Source of the DNA: Hyphomicrobium sp. D-2
Lineage (GTDB): Bacteria; Pseudomonadota; Alphaproteobacteria; Rhizobiales; Hyphomicrobiaceae
Length of the DNA: 64,000 nt
Assembly: GCF_029872155.1 (NCBI RefSeq)
Contig: NZ_JARXLA010000003.1
Span: 496,001-560,000, forward strand
Reading direction: 5' to 3'
Below are positions 1 to 64,000 of the stretch, in pieces (the stretch's first letter is position 1; every line of letters begins with the position of its first letter). The position numbers were made by a program, and so were the translations under genes. Under the pieces are notes generated by a model that saw nothing but the letters and a program-made list of their open reading frames with translations, had not been told where the DNA came from and ran no database searches.

Positions 1-69
1 GGCAACAGGTTAAGCGTCGGGCAGGACATGGCGAGGTCGCGCAAAATTTAGCCAGGGCACGGGAAACTT

Positions 70-98
70 GCGTGGATCCCGGCCTGCGCCGGGATGAC
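70..98. repeat. Short palindromic intergenic repeat (family R2), copy 1
   Basis: An 8-bp perfect stem (ATCCCGGC at 76-83, GCCGGGAT at 88-95) encloses a 4-base loop and is followed by GACG. The same unit, with one changed loop base and the same GTGGATCCCGGC start, recurs at 46140-46159. This looks like a REP-type palindromic element. It lies just beyond repeat R1 in the region downstream of hisS. Function is not shown by the sequence. Confidence 0.7.
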
Positions 99-182
99 GG
101 TGGGGCGACGCGCAGCGGGGGGGCACATCAATCAGCGCTGGCGGCCGGCTCTCCGAAGGAGAAGTCGCCAGCGCCCAGAAAG
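95..182 (-). repeat. Dispersed hairpin repeat (family R1), copy 1, downstream of hisS
   Basis: This stretch aligns, in inverted orientation, with 45666-45806 downstream of tatC. Shared blocks are TGACGGTGGGG, GCGCTGGCGGCCGGCT, CTCCGAAGGAGA and AGTCGCC/AGCGC..AGAAA. Read on the minus strand it holds one module: GCGACT, a short hairpin (TCTCC-TTC-GGAGA, 150-162), then AGCCGGCCGCCAGCGC. The tatC copy has two such modules. Both copies lie at gene ends, so a role in 3' processing or termination is possible but not shown. Confidence 0.65.
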
Positions 183-185
183 ACG

Positions 186-209
186 TCATCCCGACAAGGG
201 TCGGGATGA
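186..209 (-). terminator. Hairpin overlapping the hisS stop codon
   Basis: A 10-bp perfect stem (186-195 paired with 200-209, loop AAGG) contains the last hisS codons and its TGA stop. The T-rich stretch that follows on the minus strand is weak (TCTTTCT). It may end hisS transcription or protect the 3' end. The overlap means the final residues of HisS are encoded by the palindrome. Confidence 0.5.
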
Positions 210-1682
210 TGTGTGGCGCGCGATGATAGCCTGCACCTCAGCCACAAGATCGGCGGCATCCACCGTCACCTGCGCCGGGCGCTGCTCTTTCCATTCCTCG
301 TGATCCTTGATCGCCTCGGCGGCCTTGGCGCCCTCGATCAGATCCTTCAGCGTCACCTTACCCGCATCGCGTTCGTCCGAACCCTGGATCACCACGCAGG
401 GGCTGCCGCGCTTGTCGGCATATTCAAGCTGCTTGCCGAACTTCTTCGGGTTGCCGAGATACAACTCGGCGCGGATGCCGGCGGAGCGCAGCGTGTGCAC
501 CATCTTCTGGTAATCGGCGATGCGCTCCTTCTCCATCACCGTGACGATGACGGGACCATCCGCTGGCGGTGCGCTGTCGCGATTGAGAACGGCAAGGGCC
601 GCCTGCAACCGCGAGACGCCGATTGAAAAGCCCGTCGCGGGCACCTTCTGGCCGGTGAAGCGGGCGACGAGATCGTCATAACGGCCGCCGCCACCAACCG
701 AGCCGAAACGCACAGGGTTGCCCTTTTCGTCCTTCACCTCGAAGGTCAGCTCGGCCTCAAACACGGGGCCGGTGTAATATTCGAGGCCGCGGATTACCGA
801 TGGATCAATGCGGATGCGATCAACGCCATAACCCGCCGAGGCCGTCAGCTCCGCGATCTGCGCCAGCTCGGAAACGCCTTCGGTGTCGGTGATCGCGCGC
901 AGCTTGTTGAGTGTCTCGTCGTTGCTGCCCGCCAGCGCTGCGGTGAAACCGAGAATGGCCTCGATGCCGGCGTCATCCAGCTCCGCGCCCTTGGTGAAGT
1001 CGCCACTTTCATCCTTGCGGCCCTTGCCGAGCAACTCGCGCACACCTTCGGCGCCGAGACGGTCGAACTTGTCGATGGCGCGCAGCACTGTGAGCCGCTT
1101 GGCTGCGTTGTCATCACCGCCGATGCCGATTGAAGTCATCACCGCATCCAGCACCTTGCGGTTGTTGACCTTGATGACGTAATCGCCGCGCTTGATGCCG
1201 AGCGCTTCCAGCGTGTCGGCTGCCAGCATGCACATCTCCGCATCCGCCGCGACGCTGTCGGCGCCCACCGTGTCAGCGTCGAACTGCATGAACTGGCGGA
1301 AGCGGCCTGGCCCTGGCTTCTCGTTGCGGAACACATAGCCGGTGGCATAGCGGCGGAACGGCTTGGCGATGAACTGGTAGTGCTGCGCCACATAGCGGGC
1401 CAGCGGCGCGGTGAGATCGTAGCGCAGGCTCATCCACTGCTCGTCTTCGTCCTGCAGCGAGAACACGCCCTCGTTGGGGCGGTCCTGATCGGGCAGGAAT
1501 TTGCCGAGTGCGTCGGTGTATTCGAACGCAGGCGTTTCCAGCGGCTCGAAGCCATAAAGCTCATAGACGCCGCGAATTTTGCCCAGCATCGTCTGCTGCT
1601 GACGCAGCTCGGCGGCTTCGATGTCGCGCAGCCCGCGCGGCAGGCGAGGGGTGGGGCGCGCGTCTTTTTTCTGCTTGCTCAT
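186..1682 (-). CDS. hisS: Histidyl-tRNA synthetase
   Basis: Class II aminoacyl-tRNA synthetase, 498 aa, charging tRNA-His in the cytoplasm. All family landmarks are present in order: motif 1 around [11 protein letters not shown], motif 2 with [13 protein letters not shown], the histidine-specific [10 protein letters not shown] segment, GGGGRYDDL, motif 3 [11 protein letters not shown], and a C-terminal anticodon-binding domain ([10 protein letters not shown] to VTLKDL). The ATG start at 1682 gives a normal N-terminus ([16 protein letters not shown]). The extreme C-terminus (HTSSRPLSG) is encoded inside a palindromic hairpin and is probably not conserved. It stands alone; the next leftward gene begins 180 bases upstream of its start. 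Confidence 0.97.
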
Positions 1683-1863
1683 GGGAAATCAATAGGTTGC
1701 GCAACGGGTGCGGAGGCTTCGGATTGCGCGCCTTATAGCGTTATTACGGCGAACGCACCACCTACGCGCCAATAGTCGCGAAAACCGCTGCGATCGGCTG
1801 CATCATTTTATAGGCGCGAACTGGCACGGACGACCGTTGGTTCAGCCGCCTACCCAATTACCA

Positions 1864-2790
1864 TCAGCCGACCTTCGGCCGTGAATCAGGCTGCTGCGGC
1901 TCAACTTCGTCGGGCGTATCGGGCACGGGAACGATCTTGGCAGTGGCGGGATCGAACACCGGGCGCGGCGGCGGCAGGCCGAAGCCGCGCTTCAACTTGG
2001 CGTGGGATTCGTTCGCGGGCACGCTGACAAGCTCACGCTCGGGCCAGCGCAGCGCTGTCAACGTATTGCCGTAGACGCAGCCGGTGTCGATGCACAGCGT
2101 GTTGTTCTGCCATTCGGGTTCTTGCACCGGCGTGTGGCCGAAGATAACCGGCACCGGTCCGCGATAATCCGCTGCCCAGTTGAACCGCTCCGGCACGCCG
2201 TTGGCATCGACGCGGCCGGATGTTTCGCCATAGAGGCCGAAGTCGCGTGCGCGTGGGAAGTTGCGGCCCAGCATGCTTTCGCGGATGCCAGCGTGCGCTA
2301 CCGCAATCGAACCGCCATCGAGCCACGCGTGGCTTGGCAGCGTTGCCAGAAACGCCTGCGCCCGTGTTTTTATGCCGTCGCCTTCGCCTTCAAGCTGGCT
2401 GATCGTGCGTTCCAGCCCGGCGCCAATCTTCACCGTGTTGCCCTTAAGCCAGCGCAGGAACTTGTCGTCGTGATTGCCGAGGATCATCAGCGCATGGCCG
2501 CTTTCGACCATATCCATCGCGATGCGCAGCGCGTCGGGGGACGCGGGCCCGCGATCGATGAGATCGCCGACAAAAACAGCGCGGCGGCCCTTTGGCGCGG
2601 TGGTGATGGCACGGCGATCATCGCCGGTGCCTTCAAGACGCGCAGTGTAGCCAAGCTTTTCCAGCAGCGCGATCAGTTCATCCGTGCAGCCATGCACGTC
2701 GCCGATGAAATCGAACGGCCCGCGTTCATGGCGCCAGTCGGTCGAGACGGCTGCGCGGCGTTCTTCCGCAGGGCTGTGTTTTTTTGTCAT
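1864..2790 (-). CDS. Metallophosphoesterase, PrpE/ApaH-like
   Basis: Calcineurin-like phosphoesterase of 308 aa, likely a serine/threonine phosphatase or dinucleoside tetraphosphatase of the bacterial PrpE type. Metal-binding motifs are all visible: GDVHG, GDLIDRGP, GNHD, AHAGIRE and FGHTPV. The start (MTKKHSPAEE) was chosen at 2790 because GGAG lies about 9 bases before it; an upstream extension to 3282 in the same frame overlaps glcF and lacks family similarity. The C-terminal tail (FGLPPPRPVF onward) is proline-rich and probably disordered. The substrate cannot be read from sequence. It is downstream of glcF but separated by about 200 bases. Confidence 0.88.
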   Translation of the reverse strand: MTKKHSPAEERRAAVSTDWRHERGPFDFIGDVHGCTDELIALLEKLGYTARLEGTGDDRRAITTAPKGRRAVFVGDLIDRGPASPDALRIAMDMVESGHALMILGNHDDKFLRWLKGNTVKIGAGLERTISQLEGEGDGIKTRAQAFLATLPSHAWLDGGSIAVAHAGIRESMLGRNFPRARDFGLYGETSGRVDANGVPERFNWAADYRGPVPVIFGHTPVQEPEWQNNTLCIDTGCVYGNTLTALRWPERELVSVPANESHAKLKRGFGLPPPRPVFDPATAKIVPVPDTPDEVEPQQPDSRPKVG

Positions 2791-2885
2791 CGGTAAGAAC
2801 TCCGGGTTCTTGATGCCCGGCGAAGCGGGAACGGAATTGCGTTGGTCGGCAGAGTATCTTGCTCTTGCGATCCATGCCACATCGC

Positions 2886-2913
2886 GCGCGCTAAAGCACG
2901 ATCGCTTTTCTCC
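2886..2913 (-). repeat. Partial copy of the TIR repeat (family R3)
   Basis: The segment CTAAAGCACGATCGCTTTTC and the bases after it match the reverse complement of the right end of the R3 repeat found before valS (24915 leftward), 19 of 24 positions by hand alignment. Only one end of the element is recognisable, so this would be a decayed or truncated copy in the space between the phosphoesterase gene and glcF. Confidence 0.4.
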
Positions 2914-2987
2914 GCACCTACGCTGCATGGTTTCCATCGCCGCCCCATCGCGCTTCAGTCGGGTCGGCGCAGCGCGGCGATCATAGC

Positions 2988-4361
2988 TCAAGCGTGAATG
3001 AAATCGTTCACGCGGCGCTTGCTCGGTTCTGGCACATCGGAAACGAATTTCGACAAATCTTCCAGGCCGAGTGGCACCGGACCGCCGAACGCCCAGTCCA
3101 GAAGCTCGACCGTGTGCACGATCGGAACGTCCAGCGACGTGGACAGTTGCGTGATGCAGCCGATATTTCCCGCCGCCACGACGTCGGGCTTCACGCGCTT
3201 GATGTTCTTGGTTTTGCGGTCGCGCAACTGGCTGGAAATTTCCGGCTGCATGATGTTGTACGTTCCGGCCGAGCCGCAGCAAATGTGCCCTTCCGGAATG
3301 TTCACCACGCTGAAACCGGCTTTCACCAGCAGCTCGCGCGGCACTTCCTTGATTTGCTGACCATGCTGCAGCGAGCAGGCGGAATGATACGCCACCCGCA
3401 GCGACGACCAGCGTCGCGGCGCGCCAAGGTCATATTTGCCGATGAATTCGGAGACATCGCGCGCCAGCTCGGAAATGCGCGCCGCACGGTCGGCGTAGTC
3501 AGGTTCGTTGCGCAGCAGATGGCCGTAGTCCTTCACCGTCGTGCCGCAGCCGGATGCGTTGACGATGATCGCATCGACCGGCTCGCCGTCGTTCTCGATA
3601 TCCTTCCACCACGCATCAACATTGCGCTTGGCAAATTCGATGGCGCCGGCTTCATCGCCCAAATGATACGTCAGCGCTCCGCAACAGCCGGCACCCGCGG
3701 ACACGATGACATCGACGCCGTGACGCGCCAGCAAGCGGATGGTGGAATCGTTGATGCCCGGCCGCAGCACCTGCTGTGCACAACCGGCCAGCATGATGAC
3801 GCGGGCGCGGCGCTCGTCCTCCGTGGCAGCAACGCCAGGGCCTTCATATTTCGGCGATGGCGGCAGCACGGCGGGTGCCAGCTCGATCATGGCAGCGGCC
3901 TGATCGAAGCCGAAGCGGCGCAGCAGTTTCACCCACGGACGGCCCAGCGGCGCCAGCTTGAGCGCGAAGCGGAAGCGATCGGGATGCGGCACCACTTCGG
4001 ACAGCAGGCGGCGCATGGCGCGCTCTTTCCAGGGGCGCGTGCCGGTCTGCTCGATGTACTCTCGCGCGAAGTCGATCAGATGCATGTAGTCGACGCCGCT
4101 CGGGCAGGTTGACATGCACGACAGACACGACAGACAGCGATCGACGTGGTGCTGTACTTCGGGGCTGGCAGGCGCGCTGTCCTCCAGCATGTCCTTGATG
4201 AGATAAATGCGCCCGCGCGGGCTGTCGCGCTCGTCGCCCGTCAGCACATAGGTGGGGCAGGTGGCGGTGCACAGCCCGCAGTGGACGCAGCGGCGCAGGA
4301 TCGCTTCGGCCTCGGCGATGCGCTCGTTGCTCAACTGTTTCTGGCTGAAATTCGTCTGCAT
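2988..4361 (-). CDS. glcF: Glycolate oxidase iron-sulfur subunit GlcF
   Basis: 457 aa. This subunit carries electrons from the flavin subunits GlcD/GlcE to the respiratory chain. Two ferredoxin-type [4Fe-4S] motifs lie near the N-terminus, at C25-C28-C31-C35 (CVHCGLCTATCP) and C76-C79-C82-C86 (CLSCLSCMSTCP). Two CCG domains follow, seen as GAGCCGALTYH and HICCGSAGTYN with their upstream GCAQQ and HSACSLQHG partners. It is the last gene of a leftward glcD-glcE-glcF operon, 107 bases after glcE. The ATG at 4361 is the natural start; its ribosome site is weak. Confidence 0.95.
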   Translation of the reverse strand: MQTNFSQKQLSNERIAEAEAILRRCVHCGLCTATCPTYVLTGDERDSPRGRIYLIKDMLEDSAPASPEVQHHVDRCLSCLSCMSTCPSGVDYMHLIDFAREYIEQTGTRPWKERAMRRLLSEVVPHPDRFRFALKLAPLGRPWVKLLRRFGFDQAAAMIELAPAVLPPSPKYEGPGVAATEDERRARVIMLAGCAQQVLRPGINDSTIRLLARHGVDVIVSAGAGCCGALTYHLGDEAGAIEFAKRNVDAWWKDIENDGEPVDAIIVNASGCGTTVKDYGHLLRNEPDYADRAARISELARDVSEFIGKYDLGAPRRWSSLRVAYHSACSLQHGQQIKEVPRELLVKAGFSVVNIPEGHICCGSAGTYNIMQPEISSQLRDRKTKNIKRVKPDVVAAGNIGCITQLSTSLDVPIVHTVELLDWAFGGPVPLGLEDLSKFVSDVPEPSKRRVNDFIHA

Positions 4362-4468
4362 CCGCTGGTGCCTGATGTGCTGAGAAGTGAAAGCCGTTTG
4401 TCGGTCGGTTTAATGCGGAATGGCTGTGATGTCGGATCGTGAAAGGCTTCCGATCACACTCGCTGCTC

Positions 4469-5689
4469 CTACAAATTGGCGTACATGCGGCCAGGATTGA
4501 GGATGCCAGCGGGATCGAAGGCTGCTTTCAAGCCGCGGGTCAAGCGCTCCAGTCCTGGATCAAGCGGCTGGAACACTTCCACCGCCGCCCTTACGGCAGG
4601 CTCAGCCCGGATCAGCGTCGCATGGCCGCCGTGGATCGCGGTGACGCGGCGGATCTCGGCCGTACTGGCGTCGTCGGCTGCCGGCACCTCGAGCCAGATC
4701 AAGGCGCCACCCCAGTCGTAATACACCTCAACCGGCATGTAACGCTTGATCGCGGCGACGAGTTTGGGCGCGGTCGTCGGCTTGGTCGAGATGCGCCACA
4801 GCAGTGACGGGCGGTTGGGCATCACCGACAGCCGCCGCAGTTCGCCCCAGAACTCGAGCGATTCACGGTGGTCCAGTTCCAGAGCCTTGCCATAGACCTT
4901 CAGCATTTCTTTCAAATGCTGTTTGCGTCCGGCAACCGCGCTGGAGAAATTTTCCAGCCGCAGAGCAGTGACGGACTTGCCCATGATGCGCAGTCCCGGA
5001 TGGCCAAGGCGAGCGGCCACCGGAGCCTGCAGATGGATGGCGCCCGATACTTCCACCGGCAGCGTCAGCGCGGTTGAAAGCAATTCGATGGCTAGGTCGT
5101 CCGGCAGCCCGAGATAGATCACCGTCGCCGCGGTTTCGGGCCACGGGATCACCTTGAACGTTACTTCCGTCATCACTGCCAGCGTGCCCCAGCTTCCCGC
5201 CAGCCCGCGCGTCACGTCATAGCCGGTGACGTTTTTCATCACCCGGCCGCCAAGCTGGAACAGCTCCGCCCGGCCATTGACGCCTTTGACGCCGATCAGA
5301 TGATCGCGGGCCGCGCCACACTGGATGCGCCGAGCGCCCGACATGTTGGTGGCGAACACGCCGCCGATGGTCTGCGAACCGTGCGCAGCGCCGGTTGCCG
5401 GGCCCAGGTCGATTGGTTCGAACGGCAGCATCTGTCCGCGCGTGGCCAGCTCGGATTCTACCTGCGACAGCGGCGTGCCCGCGCGCGCAGACATCACCAG
5501 CTCGTTTGGCTCATACAGAGAGATGCCGCGCAGCGAGGCGGTGGTGATCGTAACGGCGCCATCCACAGGTCGCCCGATGCCGCGCTTGGAACCGGAGCCG
5601 ACGATCTCCACCGGCATCCGTTTTTCCGCGCAGCCGGCAATGACGAACTGAAGCTCCCAGTCGGCGCCGGGGCGCTGCAAATCGCTCAA
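4469..5689 (-). CDS. glcE: Glycolate oxidase FAD-binding subunit GlcE
   Basis: 406 aa, FAD-linked oxidase fold (FAD_binding_4). The flavin-binding region includes EIVGSGSKRGIG, DLGPATGAAHGSQTIGG and VMKNVTGYDVTRGLAGSWG; the C-terminal FDPAGILNPGRMY is typical of the family. The start is an unusual TTG at 5689. It is supported by a strong ribosome site (GAGGAG, about 8 bases upstream) that overlaps the glcD stop codon, so glcD and glcE are only 11 bases apart and probably translationally coupled. It forms the membrane-associated GlcDEF complex that oxidises glycolate to glyoxylate. Confidence 0.94.
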   Translation of the reverse strand: MSDLQRPGADWELQFVIAGCAEKRMPVEIVGSGSKRGIGRPVDGAVTITTASLRGISLYEPNELVMSARAGTPLSQVESELATRGQMLPFEPIDLGPATGAAHGSQTIGGVFATNMSGARRIQCGAARDHLIGVKGVNGRAELFQLGGRVMKNVTGYDVTRGLAGSWGTLAVMTEVTFKVIPWPETAATVIYLGLPDDLAIELLSTALTLPVEVSGAIHLQAPVAARLGHPGLRIMGKSVTALRLENFSSAVAGRKQHLKEMLKVYGKALELDHRESLEFWGELRRLSVMPNRPSLLWRISTKPTTAPKLVAAIKRYMPVEVYYDWGGALIWLEVPAADDASTAEIRRVTAIHGGHATLIRAEPAVRAAVEVFQPLDPGLERLTRGLKAAFDPAGILNPGRMYANL

Positions 5690-5700
5690 TGGCTTTCTCC

Positions 5701-7164
5701 TCAGGCCGCTTCGTCTGCCGCCGACTGCTCGCCCAGTTCCTGAGCGGGCAACGGAAAGACCTTACCGGGGTTCAGCAGCCAATGGGGATCGAAGATGCTC
5801 TTTATCCGCATCTGAACTGCAAGATCCGATGGCGAGAACTGTATATCCATCAGATCGCGCTTTTCGATGCCGACGCCATGTTCGCCCGTCAGGCATCCGC
5901 CCACGGCAACGCACAGCTTCAGGATTTCGGCGCCCGCCTGTTCGGCCCGGATCGCCTCGTCGGGATCATTGGCATTGAACAGGATCAGCGGATGCAGGTT
6001 GCCATCGCCAGCATGGAACACGTTGGCCACCTTCAGGCGCTTCTCGGCGCAGATTTCGCCGATGCGGCTCAGCACCTCGGGTAACCGTGCCAGCGGGATA
6101 GTGCCGTCCATGCAATAGTAGTCGGAAATGCGGCCCATGGCGCCGAACGCGGCCTTGCGGCCCTTCCAGATGCGATCACTGTGCTCGGTCGATGTGCTGG
6201 CCTCGACAACCTGAGGATCGAAGTTGCGCGCAATGTCGGTGATGGCACGCAGCAGCCGGTCGATCTCGTCCTCGAAGCCTTCCACTTCGACGATCAGCAG
6301 CGCCTCGACGTCCAGCGGATAGCCAGCCTTTGCGAATGCTTCAGCGACGGCGATGGCAGGCTTGTCCATGTATTCGATCGCGACCGGAATGATGCCCGAG
6401 CCGATGATGGCGGCGACGCACTGGCCCGCAGCTTCGCACGATGAGAAGCCCAGCATCACCGGCCGCGCGAACGGCATGCGCGGAATGATCTTCAGCGTTG
6501 CCTCGGTGATGATGCCGAACTGGCCCTCGGAACCGATGACAAGCGCCATGAAATCATAGCCGCCGGAATCCAGATACGGCCCATTTATCTCCACGATCTC
6601 GCCGTCCATCAGCACCATCTTGAGGCCAAGGACGTTGTTGGTGGTCACACCGTATTTCAAACAGTGAGCGCCGCCGGAGTTCATGGCGAGGTTACCGCCG
6701 AGCGTGCAGGCAAGCTGGCTCGATGGATCGGGGGCATAGAAAAAACCCTCCGCCGAAACCGCATCGGTGATCGCGAGGTTGGTGATGCCCGTCTGCACGG
6801 TGATGGTGCGGTTGACGAAATCAGTTTCCAGCACGCTGTTCATGCGCGAGGTGCCGATGACGATGGAATCCGCTGTCGGGGTTGCGCCACCACACAGCGA
6901 AGTGCCTGCGCCGCGCGGCACAACCTTCACGCCCGCCTGGCGGCAATATTTGAGAAGCTTCGACACATCTTCCGTGGTGCGCGGCAGGGCGACGGCGAGC
7001 GGCGGCTGGCGATATGCGGTCAATGCATCGGCCTCGAAGGCGCGACGGCCTTCTTCCCGCGATATGATGCCATCTGCGCCGAGCAGCGCGACAAGCTCGC
7101 CGATAATCGCCTCGCTCCGGTCGAGCACCGTGCGATCAGGCTCCGGCATTCTCGACAGCGTCAT
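5701..7164 (-). CDS. glcD: Glycolate oxidase catalytic subunit GlcD (FAD-linked oxidase)
   Basis: 487 aa, close to the usual length of GlcD. N-terminal FAD_binding_4 domain (VVPRGAGTSLCGGATP, APDPSSQLACTLGGN, NSGGAHCLKYGVT) and C-terminal FAD-oxidase domain (NVFHAGDGNLHPLI, GEHGVGIEKRDLM, FDPHWLLNPGKVFP). The start at 7164 (MTLSRMPEPDR) has GGAG 7 bases upstream; the same frame runs on to 7383 but crosses the promoter region. First gene of glcDEF, divergent from the LysR gene at 7395. D-lactate dehydrogenases share this fold, so the true substrate may be glycolate, D-lactate or both; the complete GlcE and GlcF partners favour glycolate. Confidence 0.94.
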   Translation of the reverse strand: MTLSRMPEPDRTVLDRSEAIIGELVALLGADGIISREEGRRAFEADALTAYRQPPLAVALPRTTEDVSKLLKYCRQAGVKVVPRGAGTSLCGGATPTADSIVIGTSRMNSVLETDFVNRTITVQTGITNLAITDAVSAEGFFYAPDPSSQLACTLGGNLAMNSGGAHCLKYGVTTNNVLGLKMVLMDGEIVEINGPYLDSGGYDFMALVIGSEGQFGIITEATLKIIPRMPFARPVMLGFSSCEAAGQCVAAIIGSGIIPVAIEYMDKPAIAVAEAFAKAGYPLDVEALLIVEVEGFEDEIDRLLRAITDIARNFDPQVVEASTSTEHSDRIWKGRKAAFGAMGRISDYYCMDGTIPLARLPEVLSRIGEICAEKRLKVANVFHAGDGNLHPLILFNANDPDEAIRAEQAGAEILKLCVAVGGCLTGEHGVGIEKRDLMDIQFSPSDLAVQMRIKSIFDPHWLLNPGKVFPLPAQELGEQSAADEAA

Positions 7165-7219
7165 GGGGGGCTCCAGCTTCAAAAAGTTCAGATGGGCGGC
7201 GCGGCGTGTACAGAAATTA

Positions 7220-7248
7220 AGTATCGCAGCGCCGCCGATTGCTGTCAT
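7220..7248 (-). promoter_or_regulatory. Candidate sigma-70 promoter for glcDEF
   Basis: Read leftward, ATGACA (7248-7243) and GATACT (7225-7220) are separated by exactly 17 bases and match the -35 (5 of 6) and -10 (4 of 6) consensus. Transcription would start near 7213, giving a leader of about 50 bases before the glcD ATG. Confidence 0.4.
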
Positions 7249-7269
7249 ACTCTTAGACAACAGTACAGC

Positions 7270-7290
7270 TATCGGGTGTTCCAGCCGATA
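7270..7290. promoter_or_regulatory. Inverted repeat, possible LysR operator
   Basis: TATCGG and CCGATA are separated by 9 bases in the glcD-lysR intergenic space, about 60-75 bases upstream of the predicted glcD transcription start, where LysR activators usually bind. A 6-bp inverted repeat can occur by chance and it is not a perfect T-N11-A box. Confidence 0.25.
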
Positions 7291-7394
7291 CCTTATGGTC
7301 ACCGTCATGCGGCGGTTACACGTATTCGCTGGCATGCGTTGTCGCCTTGCGGTCTTGGGAGAAGGCCGGGGGCCTGTTGCCAACGGGGGATCTC

Positions 7395-8372
7395 GTGACT
7401 GCCATTAGCGATCTCGACATCTTCGCACGCGTCGCCCGCACCGGCAATATGTCGGCCGCAGGGCGTGAGATCGGGCTTTCTCCGGCGGTTGTTTCCAAGC
7501 GCATCAGCCAGCTCGAAGAGCGTCTGGGCACGCGCCTGTTCCAGCGCACCACGCGCCATCTCACCCTGACTGAAACCGGTGCCGGCTATTTCAAGCGCGT
7601 CGCCGATATCCTGAGCCTGTGCGAAGAGGCAGAAGATTTTGTAAGCCGTCGCAACACCAAGCCGCGCGGGTTGCTTAAACTCAGCGTGCCGACGGCGTTC
7701 AGCCGCAAGCACATCTCGCCGCACATGAAGGAGTTTCTGGCGCGCTATCCAGAGATCGAGCTGCACGTCAACATTTCCGATGCGTATGTTGACATCATCC
7801 GCGAAGGCTTTGACCTCGCGGTGCGCATCGGCGATCTCGGCGAAACTTCGCTTGCGGCTCGGCGCATCGCCGCTGACACACGCGTGCTGTGCGCTTCACC
7901 CTCATATATCGAGCGTCACGGGGTACCGCCACAACTGGCCGATCTGGAACTGCACAATTGCCTGACGGCCGATCCTGTTGACGTGTGGCGCATGTCCGGG
8001 CCGGAAGGAGAGGTGCAATTTCGTCCGCAGGGCTCGGTACACTGCAACTCGGTCGAATTCCTGCGCGAGCTGGTCATATCGGGGATCGGCATCGGTCTGC
8101 TGTCGATCTGGGATGTGGGTGAAGAGCTGCGCGATGGCACGTTGCGCATTGTGCTGCCTCAGTACCGCAATGCGGCGGGCGGGGTTCATTTCGTCTATCC
8201 AAGCCGCGAGTTCATGCCAGCGAAGGTCGATGCGCTGATCGACTATCTCTGCGAGCTGTACGGTCCGGCTCCCTACTGGGAGAAGGATCTCAATCTGGAC
8301 AAGGCGATTTCAAGCCGCCCCGCGCGTAAAGTCGGTAAACCAACGCGGGCAGTTGCTGTCGACAAAATCTAG
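7395..8372 (+). CDS. LysR-family transcriptional regulator
   Basis: 325 aa. N-terminal winged helix-turn-helix (DLDIFARVARTGNMSAAGRE, then SPAVVSKRISQLEERLG) followed by a LysR substrate-binding domain, starting near residue 90. The chosen start is GTG at 7395 with GGGGGA 4-5 bases before it; upstream in-frame codons encode no recognisable helix. It is divergent from glcD and lies upstream of lutABC, so it most likely controls one or both 2-hydroxy-acid oxidation operons in response to a small organic acid. The effector cannot be told from sequence. Confidence 0.93.
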   Translation: MTAISDLDIFARVARTGNMSAAGREIGLSPAVVSKRISQLEERLGTRLFQRTTRHLTLTETGAGYFKRVADILSLCEEAEDFVSRRNTKPRGLLKLSVPTAFSRKHISPHMKEFLARYPEIELHVNISDAYVDIIREGFDLAVRIGDLGETSLAARRIAADTRVLCASPSYIERHGVPPQLADLELHNCLTADPVDVWRMSGPEGEVQFRPQGSVHCNSVEFLRELVISGIGIGLLSIWDVGEELRDGTLRIVLPQYRNAAGGVHFVYPSREFMPAKVDALIDYLCELYGPAPYWEKDLNLDKAISSRPARKVGKPTRAVAVDKI

Positions 8373-8553
8373 CGGCGCAGCAGTGTGCGCCCAGCCCACG
8401 GTGCGATGATCTGCGGGCTGATGCAACCCTGCGGGCTTGCTTGATCCGCCCCCGGCTACGATCCTTCTTTCAGGCAAACGGCGCTGCATTCGCTTGCTCA
8501 CCGGCGGCCGATTTGGTGTGCTGTACGCAAACCAGTGCCATCCGGTGATCAGC

Positions 8554-9342
8554 ATGACCGAAGTCTATGCAAGGCGGCCCCGCGTCGGGCTCTTTGTCAC
8601 CTGCCTTGTCGATCTGATGCGCCCTTCTGTCGGCTTTGCTGCTGTGCGTCTGCTGGAAGCTGCGGGATGCGAAGTCGTCGTACCGGAAGAGCAGACCTGC
8701 TGCGGCCAGCCCGCTTACAACGGCGGCGATAATGCAAACGCCCGCAAGATTGCGTTGCAAACGATGCGCGCGTTCGATGGACTCGATTATGTGGTGGCAC
8801 CGTCCGGTTCCTGCGCCGCGATGCTCAAAGTGCATTATCCGCGACTGCTGGCCGATGATGCGCAACACGCGTCCGCTGCCCGCGCTTTTGCCGAGCGGGT
8901 GCACGAGCTGTGCGCCTTCCTGATTGATGTGTGCGGACTGGAGCAGGTGCCGGGCAGTTTTGCTGGCCGCGTCACATACCATGACGGCTGCTCGGGGCTG
9001 CGCGAATTGAAGGTGCGCGAGCAACCGCGCCGCCTGCTGGCGGCCGTGCCGGGGCTGGAGTTGTGCGAGATGTCGGACACCGATGCATGCTGCGGTTTTG
9101 GTGGTCTGTTTGCGGTCAAGTTTCCGGCGATCTCCAACGCGATGGTTACGAAAAAATGCGCCAACGCCGCCAGCGTCAAACCTGATCTTCTGTTGTCAGG
9201 CGAGATGGGCTGCCTGCTCAACGTTGCAGGCAAGCTTTCACGCCAAGGCGCTGACATCCAATGTCGGCATATCGCGGAGGTGCTGGCCGGCGAGATGACC
9301 GCGCCAGCTATTGCGTACAGCAGCGATGGTGAGCGGCGATGA
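8554..9342 (+). CDS. lutA: Lactate utilization protein A (CCG-domain Fe-S protein)
   Basis: 262 aa with two cysteine-rich CCG domains: EEQTCCGQPAYNGG with its earlier cysteine in FVTCLVD, and DACCGFGGLFAVKFP with HDGCSGLRE. These bind an Fe-S cluster or pass electrons in the L-lactate dehydrogenase complex LutABC. The start at 8554 (MTEVYARRPRVGLF) fits the family N-terminus, with GGTGA about 5 bases upstream. It overlaps lutB by 4 bases (ATGA), indicating a coupled operon. The name follows from the three-gene set; alone the protein could equally be described as a GlpC/GlcF-like subunit. Confidence 0.92.
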   Translation: MTEVYARRPRVGLFVTCLVDLMRPSVGFAAVRLLEAAGCEVVVPEEQTCCGQPAYNGGDNANARKIALQTMRAFDGLDYVVAPSGSCAAMLKVHYPRLLADDAQHASAARAFAERVHELCAFLIDVCGLEQVPGSFAGRVTYHDGCSGLRELKVREQPRRLLAAVPGLELCEMSDTDACCGFGGLFAVKFPAISNAMVTKKCANAASVKPDLLLSGEMGCLLNVAGKLSRQGADIQCRHIAEVLAGEMTAPAIAYSSDGERR

Positions 9343-10814
9343 CGGCGCGCACGCAATTTGATGCTGACATTGATACCGCGCTCGCCGACGCGCCATTGCA
9401 GCGTGCACTGGCCGATGTGCCCGCAGGGTTTGTCGCCGGGCGGCGCCGTGCCCGTGAAGAATTGCTGGAGTTCGAGCCATTACGCCGCGTCGCCCGCGAT
9501 ATCCGCGATCACGCGCTGGCGCATCTTGATCTTTATCTTGAAGCCTTCGAAAGCAACGCAACCAAGGCGGGTTCGCGTGTGCACTGGGCTGCAAGCGGTG
9601 ATGATGCCTGTCGCATCGTACTTGATATCTGCCGTGCAGCCGGCGCTCGCACAATCACCAAGTCGAAGTCGATGGTCTCCGAGGAGATCGAGCTGCGCGA
9701 ACGGTTGCAGGATGCGGAGTTCGACGTGGTCGAGACGGACCTCGGTGAGTATCTGGTTCAGATCCGCAACGAGAAGCCCAGCCACATCATCGCGCCCGCT
9801 ATTCACATGCGCGCCGAGGATGTCGCTGACGTATTCCGCCGCCAACACGGGCATCTTGCTCCTGATCGCAAGCTCGATACGCCAGAAGAAATGATAGCCG
9901 AGGCGCGCGGCATATTGCGTGACAAATTTCTTTCGGCGGACGTCGGCATCACGGGCGCAAATTTTCTGGTGGCTGAAAGCGGCTCTGCGATTATTGTCAC
10001 CAACGAAGGCAACGCCGATCTGACGATGTCGCTGCCGAAAGTGCACGTCATTCTCACGTCGATCGACAAGGTGGTGCCGACCTTCAGCGATGCATGGCCG
10101 TTGCTGCGCCTCCTGGCGCGTTCTGCCACCGGGCAGGCGTTCACCGCGTACACCACCATCGTCACCGGACCCCGCCGGCCGGATGATCCCGATGGTCCTG
10201 AGCAATGCCACATCATTCTGTTGGACAACGGCCGCACCGAGCTTCTGGCCAGCGAGATGCGCCCCGTTCTGCGTTGCATCCGTTGCGGGGCGTGCATGAA
10301 CCATTGCCCGGTTTACTGCTCCATCGGCGGACACGCGTATAACTCGGTTTATCCAGGACCGATCGGTGCAGCGCTCTCGCCTGCATTGGCGGGTGCGGAG
10401 CAGGCAGCGCATCTGGCCGAGGCTTCCACTTTCTGCGGCCGTTGCGAGCAAGTTTGCCCGGTTGAAATCCCGCTTGTTTCGGTGATGCGCCAATGGCGGT
10501 CGCTTGCGCTGGAGCAGCCGCGCTCGCGCCGGGCCCGCGTCATGCTGCACACATGGGCAAGGCTGGCGCAGCATCCGCGGATCTATCGCTGGTGTGCCGG
10601 CATTGCTGCGCGCTCGCTCAAGTGGTTGGCCGGTTCTGGCGCTCGCATACGGCGGTTGCCGTTTTTGCATGCCTGGACGGACTATCGCGATCTGGCGGCG
10701 CCGCAGGGTGGCACGTTTCAGCAGCAATGGGCACAGCGTGAACACAAGCGCGCGCAACGTGATCGTGCGGATGTGTCTGCTGCGCGCGCCAGAAAATCGG
10801 ACAGTGTGCCATGA
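9339..10814 (+). CDS. lutB: Lactate utilization protein B (LUD domain plus ferredoxin domain)
   Basis: 491 aa. N-terminal LUD domain (TKSKSMVSEEIELRERL, GITGANFLVAESGS, TNEGNADLTM) and a C-terminal pair of [4Fe-4S] motifs: CIRCGACMNHCPVY, and CGRCEQVCPVEIP after FGR-type spacing. This is the central electron-transfer subunit of the LutABC complex oxidising L-lactate to pyruvate. ATGA overlaps join it to lutA upstream and lutC downstream. Length and domain order are normal for LutB. Confidence 0.95.
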   Translation: MTARTQFDADIDTALADAPLQRALADVPAGFVAGRRRAREELLEFEPLRRVARDIRDHALAHLDLYLEAFESNATKAGSRVHWAASGDDACRIVLDICRAAGARTITKSKSMVSEEIELRERLQDAEFDVVETDLGEYLVQIRNEKPSHIIAPAIHMRAEDVADVFRRQHGHLAPDRKLDTPEEMIAEARGILRDKFLSADVGITGANFLVAESGSAIIVTNEGNADLTMSLPKVHVILTSIDKVVPTFSDAWPLLRLLARSATGQAFTAYTTIVTGPRRPDDPDGPEQCHIILLDNGRTELLASEMRPVLRCIRCGACMNHCPVYCSIGGHAYNSVYPGPIGAALSPALAGAEQAAHLAEASTFCGRCEQVCPVEIPLVSVMRQWRSLALEQPRSRRARVMLHTWARLAQHPRIYRWCAGIAARSLKWLAGSGARIRRLPFLHAWTDYRDLAAPQGGTFQQQWAQREHKRAQRDRADVSAARARKSDSVP

Positions 10815-11521
10815 GCCACCGACTGCGAATCTTGTCGCGCATTCGAAAGGCGCTGGATGCGCCGGCGATGCCATCCGAGACAGCGCGGGCTGAAGCCGTT
10901 GCGGAGCGCATTGCGCATCCGCCGCAGCATTGGCCGCTACGTTCAATCCAGACAGCTGACCCGGAAGGTGCTGCACAGCTGACGTTGATCGGTCGTTTCA
11001 AGGCGCAGCTTGCACGGCTTGGCGCGGATGTCATCGAAGTGGGGAGCGTTGCCGAAATTCCGGCGGCGCTTGCGAACTATGTTGCGGCCAACGTCGCCGA
11101 TGATGCGGCAGGCTTGGCGCGTATCCGGATGGGCTCCGATGCATTCCTTGCCGCACTGCCATGGTCGTCGACTTCGGGGCTCGAGATCGCAGCAGGCATG
11201 GCGGAGGCTGCCGATGTGATCGGTGTTTCGCGCGCTATCGCCGGTGTGGCGGAAACAGGCACGCTTTTGCTGGTGTCGGGGGCGGAAAACCCTGTGACGC
11301 TGGGCTATCTGCCGGAAACGCACATTGTCGTTCTGGAGACAGGCGCGATCGTCGCCAGCTATGAAGAAGCGATGCAGTCCATGCTTGCGGCAACCGGCGG
11401 CCGCATGCCGCGTACTGTCAATCTCATCACGGGGGCATCCCGTACCGGCGACATCGGCGGCAAGATCGTGATGGGCGCGCACGGGCCCCGGCGGGTTGCT
11501 GTCGTGCTGTGGTCAGCCTGA
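10811..11521 (+). CDS. lutC: Lactate utilization protein C (LUD domain)
   Basis: 236 aa, a single LUD domain (GVSRAIAGVAETGTLLLVSG, PETHIVVLETGAIV, TGASRTGDIGGKIVMGAHGP), the third part of LutABC. It starts inside the lutB stop (ATGA at 10811). No gene follows on the same strand, so the operon ends here. Confidence 0.93.
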   Translation: MSHRLRILSRIRKALDAPAMPSETARAEAVAERIAHPPQHWPLRSIQTADPEGAAQLTLIGRFKAQLARLGADVIEVGSVAEIPAALANYVAANVADDAAGLARIRMGSDAFLAALPWSSTSGLEIAAGMAEAADVIGVSRAIAGVAETGTLLLVSGAENPVTLGYLPETHIVVLETGAIVASYEEAMQSMLAATGGRMPRTVNLITGASRTGDIGGKIVMGAHGPRRVAVVLWSA

Positions 11522-11563
11522 GGTTGCCCGAGGTGAATTCAGGTGCCTCAGCGTTCGCCTAGC

Positions 11564-11800
11564 TCAGCGCTTGATGCAGCTCTGCATGCAGCGGGTGAAG
11601 GCCACTTCGCACGAGGGCGAACCCTTGGTGGACATGCGGCACTGGTTATAGGCGTTACGGCAACTCACGCCGCACTGCCCCGCCTCTGCGGGGGTGGCCG
11701 CGCCCAAAATGTCGAGCGCCAGCACCAATCCGATAACAAGCGCAGCGCCTAGAGCAGCAATGCTTGCCCGCGCGCCAACGCTGATCGGCGTCCATTTCAT
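11564..11800 (-). CDS. Small secreted cysteine-rich protein
   Basis: 78 aa from the ATG at 11800, chosen because CGGAAG lies 5 bases upstream; a GTG at 11815 is a weaker alternative. An N-terminal signal segment with a long hydrophobic stretch (IAALGAALVIGLVLALDIL) ends near ATPAEAG. The mature part of about 35 residues holds six cysteines (CGVSC, QCRMS, SCEVA, RCMQSC), which suggests disulfide bonds in the periplasm or outside the cell. I do not recognise a named family. It faces lutC tail to tail. Confidence 0.7.
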   Translation of the reverse strand: MKWTPISVGARASIAALGAALVIGLVLALDILGAATPAEAGQCGVSCRNAYNQCRMSTKGSPSCEVAFTRCMQSCIKR

Positions 11801-11959
11801 ATTGCTTCCGAGCACGTCCGTTCTCCCGCCGCTGCTGGCATCCGCTCCGGCCCTCGAAACCGGATACCTGTAGCCCCCCGTACCCTGACGCTGGAGTTAA
11901 CGCGGGCCCGAATGAATACAACCTGAACGGTGAGCTTAGCGGCATTTGCCGGCGGTTTG

Positions 11960-11978
11960 AACCGGCGCTGCGCCGGTT
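11960..11978 (-). terminator. Hairpin after gshA
   Basis: A 9-bp perfect palindrome (AACCGGCGC / GCGCCGGTT around one central base) lies 20 bases beyond the gshA stop. There is no clear T-tract on the minus strand, so it is a weak terminator or a 3'-end stabiliser. Confidence 0.4.
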
Positions 11979-11997
11979 TCAGCCCGAATATCAGATC

Positions 11998-13380
11998 CTA
12001 GAAAGCGTATTCCCCGAAGACGTGGTCGATTTGCCCGCGCCACGGCCCGTTAAATTTATCAAGCATATGATCTGACAGGGTTTTGCCGGAGTTGGCCACG
12101 TCTTCCAGCGGCTCCAGATAAAGCGTCTCATCCTGGCTTGCGGGATTGAGGCGTTGCCGCGCGCGCAGTCCACGCCGGGCGATCCGCAATACCTCCTTGG
12201 CTATGTCCTGGACGGTCCCCGATCGGAACGGTGTTGCCAGCGCCGATTTAGGCACGGCGTTGCGCAGGGCCTCGCGCTCCTCTTCGGTCCAGTCCTTCAC
12301 CAGATGCCAGGCGGCATCCAGCGCCTCGCTGTCGTAGAGCAGACCAACCCAGAACGCGGGCAGGGCGCAGATGCGCTGCCATGGCCCGCTGTCGGCGCCG
12401 CGCATTTCTAAGAAGCGCTTCAGACGCACCTCGGGGAACAGCGTGGTGAGATGGTCGGACCAGTCATCCAGCGTCGGCCGCTGATCCGGCATCTGGGGCA
12501 GGCGTCCATCCAGGAAATCCTGGAACGAGGCACCGGATGCATCGATGTAGTTTCCGTTGCGATAGACAAAATACATCGGCACTTGAAGGGCATAGTCGAC
12601 ATAGCGCTCGTATCCCATGCCGTCTTCGAAGGCGAAGGGCAGCATGCCGGTGCGGCGGCGATCGGTATCGCGCCAGACTTCCGAGCGCATGGATTTGAAG
12701 CCGTTGGGTCGGCCATCGGTAAAGGGCGAGGCGGCGAAGAGGGCCGTTGCAATGGGCTGCAGCGCCAGGGATACGCGCAGCTTCTTGACCATGTCGGCTT
12801 CACTCGCGAAGTCGAGGTTCACCTGGATGGTCGCGGTACGATACATCATGTCGAGCCCACGCGAGCCCACGGTCGGCATGTAGCGCGTCATGATGTTGTA
12901 GCGCTGCTTGGGCATGTGGGGCGTTTCGGCCAGCGTCCACTTGGGCGAGAAGCCCAGTCCCAGAAAGCCGATCCCCAGCGGTTCGCCGACCTTCAGCACT
13001 TCGCGCAGATGCTGGTGCGTTTCAGCCGCCGTCTCGTGCAGGGTTTCGACAGCTCCGCCCGACAACTCGAACTGGCCACCGGGCTCCAGGCTGATGTTGC
13101 CGCACAGCTCACAATCCTCGCGCTTCAGAGCGATGATGTTGTCGCCCTCCATGATGGGCGACCAGCCAAATTCGGAGATCAAGGCCTTGAGCAGGGCCGA
13201 GATGCTGCGTTCCCCCTCGTAGGGCACGGGGGTCAAGCTATCGGTATGGAAGACAAATTTTTCGTGCTCGGTGCCAATCAGCCAACGATTCTTGGGCTTT
13301 TCACCCTTGGCGATCCAGGCAACGAGGTCATCGCGGGAGCGGATCAGGTGGCCTGGCGCGCCATCTTCGCGGGTCGACAT
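11998..13380 (-). CDS. gshA: Glutamate-cysteine ligase (GCS2/plant-type)
   Basis: 460 aa. Makes gamma-glutamylcysteine, the first step of glutathione synthesis, in the cytoplasm. Features of the GCS2 family common in alphaproteobacteria are visible: LIGTEHEKFVF, ISLEPGGQFELSGG, LGLGFSPKW, TRYMPTVGSRGLDMMYRTA, TATIQVNLDF and KRFLEMRGAD. The ATG at 13380 is preferred (GAGG upstream); an in-frame TTG at 13404 would add eight residues. It is a single-gene unit. Confidence 0.95.
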   Translation of the reverse strand: MSTREDGAPGHLIRSRDDLVAWIAKGEKPKNRWLIGTEHEKFVFHTDSLTPVPYEGERSISALLKALISEFGWSPIMEGDNIIALKREDCELCGNISLEPGGQFELSGGAVETLHETAAETHQHLREVLKVGEPLGIGFLGLGFSPKWTLAETPHMPKQRYNIMTRYMPTVGSRGLDMMYRTATIQVNLDFASEADMVKKLRVSLALQPIATALFAASPFTDGRPNGFKSMRSEVWRDTDRRRTGMLPFAFEDGMGYERYVDYALQVPMYFVYRNGNYIDASGASFQDFLDGRLPQMPDQRPTLDDWSDHLTTLFPEVRLKRFLEMRGADSGPWQRICALPAFWVGLLYDSEALDAAWHLVKDWTEEEREALRNAVPKSALATPFRSGTVQDIAKEVLRIARRGLRARQRLNPASQDETLYLEPLEDVANSGKTLSDHMLDKFNGPWRGQIDHVFGEYAF

Positions 13381-13733
13381 GCAGCAGGCCTCACAGAGGT
13401 TCAATCGGGAAGTTCGTTAGTAAGTCCGGAAGTTGGGGAGCCGCCGGTCGATTGGAAAGCCCTCCCTGCCACCGCAGTCAACAGCGGCAGTGCGGTCCAA
13501 GCTCGCCTCTAAGCCCTTGGCGTAGGGAGTCAAGTCATCGCTCTGAAGCAGGGGTCCCATAAAAAACCACTATTGCTGGCCACCGATACTGCGCGGAATC
13601 CCCGGAGCCGACCGACGGCTTTATGTGTTCGGCCCCGTTGAAGAGTTGGGTATATCCAATGGTCAGACGAATCACGTGCCCTGAAAGTCACAACCACGCT
13701 GCTGATGCCGCTCGCAAAATATGGGAGAAAACA

Positions 13734-14078
13734 ATGAAGAAGTATCTGGCCGCCGCCGCCCTCTGCGGTCTCCTGGCCTCGCCGCTCATGGCCGCCAGCG
13801 CAGCGGTTGAATCGGCCGTCAAGACTTTCGAGGCTGTCGGCAACGATGCGGCCAAGCTCAAAACCTACTGCGAGATGACCAAGCTGATGTCCTCGCCGGA
13901 CGTTGAGGACGAGAGCAAGGCCGACGAGCTCGACAGCAAGATGGAAGCCTTCATGAATGCGCTGGGGGCCGACTTCCAGACCGCGTTTGAAGCGGGCGCC
14001 GATCTCGATCCGGAATCGGGCGATGGCAAGGTCTATGACGCGGCTCTGGACAAGCTCGACGCCAAGTGCGGCGGCTAA
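13734..14078 (+). CDS. Small secreted protein with an acidic helical mature domain
   Basis: 114 aa. A clear signal peptide (MKKYLAAAALCGLLASPLMA) is followed by a mostly alpha-helical, acidic mature part with two cysteines (KTYCEMTK and the C-terminal DAKCGG). The start is set by GGGAGA 6 bases before the ATG. No family name is recognised. A strong terminator follows at 14154, so it is transcribed alone. Confidence 0.8.
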   Translation: MKKYLAAAALCGLLASPLMAASAAVESAVKTFEAVGNDAAKLKTYCEMTKLMSSPDVEDESKADELDSKMEAFMNALGADFQTAFEAGADLDPESGDGKVYDAALDKLDAKCGG

Positions 14079-14153
14079 TCGTCGGTCTTTTTGTGCCGGG
14101 CTTCTGTTGTCCGAGACATTAGACCCCAGACGACGAAACCAGATGGATAAGTT

Positions 14154-14183
14154 GGGGCTGCCGGTTCGGCGGCCCCATTTTTT
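14154..14183 (+). terminator. Rho-independent terminator
   Basis: A 10-bp stem with one G-T pair (GGGGCTGCCG / CGGCGGCCCC, loop GTT) is followed by ATTTTTT. It ends the small secreted protein gene and separates it from rsmE on the other strand. Confidence 0.9.
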
Positions 14184-14223
14184 ATTGGGTGACGCGTTCT
14201 TGCGCGGAATTGCTGCGTCAAAT

Positions 14224-14958
14224 TTAGCGCCAGTCGCCCAACGTCGCGTTGACCAATGCCAGCGCCGCAACGGCAGCGGTGTCGGCGCGCATGATGCGGG
14301 GCCCAAGAGAAATCGCGGTGGTGAACGGACAACCTTGCAGCGCTTGCCGCTCGGTGGGATCAAAGCCGCCCTCTGGCCCGACGATCACAGCCAGCGGCCC
14401 CGATTGCAACGCGCGCAGCGCTTCCAACGGATTGGCGACTTCGGCGCCTTCATCGCAGAAAATCATATGCCGATCCGCTGGCCACTGCGCTAGCAGCGCC
14501 TCCAGCTTCAGCGGTTCGCCAACTGTCGGCACGCGCAACACGCCGCACTGCTCCGCCGCTTCAATCGCATTGGCGCGCATGCGCTCAAGATTGACGCGCG
14601 CGGCCACGGTGCGGCGTGTAATGACCGGCTGCAAATGCGCCACGCCCAGCTCGGCTGCCTTTTGCACCATGTAATCGAGGCGCGCGTGTTTCAGCGGTGC
14701 GAACAGATAGTGGATGTCAGGACCATCATGCTGCGGTCGGATGCGTTCAACGCATTCCAGCATGCAGCGCTTTTTGCGGATCTCCGCAATGCGCGCGCGC
14801 CATTCACCGTCGCGGCCATTGAAGATGGCAATTTCAGCACCCGCCGCCAGCCGCAGGACATTGCCCAGATAGTTGGCCTGATCTTCGTTGCAGGCAACGG
14901 CAACGCCTTTGGCGAGAGGCGCTTCAATGAAAAGGCGAATGCTAGGTTTTTCCGTCAT
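14224..14958 (-). CDS. rsmE: 16S rRNA m3U1498 methyltransferase RsmE
   Basis: 244 aa. SPOUT-fold methyltransferase acting on 16S rRNA. The N-terminal PUA-like part (RLFIEAPLAKG, NYLGNVLRLAAGAEIAIFNG) and the C-terminal knot (VIVGPEGGFDPTERQAL, SLGPRIMRADTA) are complete. Start at ATG 14958 (MTEKPSIRLF), which matches the family; a TTG at 14976 is possible but adds no conserved residues. Confidence 0.94.
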   Translation of the reverse strand: MTEKPSIRLFIEAPLAKGVAVACNEDQANYLGNVLRLAAGAEIAIFNGRDGEWRARIAEIRKKRCMLECVERIRPQHDGPDIHYLFAPLKHARLDYMVQKAAELGVAHLQPVITRRTVAARVNLERMRANAIEAAEQCGVLRVPTVGEPLKLEALLAQWPADRHMIFCDEGAEVANPLEALRALQSGPLAVIVGPEGGFDPTERQALQGCPFTTAISLGPRIMRADTAAVAALALVNATLGDWR

Positions 14959-15063
14959 GGGGCTATTAGGCAGCAATCGGGATTGCGTGCAATGGGGCCA
15001 GTCAATCTCTCGCCTGTGTTCCGCTGCACGCTGATTGAATCCGCATAACGATCGCCGCGTTGC

Positions 15064-15987
15064 TCACAGATCGACGGCACCCTTGTGTTCCGCCTTGTCG
15101 TCGGGTTCGACGTGAATGATCACGTCGGTATTGATGAGTTCCTTTTCGATCGCGTCTTCGATGCGGTCACAGATGTCGTGCGCCGCCTGCACGGACATTT
15201 CGCCCGGCACCACGAGATGAAACTCGATAAAGGTCAGCGGGCCGGCCGTGCGCGTGCGGATGTCGTGCGCCTGCAGCGCGCCATCGCCGTTGGCGCGGAT
15301 GGCATCCTTGATCCGTGCCTCGATCTCCGGCGAAGCGGCATGGTCCATAAGCTGGCTCATGGACTGCACAGTCAGCTTATAGCCCATGTAGAGAATGTTG
15401 ATTGCAACGGCGGTGGCCATCAGCGGATCGAGGATGCTCCATCCCGTCAGCAACACCAGGCCCAGGCCGACCAGCACACCGACCGATGTGATGACATCCG
15501 TAAACAAATGGTGGCCGTCGCCTTCAAGTGCCGGCGACTTCCAGGCCCGTCCGCGTCGGATCAGCAGTGTTGCCCAGGCGGCATTAATGGCGGTCGCAAC
15601 GCCGCTCACCAGCATGCCCGCGATGGGCTGATCAAGCGTGCGCGGCGACAGGAATGCCTGATACGCTTCATGGAAAATCAGCAGCGCCGCCACGATGATC
15701 AGCGCGCCTTCCAGCACTGCGGCGAAATACTCAGCCTTGTGATGGCCGAACGGATGTCCGCGATCGGGCGGCTGCATACTGATGCGAATGGCAACAAGCG
15801 CGGCAACGGCGGTCACCAAATTGACAATGCTTTCCAGCGCGTCGGAAAACAGCGCCACGCTGCCCGTCATCAGATACGCGGCGTATTTGATGCCCATGAC
15901 CAGCAATGCCACGGCGATGCTGGTGGCGGCGAATAGCTGATGCCTCCGCTGGCTTGGCCGCGGCGAGGAATGTGAGACGGTGTGCAT
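15064..15987 (-). CDS. Cation diffusion facilitator (FieF-like divalent metal efflux)
   Basis: 307 aa, an inner-membrane proton/metal antiporter. Six hydrophobic segments lie in the first 200 residues, and the metal-site motifs SDALESIVN and HHLFTDVITS flank helices 2 and 5. The cytoplasmic C-terminal domain (residues 205-300) has the usual HDIRTRTAGPLTFIEFHLVV metallochaperone-like fold. Zn, Fe, Mn or Cd could be exported; the sequence does not decide. Divergent from the gene at 16305. Confidence 0.93.
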   Translation of the reverse strand: MHTVSHSSPRPSQRRHQLFAATSIAVALLVMGIKYAAYLMTGSVALFSDALESIVNLVTAVAALVAIRISMQPPDRGHPFGHHKAEYFAAVLEGALIIVAALLIFHEAYQAFLSPRTLDQPIAGMLVSGVATAINAAWATLLIRRGRAWKSPALEGDGHHLFTDVITSVGVLVGLGLVLLTGWSILDPLMATAVAINILYMGYKLTVQSMSQLMDHAASPEIEARIKDAIRANGDGALQAHDIRTRTAGPLTFIEFHLVVPGEMSVQAAHDICDRIEDAIEKELINTDVIIHVEPDDKAEHKGAVDL

Positions 15988-16304
15988 GGGCGCAGTTAGG
16001 CCGCCGTTGGAAACGTCTGCAAGTGTTTAGATGCGGCGGTGACAATATCGCGCTGAACATTGCTCGCGTATTGCGAATGCTTCTCATTTTCGTCCCATTC
16101 AGCAACGAGGCCGCGCCGGCGATACGCAAGATGGCGTAGCCTTGCGATGCAGCGGATCCACGCTCCGACCACGCATTGGGGTTAGATACATCTTTTCCAC
16201 ACACCAGTCCGGCGCCCGCCTCCCTCTGCATTCGCGAATCTGATGGGAGATGGAGTTCAGTTGAGAACGTAGCCGCGTTGCGGCGCGCGGGAGAGGTGAC
16301 GGCT
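15988..16304. other. Divergent intergenic region, no gene seen
   Basis: 317 bases between the divergent cation efflux gene and the membrane hydrolase gene. It must hold both promoters. I see no convincing -35/-10 pair, RNA gene or repeat, only a ribosome site (GGGAGAGG) before 16305. Confidence 0.5.
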
Positions 16305-17156
16305 ATGGCAAATTTCCCAACGCACATCGTTGTTGGAACGCTGGTGGCAGGTTCGCTCGCCACGCTGACATTGGCGGCGGATGTAATCGCGCCGGAAAAC
16401 CTTGTGGCCGTCACTCTGGCTGGTTCGCTGGGGTCTGTCCTGCCGGATATCGACCTGAAGGATTCCCGCCCCAGCCGCGCGCTTTTCTCTGGCCTGGCGG
16501 TGTTTTTCGCATTCGTGCTGCTGTTCCAGTTCGCGCCCAAGCTCTCAATCGCGGAGATGTGGCTGCTATGGCTGGGGACGCTGCTGTTCGTCCGCTACGG
16601 ATTGCACACGGCGTTCCATCGTCTTGCGACCCATCGCGGTCTCTGGCATTCGCTGGTGGCCGGGCTCGCCTGTGCCTTCTTCACCATGATCGTTTTCTAT
16701 TACGTGTTCGACCGGCATGAGGGTGTCGCCTGGCTGGCCGGCGGCTTCCTGTTCATCGGCTACCTGACACATCTGGTTCTGGATGAGATCTATTCCGTTG
16801 ATGTGCTGGGAAATCGCATCAAGCGTTCGTTCGGCACGGCCTTCAAACTGTTCGATCGCCGCAATCTGACCGGCTCGGCTCTCATGGGCGCCACGGCGCT
16901 TGGCCTGCTGTTCCTGACGCCGCCGATTGCGACGTTCTATGACGGCATCACGTCACGCTCCATGTGGGATTCGCTGCACGCGCGTCTGTTGCCGCAGGAA
17001 ATGTGGTTCGGCTCGGTGCTGAATCAGAACCGTCTGGCGCGTGCTGCGCAGCCAGCAACGCCGCTGGCCACGGGATCGCTTCCGGCTGCGCCTGCAGAGA
17101 ACGCACCTACTCCGGCTGCGGAACAGGACCAGCCTGCACCTGAAGCCGCTCCGTAA
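16305..17156 (+). CDS. Membrane-bound metal-dependent hydrolase (YdjM/DUF457 family)
   Basis: 283 aa. Several transmembrane helices; the family motifs are MANFPTHIVVG at the start, LPDIDLKDSRP near residue 45, HRGLWHSLVAG near 110 and THLVLDEIYSVDVLG near 155. Histidines and aspartates in these motifs are the presumed metal ligands. The C-terminal 40 residues are Pro/Ala-rich. The start at 16305 is set by GGGAGAGG about 10 bases upstream. The function of this family is poorly known. Confidence 0.88.
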   Translation: MANFPTHIVVGTLVAGSLATLTLAADVIAPENLVAVTLAGSLGSVLPDIDLKDSRPSRALFSGLAVFFAFVLLFQFAPKLSIAEMWLLWLGTLLFVRYGLHTAFHRLATHRGLWHSLVAGLACAFFTMIVFYYVFDRHEGVAWLAGGFLFIGYLTHLVLDEIYSVDVLGNRIKRSFGTAFKLFDRRNLTGSALMGATALGLLFLTPPIATFYDGITSRSMWDSLHARLLPQEMWFGSVLNQNRLARAAQPATPLATGSLPAAPAENAPTPAAEQDQPAPEAAP

Positions 17157-17395
17157 CGTATCGCGTTGCGAGTGTGTTGGGATGTCGTGCTCGACGCATG
17201 CGGCCTGATGCACATCAGAACCGCGCCGCTATGGCTAACACGCGGTAAAAATTACAGCCAGAATGATATGAAAAACGTGATTATGCAGCAGGTGTAAAGT
17301 TCTGTTCACCGCGTTCAAAAGCGCGCTCTTTATATTTCCCATTTAGAAGACACATTGGCGTCTAGTGAGACGTGTCTGAACGTGGGAGAGCGCAT

Positions 17396-18628
17396 TTGAA
17401 CTACCTTGCGAACAAATTTTCGGCCTGTGCCAGTCGACTTGCCCGCAAGGATGACGGTGCGGTCGCAATTATGATTGCGTTCCTGTTCGTGCTTGTCGCC
17501 ATGGGCGCCGGTATCGCGATCGACTACGGTCGTACCGTGCATGCACAGACGAAGATGCAGGCTGCGCTCGACAGTGCGGTTCTTGCTGGTGCGCGCGCTG
17601 CGGAAGGTGAGCAGATCAGCGTCGCTGAAAAAATGTTCACGACCAACTTTGATCAGAACGCTGCGAGCAACGTTTCAACGGCCTTCCAGTCGTATGGCGA
17701 TGGTGTGTTCGGTGGCACTGCTACGGGTGTGGTCAAGACGACGCTCGCCGGCATTCTCGGCGTCAAGCAGCTTGATGTTGGCGTTTTGTCGAAGGCCAAA
17801 GGCGTCGGCATGGGTCAGACCGATGAAGGCGTGTTCTGCATTCTTGCGTTGGACAAGACGGCCAGTCAGGCACTGCTGTTGAACTCAGGCGCTGAGATCA
17901 AGGCACCCGACTGCGAGATCCATGTTGAGTCGAAGGCCAACAACGCTGCGGTATTTAACGCAGGTACCGTTGTCGAAAGCCCGCGTATCTGCATCGAGAG
18001 CACGAGCGTGCTGATCAACGGCAACAACCGCCCGAAGAATCTGGAGCTTGGCTGCACGGTTGATGACGATCCCTACAAGGGCAAGCTGGAAGAGCCGTCG
18101 ACCTCGAAGTGCGACTTCAGCAACATGAATTACAACGATACCAACGTTACCCTGAGCCCGGGCGTGTACTGCGGCTGGATCAACTTCAACGGCGGCGTCA
18201 AGAACGTCACGCTGAAGCCGGGCCTTTACATCATTAAGAATGGTGGCTGGAATGCGCTGGGCAGTTGGAAGGGCGAAGGCGTTACGTTCTATTTCGCCGA
18301 CCAGTCGAAGATCCAGTTCAACGGCGGCGCTAAGGTAGATGTGACGGCACCGACCAGCGGCACTTACAAGGATATCGTCATCTTTGAGAAGAGCGGCATG
18401 CAGCGCTCGCAGTTGGTGTTCAACGATAACGACATGAACTTCCGGGGCATGATGTACCTGCCGAGCCGCGATGTGACGTTCAACGGTGGTTCCAAGCTGA
18501 ACAACAGAACGATGACCCTCATCGTCAATACGTTGATCCTCAACCAGACGAAGTGGGATCTGACGGCTGCGGTTAAAGACGGTAAGTCGGTAAGCGCAGG
18601 CATAAAGTCGCTGCATCTGATCGAGTAA
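17396..18628 (+). CDS. TadG-like secreted protein with beta-helix-like body
   Basis: 410 aa. The N-terminus has the TadE/TadG signature: a DDGAVAIMIAFLF membrane segment, then GIAIDYGRTVHAQTKMQAAL and DSAVLAGARAA. From about residue 145 the protein changes to Asn/Gly-rich repeats with many VxxxxxxxI turns (ILALDKTASQALLLNSGAEI, IKNGGWNALGSWKGEGVTFY, DVTFNGGSKLNN), suggesting a right-handed beta-helix outside the membrane. A TTG start at 17396 is preferred since GGGAGAG sits 5-6 bases before it; a GTG at 17372 in the same frame has no ribosome site. No other tad or pilus genes are nearby. Confidence 0.82.
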   Translation: MNYLANKFSACASRLARKDDGAVAIMIAFLFVLVAMGAGIAIDYGRTVHAQTKMQAALDSAVLAGARAAEGEQISVAEKMFTTNFDQNAASNVSTAFQSYGDGVFGGTATGVVKTTLAGILGVKQLDVGVLSKAKGVGMGQTDEGVFCILALDKTASQALLLNSGAEIKAPDCEIHVESKANNAAVFNAGTVVESPRICIESTSVLINGNNRPKNLELGCTVDDDPYKGKLEEPSTSKCDFSNMNYNDTNVTLSPGVYCGWINFNGGVKNVTLKPGLYIIKNGGWNALGSWKGEGVTFYFADQSKIQFNGGAKVDVTAPTSGTYKDIVIFEKSGMQRSQLVFNDNDMNFRGMMYLPSRDVTFNGGSKLNNRTMTLIVNTLILNQTKWDLTAAVKDGKSVSAGIKSLHLIE

Positions 18629-18655
18629 TCGGACGCTCGGACCCGGAATAAAAAG

Positions 18656-18683
18656 CGGCGCCGTCTCCTCGGAGATGGCGCCG
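18656..18683. terminator. Bidirectional terminator
   Basis: A stem of 12-13 bp (18656-18668 with 18671-18683, one G-T pair) is flanked by AAAAAG on the left and TTCTTCTTT on the right. It can end both the TadG-like gene and the convergent nuclease gene. Confidence 0.88.
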
Positions 18684-18723
18684 TTCTTCTTTGTGTTCCT
18701 ATGCTTTGTACGCGCAAGATGCG

Positions 18724-19368
18724 CTACCCGCGTTTGCGAACCGGATTGCTCGTGTAGCGATCACACCAGATGTTGCCACGGTTGGGCCAGCGCTGCGCAA
18801 GACCCTCATCAAGCAGAATGCGGCTGACATCGCGGCCATCGGTCAGCTCGATATCAACCAGATTGCGCCCGTGGGGGTCCTTGCGCCCTGAGGAGCGCAG
18901 GCGGTAGCCATCGACCAGAAGATCGCGCAGGCGGTTGCGCGCTGCGATGGCGATCACCCGTTCGTTTTCGCAACCCGGGTCGGATATTTCCGGCGTGTCG
19001 ATTGCGATCAGTCGCCACTTCTCGCCCTGGTCGCGGCCGGTATCGCCATCGATGATGCAGTTGTTGCGCTGGAACGACGAGCACAGCGGCACCGGGCCAC
19101 TGCGCATCTCGCCGACCGGGCGATTGTATCGCTCCCAGGCGGCGATGGCGGCAAAGCCGAGGCATGCCAATAGCACGCCTCCCCAGAACTGAAGCTTGGC
19201 CCGACGGGCCCGAGTCAGTCTCTGGGCGTAGCTGGACCGGCGCCGACCTTTGCCGCGTCGTTTACCGCCCGCGCGTGCTCTCGGCCCGCGAAACGGCGTC
19301 GGGATGTCGGTTTCGAAAGGCGGGCGGTCCGAGGCGGCGCTCATGGACGCAGCTAGCGGCCTGACCAT
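18724..19368 (-). CDS. Membrane-anchored thermonuclease-like nuclease (SNase family)
   Basis: 214 aa. A basic cytoplasmic N-terminus (KRRGKGRRRSSYAQRLTRAR) leads to one transmembrane segment (FWGGVLLACLGFAAIAAW, about residues 61-78), then a staphylococcal-nuclease fold: NCIIDGDT, WRLIAIDTPE, RNRLRDLLVDG, GRKDPHGRNLVDI and LLDEGLAQRW. The active-site Arg/Asp/Glu set appears kept. The nuclease domain is likely periplasmic. Two starts (19368 and 19344) are possible; neither has a good ribosome site, and the downstream one would remove eight residues. Confidence 0.87.
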   Translation of the reverse strand: MVRPLAASMSAASDRPPFETDIPTPFRGPRARAGGKRRGKGRRRSSYAQRLTRARRAKLQFWGGVLLACLGFAAIAAWERYNRPVGEMRSGPVPLCSSFQRNNCIIDGDTGRDQGEKWRLIAIDTPEISDPGCENERVIAIAARNRLRDLLVDGYRLRSSGRKDPHGRNLVDIELTDGRDVSRILLDEGLAQRWPNRGNIWCDRYTSNPVRKRG

Positions 19369-19462
19369 CTAACAAACGGTTGGGATGAGGCGCGCAATCC
19401 CCGCTAACCAACCCGCGGAGGGCGCAGATCGCTTTTTCTCGCGCTGAAATCATTAGGAAAGT

Positions 19463-19536
19463 TGGAGGCCACGCCCGGAATCGAACCGGGGTGCGCGGAT
19501 TTGCAGTCCGCTACGTCACCACTCCGCCACGTGGCC
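19463..19536 (-). tRNA. tRNA-Cys (GCA)
   Basis: Read on the minus strand: acceptor stem GGCCACG / CGTGGCC, anticodon stem-loop GCGGA-CTGCAAA-TCCGC with anticodon GCA, T arm CCCGG-TTCGATT-CCGGG, discriminator U and an encoded CCA. No intron. Confidence 0.97.
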
Positions 19537-19879
19537 TTCCGTCCCGGCGAAGCCGAGTTCAGTGATGAACTGGCCGTGTAGCACACCAACATAGGACTGC
19601 AAAGTGCATGTGTGATGTTTCAACGAAAACCGTTTCGACGCAGCCCGCCAACGTTTGAGCTCCTGAGCGCACGGACACATAAGTTGGGACACTAAAAACG
19701 CCTTTTGCTTTATGAGGGCCGGGTGATGGCTTAAGGGCCGCAGACTTGCTCCCCGAATTGAACCGGGCCGGCCTTCGTGGCTGAATGCAGTGTGAAATCA
19801 AGCCGCGCACCCCATCGCATATCATCGGACGATGCGTTATCGTGCGCCGCAATACGAAACAGATGTGCCGGAGACGACG
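19537..19879. other. Intergenic region, no gene seen
   Basis: 343 bases between the tRNA-Cys gene (leftward) and the methyltransferase gene (rightward). It must hold both promoters. No conserved repeat or credible small reading frame is seen. A GGAG 6-7 bases before 19880 fixes the next start. Confidence 0.5.
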
Positions 19880-20545
19880 ATGGTGGACGCCGCTACGCAG
19901 CGCCTGAATATGGTTGAAGGTCAGGTTCTTCCCAGTGACGTCACGGACCGCCGTATCCTGGACGCCATGCGCCGGCTGCCGCGCGAGCGCTTTGTGCCGG
20001 AGGCCCTGACCGACATCGCCTACACCGATGAGGCGCTGCCGCTGACGGGCGATGGTGCAGGCCGTCGTCGCCTGCTGGCCCCCCGTACGCAGGCCAAGCT
20101 GTTGCAGCTGGCCGATGTCAATGCTGGCGACCGCGTTCTCGTTGTCGGCTGTGCGACCGGTTACGGCGCCGCCATCCTGTCTGGCATGGGCGGTACGATC
20201 ATCGCGCTCGAATGCGACGAGAACCTCGCCGAAGCTGCGCGTGCCAACCTCGAAGCGCTAGATATCCAGAACGTGCAGGTAAATCTGGCGCCGCTGGCGG
20301 CAGGCTCGGTGGACAATGCGCCGTTTGACGCGATCGTCATCGAGGGCGCGATCGAAGTGGTGCCTGACGATCTGCTCGATCAGCTGAAAGACGGCGGCCG
20401 CCTGGTTGCAATCCTCGTGGAGGACGGCGTTGGCACTGCGACGCTGTGGAAGCGGCTTGGCCGCAGCGCTGACCCATGGGGCGCGTTTGACGTCGCCGCA
20501 CCGGTGCTGCCGGGCTTCGCGCGCAAGGCTGCCTTCGCGCTCTGA
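19880..20545 (+). CDS. Protein-L-isoaspartate methyltransferase-like protein
   Basis: 221 aa. PCMT-family SAM-dependent methyltransferase: MVEGQVLPSDVTDRRILDAM, RRLPRERFVPEAL, VLVVGCATGYGAAILSG (SAM motif I), IIALECDENLAEAA and FDAIVIEGAIE. Proteins of this type just upstream of tolC are common in alphaproteobacteria and usually lack one or more residues of true Pcm, so repair of isoaspartate is not certain. Start at ATG 19880 (MVDAATQRLN), with GGAG upstream. Confidence 0.85.
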   Translation: MVDAATQRLNMVEGQVLPSDVTDRRILDAMRRLPRERFVPEALTDIAYTDEALPLTGDGAGRRRLLAPRTQAKLLQLADVNAGDRVLVVGCATGYGAAILSGMGGTIIALECDENLAEAARANLEALDIQNVQVNLAPLAAGSVDNAPFDAIVIEGAIEVVPDDLLDQLKDGGRLVAILVEDGVGTATLWKRLGRSADPWGAFDVAAPVLPGFARKAAFAL

Positions 20546-20923
20546 TTGCCCCGACAGCAAAGTGATCTCCGCAATAGTGGCCGCCTTCTCCAACTGGGGG
20601 AGGCGGCCACTGCGTTATGGGAGCGCTGTAGATGTTTGTGACGGCGTCGCATGCGCTCAGGCCGTCGCTTTGCTGCGGCGTTCTGAAAAAGAATTCTGGG
20701 GATAACATGCGCTTAAGCGCTGAAATTGCGGCCGCCTGACGCGCCTTGTGTGGGATTGCGGCAACGGTTTCCCGCAGGTTTTCCCCATTCTATCCCCGGC
20801 CTCTACACAAATTCCAACGCACACCCCAGAGTCTGGACGGTTTCGCGATTCCGCTCAATGAGTTGCGTGCTGTAACGCCTGTGTGCGCAGCGTATGCAGG
20901 AATGGGTGGCCTTGGGGGTTGTA
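20546..20923. other. Intergenic region before tolC
   Basis: 378 bases. It opens with the strong hairpin described at 20576; the rest is the tolC upstream region. No clear promoter pair, operator or small gene is recognised. Confidence 0.5.
20576..20611 (+). terminator. Strong hairpin after the methyltransferase gene
   Basis: An 11-bp perfect stem (AGTGGCCGCCT / AGGCGGCCACT) continues through G-T pairs to about 16 bp with loop AACT. No T-tract follows, so termination may depend on other factors. Confidence 0.5.
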
Positions 20924-22444
20924 ATGCGTTTGGCCATGAACAAGAAAAACGAACAACAACGGGCTAGCATCTTGGCAGATAGGTCAGCACGTCGGTTGCC
21001 ATGGTCACCCTCGGGATGGCTGCAGCACTCCGCAGTCGGTCTCTCGGTATGTCTCGCAATCACTACGTTCAGCGCACCGGTCACCGCTGAATCGCTGAAG
21101 GAAGCATTGTCTGCCGCCTACGCTTACAATCCGCGTCTCGATGCACAGCGGGCTTTCAAGCGGGCGACAGATGAAGAAGTTGCGCGGGCCATGTCGGGTT
21201 ACCGCCCGACGATCCAGGGCAACGCCGACATCGGCATCGAGCGAACTGACCAGCGTCCGAGCACGCTGCTTGACGGTGTAACCAAGCCGCGTGGCTATGG
21301 CATTCAGGCGGTACAGCCGCTTTTCAGCGGATTCCGCACCTATAACGCCGTCAACGAGGCGGAAGCCAACGTCCGCGCCGAAAAGGAAGTGCTGCGCGAT
21401 GTCGAGCGCAGCGTCCTGTTGCAGGCGGTGACCGCCTACATGGATGTTGTGCGCGATCAGGAGCTTGTTCGCCTCAACGAGAACAACGTCAACGTGCTGT
21501 CGCGTGAGTTGCGCGCGGCGCAGGATCGCTTTTCCGTCGGCGAGGTGACACGCACCGACGTGGCGCAGGCGGAAGCCCGCCGTGCCGATGCCGTTTCGCG
21601 TCTCGATGCTGCGCGCGCCAACCTGCGCACCAGCCGCGGTGCCTATCAGCTCGTCATCGGTCATCAGCCGAGCGGACTGCGTTGGCCCGGCCCGCCGAAC
21701 GAGCTTTTGCCGCCCACGCAGCAGGAAGCCATCGCCGTCAGCAATCACGAAGACCCGCTGGTGGTGGCAGCACTGTTCCGTGAGCAGGTCGCCAAGTATC
21801 AGATCGAGCGGATCCGCGGTGAACTGCTGCCGACCGTTCAGCTTGAGGCCGGTTATAACGACCGCTTCGGTTCGTCGAAGCTGACGGATGAGGTGGAATC
21901 CACTTCGCTCGTTGGCCGCGCCATCATCCCGATTTACGAAGGTGGCGAAGTCTACGCCCGCGTGCGTCAGGCCAAGCAGAACCACATCGGTGTGCTGCAG
22001 CAGATCCAGCAGGTTCGTACCGAGCAGGCCCAGAATGTGGTTGCTGCCTGGTCGCAGCTTGAAGCCGCACGCGCGCAGCTCGAGTCTGATCGTGTCGCCG
22101 TGGAATCCAACCGGGTCGCCCTGCAGGGCGTGCGCGAGGAAGAGAAGGTTGGCCAGCGCACGCTGCTCGACGTTCTCAACGCCGAGCTCGAATACCTGAA
22201 CTCGCAGGTGAACCTGGAAACCACACGCCGCAATCTGGTGGTGGCGGCCTATGCGGTGCTGTCGTCGATGGGCCGTCTGGATGCCGAATGGGTCGGCGCC
22301 GCAGCTTACGTGTACGACCCGGACGTCAACTATCAGGAGGTCCGCCGCAAGTGGATCGGCCTCAGCATCACCTATGGTGATGGCCGCACGGAGACGTTCG
22401 AAGCGGATCCGGGCACTGACGCCAGCTGGGCGCCGGTCAAGTAA
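20924..22444 (+). CDS. tolC: TolC-family outer-membrane channel protein
   Basis: 506 aa. Trimeric outer-membrane exit duct for type I secretion and drug efflux. A signal peptide ends near FSAPVTA, then ESLKEALSAAYAYNPRLDAQ begins the first of two outer-membrane efflux repeats; long helical stretches (LEAARAQLESDRVAVESNRV) and LFSGFRTYNAVNEAEANVRA, PIYEGGEVYARVRQAK are typical. ATG codons at 20894, 20924 and 20936 are possible; 20924 has GGGG about 5 bases upstream. Inner-membrane partners are not in this window. Confidence 0.93.
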   Translation: MRLAMNKKNEQQRASILADRSARRLPWSPSGWLQHSAVGLSVCLAITTFSAPVTAESLKEALSAAYAYNPRLDAQRAFKRATDEEVARAMSGYRPTIQGNADIGIERTDQRPSTLLDGVTKPRGYGIQAVQPLFSGFRTYNAVNEAEANVRAEKEVLRDVERSVLLQAVTAYMDVVRDQELVRLNENNVNVLSRELRAAQDRFSVGEVTRTDVAQAEARRADAVSRLDAARANLRTSRGAYQLVIGHQPSGLRWPGPPNELLPPTQQEAIAVSNHEDPLVVAALFREQVAKYQIERIRGELLPTVQLEAGYNDRFGSSKLTDEVESTSLVGRAIIPIYEGGEVYARVRQAKQNHIGVLQQIQQVRTEQAQNVVAAWSQLEAARAQLESDRVAVESNRVALQGVREEEKVGQRTLLDVLNAELEYLNSQVNLETTRRNLVVAAYAVLSSMGRLDAEWVGAAAYVYDPDVNYQEVRRKWIGLSITYGDGRTETFEADPGTDASWAPVK

Positions 22445-22480
22445 GCTTCGGGCCCAACGCTAACTTCCGATCATCCGGTT

Positions 22481-22507
22481 TGGGCAGCTCCGCCATAGAG
22501 CTGCCCA
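22481..22507 (+). terminator. Hairpin terminator after tolC
   Basis: A 10-bp perfect stem (TGGGCAGCTC / GAGCTGCCCA, 7-base loop) lies 36 bases after the tolC stop. The following ATTATCG is only slightly T-rich. Confidence 0.55.
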
Positions 22508-22724
22508 TTATCGCCGTTAGCCAAGATCTCCAAAATACAACGGTTGCCCGCTGGAGTGCCGCATTCTTCCCGCTTGGGTGGATCTTTCCGTTCTCCAGGT
22601 TGTGCAGGCGTATTGAAGGGGATGGTTCGGCCGTTGTACGACCGGGGTGCGCTTGGGAGCCGCACATTCCCTTCCTGGGGATGTTTGGGGCGGTTCTGGG
22701 TGCGTGTGTGGAGGATGGCGCCTC

Positions 22725-24692
22725 ATGAGTAAGCCGCAGCAGGCCGGCGAACCCAGCATGGACGATATTCTAGCGTCCATCCGCAGGATGATTTCGGACG
22801 ATCGGCCAGCAGCCGAGCTCGACCCGGAGCCCGATGCGCTTCAGGCTCTTGGACGTGCCAGCGATGACGCTTTCCCGGCGCCGGGATTGAACGGAGGGTC
22901 GCACGCTCCGGTATCGTCGGGTGCTTTGTCGTCCAACACTGTAGCCTTCGATGCACAGCCCGCCGCTGGCGAACGTGTGCCGGCGACATTCAACAGCCTG
23001 GCCGATGCCCTGAAGGTAGCTGCCGCCCATTCGGAGCGGCGTCTTTCGGCTGACCGGCACCCTGAACCGGCTGCTCCCGAGATGCCGTCGGCCCAAGTCC
23101 CATCCTTCGACCCATTCGGCTTAGTATCGGCGCCGCCGTCTGCCCCCGTGCCGGGGAAGGCCGATATATCGCTACCAGGCGATGCTTGGGCTGCTCTTAC
23201 CTCCGATTCAAAAGAACAATCGCCTGCCGAGCCAGCACCGGCTCCGGCTGGGCGGCAACTGCCCGAATTCCCGGAGGCGCAGCGTTCGTCTGCGCCCGTG
23301 GCGTCGGCTCCGAGCTTTGCGCCCGCGCCCAAGGCGTCCGAGCGGCCGGACCTGCTGGGCTTCGATTTCGGCACCATCGTCACCAGTCGTGATGCGGGAG
23401 TGCCGGGAATAGCGCCACTGCCAGTCATGCCGTCTGCGTCAGCGGTGGCAGCGCGCCAGCCGTCCTCCGTCGCCGATAGCAACGCAGCCAAAGCTCCGGA
23501 TGCTACGGTTGCGCCGGTCAGGGAGGTGGCTGCAACCATTGCCGCGCCATCAGATTTGCATCCGCAGACTGCTGTCTCCGCGCCAGTTGTTGCACCCACG
23601 CCAGCCTCTGTCGCCCCGGTCTCTGCCGAGTCAGTGGCAATCGAAAGCCACAGCAAGCCGACTGGTGCCGCTGCCGTCGCGTCGGCTGCAACGCCGGTTT
23701 CCCCGGCTGTTGAAACGCTGGTTGCCGCCGCTGGCCCGATAAAGCCGATTGCTGAGCCTGAAAAAGATAATCCGCTGATTGCTGAAGCACCGGCTCGGCA
23801 ACCGCTGGCTGGCCGCATCAATGGGCACCCGCAGACGCTGCCCCGGCCATCGTTCAACCGCTCGCTGAATGGCACCGGCGCTGATCCATTGCGATCACCG
23901 GAACCCGCGCAGTCGCCGCTTTCGAACGGCGTCAACGCCGAGGCAAAGCCGGGCGAGTCGGCAGTGGCAAAGCTTGGCGTCGATGCACGTCCGGCAGCCG
24001 CCGCTCCGCCAACCGCCGATACGACGCTGACCACATCCGGCCGTGTCGGTGAGCCTGTAGTGCAAGTGCAGCCGCTTACGGCCGCCCCGTTGAATGGCTT
24101 GAGCAACGGTAATGCTATTGGCGGCGGGGTCGTGGCACCGTTCCCGCGTTTGCTGCAACCCCGTGAGGTGGCGCCGTTTCAGCCGCCGCTGACGTCGAAA
24201 GGCGGCGGTTGGCCGGGGCGGCCGGTTGATGATGAAGCGGCACCCGCTGGCACGGACGAGGTGCCCTTCGTAAAGGCGACGTCGCCTGCCATTGCGCAAG
24301 CTCCAGCCCCTGCATCGCCGACAATCGTACAAGCAGCCAGCGTCGTCCCCGACGCCCTTGGCGACGCCGCGCAGGCTAAAGCCGACGCATTGCTCGATGC
24401 GGTGGTCGATCTGGTTCAGCAGCAGCCCGGCGCGCTTTCGGTGCTCACCTCGGGGGCGTCGTTTATCGGCGGCGTCGATGGGCCAAAGCCCGGCCTTCCA
24501 GCGTTGAGCGAGCCGCATCTCCTGGCGAGTTCACCCGCGCCGCAGAAGCTGGATCGTGCGGCGGCCGAACTGCTGCGGCCGATGCTGCGCCAATGGCTGG
24601 CCGAGAATATGCCGCGCATCGTGGAAGAGGCGCTACGCAGCGAATTGAACGAGCAGTTGAGCGGTTCTCGCAGCACTCCTGACAAGAAGTGA
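22725..24692 (+). CDS. PopZ-family (DUF2497) polar organizing protein, expanded
   Basis: 655 aa. The conserved N-terminal helix (SMDDILASIRRMISDD, residues 11-26) and the C-terminal oligomerisation region (LLRPMLRQWLAENMPRIVEE, near residue 615) are those of PopZ/DUF2497, which form a polar hub for chromosome anchoring. Between them lie about 580 residues of Ala/Pro/Ser-rich low-complexity sequence, far longer than in Caulobacter PopZ (177 aa). Start at ATG 22725 with GGAGG 9 bases upstream. The position before valS is a conserved alphaproteobacterial context. Confidence 0.88.
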   Translation: MSKPQQAGEPSMDDILASIRRMISDDRPAAELDPEPDALQALGRASDDAFPAPGLNGGSHAPVSSGALSSNTVAFDAQPAAGERVPATFNSLADALKVAAAHSERRLSADRHPEPAAPEMPSAQVPSFDPFGLVSAPPSAPVPGKADISLPGDAWAALTSDSKEQSPAEPAPAPAGRQLPEFPEAQRSSAPVASAPSFAPAPKASERPDLLGFDFGTIVTSRDAGVPGIAPLPVMPSASAVAARQPSSVADSNAAKAPDATVAPVREVAATIAAPSDLHPQTAVSAPVVAPTPASVAPVSAESVAIESHSKPTGAAAVASAATPVSPAVETLVAAAGPIKPIAEPEKDNPLIAEAPARQPLAGRINGHPQTLPRPSFNRSLNGTGADPLRSPEPAQSPLSNGVNAEAKPGESAVAKLGVDARPAAAAPPTADTTLTTSGRVGEPVVQVQPLTAAPLNGLSNGNAIGGGVVAPFPRLLQPREVAPFQPPLTSKGGGWPGRPVDDEAAPAGTDEVPFVKATSPAIAQAPAPASPTIVQAASVVPDALGDAAQAKADALLDAVVDLVQQQPGALSVLTSGASFIGGVDGPKPGLPALSEPHLLASSPAPQKLDRAAAELLRPMLRQWLAENMPRIVEEALRSELNEQLSGSRSTPDKK

Positions 24693-24812
24693 CGCGTTTG
24701 ACGCAGTTTAGCCGGGTTTGGTGACGGAGGGCGTAAGGCTGGCCGTCGCCCGGCTTGACTGTGCCACCGTTGACAGCGCGGGAACGGAGGGCGTACGACC
24801 GCAAATCCTGCC

Positions 24813-24921
24813 CTCTAGACCATGATTGCTTCGGACTCTATCAGTTCGGGGTGTAATTCATCGGTTTCATCAAAAGGCTAGAGTCGTCCGCGATTCGACG
24901 AAAAGCGACTGTGCTCTAGAG
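24813..24921 (+). repeat. Dispersed repeat with terminal inverted repeats (family R3), copy A, before valS
   Basis: 109 bp bounded by CTCTAGA (24813-24819) and TCTAGAG (24915-24921), ending 12 bases before the valS ATG. It aligns along its whole length with 46176-46288 before serS; shared blocks include CTAGACCATGAT, GCTTCGG, CTATCAG, ATCATCGG or TTCATCGG, TCATCAAAAGG and CGCGATTCGA. The inner hairpin of copy B is degenerate here. It is probably a non-autonomous mobile or REP-type element that now forms the valS leader. Confidence 0.75.
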
Positions 24922-24933
24922 ATTTCCGCCCCC

Positions 24934-27747
<2,814 letters not shown>

Positions 27748-28266
27748 TCGAGCCGCCATGGGTTTGAGGCGCACACAGTGATTTGGAGCGTAAGGATTGC
27801 GGGCGGTCCGTTTGCCGCTCGCCCCGCGCTTTTCTGTAGCGGTATCAGCCTTGTAACGTATTCGCCTCTGAACCGAAAAACGGGTGAGGAGTGGGTGAGG
27901 ACTGCCGTCCACACCTCGCCGCGAAAAGCGCTTTCACGCGTCGATCGCGGATTGCCGGCCGCCGTTGCAGCCTAGAACCGCTCTACATTATGGACTAGGT
28001 TAATGCTCCGTTGGCGCATGTGGCAAACCGGCCACGAATTGGGCGCGGACTGCCTCTGTTGGGCCACAATACGGCGCCAGCTTGCAGGCTAAGGGAGAGC
28101 CAAGGGAAGTGCGCAAGGGGCGAGGGTGCCATTTGCCGTTGCGCGCGCTTTTCAAAACAGTCGGATCTTTTTTGGTCGGCAAGGGCAGCCTTCGTTGAGT
28201 CCTGCAGCTTTTCCATTAAATGGTGCTGCAACAATCTCTTATCTGGGTGCACGGAATAAAAAACGA
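27748..28266. other. Long intergenic region before ilvD, no gene seen
   Basis: 519 bases. No tRNA, no attenuator with runs of Val/Leu/Ile codons and no strong terminator is visible. TTAATGCTCCGTT at 28000-28012 resembles half of a CtrA box and shares its spacer with the box at 48613. The region presumably holds the ilvD promoter and leader. Confidence 0.45.
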
Positions 28267-29991
28267 ATGGCTGACTACAAATTCGACAAATCAAAACTGC
28301 CAAGCCGCCACGTAACGGAAGGTCCGGCGCGCGCGCCGCATCGCTCGTACTATTACGCAATGGGTCTCAGCGAAGAGGAGATTCACCGTCCGTTTGTGGG
28401 CGTGGTCTCGTGCTGGAATGAAGCGGCTCCCTGCAACATCGCGCTGCAGCGCCAGGCGCAGTCGGCCAAGGCCGGCGTGAAGGAAGCGGGCGGCACGCCG
28501 CGCGAGTTCTGCACCATCACCGTCACGGACGGCATCGCCATGGGCCACCAGGGCATGAAGTCGTCGCTGGTGTCGCGCGAGGTGATCGCCGATTCCATCG
28601 AGCTGACGATGCGTGGCCATTGCTATGATGCGCTGGTTGGCATTGCGGGCTGCGACAAGAGCCTGCCCGGCACCATGATGGCGATGCTGCGCCTCAACGT
28701 GCCGTCAGTGTTCATGTATGGCGGCTCAATTCTGCCGGGCAAGTTCAAGGGCCACGATGTGACCGTGCAGGACGTCTTCGAAGGCGTCGGCATGCACTCG
28801 GTCGGCAAGCTGACCGACGACGAACTGCACGAGCTTGAGTGCGGCGCGTGCCCCAGTGCGGGTGCGTGTGGCGCGCAGTTCACCGCCAACACGATGGCGT
28901 GTGTGTCGGAAGCCATCGGCCTTGCGCTGCCGGGTTCGGCTGGCACGCCGGCTCCCTATGAAAGCCGCGATCAATATGCGCGCGCGAGCGGCGAAGCGGT
29001 CATGCGCTGTCTGGCGCTGGGCATCCGTCCGCGTGACATCTGCACCCGCAAGGCGTTCGAGAATGCTGCGATCATCGTTGCGGCAACGGGCGGTTCCACC
29101 AACGGCGCGCTGCATCTGCCAGCGATGGCGCATGAAGTGGGCATCGACTTCGATCTGTTCGACGTTGCCGAGATCTTCCGCAAGACGCCTTACATCGCCG
29201 ACCTGAAACCGGGCGGCAAATATGTTTCCAACGACGTGCATGCAATCGGCGGCGTGCCGCAGATCCTGAAGGCATTGCTCGAAGGCGGCATTCTGCACGG
29301 CGACTGTTTGACGGTCACGGGCAAGACGATGGCTGAGAACCTCGAGTCGGTGACGTTCAACACCAACCAGGACGTTGTCTATCCGGTTTCCAATCCCATC
29401 AGCCCCACCGGCGGCGTTGTCGGCCTCAAGGGCACGCTGGCACCGGAAGGCGCGATCGTGAAGGTCGCCGGCCTGAAGATGCTGAAGTACCGCGGCCCGG
29501 CCCGTTGCTTCGACTGCGAGGAAGATGCGTTCGCTGCGGTTGATGCTGGCAACTACAAGGAAGGCGAAGTTCTCGTCATCCGTTACGAGGGGCCGAAGGG
29601 CGGTCCTGGCATGCGCGAAATGCTGTCGACGACGGCGGCGCTGTATGGCCAGGGCGCAGGCGACAAGGTGGCTCTGATCACCGATGGCCGCTTCTCCGGC
29701 GCTACACGCGGCCTGTGCATCGGCCATGTCGGTCCGGAGGCTGCCGTGGGTGGCCCGATCGGCCTGCTGAAGGATGGCGACATCATCTCTATCGATGCCG
29801 AAGCGGGAACGCTCGACGTCGAACTCGATCCTGCCGAGCTGGAAGAGCGCAGGAAAAACTGGAAGGTGCCACCGAATGCCTATCAAACCGGCGCAATTCG
29901 CAAATATGCCGAATTGGTCGGGCCTGCGTATCAGGGGGCTGTAACCCATGCCGGCGGAAAAGCGGAAGTGATCTGCTATGCGGACATTTGA
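28267..29991 (+). CDS. ilvD: Dihydroxy-acid dehydratase
   Basis: 574 aa. Fe-S enzyme that dehydrates 2,3-dihydroxy acids in valine, leucine and isoleucine synthesis. Cluster and active-site motifs: [46 protein letters not shown], and the C-terminal [20 protein letters not shown]. Start at ATG 28267 ([19 protein letters not shown]), the usual N-terminus; the in-frame upstream part is not conserved. The 3' end overlaps the next gene by 14 bases. Confidence 0.97.
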
Positions 29992-31123
29992 TCGAACCGT
30001 TTGCACACTGCTGACCGGAGCAATGCTTTGCCTGGGCGCCATTGGCGCCTGGGCGGCTCCAGCGAAATATACTTCGCCGCAGGATGCCCTCGACCAGGGC
30101 ATCGGCGCGTTTCAAGGCGGCTATTACGAGATGGCCGTCGATGCGTTACAGCACGCGGCACAATCGAACATGTTTCTGGCGCCGTATTATCTGGCGCGCA
30201 TCTACGCCGACAATAACGGCTCGCGTACCGATCACGCGAAAGCCTACGAACTCTATCTGAAGATCGCTGAAGAACACACCGACGTCGATCCTGACGACGA
30301 CCGCCGCGCGCCCTATGTCGCGAAGGCGATGACGCGGATTGCCGGATATCTGCTGACGGGCCTGCCGGAAGCCAATCTCAAGGCCAATCCGAAGATCGCG
30401 ATGGAATATCTGCGCGAGGCCGCGCAGTTCTTTCGCGATGAGGATGCGCAGTTCGAACTCGCCAAGCTTTATCTGCATGGTGATGTGATCGAGAGCGACG
30501 TTCCCTATGCGCGGCACTGGCTTTCGGTGCTGAGCCAGAAGGGGCATCCGGGCGCGCAGGCCTATCTGGCCGACATGCTTTGGCGCGGCAAATACATGAA
30601 GGCCGATCCAGTTCGCGCGCTGGCGCTGATCTCGGTCGCGGTTTCAAGTGCGCCGACCTATGAGCGGCTCTGGATTGAGGACATCTACCAGAACATCTAT
30701 TGCGGCGCGCCCAACGGCGTGCGCCGTCAGGCCACCGGCCTCGTTGCTGACTGGCGCACACGCTACGGCCGCAAGCCCGACATGCGCGATGACATCGGCC
30801 TCGGGCTGCTGAACGTCCAGCCGACGCGGGCGTGCGGCAACGGCGAAATGGTCGTGTTCGACATGGAGGCGCAGCAGGAGCAGCTTTCAGCGGATCAACC
30901 GGCTACCGCGGTTGTTCAGCCGCCTGCCACGACCGGCACTGTTTCGGCTTCGACGCCACCGGCCGTGCCCGCTGCTTTGCCGGCTGCCGTCACACCGCCA
31001 GGCAGTGGGGCCACCTTCATGGGTGCTTCGGCTGGCGGTATGCTTGAGGCCGGGGCAAAGTCGGTCGATGCGCACGATGTCGGCGCCAGCGCGAGCGTTT
31101 CCGGAGCTGCAACGGCCCGCTGA
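29978..31123 (+). CDS. ExoR-like periplasmic Sel1-repeat protein
   Basis: 381 aa. A signal peptide (cleavage near GAWAAPA) is followed by Sel1/TPR-type repeats ([60 protein letters not shown]). The arrangement resembles rhizobial ExoR, the periplasmic inhibitor of the ExoS-ChvI system controlling exopolysaccharide and motility. The last 110 residues are Pro/Ala/Thr-rich and absent from typical ExoR. It starts inside the ilvD end, so it is probably co-transcribed. Assignment as an ExoR orthologue is an inference from architecture. Confidence 0.72.
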
Positions 31124-31465
31124 ACGCCCCATTATTCGTGCGATTGACCTGCGTAGGCTGCGACCAATTCGTTTTTCTGGGGATATTGAAAGGCCCGATT
31201 GTTGGGCATTTGCGCCAGTCTGTCACAGCTTTGGCTGCATATTGCGACGGAATGGCACCCTGAAATGCAGATCTTACGAGCGTTTGATTGTTTTTGGCGC
31301 ACGTGCAGTAGTTTTGTGCAAAGAATATCTGTGATTGTTACTTGAGCAGCATTTCAAATGCTCCTACCTTCACCATTAACAACCAGCATAAGAATCTCAC
31401 TACGGGGATCACGTCCAAGGCGGATTTAGGCGCGCTGAGCGCGCCGATGGACCTTGGAGGTGTGC
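31124..31465. other. Intergenic region, no gene seen
   Basis: 342 bases, less G+C-rich than the surroundings. It precedes the small secreted protein at 31466, whose ribosome site (GGAGG) is clear. No RNA gene or convincing promoter is recognised. Confidence 0.45.
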
Positions 31466-31888
31466 ATGACTGGCTCTGCTGCTCTGCGCCGCTCTTGGCG
31501 GCAGCTCTCTGCAAAATCCGCTGTTTTGGCTCTCTGCTGCGCGGCCGCGATTGTGCCGGCGTCCAATGCTGCGCCCATGTATCCATCAGAACGCGTGCGT
31601 GGCTTCTTCTGCAATGAGATGAGCCACTCGGTCGACTTCCTGATGCAGCAGACCAAGGGCGAAAACGAAGAGATCGCCGCTAACAGTGTCAACAAGGCGC
31701 TCGCGAAGTTTTCGTGCGCCTATTACCTGCCGGTGAATGCGATCTACACCGGCGAGCATACCGTGATGAAGCGCGGCATGATCTTCAAGCTGCACAGCTA
31801 TGTGTTCCTGCCGGAGCGGGTGGAGCGCTGGAGCGGCTCGGCGGTCAGCACGCTGCAGGTTTCACCCTACGCCAAGCACGATGTTTGA
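31466..31888 (+). CDS. Small secreted protein of unknown function
   Basis: 140 aa. Signal peptide (AVLALCCAAAIVPASNA, cleavage about residue 37), then a compact domain with two cysteines (RGFFCNEMSH, AKFSCAYYLPV). ATG at 31466 is chosen for GGAGG 7 bases upstream; a TTG at 31454 is in frame but contains that site. Codon use and composition match the neighbours. No family recognised. Confidence 0.75.
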   Translation: MTGSAALRRSWRQLSAKSAVLALCCAAAIVPASNAAPMYPSERVRGFFCNEMSHSVDFLMQQTKGENEEIAANSVNKALAKFSCAYYLPVNAIYTGEHTVMKRGMIFKLHSYVFLPERVERWSGSAVSTLQVSPYAKHDV

Positions 31889-31994
31889 GGGGGGCGCTCC
31901 CCGGGCGTTTTTCTATGAAAGCGCTCGGGGAGTGGCTGCACGGATCAGGCGAAGCCGTTGCGGTTTCAGCGACGACTACCGGTGGCCAAACAGC

Positions 31995-32033
31995 AAAAGG
32001 CCGGTCCATGCGGTTGAGCATGTCCGGCCTTTT
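31995..32033. terminator. Bidirectional terminator
   Basis: A 10-bp stem AAAAGGCCGG / CCGGCCTTTT with an inner CATGC / GCATG helix. It lies between two convergent small-protein genes and has A-runs on one side and T-runs on the other. Confidence 0.85.
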
Positions 32034-32056
32034 GTGTCTGACGAATATTCTGACGA

Positions 32057-32491
32057 TCAGCGGCGCTTCGGGTTGAGCTGAGCCGACGTGCCGTCGCCGG
32101 AAAGGCTGACGCTCTGGCTCTTGCCGTTGACGTGCACGCGGATCGATCCGCGCACGTTGTAATCACGATTGTAGAAGCTGCCCTTATACGAGCTGCCGCT
32201 GACGCGATACACCTTGGCGGTTTGTGATGCCTTGCCGGATGCCGTGGCGCACGTTGCCGTGACGGTGTAGGCGGCGCCACCGCCGGAATAGCTTGCGTGG
32301 CAGCGGGCCTTTTCCTTGGACCCGTTCGAGAACGAGACCCAGCCGCCGCCGCTCCACGAGCCGGAAAGGCTGGCGGCTGCAGCGGAAGGCTCGGCGGAGC
32401 TTGCACCGACGAAACCGAGGACGGGGAGGGCAGCCAGCGACAGCACCACAGTGCTGCGCGCCGCACGATTGAGGATGTTGAGATTGTTCAT
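32057..32491 (-). CDS. Small secreted beta-rich protein of unknown function
   Basis: 144 aa from ATG 32491. Signal peptide (RAARSTVVLSLAALPVLGFV, then ASSAEPSAAA), followed by a Ser/Gly-rich domain with SLSGSWSGGGWVSFSNG, KARCHASYSGGG, VTATCATASGK and GSIRVHVNGKSQSVSLSGDG. Two cysteines could form a disulfide. Composition and pattern suggest an all-beta periplasmic domain of a type common in Hyphomicrobiales; no function is known to me. The in-frame extension upstream to 32683 is not credible. Confidence 0.78.
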   Translation of the reverse strand: MNNLNILNRAARSTVVLSLAALPVLGFVGASSAEPSAAAASLSGSWSGGGWVSFSNGSKEKARCHASYSGGGAAYTVTATCATASGKASQTAKVYRVSGSSYKGSFYNRDYNVRGSIRVHVNGKSQSVSLSGDGTSAQLNPKRR

Positions 32492-32949
32492 GACCGGACC
32501 CTGCGCGATAGGTGTGTGTCCAACAATGGCTGGACTGATTGAAACCTCTCGATCGAGAGCAATCAACCGTTTCCGGCCCAGACATTGGCTTAGAAACGTA
32601 ACAAGTCGCTGAACGGCAACGGTCGGCTGCATTGCGCACCCGCGAAACGCGAATGCCATTTTTAACCCGGCAAGTGCCCGCAATCAGACGACAAAACATT
32701 GCTCAGAAGGGGTGCCGGTAATCGTTGCTGATGCGCTCTTGCGTCTGACGATTTCGTGCGCGTGCCTAAATTATTGAGTTTGGGCGCATAAAAAATGCAT
32801 CGACGAACTTGGTGATCCGTTCGCAGATTGCGCGCGCGGACCATCTCAACAAACGATCCGCAGGCAGATAATTTGGCGCTTGTCCATGCCGCACCGCACA
32901 AGGCTGGCGGTCGCATAACGCAAATGTGACAGCCGTTGAGCTGGAAAAT
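32492..32949. other. Intergenic region, no gene seen
   Basis: 458 bases between xth (ending at 32950, leftward) and the secreted protein at 32491. It contains a fairly AT-rich patch (about 32760-32800) but no clear promoter pair, RNA gene or repeat that I can identify. Confidence 0.45.
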
Positions 32950-33732
32950 TTAAACGTCCAGCTCAACCCATGCCGGAACGTGATCGGACGGTTTTTCCCA
33001 GCCGCGCGTGAATCGATCGACGCCCGCAGCGCGCAGGCGATCGGTCGCTTGCGGTGACAACAGCAGATGGTCGATGCGGATGCCGTCGTCTTTCTGGAAT
33101 GCGCCGGCCTGGTAGTCCCAGAACGTGTAAACGCCCGGTCCCGGATGGCACAGGCGGACGGCATCGGTCAGGCCGTCGCTCAGCATACGCCGATATGCGG
33201 CGCGCGATTCTGGCTGAAACAGCGCGTCCGATGTCCAGGCGGCGGGGCGCTTGGCATCCATCGGCTCGGGAATGATGTTGTAATCACCCGCCATGACGAA
33301 CGGAATTTCCTCGGCCAGCAGGTTGCGAAAATGCGTGTGCAGGCGCTCCAGCCATCCGAGCTTGTAGGGAAATTTCTCCGTCGCGACGGGATTGCCGTTC
33401 GGCGCGTAGATCGATGCAACCTTGACGATGCCGGACGGCACCGAAATCACCGCCTCAATGAAGCGCGATTGCATGTCGTCGTCGTTGCCCGGCAAACCCG
33501 TGCGCACTTCCTCAAGCGGCAGCTTGGAGAGAATTGCGACGCCGTTGAAGCCCTTCTGGCCATGTATAGCGCACTGGTATCCCAGCTCTTCAAATGCTGT
33601 CGCGGGAAATGCCTCGGTCTGCGATTTGATCTCCTGCAGACAGATGACGTCGGGCGATTCCTGCCGCAGATAAGCGAGTGCTGATTCAAGGCGTGCCTTG
33701 ACGCCGTTGATGTTCCAGGTGGTGACTTTCAT
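32950..33732 (-). CDS. xth: Exodeoxyribonuclease III
   Basis: 260 aa, an AP endonuclease and 3'-5' exonuclease of base-excision repair. Family motifs: TTWNINGVKARL, VICLQEIKSQ (metal Glu), SIYAPNGNPV, VMAGDYNIIPE, YTFWDYQAGAFQKDDGIRID and the C-terminal SDHVPAWVEL with catalytic Asp-His. Start at ATG 33732. About 140 bases downstream of erpA on the same strand. Confidence 0.96.
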   Translation of the reverse strand: MKVTTWNINGVKARLESALAYLRQESPDVICLQEIKSQTEAFPATAFEELGYQCAIHGQKGFNGVAILSKLPLEEVRTGLPGNDDDMQSRFIEAVISVPSGIVKVASIYAPNGNPVATEKFPYKLGWLERLHTHFRNLLAEEIPFVMAGDYNIIPEPMDAKRPAAWTSDALFQPESRAAYRRMLSDGLTDAVRLCHPGPGVYTFWDYQAGAFQKDDGIRIDHLLLSPQATDRLRAAGVDRFTRGWEKPSDHVPAWVELDV

Positions 33733-33871
33733 GGAGGCAAGCCGTAGCGGAGAATCGGACGGGGCGCCAGCAAGGCCGCACGAACGCGCAATCAGTCACG
33801 ATGTGCGAGCGGCCGATGTCACGTCGCCAATGCTTCGAACCGGTTGCCCTGTCGTTGGATGGAGAAGGCCG

Positions 33872-34201
33872 CTAGATTGAGAAGCTGGTGCCGCAGCCGC
33901 ACGATGCCGTCGCGTGGGGATTGTTGACGCGGAAAAATGCGCCCATCAGGTCGTCGACGAAATCGATCTCCGAGCCGGAGAGAAAGCCCAGCGAAACCTG
34001 ATCGATCACCACCTTGGCGCCTTCACGCTCCAGCACCAAGTCGTCGTCCGCTGCGCCGGGCACCAGATCGAACTTGTACTGGAAGCCGGAACAGCCACCG
34101 CCTTCGACGCTGATGCGGAACGCCTTGGCGGCCGCTTCGTCGGCGAGGATCTCGGCAATGCGCTTGGCGGCGCGGTCTGTGACGATAACGGAATCGCTCA
34201 T
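33872..34201 (-). CDS. erpA: A-type iron-sulfur cluster insertion protein (ErpA-like)
   Basis: 109 aa. The three conserved cysteines of the HesB/IscA/ErpA family are present: EGGGCSGFQYKF and the C-terminal SCGCGTSFSI. It carries Fe-S clusters to apoproteins. Start at ATG 34201 (MSDSVIVTDRAAKRI). ErpA fits best, since no isc or suf genes are adjacent; IscA remains possible. Confidence 0.93.
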   Translation of the reverse strand: MSDSVIVTDRAAKRIAEILADEAAAKAFRISVEGGGCSGFQYKFDLVPGAADDDLVLEREGAKVVIDQVSLGFLSGSEIDFVDDLMGAFFRVNNPHATASCGCGTSFSI

Positions 34202-34534
34202 CGTGCTTCTCAGGTGACCTGCGGTTTAACCCATGTTGGAACCCGGCGCTGGGCTTGTGCAGGTCGCTGCGCGACGGTGTGCAAGCTTGCCCCAGCCGGG
34301 AATCTAACTCTATGCAAGATAAGAGTGAAGCGGCCGAAAACCAAATCTGGCAAATGCCGGCGCGAAACAGGCCCATTATTACAGGGTCTGATGACCGGCC
34401 CAGCGGAGCTTTCGGGGCCGTCGGATCGCCTGGGGATCGCCTGCGGCCGGAATTCGGGTGGCGGGATATTGGGAGCGGGGGCGGCTTATGCGGTTTAAGA
34501 TGTGGCCAGCGGCAGAACCGGTTTGCCAGAATCC
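34202..34534. other. Divergent intergenic region, no gene seen
   Basis: 333 bases between erpA and dgt, which diverge. No recognised RNA, repeat or operator. Confidence 0.45.
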
Positions 34535-35761
34535 ATGACCGAAACGCAGCTACAACGTCAAAGTGGAGCCCCGGGCTTCGGGGCGGACCTGTCACCCGGC
34601 GCGCGGGCACCGGCCGCCTATGCCGCCGACGCGGTGCCCAGTCGGGGACGCGTACACGCCGAGCGCGAATGCACCACCCGCAGCCCGTTCCAGCGCGACC
34701 GCGACCGGATACTCCATTCCACTGCCTTCCGCCGCCTGACACACAAGACGCAGGTGTTCCTGTTCCACGAGGGCGATCATTACCGCACCCGGCTGACGCA
34801 TTCGCTTGAAGTCGCGCAAATTGCGCGGACAGTGGCGCGGCAACTGCGGCTGGATGAGGATCTGGCCGAGGCCATCGCGCTGGCGCACGATTTGGGCCAT
34901 ACGCCGTTCGGACATGCGGGCGAGCGGGCGCTGGATGCCGCGATGGCGGATTTCGGTGGCTTCGATCACAACGCGCAGAGCCTGCGTGTGGTGACGTCGC
35001 TGGAACGTAAGTACGCGCAGTTCGACGGCCTGAACCTGACGTGGGAAGCGCTAGAAGGCCTCGCCAAGCATAACGGCCCGGTCGATGACGCCAGCGCCGT
35101 GCGCAAAGTTGTGCGGCAGGTGGAGGCGTGGCGCGGGCTCGATCTCAACTCTTGGCCTTCGGCTGAAGCGCAGGTTGCGGCGCTGGCCGACGACATCGCT
35201 TATGTTTCGCACGACATCGACGACGGCCTGAGGGCGCATCTCATCACCATTGATGATCTGGCCGGGCAGCCGCTTTCCGGGCCAGCGGTTGCGCATCTGC
35301 GCACCGGCGGACAGGTCGATGCCGGGCGCATCACCTATGAGCTGACGCGGCGGCTGATTACGGTGATGATCGCCGATCTGGTTACGGAAACGAGGGCGCG
35401 GCTGACGGCGTTGGCGCCGCAGAGCCCGGACGCGATCCGTGCCAGCGCCGAACCCGTGGTCGGCTTTTCGCCCGCGCTGGCCGATGATATCGCCAACCTG
35501 AAGCGCTTCCTGTTCGCGCGCGTTTATCGGCACGAGAAAGTCATGCGGGCCATGCGCGGTGCGGAATTGATCGTGGCCGAGCTTTTTGCGCGCTATATGA
35601 GCGACCCTGCGGCGATGGGCGAGGACTGGCACGCGGTGTCACAACGGCTCGAAGGCCGCCGCCGGGCGCGTTTGATCGCCGATTTCGTTGCCGGTATGAC
35701 AGACCGTTATGCCATGGAGGCCCACCGGGAGCTGTTTGACGCCACCCCGGTTTTGCGTTAG
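34535..35761 (+). CDS. dgt: Deoxyguanosinetriphosphate triphosphohydrolase-like protein
   Basis: 408 aa. HD-domain dNTP triphosphohydrolase: [13 protein letters not shown] carries the first metal His, [15 protein letters not shown] the HD pair and further ligands, and [15 protein letters not shown] the final Asp. The family hydrolyses dNTPs to nucleoside and triphosphate. Start at ATG 34535 ([11 protein letters not shown]); a GTG at 34502 would add 11 residues. It directly precedes argS, a common alphaproteobacterial order. Confidence 0.93.
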
Positions 35762-35808
35762 GCGGGCCGACTTCCCACCAATCAATTTCAGTGCCAGGGG
35801 CTGCCGCC

Positions 35809-37623
35809 GTGGACGTATTCGCTCAGATCGAAAGCCGCGTAGCGGCCGCACTTGAAGCGCTCAAGGCCGAGGGGCAACTGCCCGCCGACCTGCCCGCGAC
35901 CGGCTTCGACGTGGAAACGCCGCGCGACCCGACCCACGGCGATCTTTCGACCAACGCGGCGATGGTGCTGGCCAAGCCGGCGCGCATGAAGCCGCGCGAC
36001 ATCGCTGAAAAGCTGCAGGCCAAGCTGGAGCAGGACGAAGACATCGCCTCCGTTTCGGTGGCAGGGCCGGGCTTCATCAACATCACGCTGCAGCCCGGCG
36101 TCTGGCAGCGGCTGGTGCGCGAGATCCTGAATGCGGGCGCTGCCTATGGCCGTTCGGAGCAGGGCAAGGGGCAGCGCGTCAACGTCGAATACGTTTCCGC
36201 CAATCCGACCGGGCCGATGCACGTCGGCCATTGCCGTGGCGCGGTGTTCGGCGATGCGCTGGCAAACCTGCTGGCGTTCGTCGGCTATGACGTCACGCGC
36301 GAATACTATGTGAATGACGCCGGCGGTCAGGTGGATGTGCTGGCGCGCTCGGTGTTCCTGCGCTACCGCGAGGCGCTGGGCGAAGATATTGGCGCCATTC
36401 CGGAAGGGCTGTATCCGGGTGAATATTTGAAGCCCGTGGGCGAGGCGCTGGCGAAGGAACACGGCCAGTCGCTGCTGAATATGCCGGAGCAGAACTGGCT
36501 GCCGGTGGTGCGCACGTTCGCCATCGAGCAGATCATGCCGATGATCCGGGATGATCTCGCCGCCCTCAACATCCGGCACGATGTGTTTTTCTCGGAAGCG
36601 TCGCTGACGCAGTCCGGCACCGACAAGGTGGCGGAAGCGATTGCGGCCCTGCGCGCCAAGGATCTGATTTACGAAGGCCGGCTGCCACGCCCGAAGGGCC
36701 ATGAGGATGACGAGTGGGAAGACCGCGAGCAGACGCTGTTCCGCTCCACCCAGTTCGGCGACGACGAAGACCGCGCGCTGATGAAGTCCGACGGCAGCTA
36801 CACCTATTTTGCCGGCGATGTGGCCTATCACTACGACAAGCTTCAGCGCGGCTATCGCCATCTGGTCAACGTGTTTGGCGCCGATCACATCGGCTACATT
36901 CCGCGCATGCTGGCGGTAGTGGCGGCCTTCGCGGGTGGCACCGTCGAGCGCGACGCCAAGGGCAAGCTGAAGTCCTGGCAGTCGTCGGGCGGTTCCACCG
37001 ATCTGGCGATCAAGGTCGTTAACCTGGTCAAGCTGTTCAAGAACGGCGAGCCCTACAAGATGTCGAAGCGGGCGGGCACCTTCGTCACCCTGCGCGACGT
37101 GGTGGATGAAGTTGGCCGCGATCCGGTCCGGTTCATGATGCTCTATCGCAAGGAGCTGGAGCAGCTCGACTTCGACTTCGCGAAGGTGACCGAGCAGTCG
37201 AAGGACAATCCGGTGTTCTACGTGCAGTATGCGCACGCGCGGGCAGCATCGGCGTTCCGTAATGCTCAGAATGTGTTCCCGGATCTGGCGCCACGCAGCG
37301 CCAAGGTATGGGAGGCCGATCTTTCCGGGCTGACCGATGCGGGCGAGCTGGACCTCATCAAGAAGCTGGCTCAGTTCCCCCGTCTGATCGCGGGCGCGGC
37401 CCGTGCAGAGGAGCCACACCGGCTGGCTTTCTATCTTTACGATGTCGCATCGGCGCTCCACGGCCAGTGGACCCGAGGCAACGATTCGCCACATTTGAGA
37501 TTTATTCAACCAGAAGACGGGGTTATGACTGCGGCCCGCTTAGCGATGATCGCCGCTGTCCAGCAGGTGATATCCTCGGGACTTTCAGTGCTTGGCGTCG
37601 AGGCCCCGGAATCTATGCGCTAG
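35809..37623 (+). CDS. argS: Arginyl-tRNA synthetase
   Basis: 604 aa, class I synthetase. N-terminal Arg-tRNA additional domain, HIGH motif ([15 protein letters not shown]), KMSK-type loop ([13 protein letters not shown]) and C-terminal DALR anticodon domain ending [10 protein letters not shown]. The GTG at 35809 ([11 protein letters not shown]) is preferred because AGGGG lies 8 bases upstream; another GTG at 35791 would add six residues. 47 bases after dgt; followed by the SPOR-domain gene. Confidence 0.96.
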
Positions 37624-37672
37624 ACTCCGATTCGATGAAGAGGCTGGATTAGAGCTTCGAGGGGATCACAGG

Positions 37673-39763
37673 ATGTCTCGCTCACAAGGTGCCGCAAACC
37701 AAGGCTGGCCGCCGCGCCATCCGCCCGGTGAGGCCGATCCGCGTGCGCAGGGACGTCCCGCTCCACAGGCCCCACAGGGACACGCTCCCCAGGGGCAGGG
37801 TGGCAGGGGGCAGGCCCCGGTCTACGATCAGCAACAGTATGGTGCGGCTGGATATCCGCCGCAGCATCAGCCCTATGCCGATCCGCATTCGGGATATGCC
37901 GACCAGCAGGCCGCGCCTTCCTATGGCGGGCAGCAGGGCTATCACTATCCGCAGGATCAGCATCCCGCGCAGCCGCCGCAGTATCAGCCGGCCCAGCCGC
38001 AGCAGCACCATCAGCAGCCTGTCCAGCGACAGGCGCCGGCTGCGCCCGCTCAGCCGCAATACGCACAGCATCAGCAGCAGGCCCCGCGCGCGCCGCAGCC
38101 TGCGCCGACACATCGCCAGCAGCCGCAGACTCAGCCACCGCAGTATGCGCCGCCCCGGCAGGCGCAGCCTCAGTCAGCTCAGCCGCCCGTCAACCGGCAA
38201 GGTCTGAGCAGCCTCGACAGCGCCCGCGCGGCCCAGCAGCCGGTGCACGACTTCAATAATTTCCCGCGCACGCAGCCGCCGCAGGCACAGCCGCCGCAGT
38301 ATGCCCAGCCACGTGAACAGGTTCCGCCGCAGCAGCAGAACGGACGTGCGGCACCCGCACAACCGCAGTACGCGCAGCCAGCCTCGGTGCAGCCGTCTCA
38401 GCCGGGCCGCCAGCCACAGCCTCCTGCGTATAATTTGCCCAACGCTGACCTCGGCGCCCGTGGTGGCGACGGTTACGGAAGGGACGCTGGCCAGTATGGC
38501 GCCGGGCTGGAGCCGCCCGCGCCCGCCTATCAGCATGCGCCAAGCTACGATCAGTGGCCACCGGCCCAGCAGCAGCGCCCATCGCTGGACGCGTTCGGTC
38601 AAAATCAAAACCAGAACCATCTAGCGTCGGCTTATCCCGGCGTCGCGGCCGACTATGCGGCAACGGCGGGTGGCGATTATGCGCTCAGCAACGGTGCCGT
38701 CGCCGATCCTTACGGTGATCCGCTGCAGACCGACTGGGGCATGTCCGGCGCTGCCGGTTATGGCGATACGGCCGCTGATCCGCAGGGCTTCGATCATCAG
38801 GGCGGCTATGCCGGTTACGATCAGCAGCACGGTGGCGCTTTGGAGCCTGCCACCTACAACGCTGCCGATGATCTGAATGGCTATGAGGTTGAAGAGCCTC
38901 GGCGCGCCAGCTGGGCGATGCGCATCGCCGGTGCGCTGGTTGTAGCGATCGGGCTCGGTTACGGATTGGCTCAGGCCTATCAGGCCGTTGTCGGCGGGCC
39001 GGTTGATAACGGCGCACCACCGGTGATTGCCAGCGACGATACCCCTGCGAAAGAGCGGCCCGAGGATCCGGGCGGGCGCCAGTTCTCGCATACGGATAGC
39101 AAGGTTCTTGGCCGTCTGGAGCAGGTTGAAGGCGGCGATGGTGGCCTCCACAGATCCGATCAGGGCAACGGAACGCGCAAGGTTTCGACACTTGTGGTCG
39201 GCCGTGATGGTTCGATCATGCCACCCGCTGACGATGTGCCGGATACACCGGTTTCCGTTCCGGGTATGATGGTCGTGGACGCATTCGGCACCGGCAATTC
39301 GCCGACTGCGCAGATGCCCCGGCAGCCGGAGCCGCAGGTCCATACGCCGCCTGCGCGCCCGACGGTGAACGTGAAGTCCACTCGCGTCATTCCGGCCACG
39401 ACCGCCAGCGTCGAGGAAGAAGAGCCCGCTCCGCCCCGGCGTCAGACTGTAGCTGCGGCGCCGCCGGTCACCAGCGCCCCGCGCGCTCCATCCGGCGCCA
39501 ATGGCTATGTGGTGGTGCTGAGCTCGGTACCTGCGTCCGGTTCAAGCCGTCTCGATGCCCTGCGCAAGTTTGCCGACATGCAGCAGCAATACGGCCCGGT
39601 GCTGGCCAACAAGACGCCTGACGTGCGGGAGACTACTCTGGCCGGGAAGGGCGCTTATCACCGCCTGCTGGTCGGGCCTCCTGGCTCGAAAAACCAGGCC
39701 AACGAGCTTTGCATCCAACTCAAGGCGTCCGGCTATAACGATTGCTGGGTTACCGCTTACTAA
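37673..39763 (+). CDS. SPOR-domain membrane protein with long Gln/Pro-rich cytoplasmic region
   Basis: 696 aa. Residues 1-410 are Gln/Pro/Ala/Tyr-rich and probably disordered; one transmembrane helix (IAGALVVAIGLGYGLAQAY) lies near residues 413-438; the C-terminal SPOR domain (NGYVVVLSSVPASGSSRLDA to NDCWVTAY, residues 610-696) binds denuded septal peptidoglycan. It is thus a bitopic division-site protein. The place between argS and nagZ is conserved in Hyphomicrobiales. Start at ATG 37673, with GAGGGG about 9 bases upstream. Confidence 0.9.
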   Translation: MSRSQGAANQGWPPRHPPGEADPRAQGRPAPQAPQGHAPQGQGGRGQAPVYDQQQYGAAGYPPQHQPYADPHSGYADQQAAPSYGGQQGYHYPQDQHPAQPPQYQPAQPQQHHQQPVQRQAPAAPAQPQYAQHQQQAPRAPQPAPTHRQQPQTQPPQYAPPRQAQPQSAQPPVNRQGLSSLDSARAAQQPVHDFNNFPRTQPPQAQPPQYAQPREQVPPQQQNGRAAPAQPQYAQPASVQPSQPGRQPQPPAYNLPNADLGARGGDGYGRDAGQYGAGLEPPAPAYQHAPSYDQWPPAQQQRPSLDAFGQNQNQNHLASAYPGVAADYAATAGGDYALSNGAVADPYGDPLQTDWGMSGAAGYGDTAADPQGFDHQGGYAGYDQQHGGALEPATYNAADDLNGYEVEEPRRASWAMRIAGALVVAIGLGYGLAQAYQAVVGGPVDNGAPPVIASDDTPAKERPEDPGGRQFSHTDSKVLGRLEQVEGGDGGLHRSDQGNGTRKVSTLVVGRDGSIMPPADDVPDTPVSVPGMMVVDAFGTGNSPTAQMPRQPEPQVHTPPARPTVNVKSTRVIPATTASVEEEEPAPPRRQTVAAAPPVTSAPRAPSGANGYVVVLSSVPASGSSRLDALRKFADMQQQYGPVLANKTPDVRETTLAGKGAYHRLLVGPPGSKNQANELCIQLKASGYNDCWVTAY

Positions 39764-39771
39764 GCAGCTTG

Positions 39772-39795
39772 CCAGAGCGTGTCTCGACGCTCTGG
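39772..39795 (+). terminator. Hairpin between the SPOR gene and nagZ
   Basis: A 9-bp perfect stem (CCAGAGCGT / ACGCTCTGG, loop GTCTCG) starts 8 bases after the SPOR stop. There is no T-tract, so it may only partly separate the two genes. Confidence 0.4.
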
Positions 39796-39843
39796 AGCTG
39801 TGATGCTAGTTCGGTTTTCTCTGAAATTTGCTTCGGATAGGTG

Positions 39844-40875
39844 ATGCACACCGCTCTTATCGTCGGTGTCGCCGGCACACAGTTGTCGAGCGACGAAGCC
39901 GCCTTTCTGCGCGATGCGCGGCCGGCCGGGTTCATCCTTTTCAGCCGCAATCTGGCTGATCATGAGCAGATCCGCGCGCTGGTCTCCGATGTGCGCACCG
40001 CAATCGGCGGCGACGATCTGCTGGTGTTGATCGATCAGGAGGGGGGACGCGTGCAGCGTCTGCGGCCGCCGCTTGGGCGCGCCCTGCCTCCCGCATCCGC
40101 CTATGGCCTGCTGTACCAACAGGATCGGGATGCCGCGCTTGCCGCCGCGTGTGAGGCAACGCGCCTGCTGGCTGCTGATCTGATGGATCTGGGCATCAAC
40201 ATGGACTGCGCGCCGGTGCTGGATCTGCCTGTTGAAGGCGCGCACGACATTATCGGCGATCGCGCCTATGGCCGCAGCGTCGAGCAGGTCGTGGCGCTGG
40301 CGGGTGCCGTTGCAGATGGTTTCATGGCGGGCGGCGTTGTTCCTGTCATCAAGCACATTCCGGGCCATGGTCGGGCTACGGCGGATAGCCATCTTGCATT
40401 GCCGGTCGTCGATACGCCCCGCGCCGATCTGGAGCGCAGCGATTTCGCGCCGTTCAAGGCGCTGGCGCATCTGCCGTCGGCAATGAGCGCACATGTGGTG
40501 TTTTCCGACATCGATGCGCAGGCTCCCGCTAGCACATCGCCGACCGTCATCGGTGAGATCATCCGCGGCGCGATCGGTTTCGATGGCCTTCTGATGAGCG
40601 ACGATCTTTCGATGCATGCGCTGACCGGGCCGATGCGCGCGCGTTCCGAAGCGGTGATGGCAGCGGGTTCCGATCTGGCGCTCCATTGCAACGGCGATCT
40701 GGCCGAGATGATCGCAGCCGCTGAAGGCGCAGGCGGGCTGGAAGGCCGGGCAAAGGCCCGTTTCGACGCTTCCATCGCCATTACCCGGCGTTCTGACGCG
40801 TTCGATCGCCTAGCGGCAGAGGCGCAATTGGCCCGTGTTCTCGGCCTTGCAGCAATGGGTGCTGAATCAGTCTAA
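39844..40875 (+). CDS. nagZ: Beta-N-acetylhexosaminidase NagZ (GH3)
   Basis: 343 aa. Cytoplasmic glycosidase that removes GlcNAc from anhydromuropeptides in peptidoglycan recycling. Key motifs: DQEGGRVQRLRPP, NMDCAPVLDLPVEGAH, KHIPGHGRATADSHLALP with the mobile-loop His, and LLMSDDLSMHAL with the catalytic Asp. The ATG at 39844 follows an adjoining GTG at 39841; either may be used. Confidence 0.95.
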   Translation: MHTALIVGVAGTQLSSDEAAFLRDARPAGFILFSRNLADHEQIRALVSDVRTAIGGDDLLVLIDQEGGRVQRLRPPLGRALPPASAYGLLYQQDRDAALAAACEATRLLAADLMDLGINMDCAPVLDLPVEGAHDIIGDRAYGRSVEQVVALAGAVADGFMAGGVVPVIKHIPGHGRATADSHLALPVVDTPRADLERSDFAPFKALAHLPSAMSAHVVFSDIDAQAPASTSPTVIGEIIRGAIGFDGLLMSDDLSMHALTGPMRARSEAVMAAGSDLALHCNGDLAEMIAAAEGAGGLEGRAKARFDASIAITRRSDAFDRLAAEAQLARVLGLAAMGAESV

Positions 40876-40950
40876 GCTCGACCCCATATGGTCGTGAAAG
40901 AGAAGGGCGGTTCTTGAACCCGCATTGATTGAAAGGCAGCTGTCGAAGGC

Positions 40951-41805
40951 ATGGACGCCGAGCCGCAGGAAACCGACGCGACGCCATCATGGAACGAGCC
41001 CGATGTGGAGGTTCGTCCCGACGAGGAAGATGCGCTCATCGTCGATGTCGCGGGCTATGAGGGCCCGCTGGATCTGCTGCTCGCGCTGGCCCGCACGCAG
41101 AAGGTCGATCTGGCGAAAATCTCCGTTCTGGCGCTGGCCGATCAATATCTCAGCTTCATCGGAGAGGCGCAGAAACTGCGGCTCGAACTGGCGGCCGATT
41201 ATCTCGTCATGGCCGCATGGCTCACCTATCTTAAATCGCGCCTGCTGCTGCCTCGCGAAAAAGAGCAGGGCGAAACAACGAGCGCTGAAGAACTGGCGCG
41301 ACGGCTGTCGTTCCGCCTGATGCGGCTTGAGGCAATGCGTGAGGCTGGCGCGCAGCTGATGACGCGCACGCGGCTTGGTCGCGATGTGTTTGGACGCGGC
41401 ATGCCCGAGGGCACGCGCACGGTGCGCGAAACGCAATTCACCGCGAAGATTTACGATCTGCTGCACGCTTATGCCGATCAGCGTCGCCGTACGATCAAGG
41501 TCGGGCATGTGGTCAAGCTGCGGCCGGTCTGGTCGATCAAGGATGCGCGCGTGCGGCTTGAACGCATGTTGGGCGCCGCGCCTTCAACCACGGAGTGGCT
41601 GGCGTTTGAACGTTGCCTGACGCAGCTCGTACCCAACCATGAGAACGGCAAGGCTGTGGTTGCAAGTTCGTTTGGGGCCACACTGGAACTGGCGCGGGAA
41701 GGGCGTATCGAATTGCGCCAGGACGGCCCGTTTGCGCCGATTTACATGCGCCGTACCGATGGCGACGATGCAGCATCGCATGGCGACTGGCAGCGGGTTG
41801 GATAA
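40951..41805 (+). CDS. scpA: Segregation and condensation protein A
   Basis: 284 aa. Kleisin subunit of SMC-ScpAB condensin. GYEGPLDLLLALARTQKVDL and LAADYLVMAAWLTYLKSRLL are diagnostic; the C-terminal winged helix follows. It begins 75 bases after nagZ; scpB follows after 27 bases, so the genes are probably one operon. Confidence 0.95.
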   Translation: MDAEPQETDATPSWNEPDVEVRPDEEDALIVDVAGYEGPLDLLLALARTQKVDLAKISVLALADQYLSFIGEAQKLRLELAADYLVMAAWLTYLKSRLLLPREKEQGETTSAEELARRLSFRLMRLEAMREAGAQLMTRTRLGRDVFGRGMPEGTRTVRETQFTAKIYDLLHAYADQRRRTIKVGHVVKLRPVWSIKDARVRLERMLGAAPSTTEWLAFERCLTQLVPNHENGKAVVASSFGATLELAREGRIELRQDGPFAPIYMRRTDGDDAASHGDWQRVG

Positions 41806-41832
41806 CAGGATCAGCGTGGGCGTATCGGGCCA

Positions 41833-42705
41833 ATGACGAAAGAAAAGCGCATGGAGCCGCCACGTTTAAGCCTGGTGCCATCGGGCCGCGATCACGGTGC
41901 GAGTGACGTCGGCGACGGTGTTGCGGACGACGAAGCGCCGCGCTCGCCAAACGTTGCCGCGTTGCCGTTTGCCGATCATCGCGAGAAGCTGCGCATCGTC
42001 GAGGCGGTGCTGTTCGCTGCATCGGAGCCGCTCGATATTGCGCGGCTGGCGAACCATCTGCCGGAGGGCGAGGACGTCGCCGCGCTGCTGGAAGAGCTGC
42101 GCGCGTTCTATGCCGGTCGCGGCGTCAATCTGGTCAAGGTCGCGGGCAAGTGGGCGTTCCGCACCGCTTCTGATCTTTCCTATCTGCTGGAGCGTTTCGC
42201 CACGCAGGAGCGCAGGCTTTCCAAGGCCGCGCTGGAGACGCTTTCCATCATCGCCTATCACCAGCCGGTGACACGCGCCGAGATCGAAGAAATCCGTGGT
42301 GTGACGACTTCGGCGGGCACGCTGGATATTCTGCTCGAAACCGGCTGGGTGCGTTTGCGTGGTCGCCGCCGTGCGCCGGGGCGTCCTGTCACCTACGGGA
42401 CCAGCGACAGCTTCCTTGAGCACTTCAGCCTCGACAGCATCAAGGATCTGCCCGGCCTTGCGGAACTGCGCGCTTCCGGCCTGCTCGATGGCAATCTGCC
42501 GCCGGACTTCACCGTGCCCGAGCCGACCGATATTGCTGCCCTGATGCCTGATGAACTGCCGCTCGACGCCATCGATGAGGAAGACGCAGAGGCTGACGAA
42601 ATCGAATCCGAAGAGGATGACGATGCAGAAGCCGATGCCGCCGCTTCATCGGATGCGCCTGCGTCTGACGGGTTGCCTGACGATGACGAGGCCGATAAGC
42701 CGTAG
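41833..42705 (+). CDS. scpB: Segregation and condensation protein B
   Basis: 290 aa. Two winged-helix domains (LRIVEAVLFAASEPL, ALETLSIIAYHQPVTRAEIE, GTLDILLETGWVRLRGRR), partner of ScpA in condensin. The last 45 residues are strongly acidic (DEEDAEADEIESEEDDDAE), a common alphaproteobacterial tail. ATG at 41833 is used; ATG 18 bases further on is an alternative. Confidence 0.95.
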   Translation: MTKEKRMEPPRLSLVPSGRDHGASDVGDGVADDEAPRSPNVAALPFADHREKLRIVEAVLFAASEPLDIARLANHLPEGEDVAALLEELRAFYAGRGVNLVKVAGKWAFRTASDLSYLLERFATQERRLSKAALETLSIIAYHQPVTRAEIEEIRGVTTSAGTLDILLETGWVRLRGRRRAPGRPVTYGTSDSFLEHFSLDSIKDLPGLAELRASGLLDGNLPPDFTVPEPTDIAALMPDELPLDAIDEEDAEADEIESEEDDDAEADAAASSDAPASDGLPDDDEADKP

Positions 42706-42782
42706 CGGCGGCAACGGTGTTCGTCGCTAAATTCTGTTCGCCGGAGCCATGCCGCGCTGGCCGTGTACCGTGGAATTGAGCC

Positions 42783-43952
42783 TTGTCGTCATCGCAAACA
42801 GCCTCTCACTCCGATGCCCCCGATGTTGCGGGGCGCTCCACTGCGGGAGCAGCTGCCGGTGCCAGGGATGCAGGGAAAGGGCGCGCCGCCGCGGCGTTTT
42901 CTGCCTGCCTCACCTTTGAGGACGTGCGTCGCAACTTCGGCACAACGCAGGCGCTGGCGGGCGTTTCGCTGGAGATCGATCGCGGTGAGGTCGTCTGTCT
43001 GCTAGGGCCGTCGGGATGTGGCAAGACAACGCTGCTGCGGATTGCGGCTGGCATCGAGCGCCCGACCGGCGGCCGTGTGCTCATCAATGGCCATGAGGTT
43101 GCGGGGCCCTCCAGCTTTGTCGTGCCTGAGAAGCGCAGCGTCGGGCTGATGTTCCAGGACTTCGCGCTGTTTCCGCACCTGACGATTGCGGGCAACGTCG
43201 CGTTCGGTCTGAAGTCGCTGCCGCGCGCTGAAGCCAAGCGCGAGGCGCTGGCGGCATTGAAGCGCGTCGGGCTGGAGCACATGGCGGACGAATATCCGCA
43301 CGTGCTTTCCGGCGGGCAGCAGCAGCGGGTGGCCTTGGCGCGCGCGCTGGTTCCCCGTCCGGCCGTGATGCTGATGGACGAGCCGTTCTCGGGGCTGGAC
43401 GTGCAGTTGCGCGACGCCATGCAGGAGGAAACGCTGTCGCTGCTGCGCGAGACGGGCGCCACGGCGATGGTTGTGACGCACAACCCCGAAGAAGCGATGC
43501 GCATCGGCGATCGTATTGTGGTGATGCGGGCGGGGCGCCTGATCCAGCAGGGGCAGGCCGAAGCGCTGTATCATCAACCTGCGGATCTGTTTGTTGCGCG
43601 GCTGTTTTCCGAGATCAACGAGGTCGCCTATCGCGTCGGCGCTGACGGTAAGATCGATACGCCGATCGGAAAACTTGCGCCGCCGCCGGGGCTGCAGGCG
43701 CGCGAAGCGGTCACGATTGGCATCCGCGAACGCGACATTCGCCTGTCGGAAAATGGCGAAGGGCTGTCCGGCCGCGTCCTCGATGCGAAGTTCCTGGGTG
43801 ATGTCGTGCGGCTCGAAGTGGGCATTGAAGGTTTTGATCAGCCGCTGAAAGTGCGGGTGCGCGAAAGTGCCGGGTTCCGGCAGGGACAGGATGTCCGCGC
43901 TCAGGTTGACCCCGAGCGAGCCCTTGTTTTCGCAGCAGAACTACAAAAGTGA
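42783..43952 (+). CDS. ABC transporter ATP-binding protein (FbpC/PotA-like)
   Basis: 389 aa. Complete ATPase: Walker A LLGPSGCGKTTLL, Q-loop LMFQDFALFPHLT, signature LSGGQQQRVALARAL, Walker B AVMLMDEPFSGLD and switch VVTHNPEEAM. A TOBE-like C-terminal domain (residues about 275-389) resembles iron(III) or polyamine importers. The reading frame begins with a TTG at 42783 and an Ala-rich 40-residue extension; the true start is uncertain. No permease or binding-protein gene is nearby, and it interrupts the usual scpB-tatA junction. Confidence 0.88.
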   Translation: MSSSQTASHSDAPDVAGRSTAGAAAGARDAGKGRAAAAFSACLTFEDVRRNFGTTQALAGVSLEIDRGEVVCLLGPSGCGKTTLLRIAAGIERPTGGRVLINGHEVAGPSSFVVPEKRSVGLMFQDFALFPHLTIAGNVAFGLKSLPRAEAKREALAALKRVGLEHMADEYPHVLSGGQQQRVALARALVPRPAVMLMDEPFSGLDVQLRDAMQEETLSLLRETGATAMVVTHNPEEAMRIGDRIVVMRAGRLIQQGQAEALYHQPADLFVARLFSEINEVAYRVGADGKIDTPIGKLAPPPGLQAREAVTIGIRERDIRLSENGEGLSGRVLDAKFLGDVVRLEVGIEGFDQPLKVRVRESAGFRQGQDVRAQVDPERALVFAAELQK

Positions 43953-44118
43953 TGTTTTTGTAAGGTCTTAGCAAGGTTCGGCATGGGTTCGCGCCCTTGC
44001 GGTCGCATCCGCTTTCTGCGATACCAAATGAGGCGCGGCAATCTGTGCCAATGAACCGATGCGTTGACGCGGTAGTCTTCGCGGATCAGAGACGCAAACA
44101 GAGTAGGAGCGGACGACA

Positions 44119-44352
44119 ATGGGCCTGAGCGGTTGGCATTTGCTCATTCTTGCGCTTGTCGCAGTGCTCGTCTTCGGCGGCAGCGGACGCATTTCCTCCA
44201 TCATGGGGGATGTCGCGAAGGGCATTAAGAACTTCAAGAAGGGCCTCTCCGAAGAGGAAGAGGGCGAACGCAGCGAGGCCAAGGCCGATCCGCGCGTCAT
44301 CGATCAGCGTCCTCTTGGTGTAGCCGAGCGCGATTCAACCAAGACCGGTTGA
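44119..44352 (+). CDS. tatA: Twin-arginine translocase subunit TatA
   Basis: 77 aa. One N-terminal membrane helix ([19 protein letters not shown]) with the conserved Phe-Gly, an amphipathic helix ([12 protein letters not shown]) and a charged tail. TatA multimers form the pore that exports folded proteins. AGGAG about 9 bases before the ATG. First of tatA-tatB-tatC. Confidence 0.95.
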
Positions 44353-44432
44353 GCGCGCTAGCGACGCTGACGAGTTTTGGCACCGGCGTATACTGCGCCG
44401 GCCCGTGGGCGCGCCGATAATCGGAACGACGC

Positions 44433-44846
44433 ATGTTCGATCTGACATCCAGCAAGCTGTTGATTCTGGCCGTTGTGGCGCTGATCGTGGTCGGCCCCAA
44501 GGATCTGCCGATCCTGTTGCGTACGATCGGCAAGTACCTGGGTTTGATGCGTCAGCAGGCGGCAGAGTTCCGGCGCCATTTCGATGAAGCCGTGCGCGAT
44601 GCGGAATTGGGCGATCTGAAGCGTGAGTTTGACAGCGTCGCCAACGAGGTGCGCGCCACCATGCAGGCTGGCTCGCGCGCCATCGATCAGGAACTGCAGT
44701 CCGTAGACAAGGTCGCGAACGGCGTCGGAACAGGTGCTTCGGTCTCCGCTGCGCCGACCGCGTCCCGCCCGGCCTTGAGTTCGGATGGTGCACAATCTTC
44801 GGCTGGCGGTGACGCCGATGGCGGAGCCGGCCGGGGGGCTGCATGA
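44433..44846 (+). CDS. tatB: Twin-arginine translocase subunit TatB
   Basis: 137 aa. Membrane helix with the TatB-type VVGPKDLPILLRTIGKYLG segment after MFDLTSSKLLILAVVAL, then an amphipathic helix (MRQQAAEFRRHFDEAVRDA). TatB forms the substrate receptor with TatC. Overlaps tatC by 4 bases (ATGA). Confidence 0.95.
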   Translation: MFDLTSSKLLILAVVALIVVGPKDLPILLRTIGKYLGLMRQQAAEFRRHFDEAVRDAELGDLKREFDSVANEVRATMQAGSRAIDQELQSVDKVANGVGTGASVSAAPTASRPALSSDGAQSSAGGDADGGAGRGAA

Positions 44847-45664
44847 CCAGCGAAGTGACACAGGCGGCTGCCGCAGCTCAGGCCCAGGCGCAACGCGCCG
44901 GGCAGGAGGAGATCGACGCTTCCAAGGCTCCGTTGATGGAGCATCTGGTCGAGCTGCGCCAGCGTCTGATCTATTCGCTGATCGGCGTCGGCATTGCATT
45001 TGCCGTCTGTTTCGCCTTCGCCAAGCAGATCTATAACCTGCTGGTGCTGCCCTATCAGTGGGCGCACGGTGGCACCGAACCGATCGAAATGATCTACACG
45101 GCGCCGCAGGAATTTCTGTTCACCCAGATGAAGCTGGCGCTGTTCGGCGCCATGTGCATCTCGTTCCCGATCATCGCCAATCAGGTCTACAAGTTCATCG
45201 CGCCGGGCCTCTACAAGAACGAGCGCCGCGCGTTCATCCCTTATCTGATTGCGACGCCGATCCTGTTCCTGCTCGGCGCGATGATCGTCTATTTCCTCGT
45301 CATGCCGATGGCGATGAGCTTCTTCCTGTCGATGCAACAGACGGGCGGTCCGGTTGAGATCCACCTGCAGGCGCGCGTATCGGAATATCTGTCGCTCATC
45401 ATGACGCTGATTATCGGTTTCGGCGTCTGCTTCCAGCTTCCGGTGGTGCTGACGCTGGCGGCGCGGGCCGGTCTGGTCACGGCCGAAACGCTGAAGAAGG
45501 GCCGCCGTTATGCCATCCTCGGCATCACCGCAGCGGCTGCGGTGCTTTCGCCGCCCGATCCGTTCAGCATGCTGGCCATGATGGTGCCGACGATGGGTCT
45601 GTACGAATTGTCAATCTGGGCGGTGGAGCGGACGCAGCGTAAGCAGGCGCAGGCCGCATCGTAG
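44843..45664 (+). CDS. tatC: Twin-arginine translocase subunit TatC
   Basis: 273 aa, six transmembrane helices. TatC motifs: PLMEHLVELRQRLIYS, TAPQEFLFTQMKLALFGAM, FIAPGLYKNERRAFIPYL and FGVCFQLPVVLTLAARAGLV. Recognises the twin-arginine signal. Last gene of the tat operon; a dispersed repeat (R1) begins immediately after its stop codon. Confidence 0.97.
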   Translation: MTSEVTQAAAAAQAQAQRAGQEEIDASKAPLMEHLVELRQRLIYSLIGVGIAFAVCFAFAKQIYNLLVLPYQWAHGGTEPIEMIYTAPQEFLFTQMKLALFGAMCISFPIIANQVYKFIAPGLYKNERRAFIPYLIATPILFLLGAMIVYFLVMPMAMSFFLSMQQTGGPVEIHLQARVSEYLSLIMTLIIGFGVCFQLPVVLTLAARAGLVTAETLKKGRRYAILGITAAAAVLSPPDPFSMLAMMVPTMGLYELSIWAVERTQRKQAQAAS

Positions 45665-45665
45665 T

Positions 45666-45806
45666 AGGCTTTTTCTGGCGCTCGGCGACTCTCCTTCGGA
45701 GAGCTGGCCGCAGTTGTTTGTTGCGCTAAGCGACTGCGCTCCGCGCAGCCGGCCGCCAGCGCGGATTGGCGCGCGCAGCCCCGCATGTCCGCCCCCCACC
45801 GTCACT
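45666..45806 (+). repeat. Dispersed hairpin repeat (family R1), copy 2, after tatC
   Basis: Two tandem modules share the frame GCGACT - hairpin - AGCYGGCCGC: the first stem is CTCTCC-TTC-GGAGAG (45689-45703), the second CTGCGC-TCC-GCGCAG (45734-45748). The second module continues CAGCGCGGATT, as in the copy next to hisS (95-182, inverted). Stem sequence differs between modules while pairing is kept. The element begins 1 base past the tatC stop. Confidence 0.65.
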
Positions 45807-46139
45807 CCGAACCACGTCAGATTCCGCATGTGCGTCTGCCCGTTGGCCTGTCTGTAGACCGATCCCATCCAGCCATCGCTGCTCGTTTTATTAAAAACTG
45901 CAACGTGCATTGACCAGACTTGCGCTTCTTGCATGCATCATGCGCGACCTGATCGCGGCTGGACCATCCTATCCGCCCCCACTATACCCTGCGTTATTCG
46001 ACGACGCGTCGAACCGCGGGTGTCTGGCCGGACGCATGACCGTACATTCTGCCCTAGTTCAACGCGCCGACATTCTGTCGTCATGCCGACGGTCGCCGGC
46101 ACTACGCAGGCCACCGCACCGCTTTTCGAGGTGTCGTGG

Positions 46140-46159
46140 ATCCCGGCCTACGCCGGGAT
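46140..46159. repeat. Short palindromic intergenic repeat (family R2), copy 2
   Basis: ATCCCGGC / GCCGGGAT stem with loop CTAC, followed by GACG, the same as at 76-95 except for one loop base. It is 16 bases left of the R3 repeat. Confidence 0.7.
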
Positions 46160-46175
46160 GACGTTTAATTGTGCG

Positions 46176-47591
<1,416 letters not shown>

Positions 47592-47592
47592 C

Positions 47593-48360
47593 GTGCGCAT
47601 TCTGGTAACGAACGACGACGGTTACGGCTCGGACGGCATCGAGGTGCTGCGCCGTCTGGCCGAAGAAATTTCGTCCGATGTGTGGGTCGTCGCGCCGGAG
47701 AAGAACCAGTCCGGCGCCTCCCATTCGATGACGCTGCATGAGCCGCTGCGGGTGCGTCAGGTGAACGAGCGCGGCTTCATGCTGCGCGGTACGCCCACCG
47801 ACTGCGTGTTGATGGCGGTGCGCCACTTCCTCATCGACCAGCCGCCAGATCTCATTCTGTCCGGCATCAACCACGGCTCCAATCTGGCCGAGGACGTCGC
47901 CTATTCCGGCACCATCGCCGCCGCCAGCGAGGGCGCGATGCTTGGCATCCGCTCCATCGCCATGAGCCAGGTCGGCGGATCGCTCGAGCGCGGGCGTAAC
48001 GTCTATTGGGATACGCCGCTGACGCACGGGCCGGGCTTGCTGACGCGTCTGCTGAAAATGCAGTCGCCCGCCGATGTGGTGCTGAACGTCAACTATCCCG
48101 ACTGCCCGCCGGAAGCCGTGGCGGGCGTTGAGATCACGCGGCAGGGCCGTCGCGATCAGGCTTCGCTGAAGATTGATGAGCGCGCCGACCCGTGGGGCAT
48201 GCCGTACTACTGGTTCAACTTCCAGCGCCCGCCGTCCAGCGTTGTTGAAGGCAGCGACTTGGCGGCGATCGATGCCAACCGCATTTCAGTGACACCGCTC
48301 AGTCTCAATCGGACGGACGATGCAACACGAAAAGTGTTAGCCGGTGCGTTCAACGCTTGA
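47593..48360 (+). CDS. surE: 5'/3'-nucleotidase SurE
   Basis: 255 aa. Metal-dependent survival-protein phosphatase acting on nucleoside monophosphates. Motifs: RILVTNDDGYGSDGI (metal Asp pair), APEKNQSGASHSMT and LSGINHGSNLAEDVAYSGTI. The GTG start lies 1 base after the serS stop, with GAGAAGG in the serS end as ribosome site, so the two are coupled. Confidence 0.95.
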   Translation: MRILVTNDDGYGSDGIEVLRRLAEEISSDVWVVAPEKNQSGASHSMTLHEPLRVRQVNERGFMLRGTPTDCVLMAVRHFLIDQPPDLILSGINHGSNLAEDVAYSGTIAAASEGAMLGIRSIAMSQVGGSLERGRNVYWDTPLTHGPGLLTRLLKMQSPADVVLNVNYPDCPPEAVAGVEITRQGRRDQASLKIDERADPWGMPYYWFNFQRPPSSVVEGSDLAAIDANRISVTPLSLNRTDDATRKVLAGAFNA

Positions 48361-48671
48361 AGTCATTCAGCGCTGCTAACCGTTGGATAACGGCGCGTAA
48401 TTTCGCTGTCGGGGCATTCTGCGGCACGCTCCGATAGCGCGTCACACCGGCTGCGATTGTCACCGCGTCGCCGCTTTCCAGACGCCGCGACGTCCTCAAC
48501 AATGCACATTGCAGGGCTACTTTTGCTCCACGGCGGGTGAATGCGCGCGCACGCCAGCGCTGTCGATTTTTCTCTGCCATGGAGCGGTTTTCGCAGCACC
48601 TGCTGCGCACCGTTAATGCTCCGTTAACCGCTTAAGGGTTAATGGATGATTGGCAGTAAAGGTGCGTAATC
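48361..48671. other. Intergenic region where pcm is usually found
   Basis: 311 bases. In related genomes pcm commonly separates surE from the M23 peptidase gene; no remnant of it is visible here. The right part carries four TTAA words, including a full CtrA-type box, before the start at 48672. Confidence 0.55.
48613..48627. promoter_or_regulatory. CtrA-type binding site
   Basis: TTAA-N7-TTAA (TTAATGCTCCGTTAA) matches the CtrA consensus and ends 44 bases before the ATG of the NlpD-like gene. Two more TTAA words follow at 48632 and 48639. CtrA is the cell-cycle response regulator of alphaproteobacteria. Confidence 0.6.
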
Positions 48672-50261
48672 ATGATGCGTTTTATGCGTTTTAAAAACGG
48701 TAGGGCGACGGCTATTCATCCGGCTGGCCGTGCAGCAGTTCTGATGCTGGCATCGGTTTCCGCTGGCTGCAGCGCCTCGGTGGGCTCAGATTTTTCGAGC
48801 TTCGGTTTCAGCGACTCTCAGCAGGTCACCTCCTCATCTTCATCATCCTCGGGTCGGCGCGATCCCAACTATCTGGGTAACGACGGCTACGGCAGCGGCG
48901 GCTACAGTGCGCCGCGCAGCTATGGTGATGACCGGGTCGCATCGCAGAATTTGCCTGACGCTACGCCTTCTTCGACCGCTTACTCCGGCGGCCGTCAGGG
49001 CACGAATTATGCGGCCGCAGATACGCGCTACGACGGCGCCAATTCCTATGGTCGCAGCAGCACCAGCACGAATACGAACACCTACGGGCGTTCGCCGGAT
49101 AAGCCTGCCAGCAACTACAATTCCTATACCGACAGCGGACGTTACGGCACGGTTGCGCCGTCCTCGACCGCGTCGACAAACCGTTATGATCCGCAGCCGA
49201 CGCCATCAATGGCAAGCCCCGGCGACACGATCGACGTGCAGCCCGGCGACACGCTCTATGGCCTGTCGCGCCGCTATAACGTGTCGGTCGCTGAGCTCAT
49301 GCAGATCAACAGCCTGACAAACACCAACCTGCAGGTTGGCCAGCGCCTTTACCTGCCGCAGGGCACGTCCGGGGGCATGGCTTCCGTAGGCACCCGGTAT
49401 GCACCGCAGCCTTCTTCGCCGCCGACGCAGACCGCCAGCATTCAGCCGCCGCCACCGCCGCCTGTGGCGGATGCCGACAGCCGCTATAACGGCGTCTACA
49501 CGATGCGTCCGGGCGACTCGCTCTACGCCGTGTCGCGCATGTACGGCGTGCCGGTCGGTGAGCTGCAGCGTGCAAACGGCATCACCGATGCGCGCGGCAT
49601 CAAGGCGGGCACCGTGCTCCGCGTGCCGACGTCCGGTGGCATGGCGACAGCAAATTCGAACGGCGCGCCGATGCAGCATGTCGCTGTGACGCCTCCGCCG
49701 CAGACGACGCAGTACACGCCCGCCGCAGGCGGTAACTCTTCGCAACCGACGATGCTGAACGGTTCTGGTGGTTCGCAATCGACGAGCCTCGGGCAGGGCA
49801 GCCAGTACACGCAGGTTGCCACGCGCAACACCAATGATGTGGCTGCCGGTAAGCCGGCCGTTGCATCGGGCAGTGACAAGCTGCGTTGGCCGGTGCATGG
49901 CCGGATCATCACCGGCTTCGGCCAGCGGGCTGACGGCACGCACAACGACGGCATCAATCTGTCGGTGCCGCTGGGAACATCGGTGCACGCTGCTGAATCC
50001 GGCACGGTCGCCTATGCCGGCGCTGAGCTGAAGGGTTATGGTAACCTCATCCTGCTGCGTCACGATAACGGTTGGGTGACAGCCTATGCACACAACGATC
50101 AGCTGATGGTGAAGCGTGGCGACAAGGTGCAGCGCGGTCAGGTCATCGCCACCGCAGGGCGCACCGGTTCCGTCGATCAGCCGCAGGTGCATTTCGAGCT
50201 GCGTCAGGGTTCGAAACCGGTTGATCCGGTGCCGTTCCTGGAGCGTGTCGCATCCCGCTGA
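48672..50261 (+). CDS. NlpD-like LysM/M23 lipoprotein, degenerate peptidase
   Basis: 529 aa. N-terminal signal with a possible lipobox (SVSAGC), a long Ser/Tyr-rich linker, two LysM domains (about 186-228 and 276-319) and a LytM/M23 domain (about 413-525). Metal-site residues are altered: the canonical HxGxD reads N-D-G-I-N (425-429) and the HxH reads Q-V-H (505-507). Like NlpD/EnvC it probably activates amidases rather than cutting peptidoglycan. Preceded by a CtrA box; AGG 9 bases before the ATG. Confidence 0.9.
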   Translation: MMRFMRFKNGRATAIHPAGRAAVLMLASVSAGCSASVGSDFSSFGFSDSQQVTSSSSSSSGRRDPNYLGNDGYGSGGYSAPRSYGDDRVASQNLPDATPSSTAYSGGRQGTNYAAADTRYDGANSYGRSSTSTNTNTYGRSPDKPASNYNSYTDSGRYGTVAPSSTASTNRYDPQPTPSMASPGDTIDVQPGDTLYGLSRRYNVSVAELMQINSLTNTNLQVGQRLYLPQGTSGGMASVGTRYAPQPSSPPTQTASIQPPPPPPVADADSRYNGVYTMRPGDSLYAVSRMYGVPVGELQRANGITDARGIKAGTVLRVPTSGGMATANSNGAPMQHVAVTPPPQTTQYTPAAGGNSSQPTMLNGSGGSQSTSLGQGSQYTQVATRNTNDVAAGKPAVASGSDKLRWPVHGRIITGFGQRADGTHNDGINLSVPLGTSVHAAESGTVAYAGAELKGYGNLILLRHDNGWVTAYAHNDQLMVKRGDKVQRGQVIATAGRTGSVDQPQVHFELRQGSKPVDPVPFLERVASR

Positions 50262-50282
50262 GGCACACAGTCTGTTCAATAG

Positions 50283-50313
50283 AAAAAGCCGGGCGTCATT
50301 GCCCGGCTTTTTT
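50283..50313. terminator. Strong bidirectional terminator
   Basis: Stem AAAAAGCCGGGC / GCCCGGCTTTTT with loop GTCATT, followed by a further T. Ends the NlpD-like gene and, on the other strand, the DUF3175 gene. Confidence 0.93.
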
Positions 50314-50368
50314 GTTGTGACGATTGATGGCGGCAGTGTTGGGCTGTGTAAGCCGCGTGCAGGGCGAT

Positions 50369-50683
50369 CTAATTTGCGTTTCGAGCCAACTCGCGGCCAT
50401 AGAGCTTGCGCAACTCATCCTTGGCCCGCTCCAGAACATCGCGCCGTTCGTCCGACAGCTTGCTGCCAGCGCGATTGATGTAAAACGTCAGCATCGACAT
50501 CGCAGAGCGATATGGTTCAGATTTGCGGCGTCGGCTGCGCTCGGCCGAACGTTTGAGCGATGCAGCGATTTCGGCAGGATCATCGAGCTTGAAGACGTCC
50601 CGCTCCAGCGTCATGGCATTGCTGCGTTTGGTGACGTTGTCTGACCATTGCGCTGATTTGTGATCGGGGGAGGACATCGGCAT
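50369..50683 (-). CDS. DUF3175 family protein
   Basis: 104 aa. The full family pattern is present: QWSDNVTKRSNAMTLERDVF, AASLKRSAERSRRRKS, YRSAMSMLTFYINRAGSKL and RRDVLERAKDELRKLYGRE. Function unknown; basic and helical, perhaps DNA- or RNA-binding. ATG codons at 50683 and 50677 are alternatives, with AGG just upstream of the first. Upstream extension to 50806 is not conserved. Confidence 0.85.
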   Translation of the reverse strand: MPMSSPDHKSAQWSDNVTKRSNAMTLERDVFKLDDPAEIAASLKRSAERSRRRKSEPYRSAMSMLTFYINRAGSKLSDERRDVLERAKDELRKLYGRELARNAN

Positions 50684-50890
50684 GAAACCTGATCTGGCGA
50701 TGGGGGAGCAGCACCGGGCTTTCGTGCCAAAAGCATTGCGGATCGATGATGAACGGACTGACAATGCGCGCCTCACCGCAACCGCTCGCCGTCTGCCAAA
50801 CACCATTTTAACTCCGCGTTGCTAATTGCCTCTCCGAGGCTGCAACGCTCCTCATGCTGAGGAAGTTCCGCTTAACAGGTGGCTGCGCAC

Positions 50891-51703
50891 CTAACCTTGC
50901 AAGCGCTGCATGATGGCCATCGCAGCCTGCGGGGCGCGAATCTTTCCTTCGTGAATGAAGTAGACGAACACGTCGCGCGGTTTCTTTGGCGTTTTGTGTT
51001 TGTCATCGACGCGCGGAAGATCGTCCGGCACTCCGCCTGCCGACCATGTTTTCAGCCGTTCCGTCCAGCGGTCGAGCGCCTTGGGCGCATAGCAGGCCTT
51101 CTCGGCGTCGCTGCCCTTCTGCAGACGTGCATAGACAAAATCGCCCGTGATATCGGCAATGGCCGGATAGCTTGCATGCTCGGCAAACACCACCGGCATG
51201 GCGTGCTGGCGTGCAAGGGCGATGAAGTCCGGAGTGCAGAAGCTCTCATGGCGCACTTCGAGAACATGGCGAAGCTTCACGCCATCAACGGATGGCGGCA
51301 GCAGATTGAGGAACGCGCCGAAGTCATCAGCATCGAACTTCTTCGTCGGCGCAAACTGCCACAACAGCGGTCCGAGCTTGTCGCCCAGCTCCAGCGGACC
51401 GGACTCAATGAAGCGCTGAATGCTGTCGCCCGCCTCCGCCAGCACGCGCCGGTTTACGGCATAGCGCGGCCCTTTGAGCGCAAACACGAAGCCATCGGGT
51501 GTTTCGCTGGCCCACTTGGCAAACGTTTTTGGGGTTTGCGTGCGATAGAACGTGCCGTTCACTTCGATGGTTGGAACATGCTCCGCTGCGTAACTCAGCT
51601 CGCGTGCGTGTGCCAGCTTCTCCGGATAGAACGTGCCGCGCCAGGGCTCGAACGTCCAGCCGCCCATGCCTGCGCGAATGATGCCGTGCTTGGCCGTTGT
51701 CAT
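50891..51703 (-). CDS. DUF72 family protein, copy 2 of a tandem pair
   Basis: 270 aa. TIM-barrel-like DUF72: RAGMGGWTFEPWRGTFYPE, VNGTFYRTQTPKTFAKWASE, LLWQFAPTKKFDADD, HVLEVRHESF and YFIHEGKIRAPQAA. Function not established in the literature I know. It follows another DUF72 gene by 57 bases; the two are only distantly alike. Confidence 0.88.
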   Translation of the reverse strand: MTTAKHGIIRAGMGGWTFEPWRGTFYPEKLAHARELSYAAEHVPTIEVNGTFYRTQTPKTFAKWASETPDGFVFALKGPRYAVNRRVLAEAGDSIQRFIESGPLELGDKLGPLLWQFAPTKKFDADDFGAFLNLLPPSVDGVKLRHVLEVRHESFCTPDFIALARQHAMPVVFAEHASYPAIADITGDFVYARLQKGSDAEKACYAPKALDRWTERLKTWSAGGVPDDLPRVDDKHKTPKKPRDVFVYFIHEGKIRAPQAAMAIMQRLQG

Positions 51704-51760
51704 CTGCTTTTCGCCCTGCGTTTTGGCACATTCTGACGGTGCCGTCCGGGTCAGGCAGGG

Positions 51761-52537
51761 TCAAGCGGTTTCGTCGATGGCCTCGCAGACGTTTGTCGCC
51801 AGCTGCTTCTGAAGCGCCATCGCGTTGGCGGTTGCGGCACCGACGGTCGTATTATCGAAGATGCACCAGACGCTGCACCCTGCATTTTCCCTGCGGGTTA
51901 TGTCGGCAGCCAGCGTGTTCAGCCATGCGTCGGAATAACTGGAGTAATACATGCGCGGGCTGCCGTGCAGGCGATAATAGCAGAGGGCTGGATCGCCGCC
52001 CGGCCGTGATCCGTCGAGAATTTTTGCCGGATCGGCGGCAACGCGCGCGACCGCGAAAGCCCGCAACAGCGCGTCACTGTCCGCGTCGAACCAGCTTCCA
52101 TGGCGCGGCTCGCAGGCAAGCGGACCGTGATAGCGCTCGCGCAGCAGTGCAAAGAATGCATCGGCGTCGGCCGATGACATTGCGAGGCTGGGCGGCAGCT
52201 GCAGTAGCAGCACACCAAGCTTCGGCCCGAGCGCCGCAACTTCCCCGAGGAAGCTGTCGAGTTCCTCAGTGCAGTTGCGCAGCCGTCTTACATGCGAAAT
52301 GGCTCGCGGCATCTTCACGGCGAACGCAAATGTATCCGGCACGCTGGCGCTCCATCGCGCATAGGTGCTGGCCCGGTGCGGCCGATAGAATGACGAGTTT
52401 ATTTCCACCGCGTTGAAGCGGACGGCGTAGCGCTGCAGGTGCGTGCCTGTTTCTGCCGTCGGGAAATGCTGCTGATGTTCGCTGCGCAGCGCCCAACCAG
52501 CACAACCGATGCGGATCGCTCGCCGGATTTCGTCCAT
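51761..52537 (-). CDS. DUF72 family protein, copy 1 of a tandem pair
   Basis: 258 aa. IRIGCAGWALRSEHQQHF, VEINSSFYRPHRASTYARW, LLLQLPPSLAMSSAD, CEPRHGSWF and the C-terminal VWCIFDNTTVGAATANAM are typical. The phrase FDNTT resembles the more widespread DUF72 branch, unlike its neighbour. ATG at 52537. Probably co-transcribed with the gene at 50891. Confidence 0.88.
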   Translation of the reverse strand: MDEIRRAIRIGCAGWALRSEHQQHFPTAETGTHLQRYAVRFNAVEINSSFYRPHRASTYARWSASVPDTFAFAVKMPRAISHVRRLRNCTEELDSFLGEVAALGPKLGVLLLQLPPSLAMSSADADAFFALLRERYHGPLACEPRHGSWFDADSDALLRAFAVARVAADPAKILDGSRPGGDPALCYYRLHGSPRMYYSSYSDAWLNTLAADITRRENAGCSVWCIFDNTTVGAATANAMALQKQLATNVCEAIDETA

Positions 52538-52697
52538 GCGTTCAGCTTGCCCTTGAAGATCTCATATCAGAGGACGTCGATGCTAACGCGCCGATAATTT
52601 TGCCTTCACGATCGGCGGCGCAATGGTTGCTAACCGTTAACCGGTTTGGGCCTGCTCCGGGAAACACCGCTCCGCTAACCCGCCGTTACGTGCGCTC

Positions 52698-53603
52698 ATG
52701 CTAGCCATCGCGCTGGTGACATGTCGGCCTGAGCAGGCCGACCATCTTCACGGGCGAGCGGGGGCCGAGTTGCGATTTTTTATCCGAACGCTACAGCGTA
52801 TCGCCATTTTTTCGATTGGCGCCGTCAGCATCTGGCTCATCGTGTTTGTCGTGTTCGATTTCGCCGACAAGCGCATGCCGGTGGCCATCGCGCTCGCGTT
52901 CACATATGCAATCGCCGCCTATGTGGTGTTGCCATATGCGGTCCGCATGGCGCTGAAATTCTCGCAGCTGCGCCATGTGCCAAGTTTTACCGTCGCCGCC
53001 GATGGCCTGCCGGCCGATCCCGTCAACGTGGCGCTCTATGGCACCGAAGATGAATTGAAGGCGGCCTTTGCTGCCATCGGCTGGGTCGAAGCTGACAAAC
53101 TTAACTTCGCTTCTTCCGTGCGCATGGTGAAGGCGTTCGTGGTGAACCGGCCTTATCCCACCGCGCCGTTTTCGACGCTGTTTCTGTTCGGGCGCGGACA
53201 GGATATCGGGTTCCAGAAGGCCATCGATGATAGCCCACGCAAACGTCACCACGTGCGCTTCTGGGCGCGGGTGATGCCGAACGATGACGAGGTGCAGTCG
53301 GCGCGCTTCTGGCTCAATCAGGAGGTGCCGCCGAAGGGCGCGCGCCTGTCGTGGGTTGGTGCGGGCACGCGCGACACCGGCTTTGGTTTGACGCGCATGA
53401 CGTTCCAGATCACCCACGCGACAGATTCAGATACCAACGCTGAACGCGACTACATCATGGGTGAGCTGAAGGCCGCCGACTGCATCGGCGAGATTGTTTC
53501 AGTACGCGCGGGCGACAGTGTCAGCGAGCACCACGTCAATCATTACGTTACCGATGGCGATGTTGCTGTGGCGGCGTTGGGTAAAGGCGCGGTGTTGCCG
53601 TGA
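52698..53603 (+). CDS. LssY_C domain membrane protein
   Basis: 301 aa. Two membrane helices (about 37-55 and 63-80), then a soluble LssY C-terminal-type domain: VNVALYGTEDELKAAFAAIG, VVNRPYPTAPFSTLFLFGRG, SPRKRHHVRFWAR and WVGAGTRDTGFGLT. LssY-type domains occur in membrane phosphatase-like proteins; here only the C-terminal domain is present. The start is uncertain: ATG at 52698, or TTG at 52770 which has GGGG 5 bases upstream and would begin just before the first helix. Confidence 0.8.
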   Translation: MLAIALVTCRPEQADHLHGRAGAELRFFIRTLQRIAIFSIGAVSIWLIVFVVFDFADKRMPVAIALAFTYAIAAYVVLPYAVRMALKFSQLRHVPSFTVAADGLPADPVNVALYGTEDELKAAFAAIGWVEADKLNFASSVRMVKAFVVNRPYPTAPFSTLFLFGRGQDIGFQKAIDDSPRKRHHVRFWARVMPNDDEVQSARFWLNQEVPPKGARLSWVGAGTRDTGFGLTRMTFQITHATDSDTNAERDYIMGELKAADCIGEIVSVRAGDSVSEHHVNHYVTDGDVAVAALGKGAVLP

Positions 53604-53658
53604 TGTGATGCGTCGCTTGCTGAACCTGCTCCACCGCGCGCTTGGAGCCTCCTGATGC

Positions 53659-55290
53659 CTATGCCGGCCCTTGCATCACCGACTTTACATCCTTGAAGAC
53701 CAGGTCTGGATTTCGTTCAGCCACCCAGTTCAGGCTGAACTCGGAAGGCGCAAGATAAACGTAGTCGCCATCGGCGTCGGTCGCCATTGCGGGGCGGTTG
53801 GCCTCGATGAATGCAGTGAGCTTGGCGCGATCGGGCGCTTCGATCCAACGGGCTACTGTGCAAGGAGCGGTTTCGAAGGCGATCGGCAAACCGTATTCAT
53901 GGATCAGGCGATCACCCAGCACGTCGAGCTGCAGCGCGCCGATCACGCCAACGATCGGCGGCGTGCCATCCACTGGCGTGAACAGGTGCACTACGCCTTC
54001 TTCCGCCATTTCGGTCAGCGCGTCCTTCAGCTTTCTGGCGCGGATCGCGTCCTCAAGCCGGATGCGGCGCAGGATTTCCGGCGCAAATGACGGAATGCCG
54101 AGGAACTGCACGTTTTCGCCCTCGGTCAGCGCATCGCCGATGCGTAGCGTGCCGCGATTGGGAATACCGACGACGTCGCCCGCGAAGGCTTCCTCGGCGA
54201 GCGAGCGATCCTGCGCAAAGAAAAACTGCGGCGCGGTAAGTGCCATCGTTTTATCCGAGCGAACATGTTTCACCTTCATGCCGCGCGTCAGCTTCCCCGA
54301 GCACAGCCGCATGAACGCCATGCGATCGCGGTGGTTCGGATCCATGTTGGCCTGGATCTTGAAGATCACGCCGGTCATGGCGGGTTCGGTGGCTTCGATC
54401 GTACGGGCGGCGGCGGGACGGCTGAGCGGCGGCGGCGCGTAGGCGATCAGCGCATCCAGAATATCGCGCACGCCGAAATTCCTCAGCGCACTGCCGAAGT
54501 ACACCGGCGTCAACGTGCCTTCGCGGAATGCCTTCAGATCAAAGTTGCCACAGGCATCGCGCACCAGCTCGATTTCCTCGCGCCATTTCGCAAGGTCGAC
54601 CGGATCGAGAAGGGTGTCGAAAATCGGGTCGTCGGGCCCTGAAACAGTTTCACCTTCAGGATTTTCATCGACGCGCCGGAAGCGATCCTTCTGCAGGTCA
54701 TACGTGCCGCGGAAGTTGCGACCCATACCAACCGGCCACACCATTGGCGCGGTATCGAGCGCGAGCACCTGCTCGATCTCGTCCAGCAGTTCCAGCGGCT
54801 CGCGCGCTTCGCGGTCCATCTTGTTGATGAGCGTGATGATGGGAATGTCCCGCAGGCGGCAAACTTCGAACAGTTTGCGCGTACGCGATTCAATACCCTT
54901 GGCCGCGTCGATCACCATGATGGCGCTGTCGACGGCCGTCAGCGTACGATAGGTCTGGTCGGCGAAGTCTTCATGGCCCGGTGTGTCGAGCAGGTTGAAA
55001 ACGGAATCCGCGTATTCGAACGTCATCACCGAGGTGACGACGGAAATGCCGCGCGACTTCTCGATGGCCATCCAGTCCGAGCGCGTGTTGCGTCCGTCCT
55101 TCTTGGCCTTCACCTGACCGGCAAGCTGAATAGCGCCGCCGAACAGCAGCAGTTTTTCGGTCAACGTCGTTTTACCGGCGTCGGGGTGGGCGATGATGGC
55201 GAAGGTGCGCCGGCGGCGTATTTCAGCGGCAAGCTTCCCGGCCGGACTGTTGGCCGGTGCAGAAGGGACGGGCGCGGGTTCGTCGGACAT
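53659..55290 (-). CDS. prfC: Peptide chain release factor 3
   Basis: 543 aa. GTPase that recycles RF1/RF2 from the ribosome. G motifs: AIIAHPDAGKTTLTEK, DTPGHEDFADQTYR, TLINKMDREARE; domains II and III follow with GDVVGIPNRGTLRIGD and VGVIGALQLDVL. Start at ATG 55290 (MSDEPAPVPSAPAN); the in-frame region upstream is not conserved. Single-gene unit. Confidence 0.97.
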   Translation of the reverse strand: MSDEPAPVPSAPANSPAGKLAAEIRRRRTFAIIAHPDAGKTTLTEKLLLFGGAIQLAGQVKAKKDGRNTRSDWMAIEKSRGISVVTSVMTFEYADSVFNLLDTPGHEDFADQTYRTLTAVDSAIMVIDAAKGIESRTRKLFEVCRLRDIPIITLINKMDREAREPLELLDEIEQVLALDTAPMVWPVGMGRNFRGTYDLQKDRFRRVDENPEGETVSGPDDPIFDTLLDPVDLAKWREEIELVRDACGNFDLKAFREGTLTPVYFGSALRNFGVRDILDALIAYAPPPLSRPAAARTIEATEPAMTGVIFKIQANMDPNHRDRMAFMRLCSGKLTRGMKVKHVRSDKTMALTAPQFFFAQDRSLAEEAFAGDVVGIPNRGTLRIGDALTEGENVQFLGIPSFAPEILRRIRLEDAIRARKLKDALTEMAEEGVVHLFTPVDGTPPIVGVIGALQLDVLGDRLIHEYGLPIAFETAPCTVARWIEAPDRAKLTAFIEANRPAMATDADGDYVYLAPSEFSLNWVAERNPDLVFKDVKSVMQGPA

Positions 55291-55531
55291 AGGGGCTGCC
55301 GCCTGCAATTGGTTGCGCACCGGGGCGCAGGGAGGGAAGGATTTAGCCAGCCCCTTAGCACCGTTCAAACGCGAGGTCGATGCCCGCGGAAGCCGCGTTA
55401 TTGAACCGGGCAGCTTTAGCGCCAAAAAATGCCATTTGGGAACGGCAACAGCACGGCGCCGATGGGCCTTGTGCATTGCCCCGCGTTCAGGTTGGCGGTT
55501 GGGAGCCGGGCGAGCAAGCTCCAAAAACAGA

Positions 55532-55565
55532 AAAGGCGCTGCTGGAGGAGCCGAGCAGCGCCTTT
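55532..55565 (-). terminator. Rho-independent terminator
   Basis: A 12-bp perfect stem (AAAGGCGCTGCT / AGCAGCGCCTTT) followed on the minus strand by TCTGTTTTT. Ends the small gene at 55588. Confidence 0.85.
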
Positions 55566-55587
55566 GAATCTACAGGCTGGCTTCAGA

Positions 55588-55893
55588 TCAGGGTGCAGCC
55601 TCGCCCTTGCATTCCTTCATCAGCGCCTCGCGCTTTTCCTTCACCTTCGAGAGCTTCTCCTCGAAGTGCGTGATGGCCTTGTCGTGCTGCGGGGTCGAGC
55701 CGCCGGTGTCTTTAATTTCCTTCTTCATTTCCGCGATCACGTTTTCGCGCTTGGAAATGGAGATGTCGGCGTCATTGAGAGCCGTATTGATTTTTGCGTC
55801 GGCGCACTTGTAATCGGCGGCCTGGACGGAAGCTGCGGGAACAGAAACAATGACCGCCAGGGCGATCGCTGCCAGAGATGCGTTTTTGATCAT
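55588..55893 (-). CDS. Small periplasmic coiled-coil protein
   Basis: 101 aa. Signal peptide (MIKNASLAAIALAVIVSVPA, cleavage near SVQAAD), then a charged helix rich in Lys/Glu (SKRENVIAEMKKEIKD, ITHFEEKLSKVKEKREALM) with cysteines at both ends (YKCADAK, KECKGE). It may form a helical hairpin with one disulfide. Start at ATG 55893 with AAGGG about 10 bases upstream. Family unknown. Confidence 0.78.
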   Translation of the reverse strand: MIKNASLAAIALAVIVSVPAASVQAADYKCADAKINTALNDADISISKRENVIAEMKKEIKDTGGSTPQHDKAITHFEEKLSKVKEKREALMKECKGEAAP

Positions 55894-56165
55894 TTTGTTT
55901 GTCGCCCTTTTGCGATGGTGCGCCAAAGCTATCACACCACAACCGCAGATTGGGCATGAATAATGCGTAATTTTATTGGCCGGAAGGTGGCAAATCCTTC
56001 GCGCTAATCGCTGTTTTTACTGCGTTTTCGTCAGCTCTATTGCACCTGCAGAGGCCGGGCTGGCCCGCTGCGGAAGCTGATGGTTTCAGTAAATAAATGG
56101 TCGCCGGAAGGGGGCGGGAGCGGCATCACGTGATGCCGTTCGCCGCGCCTCATCCGTCGTCAAAC

Positions 56166-56840
56166 TTAGTTGCTCAGCTTGATGTTGAGCGCGGCGCGGG
56201 CAACATCGATGTTGTCGAAGCCAACGCGATCGCCTGGCAGAACGCCAGGGAACGCCGGCGGAATATGCCGTGTCGCGCCGATGTCATAGCGCAGATATTC
56301 AGCGCGCAGAGAAACTCCGTAGAATGGCATCCACTCAATGCCGCCACCATACGTCAGGCCGTTGTCGTGCATGCGCACGCGATCCTGGAAGGCGAGTGCA
56401 GGCACGTTCTGCGTGAACTTGTATTCGCCGTAGCCCCAGCCGATGGTGCCGAACAGAAGCCAGTTGTTGATGGCCCAGCCGAGGCGCGCGCGGACGCTGG
56501 CGATGTGGGACATGTCGCCGGACAACGTCGCCGGGATTGCCGGGATGTTGATCGTGCTGCCACCGTTCGCGAGCGTGGATGCATCCAATTCGAGGCCCAG
56601 AAGGAACTGGTCACTCTGCCAGTTGTAACCAATCTGACCACCGATGATGCCGCCGTTGAGATCGAGCGCCGAGAGGCTTGTCGCGTTATTGAAAGTGCCT
56701 TTCAGATCCTGCCAGCCATAGCCACCGTGCAGACCGACATACATACCGTTCCATGGATTGCGTACCTGCGCCTCAGACGGCGTCGCGGTAACGATGGCCG
56801 CCATTGCAGCGGCGGCAAGATAAAACTTCTTCAAAGCCAC
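56166..56840 (-). CDS. Outer-membrane beta-barrel protein (Omp25/31-like)
   Basis: 224 aa. Signal peptide (YLAAAAMAAIVTATPSEA), then an eight-stranded barrel pattern: NGMYVGLHGGYGW, GGIIGGQIGYNWQ, SVRARLGWAINNWLLFGTIG and LRAEYLRYDIG, ending ARAALNIKLSN with a near-terminal barrel strand. Resembles the Omp25/Omp31 and surface-antigen group of Hyphomicrobiales. GTG start at 56840, supported by GAGGGAG 5 bases upstream. Confidence 0.88.
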   Translation of the reverse strand: MALKKFYLAAAAMAAIVTATPSEAQVRNPWNGMYVGLHGGYGWQDLKGTFNNATSLSALDLNGGIIGGQIGYNWQSDQFLLGLELDASTLANGGSTINIPAIPATLSGDMSHIASVRARLGWAINNWLLFGTIGWGYGEYKFTQNVPALAFQDRVRMHDNGLTYGGGIEWMPFYGVSLRAEYLRYDIGATRHIPPAFPGVLPGDRVGFDNIDVARAALNIKLSN

Positions 56841-57218
56841 GTACTCCCTCGCTCAATTTTTGTTCCCCTCATACGCGGGCTACGCAACGAGACGCAGGGC
56901 TAACATGACGGAGCGGGGCTCGAATGTTACCGGGCCGCGGTTGTGCACACAGGCACCGGCTTTTTTCACAGCAGATGAATAACTTTGGCTCGAATTGGCG
57001 CGGATTATCGCTTCTGTAAAAAGGCGCTTGCCACTGTTCGTGGCGTCACAGTGCTGCCTGTTGGCGCGTGCGCCAGTACGTCGGGGATGCGCGTCAGCGC
57101 ATCCGCACGATACTGCGCGGTAAGGCAGAAATGCCTTTTAAATAAAGAACTAGATCGATTTTGCGCGCGGGCTCGATGCCGAATTCAGCATCAGCGCGTG
57201 CGGGCGCAAAGCCTGGGT
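56841..57218. other. Intergenic region with a cluster of hairpins
   Basis: 378 bases. No protein gene. Four hairpins follow one another at 57032-57137: CACTGT/ACAGTG; TGGCG/CGCCA; GGATGCGC-GTCA-GCGCATCC; AAGGCA-GAAA-TGCCTT followed by TTAAAT. The last resembles a weak terminator with a GNRA loop. A structured RNA is possible but no clear promoter is seen. Confidence 0.45.
57032..57139 (+). ncRNA. Candidate structured RNA (four consecutive hairpins)
   Basis: Stems at 57032-37/57048-53 (6 bp), 57062-66/57071-75 (5 bp), 57085-92/57097-104 (8 bp) and 57122-127/57132-137 (6 bp, GAAA loop, then TT). Spacing is tight and the last one could terminate transcription. The strand is assumed from the T's after the last stem. 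It could instead belong to the leader of the outer-membrane protein gene on the other strand. Confidence 0.25.
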
Positions 57219-57455
57219 TTAACCGGCGTTGCTGTTTGCCGGATTGATTACCTGGCTCGGGTGGGAAGCCGGGGTGCGCGGATCACTGCGCTTCACGCCG
57301 AAAGCTGAAATAATCGCGACGGCGATGGCAAAGATCACAATCGTGCCCACCGTTACGGCCGTGCTGGGCGGAACGGATTTGCCAATGCGCGCAAGCTTGT
57401 CGCCTGTGGAGGTGCCGGCTTTTCGGCTGTCTGATGTTTCGAGCAAGTCTGTCAT
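57219..57455 (-). CDS. Small single-pass membrane protein, uncertain
   Basis: 78 aa. One transmembrane helix (STAVTVGTIVIFAIAVAIIS) in the middle, charged N-terminus (LLETSDSRKAGTSTGDKLAR) and a polar Pro/Asn-rich tail. ATG at 57455, or GTG at 57461; no good ribosome site. An opposite-strand frame covers the same bases, but this one has the more protein-like pattern. Confidence 0.45.
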   Translation of the reverse strand: MTDLLETSDSRKAGTSTGDKLARIGKSVPPSTAVTVGTIVIFAIAVAIISAFGVKRSDPRTPASHPSQVINPANSNAG

Positions 57456-57760
57456 CGGCACGCTCTGATGGGCTCACTTCCAACTAAACGGCGAACACTA
57501 ATGTCTGTTGAAGTGCGATGGCCCGATTGTCTGCATCCGGCAGCCGGGGCGGTTACAAAGCTGGTATCCCTCATCAAGGGTACATCTCAGCAGGTATTAA
57601 GACGCTATAATGCATCAATATTTTTCGGGTGGGCATGCATCAGGATGCCGCTGCCAAACCTAGGTCAAGTCTGGTTGGCGATGGTAGCTACCCTACGGGG
57701 TAGGCGTGGCAGGCGGATGGTCGCGGCATTGCTCGGGTGTCATGGCAACTCGCTGCTTCG
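57456..57760. other. Intergenic region with an orphan -10 box
   Basis: 305 bases. TATAAT at 57606-57611 is a perfect -10 on the plus strand, but no -35 is found at the right distance. Downstream, CTACCC-TACG-GGGTAG (57688-57703) is a hairpin with a UNCG-type loop. No protein gene is credible. Confidence 0.4.
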
Positions 57761-59026
57761 TCACTTGAACAGCGACGTGAGCGAGAAGGACGATCCTTCG
57801 ATAACGGGTGGCGCTTCAGCAACCTGCGTGTGTGGTTCATCGATGTAGACGTTCACGCCCGTCGCGCGTCCATCCTTGATCAGCGATGCAACATAGGACC
57901 AGCCTTTCGGCTCCATGCCGATGCACGCTTCAGACATTTCGCCCTTGAGCCGCACATGGATGGCAATGTTGCCGCGAGCTAAAATGGCCTTCTTCTGCTG
58001 CGGCGTATACTGGTCCTGGTTCCAGAGTTTGCGCAGCCAGATGCCGGCGACGTTGCGCTTTGTTTTAGGCCCCCAGTTGATACGGCGGGCTTTGTCGGAC
58101 GCGAATGAGTATTCGCCGGGTGGCAGCGGCCCGACAGCCCTGGCGGCCAGACACTCCGGATCGGGGTTGTTGCGGCAGACGTCGCGGCCGGAAAGCGCCC
58201 ACGTGATCGTACGACCGTCGATGGCGGCATTGTCGGAGATCACGAAAAGCCGGCCAGTGCGGATTGTGTAGCCAAGTTTGAAGTTGCCCGCTGATGTCGG
58301 CACTTCACGCACGACATCCTGGAAAGGCTTGCAGATTTCGCCGCCCGAAAGTTTGCGCCGGAAGCCGTTCAGGCTGATGGTGACATAGTCGACGTTCGAC
58401 GAGCAGTCCCACATCGGCAGCATCTTGCGATCTTTCAGCGCCGCGAGCACGGTTTCGGAAGCGGGCGTTTCTGCGCGCGATCCGCTCTGCTTCCCTGCCT
58501 TGGTGTCCCGCCCGGCGACCTTCGATTTGGCCGGCGGCGGCTTCACTTCAACCTTCAGGGTTGTGTCCCAGGGTGCTGCTTCCGGAGCAGGGTCGGCAGG
58601 CAGCGAGGCCTCAACGATCGTGCCGTCCTCGTCAATCGTGCCGCGCGGCAGGGATCTGATCTGCTGGCATCTGGATGTCAGCTGCGGCGGGGTGATCTGT
58701 TTGACGGCGAGTTGGCGGGCCAGCGCACTGGGGGCGCCTTGCTCGATGTACGCGCTGATAAGCTGGTGCTGCACTCCAAGTTGTTCCGGCGACAACTCAA
58801 AGATGCACTCTTCATAGATTTCGTCGCCCACCTGGCTGAAAATATCGGCGAGTTGCGCCGCTGCAGCGGAAGGGGGCGGCGGCTCAGGCGTCAGGTTGGC
58901 GCCACTAGTGCTGATAGAGCCGGAAAAATCGGGTATCTGCGCCACAGCAGGCACAGCCGTCAGCACGAGCATCGCGGCGGCAATGCCCCATGCTCTAAAG
59001 CCAAGTTGTGCTGTTGTTTTCTGCAC
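57761..59026 (-). CDS. Secreted protein with a DUF2778/Tlde1-like C-terminal domain
   Basis: 421 aa. Signal peptide (AWGIAAAMLVLTAVPAVAQ), a middle region with a Lys/Pro linker, then a C-terminal domain: LSGRDVCRNNPDPECLAARA, GPLPPGEYSFAS, RKLWNQDQY and HVRLKGEMSEACIGMEP. The PPG and SEACIGM pattern recalls DUF2778/Tlde1 domains, which act on peptidoglycan as L,D-transpeptidase-like enzymes; the His and Cys are in plausible places. GTG at 59026 is preferred (GGGG upstream, intact signal peptide); ATG at 59089 is possible. Family assignment is tentative. Confidence 0.6.
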   Translation of the reverse strand: MQKTTAQLGFRAWGIAAAMLVLTAVPAVAQIPDFSGSISTSGANLTPEPPPPSAAAAQLADIFSQVGDEIYEECIFELSPEQLGVQHQLISAYIEQGAPSALARQLAVKQITPPQLTSRCQQIRSLPRGTIDEDGTIVEASLPADPAPEAAPWDTTLKVEVKPPPAKSKVAGRDTKAGKQSGSRAETPASETVLAALKDRKMLPMWDCSSNVDYVTISLNGFRRKLSGGEICKPFQDVVREVPTSAGNFKLGYTIRTGRLFVISDNAAIDGRTITWALSGRDVCRNNPDPECLAARAVGPLPPGEYSFASDKARRINWGPKTKRNVAGIWLRKLWNQDQYTPQQKKAILARGNIAIHVRLKGEMSEACIGMEPKGWSYVASLIKDGRATGVNVYIDEPHTQVAEAPPVIEGSSFSLTSLFK

Positions 59027-59318
59027 GCAGTCCAACCCCGATTCACGACCGCAGACAATTTCGTACTCCGAGAGTCGGGGCAATACCATGGCGCCGATTT
59101 TGCCCCTATCGTTCAGGTATTTGGCGGGTCGTCGGATTGCAGCAAGCAAGTTGGGGCAAAAAACCGCTGATGTTTGTCAGGCGCATGGCGGTGGCGCCCG
59201 TTCCGGCTGTCGCATCGCGGCGCTATTGGTCGCAAACGCACGACAGCCCATAAAGGTCGTTCATTTACCTTGCCGTGCTATAGGCGATCCTGAAATCCTC
59301 ACTCGCTCGGAGACATCC

Positions 59319-59621
59319 ATGTCGCAAGACACCAACAAAGAAGACATCAACGCTGCCATCGAGCGCCTGACGCAAGAGAATGCCGAACTCAACGGTATGG
59401 TGCTGGCTACCGGCGTTATTCTGACTCAGCTTCTGCAGGCCATGACGCTGCGTGAGCTCAATCCGTGGAATTCGGCCACGCGTATCGTCAATAACGCCCA
59501 GAGCGCGATTGAAGGCTTTGCAGCCAGCGATTCCAGCCCGCGCGCCCAGGCTGTGAAGGAGCGTGCGCTCACCGCCATCAAGCAGTTTGAAGACCAGCTC
59601 CGCTCGGTCCTCCCGACCTGA
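59319..59621 (+). CDS. Conserved small helical protein of unknown function
   Basis: 100 aa, cytoplasmic, no signal. Starts SQDTNKEDINAAIERLTQEN, helical with heptad-like spacing in the first 30 residues, then a mildly hydrophobic stretch (GVILTQLLQAMTL). GGAG lies 8 bases before the ATG. No family recognised; likely a coiled-coil oligomer. Confidence 0.7.
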   Translation: MSQDTNKEDINAAIERLTQENAELNGMVLATGVILTQLLQAMTLRELNPWNSATRIVNNAQSAIEGFAASDSSPRAQAVKERALTAIKQFEDQLRSVLPT

Positions 59622-59675
59622 ACCGCACCGGATTTCAGGCAAGAAGGAGCCGGTTACGCATCCGGCACAAAAACA

Positions 59676-60148
59676 ATGGTCGCGAAGCTTTACCTTGAGG
59701 ATTTCGCCGTCGGGCAACGCTTTGAAAGCGGAAGCCATGAGATGACGGCCGAAGCTATCAAGCGCTTCGCGGCTGAATTTGATCCGCAACCTTTCCATCT
59801 CGATGAAACCGCGGCCAAGGATTCGCTGTTCGGCGGGTTGGCGGCCAGCGGATGGCATACGGCCTCGGTCACGATGCGGCTGCTGGTCGAGGGTGGCGCG
59901 CCGATCGCAGGTGGCGTCATTGGCGGCGGCGGCGACATCACCTGGCCGCTGGCGACCCGACCCGGTGACGTGCTGCGGGTGACCAGCGAAATCGTGGAAA
60001 TCAAGCCATCGCGCACGAAGCCGCATCGGGGCATGGTGATCAGGTGCGATCGGAAACCGAAAATCAGCGCGGCGAGACCGTGCAGATCATGGTTTCCCGG
60101 TTGGTGGTGCCGCGCAGGCCGGACGGTGTGTCCGGACCCGCCGTGTAA
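59676..60148 (+). pseudogene. MaoC-like dehydratase, frameshifted
   Basis: Hot-dog fold (R)-hydratase-like protein. Frame 1 reads LYLEDFAVGQRFESGSHEMT, FDPQPFHLDETAA and FGGLAASGWHTASVTMRL up to about 60038 (KPHRGMV); the expected continuation (VRSETENQRGETVQIMVSRL, then VVPRRPDGVSGPAV, stop at 60148) is in another frame from 60041. One base missing or two extra bases near 60036-60043 explain it. Repaired, the protein would be about 157 aa. True decay and sequencing error cannot be separated here. Confidence 0.8.
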
Positions 60149-60407
60149 TCTGGCCACGCTGCGTAAAAAGCAAAAAAATACGGTATGTCATGGTGTTACG
60201 TAGCGCCTGTCGCCGCGCGACTTATCGACAGCGGCGGAATAAATGTGTCGCGATTGCGACACCGGCTCGCCGGTTGCACCCGCGAAGCAGCTTCGCTCTT
60301 GCGGAAAAATGGCCAGCCCGCTTCGTTGGGGATGAAGATCAGATGACCCTTGTCCTGCCACAGTATTGCGGCAGGCTAGCCTGAGGGTTTTCATTCAGGG
60401 CGATTCA
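60149..60407. other. Intergenic region with three hairpins
   Basis: 259 bases. GTGTCGC-GATT-GCGACAC (60245-60262), GCGAAGC-A-GCTTCGC (60282-60296) and CCTGCC / GGCAGG (about 60356-60377) lie between the broken maoC and ldt genes. The third sits just before the ldt start. No gene seen. Confidence 0.4.
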
Positions 60408-61117
60408 ATGATGCGGACGTTTGCAGTGCCAGCTTTGCTGTGGGGTTTGGCAACTGTATGGGCCGGACTGTTCGGCGCAATTCAGCCGGCGACGGCGCAG
60501 TTGCTTTGGGATTGGGACGGTGAGCGCAAGACCGATGGCAGCGGCCGTCGTGTGGTCTCGTTTGACGAGAAATATACGCCCGGCCAGATCATCGTCAGCT
60601 TCACTGACCGCAACCTGTATTTCATCCACGAGCGCGGCAAGGCCATCAGCTATCCTGTAGCTACGCCACGTGAGGAAGATCGCTGGCAGGGCGTGACCAC
60701 GGTCACGGAGAAGCGCGAAAATCCGGCCCTGGCGGCCTACGCCTTCAATGCTGAAGGAAGGATCCGCGCCTGCCAAGCTGGGTTCCGGGCGGTCATCCGA
60801 TGAATCCGCTGGGCGTGCGCGCGCTTTATCTCGGTTCGAGCTTTTATCGCATTCACGGCACCGATGCCCCTTGGACCATCGGCACGGCGGCGTCCAAGGG
60901 CTGCATCCGCATGTACAACAAGGACGTGCTGGATCTCTATCCGCGCGTTCCCCGCGGAACACGCGTCACGGTAACGTGGGAACGCTTCCGGTCAGAAGAG
61001 ATCTCGCAGACACCGGTCGCAACCCGCCGTGGTAGCCGCTCGCTTGGTGGTCCGCGTTTGCGCAACATGCAGAGCAACGAGCTGCCGCGTCAGGCCGTCG
61101 AAAGCTGGGCGAACTGA
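60408..61117 (+). pseudogene. L,D-transpeptidase (YkuD), broken by two frameshifts
   Basis: Signal peptide (LLWGLATVWAGLFGAIQ, then PATAQ) and YkuD domain: QIIVSFTDRNLYFIHERG, YPVATPREEDRWQG. The frame shifts by one at CCC (60727-60729), giving WRPTPSMLK, and again by one at 60756-60761, giving DPRLPSWVPGGHPMNPLG and then the active-site part IHGTDAPWTIG, SKGCIRMYN, stop at 61117. Removing one base at each point restores 235 aa with the catalytic His and Cys intact. Both shifts lie in short same-base runs, so sequence error is a real alternative to decay. Confidence 0.85.
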
Positions 61118-61176
61118 TCCGGATAACGGGCCGCCGGGCACCGGTTGAGATCTGTTTATCGGCATAGAGAAACGGC

Positions 61177-61203
61177 GCGCCCCCTCACAGGGCGCCCGCT
61201 TTT
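61177..61203 (+). terminator. Probable terminator after the L,D-transpeptidase gene
   Basis: GCGCCC / GGGCGC stem with a 7-base loop, followed by CCGCTTTT. Moderate strength. Confidence 0.55.
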
Positions 61204-61268
61204 GCATTCTAGCAACTGTCGGCGGTCCGATTAGCCGCCGTCCCACCGTCCGTCCAAGCGGCTCCCGC

Positions 61269-62393
61269 TCAGCTTTCCTGACCGGACTTCAGCTCCGCAT
61301 ACTTGGCCTGCGCCTTCTTGAACTTGCTTTCGAACAGCCACATCGCGTCGAGGATCTCGCGGTAGGTGGCCGAGGTCTTGGCGCGCTCCTTCTTGCCGAA
61401 TGCAAACATTGAGTTGTTGCGCAGATAGCCCATCACGCGCGGACTGGTGATGCGGTAGTTCATGAAATCGCCGGAGCTAAGCGCGGCCCGTGTGGGTGTC
61501 GGCACGATCTGGATGAGCTGGAAAAACTTCATCTGATCGATTTCGTTGGGCAGCACCTTGGTTATTTCCGGTAGCTGCGCAAACAGGTCTGCGTGCGCGT
61601 TCATCAGCCCGTTACGCACGGCGACCCAGTGATTGTAGCGCTCGTCGATGCCGCGTGCGCGCGCAGCCTCCTTTGCGTCACGCTTGGCGACGTCAGGGGC
61701 AACTTTCGCGATCCGCTCCTTCAGGCCGTTCCACTTGCGCTTGCCGTTCGTATTTTCTTTCGGACCGGTTTGCAGACTGCCCTTGTAAGTCTTGGAGCGG
61801 CCATTGCCGATGTTCTGATTGCCGTTGGTTTCGGCGAAGAAGATACCAAGGCTGATGCGCCCTGCAGCGTCGGCTGTTTTCTTGTCGAGGCCTTGGGCCA
61901 GACCGATGGCGCGGCCGATGTCATACACGTCCTTGAACGGAGTGTTTGATGCCTGTGCAAACTTCGGCGGTGCCTGCATGTTCTTGAAGAGTGCAGCGTA
62001 CTCTTCAATCAGCGGCTCGATCTCCTTGTCGAAATACGCTGGCGGCACATCGAAGCGATTGGGCGGTCCAATACGCTCCGGTATCGCATCGGTGAGATCC
62101 TTATAGGTGCTCATCACCTTGACGCGCGCCAGATACACTTCCTGTCCCGGCCGGTTGGCCAGTTTGGCGTTGGCATCGATCTGGCTCCGACGCTCAGCCA
62201 ACACCCGTTTGAAGTCTGCCAATGCCGCGTCATAGGCAGCAACGGCATGCGCCTGCTCGCGTGTGAGTTTGGCTGGCAGACGTTGTGCGTGGGCGGAGGA
62301 AACGGGTGAGAAGCTACCAGCGCCAGGGAAATGCCCGGACGCCGAAGCGGTAAGCGCAAGGATGAGCGCTGCGGAAATTGATGCCGGTTTCAT
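61269..62393 (-). CDS. Secreted protein of unknown function
   Basis: 374 aa. Signal peptide at the N-terminus (ISAALILALTASASG, cleavage near SSAHAQ). The mature part is helical; a central segment SLGIFFAETNGNQNIGNGR followed by YKGSLQTG recalls the Glu-containing core of lysozyme-like folds, but this is only a visual likeness. C-terminus basic (KFKKAQAKYAELKSG). The ATG at 62393 lacks a clear ribosome site. Neighbouring cell-wall genes make an envelope role plausible. Confidence 0.75.
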   Translation of the reverse strand: MKPASISAALILALTASASGHFPGAGSFSPVSSAHAQRLPAKLTREQAHAVAAYDAALADFKRVLAERRSQIDANAKLANRPGQEVYLARVKVMSTYKDLTDAIPERIGPPNRFDVPPAYFDKEIEPLIEEYAALFKNMQAPPKFAQASNTPFKDVYDIGRAIGLAQGLDKKTADAAGRISLGIFFAETNGNQNIGNGRSKTYKGSLQTGPKENTNGKRKWNGLKERIAKVAPDVAKRDAKEAARARGIDERYNHWVAVRNGLMNAHADLFAQLPEITKVLPNEIDQMKFFQLIQIVPTPTRAALSSGDFMNYRITSPRVMGYLRNNSMFAFGKKERAKTSATYREILDAMWLFESKFKKAQAKYAELKSGQES

Positions 62394-62614
62394 TGTGTCT
62401 GGTTACGCGAGTTGCGTGAAATTTTCCAGTCGCAGCTTCCTTAAGATATTGTCATCTCCGCGTCATTGGGCTGCGTTTGTAGCGAAACTCAGCGTAGTGA
62501 TGGTGTTGCTGTTGATGCTTGTGCGGCACCGCGCCGCGTTAAATAAGTTAAGGAAATTGCGGAACGCACACGGACGAGCCGCGTTTTTGCTCCGTAACAC
62601 AACGGAGGACGATC

Positions 62615-63040
62615 ATGATCAGCCGCACAACTCTCGCCGCCATCCTTATTGCGGGTACTGCAACTGGCGCGTTGGCAGAAATGAAGCTGGCGGACGTGAA
62701 GGTGAATACGCCCGGCGTAAAGGTGCAGGCGCCAAGTGGTGGCGTTGAACTTGATGTCGATGTCAATCGCGGCGCAGTGAATGCCACTGTGATGCCGACC
62801 GTTGATTGGGTTGGCCGCCCGCTATTCTCAATCGACGGCAAGCGTCTTGGCGAGGTGGCGCTGGTGAACGGCGAAGACATCTACGCCGATATCGGTGGCT
62901 TCCTTGGATTGGGCGAGACACGCGTCAAGTTGGGCGCAAACCAGATCGGCAGCGCAACTGATGAACGCGTCGTGATTAAGCTGACCGAGGAGGAAGCAAA
63001 GGATCTTCCGAAGGTCGATAAGAACGCTACGGTTCAATAA
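62615..63040 (+). CDS. Secreted PRC-barrel-like protein
   Basis: 141 aa. Signal peptide (TTLAAILIAGTATGALA), then a short repetitive segment (VKVNTPGVKVQAPSGGVELD) and a PRC-barrel-like domain: WVGRPLFSIDGKRLGEVALV, ADIGGFLGLGETRVKL and ERVVIKLTEEEAKDLPKVD. Such domains are common in secreted proteins of Hyphomicrobiales. GGAGG about 6 bases before the ATG. Confidence 0.85.
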   Translation: MISRTTLAAILIAGTATGALAEMKLADVKVNTPGVKVQAPSGGVELDVDVNRGAVNATVMPTVDWVGRPLFSIDGKRLGEVALVNGEDIYADIGGFLGLGETRVKLGANQIGSATDERVVIKLTEEEAKDLPKVDKNATVQ

Positions 63041-63159
63041 TCCATCGCGACGCTCGTGCCCCGACCGCGTGATGCGGGGCGCACCGGGACGGAACGTAAA
63101 ACACGTCAATGAACCGGACGCACATGCGATAGGCCTCCGGTTCAAATGATCGATACGAC

Positions 63160-63193
63160 AACGGCGGCGCTCATCGAGAGCGCCGCCGTTTGT
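63160..63193. terminator. Strong hairpin, convergent terminator
   Basis: 13-bp perfect stem (63160-63172 with 63178-63190, loop ATCGA) followed by TTTGTG on the plus strand. Lies between the PRC-barrel gene and the convergent 42-residue gene. Confidence 0.7.
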
Positions 63194-63227
63194 GTAGAGG
63201 GCACAGGCGGTTCAAACCGCCCATGTT

Positions 63228-63356
63228 TTAGTTCGCAGCGGCTTCCGCCTGGTTGCGCTCTTTCTTGGCAATCTTGGCTTCACGCTTCTTAGCGTTCTCA
63301 GCCTTGCGCTGGCGGGCCTGGATCTGCTTGCGGCGCGAATCCGACATCGTGGGCAT
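63228..63356 (-). CDS. 42-residue basic protein
   Basis: A short frame of 42 codons plus stop: MPTMSDSRRKQIQARQRK, then AENAKKREAKIAKKERNQ and EAAAN. GGAGAG lies 6 bases before the ATG at 63356. Extremely rich in Lys, Arg, Gln and Ala, a single basic helix, possibly nucleic-acid binding. An internal ATG at 63347 is an alternative. Family name not known to me; short basic proteins of this kind are often missed by annotation. Confidence 0.65.
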   Translation of the reverse strand: MPTMSDSRRKQIQARQRKAENAKKREAKIAKKERNQAEAAAN

Positions 63357-63602
63357 GGGTCTCTCCAATAGGTTTGAACGGGTTGGTCAGAAGCGCCGTC
63401 GGGCGCGGATTTCCCGCCAGCCTCATAGCCTCCCGCCGGGCCGGTTGTCAGCCCCATAATTGCCGCCGGTCCTGAAACCGGCGGTTTTGCTGCTGCTGCC
63501 CGTTAACGAACAGCCTCATCGGGCTGCATGGCGCTCGGCCCAGAGCAACAATCGGCCAACATAGGGCTTAATTTGCGCCCCTAGCGGCCTTGAGTTGAGC
63601 CC

Positions 63603-64000
63603 TCAGTGCTGTTCGGCAGGGATTTCGCGGCCGAGCCGGTCGACGTAGGCGATGCCGACCGCCGACAGGATAAACACGATGTGGATGATGGTCTGCCACA
63701 TCACGCCAGCTTCAGTGAGCTTGGCGCCATCGGATCCCAGATTGCCAGCTTCAATGAACGTCTTGAGAAGATGAATCGACGAGATGCCGATGATGGCCAT
63801 CGCCAGCTTGATCTTCAGAACGCTGGCGTTCACGTGGTCGAGCCATTCGGGTTGATCGGGATGACCGTCCAGCTTCAGGCGCGAGACGAAGGTCTCATAG
63901 CCACCGACGATCACCATGACGAGCAGGTTGGAGATCATCACGACATCGATCAGGCCAAGCACGATCAGCATGATCTGCTGCTCGCCGAACGATGTCGCGT
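63603..64000 (-). CDS. UPF0114 family membrane protein, cut by the window edge
   Basis: The last 132 or so residues are present; the frame stays open to position 64000, so the N-terminus lies outside. Family phrases: [45 protein letters not shown] and [19 protein letters not shown]. Three hydrophobic helices are visible. YqhA/UPF0114 proteins are inner-membrane proteins of unclear function. Confidence 0.9.

Follow-up and report, generated by a model that had tools for sequence, protein, structure and literature searches.

Which kind of element keeps its hairpins paired while the letters of their stems change? This question is raised by the gap between tatC (44843–45664, plus strand; PF00902, E 2e-70) and serS (46302–47591, plus strand; PF02403 Seryl_tRNA_N and PF00587) of Hyphomicrobium sp. 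D-2. The gap lies in the window, the whole stretch of 64,000 nt that was analysed. Two tandem modules of a repeat termed R1 follow tatC. They are preceded by a T-rich 5' segment (CTTTTTCTG, 45669–45677, plus strand), in which T reaches 80–92% in four adjacent columns across 26 U-class copies and which is included in the additional sequence of a filled site. Module 1 (45678–45711, plus strand) comprises the outer left arm, GCGACT, the inner stem CTCC/GGAG and AGCTGGCCGC, and has lost its 3' outer arm. A T-rich linker (AGTTGTTTGTT, 45712–45722, plus strand) joins it to module 2 (45723–45762, plus strand) with the inner stem GCGC/GCGC and the outer right arm CAGCGC. Both modules and their stems are as given in the initial annotation, except that the outermost CT/AG of each inner stem belongs to the invariant flanks, so that the variable part measures 4 bp. 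The inverted module with the first stem type that had been reported behind hisS (186–1682, minus strand; PF13393, E 5.8e-44) was found, too: It lies at 135–175 on the minus strand, separated by 9 nt from the hisS end, with the outer stem GGCGCTG paired to CAGCGC and the inner stem (T)CTCC/GGAG, which carries one extra T. Companion repeats termed R2, CGTC-tagged REPs as defined in PMC3733652, are located at 72–99 (minus strand), 184–210 (plus strand, with one degenerate end) and 46136–46163 (minus strand). The hisS copy folds beyond its shuffles (z -2.91); taken together, the two modules behind tatC are no more stable than shuffled sequences (z -0.81). On its own, the short motif GCYGGCCGC occurs 10 times in the window at 9.14 expected, i.e. 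by chance, and a general repeat search of the tatC region found no repeat.

Using a pattern in which the flanks GCGACT and AGCYGGCCGC were fixed and the stems left free, 81 exact-core copies were found genome-wide, and none with the same pattern reversed. A covariance model built from 71 of these 81 yielded at least 141 matches in the genome (E <= 0.01, 150 candidates scored). The further copies whose absence would have refuted the initial annotation are abundant. In a survey at E <= 0.001, the model matched 19 of 36 genomes of the family Hyphomicrobiaceae and none of 24 genomes from other families. Since at most 150 candidates in this genome and about 104 per genome in the family survey were scored, high model counts are lower bounds. 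By the exact pattern, R1 was detected in 45 of 103 family genomes with a patchy spread. Outside the family, 8 of 24 genomes had one to three exact matches, and the reversed counts were similar, as expected by chance. Among the 80 matched loci listed, all with a genus name are from Hyphomicrobium; the rest are from MAGs resolved to the family level or less. No Rfam family exceeded its gathering cut-off for R1 (best EFASI, E 0.27), and no description of R1 was recognised in the open-access literature.

The R1 unit is about 45–57 nt long and follows a fixed order: T-tract, variable outer stem of 6–7 bp, invariant GCG/CGC, internal loop, inner stem and short loop. The internal loop is lopsided, with an A opposite CCGGC. 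The inner stem has 6 bp with CT/AG at its base, and its loop usually comprises 3 nt. Outer and inner stem types combine freely, and some copies are hybrids with arms from two types. In all classes, a T-rich stretch lies about 8–16 nt ahead of the core. On the right side, copies of class U are often flanked by GTAG or GTAA, those of class V by TGATTGG. A GTAG at the 5' foot is absent from all classes, whose 5' side is T-rich; where GTAG does occur, in some copies of class U, it lies 3' of the hairpin. Likewise, the R1 alignment lacks a CGTC tag, an AT-starting stem of 8–9 bp and a CCA tail. No T-run follows directly 3' of the hairpin. As the T-tract precedes the hairpin, R1 is not a canonical terminator.

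Covariation in the stems is strong. In the 27-nt cores of 71 copies (70 distinct), 93.7% of the cells are standard pairs, and 215 cells are changed on both sides compared to 84.2 +/- 5.9 in 500 shuffles. When the partner is slid by 1–3 columns, only 13–82 such cells are left, and the covariation score amounts to 0.489 versus 0.165. Counting against this, 11 pairs show any double change versus 9.5 in shuffles, and 32 of the 500 shuffles reach 11. Of the 16 pairs, five never vary, being prescribed by the search pattern; the stems had been left open in it, which allows a fair judgement of their pairing. A wider stem set comprised 100 copies from 64 of 105 matched loci, leaving out 16 loci of H. 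sulfonivorans and 25 that were not listed. In these 100 copies, outer pairs 2–6 are Watson-Crick in 89–96%, whereas the composition of the columns predicts 32–51. For inner pairs 2 and 3, this holds in 66/95 and 70/95 copies with 39 and 41 expected; the pattern used for fetching had already set inner pair 1 and a large part of pair 4. In 21 copies of this set, another inner type (C-T-C-C ... G-T-C-G and variants) is unpaired in that register. Part of the stem variety is due to exchange among subtypes instead of stepwise compensation at fixed sites, because the family is mobile.

This mobility is indicated by sites that are filled in one sister species and empty in the other, which may be read as gain or loss. 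The closest relative, G001, has a 94% identical tatC followed by three R1 modules, of which the first two agree with those of D-2 in their inner stem types. In four other members of the genus with a readable tatC–serS gap (G002, G005, G006 and G007), no R1 module was seen there. Elsewhere in the D-2 genome, an R1 unit sits in the hairpin loop of an R2 where G001 has an R2 without R1; at a reciprocal site 0.7 kb away, G001 is filled and D-2 empty. Moreover, one tandem unit of 57 nt differs between the sister species (L086/L153). At these three events, two loop sites and one tandem difference, no target duplication is evident. Altogether, 36 of the 81 copies could be placed in synteny with the available G001 stretches, the other 45 could not. 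By eye, the hairpin tip has been exchanged in L052/L160 and L080/L191, where the outer arms are identical or nearly so and the new inner hairpin is still paired. An exchange is less sure for the minus-strand copy in L066/L157, which adjoins large insertions. In L009/L243 and L073/L184, again judged by eye between sister species, the cores are inverted with the outer arms in place. In L077 and L081, synteny with the sister species (L157, L158) is lost at R1 copies, which suggests recombination between them. In 12 gap-free sister pairs, for which the copy of this genome was chosen for an exact core, divergence amounts to 9.4% in inner stems, 4.2% in outer stems and 9.1% in flanks. The inner stems diverge about as fast as the flanks; therefore, no strong constraint on them after insertion is seen in these 12 pairs.

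More distant comparisons were provided by G083 and G087, whose neighbouring proteins are 65–100% identical after a cut-off of 65% and which carry R1 at the same place in several cases. Six of ten alignments were used; four with different sites or with two modules versus one were dropped. The six same-site pairs differ at 24 pair positions: At 14, both sides have changed and are Watson-Crick in both species, 8 are unpaired in one species and 2 are wobbles in one. Nine of the 14 double changes come from two copies with outer arms of unequal length (by 1 bp), for which a shift of register may be responsible. The clean case of same-site compensation is L384/L380 with five double changes and no break. 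In five of the six pairs, both members had been selected for an exact core, and because of this choice core conservation is no evidence here, whereas pairing is. L387 and L399 each contain an R1 inside a predicted ORF, at corresponding places in the two species.

R1 copies lie mostly behind stop codons. According to a custom gene finder whose training set was the window, 43 of the 81 copies are located between convergent, 29 between tandem and 3 between divergent genes; 4 fall within a predicted ORF, and for 2 no placement was obtained. By comparison, 14% of the intergenic bases of the window are convergent, 57% tandem and 29% divergent. The nearest stop codon is at a median distance of 32 nt (73 copies that have one), and in 47 of these 73 it belongs to a gene on the same strand. 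Copies can be clustered: Eight exact ones occupy 14 kb at C1 154447–168173 of this genome, where one gene encodes a class II aldolase. In G082, G083, G084 and G087 of group g10, one homologous locus, a gene-transfer-agent cluster, is crowded with R1. Its genes, as assigned by Pfam in G082, encode terminase, portal, prohead protease, capsid, connector, tail tube and GTA-gp10. Compared to the rest of the chromosome, R1 density is about 70-fold in G087 (8/60 in 8.9 kb), 141-fold in G083 (7/29 in 8.6 kb) and 59-fold in G082 (4/34, narrower pattern) at these loci, which were picked after the clusters had been noticed. Some copies lie inside the predicted portal ORF. In this genome, one R1 is found between a capsid gene and a connector-like gene (L026). 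The g10 clusters were considered as source loci and rejected: The shared one consists of gene-transfer-agent genes and is no transposase locus.

How does R1 compare with known repeats? According to PMC3733652 and PMC6006769, GTAG REPs and REPINs served by a RAYT are, like R1, short hairpins in many copies, intergenic and at gene 3' ends, form mosaics and have subfamilies with alternative complementary stems. R1 also agrees with their siting in intergenic regions of mostly convergent or unidirectional gene pairs. In contrast to them, it has no GTAG foot at the 5' side, no cognate Y1 transposase was found, a T-tract stands in front, and both stems are interchangeable around an invariant internal loop. 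By sequence, R1 might still be identical with one of the 28 REP families of PMC3733652. The CGTC REPs, whose CGTC-...-CCA layout is that of R2, share intergenic neighbourhoods with R1 and are joined to it in mosaics, but R1 has neither their tag nor their stem and tail. The ends of IS200/IS605 elements are recognised as hairpins on the lagging-strand template (PMC6006769), a mode that may apply to R1, too; however, no tnpA was found in the genome, R1 has no internal gene, and its orientation does not switch between the arms of G087. Finally, rickettsial RPEs are palindromic repeats that also occur inside coding sequences, comparable to the R1 within a predicted ORF of G083 and G087; this likeness is by the description in PMC3733652. 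Since neither the tag nor the enzyme of the two known REP superfamilies was found for R1, it is filed as a new REP-like type and not as a member of either. R1 is probably a non-coding, REP-like mobile hairpin family of Hyphomicrobiaceae whose folded single strand would be recognised by a mobilising enzyme. This enzyme would recognise the fold via the fixed internal loop and the flanks and not the letters of the stems. Any stem change that keeps pairing would be tolerated because the fold is what counts. Copies would be tolerated behind genes, where some may last long enough to gain new paired letters.

Could R1 instead be an ordinary RAYT-driven REP family that recently lost its Y1 transposase gene? 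Its size, siting and mosaics are REP-like by PMC3733652, which also describes REPtron loss by deletion in E. coli strains, and in some units the outer stem is followed by a terminal GTAG. Yet, this GTAG is 3' of the hairpin and no 5' foot, and a PF01797 search of this genome and seven other genus members gave no match. Across the 103 family genomes, Y1 is not associated with R1: Of the 29 genomes with five or more copies, 4 have Y1, as do 10 of the 74 with fewer. At 12 Y1 loci of about 2.5–3.4 kb, the best R1 model match had an E of 0.042. The four Y1 loci read in R1-rich genomes display other or no clear repeats: Those of G029 and G011 (L120, L122) are bracketed by GGGGTCAGACCCC-type inverted repeats, a separate system, and of the two in G015, one lies among other repeats and one has no clear flanking repeat. 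This makes a recent loss of the transposase improbable. It is even harder to regard R1 as a MITE of a DDE-type insertion sequence, a very unlikely origin: The weak terminal complementarity TTTCT/AGAAA of some units would fit, but no target duplication was evident at the three events read.

A role as transcribed structure of mRNA 3' ends, with mobility being secondary, would account for the short distance to stop codons, for the same-strand stops of the majority and for the compensation in L384/L380. It would also explain why G.U-type cells exceed A.C-type cells (11 to 2) in inner stems. In the outer stems, by contrast, the wobble bias is reversed (8 versus 17). In G087, the genome of clearest polarity, and in G083, copies located between tandem genes or within ORFs are mostly antisense (22 versus 7 and 11 versus 6 sense, respectively), and both the T-tract ahead of the hairpin and the lack of an Rfam family at cut-off argue against such RNAs. 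Selection chiefly on mRNA is therefore unlikely. Of the alternatives that the initial annotation had proposed for its structural selection, REP elements or RNA 3' structures, the REP-like layout and the covariation are supported and the plain RNA 3' structure is not. Pairing might also have arisen by mutation, if template switching or tip conversion copied arm onto arm and pairing itself were not selected. Such a process would fit the exchanged tips and inverted cores at orthologous positions as well as the hybrids with arms of two types. On the other hand, arm copying would be expected neither to alter the loop, as the swaps do, nor to leave the A/CCGGC loop without homogenisation to a perfect stem (though this loop was required by the search), and the free combination of outer and inner stems does not fit either. 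Covariation by mutation only is quite improbable. The reading of R1 as a mobile hairpin recognised by its fold is preferred.

If the fold is recognised in a single strand, the latter might, more tentatively, be the template of the lagging strand at the replication fork, by analogy with IS200/IS605. Strand polarity in group g10 bears on this idea. One strand carries 57 of 60 copies in G087 (over 4.06 Mb), 36 of 38 in G101 (the 18 positions listed all being below 1.65 Mb), 38 of 43 in G084 (five contigs) and 24 of 29 in G083 (over 3.81 Mb). These genomes were chosen for their bias, and other g10 members are mixed (e.g. 7/8, 8/11, 6/10). After merging copies within 10 kb, 37 of 38 clusters in G087 and 17 of 19 in G083 are on one strand; the two polarities are not independent because the assemblies are opposite in orientation and many sites are common. 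Replication arms A and B were inferred from 20 sampled stretches per genome. Arm A has R1 on one strand in 35/36 cases in G087 and 10/10 in G083. In arm B, 22 of 24 copies in G087 keep the strand of arm A although GC skew differs between the arms, and G083 shows a weak bias (14/19). GC skew in arms A and B amounts to -0.043 and -0.004 in G087, +0.044 and -0.012 in G101, and +0.040 and -0.018 in G083. In the stretches sampled from three Hyphomicrobium chromosomes (L302–L361), skew has two levels, one strong and one near zero or weakly opposite, and is not symmetric. The GGGNAGGG motif was counted on plus/minus strands of arms A and B as 0/11 and 9/4 in G087, 12/3 and 3/7 in G101, and 5/5 and 2/7 in G083. 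These counts support a change of direction in G087 and G101 and not clearly in G083. The polarity can be read in two ways: R1 was inserted into the lagging-strand template and arm B changed its orientation afterwards, or R1 follows a global strand signal of a different kind. In the genus of D-2, there is no R1 polarity (31 sign changes among 59 neighbours), which counts against the lagging-strand idea, unless rearrangement scrambled the orientation. A parS search, carried out to fix the origin, gave one match in 421 loci and none in the polar genomes. This parS-like site of D-2 (TGTTNCACGTGNAACA, L043:2583–2598, C8 about 390.0 kb) possibly marks the origin region of its genome.

Where could a mobiliser be encoded? 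Three ORFs between inverted R1 pairs were scanned and found to encode a class II aldolase, a protein without Pfam match and a GIY-YIG nuclease. Both differences from the sister species in which R1 sits in an R2 loop flank one GIY-YIG gene, one on either side (L027:1847–2197, C2 about 592.4 kb, this genome). Its product has 116 aa, and relatives occur in 32 plasmid records. Fifteen plasmid loci (L422–L436) were picked for variety; two from Shinella are homologous and two are from Sinorhizobium, so that not all are independent. The search rule for hairpins comprised a CGTC, TGTC, CCTC or TCTC tag, an AT-starting stem of 8–9 bp and a loop of 4–5 nt. Such REP-type hairpins are present within 350 bp of the GIY-YIG gene in 11 of the 15 loci and on both sides in 9; the Novosphingobium, Sphingobium, Planktothrix and Spirosoma loci have none within this distance. 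As control, four stretches of 50 kb from four of those replicons contain one such hairpin in all, and random placement gave 0.09%. Arguing against a tight link, these hairpins are also common 0.35–1.5 kb away (14 in 23 kb, first ten plasmid loci). At four non-plasmid loci, two of them orthologous, such hairpins are nearby, three of four by the narrower R2 rule. The arrangement suggests an element REP–GIY-YIG–REP, an association by position with a putative activity. CGTC-tagged REPs apparently lack a dedicated transposase according to PMC3733652, and the small GIY-YIG nuclease is a candidate for their mobiliser. No open-access paper was found that combines GIY-YIG with extragenic palindromic. 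It is conceivable, if doubtful, that hairpin repeats of Alphaproteobacteria run on a GIY-YIG nuclease unrelated to Y1, with its gene between the cognate CGTC REPs, and that R1 exploits the breaks it makes.

The one-strand orientation of R1 over a whole chromosome, as shown for G087, is unexpected. With 81 copies, swappable stems and a fixed internal loop, R1 is a natural experiment in hairpin coevolution. It combines presence differences between sister species with the replacement of stems at the same site in more distant ones. Furthermore, R1 parts hairpin repeats from RAYT enzymes, and this raises the question of what else moves such repeats.
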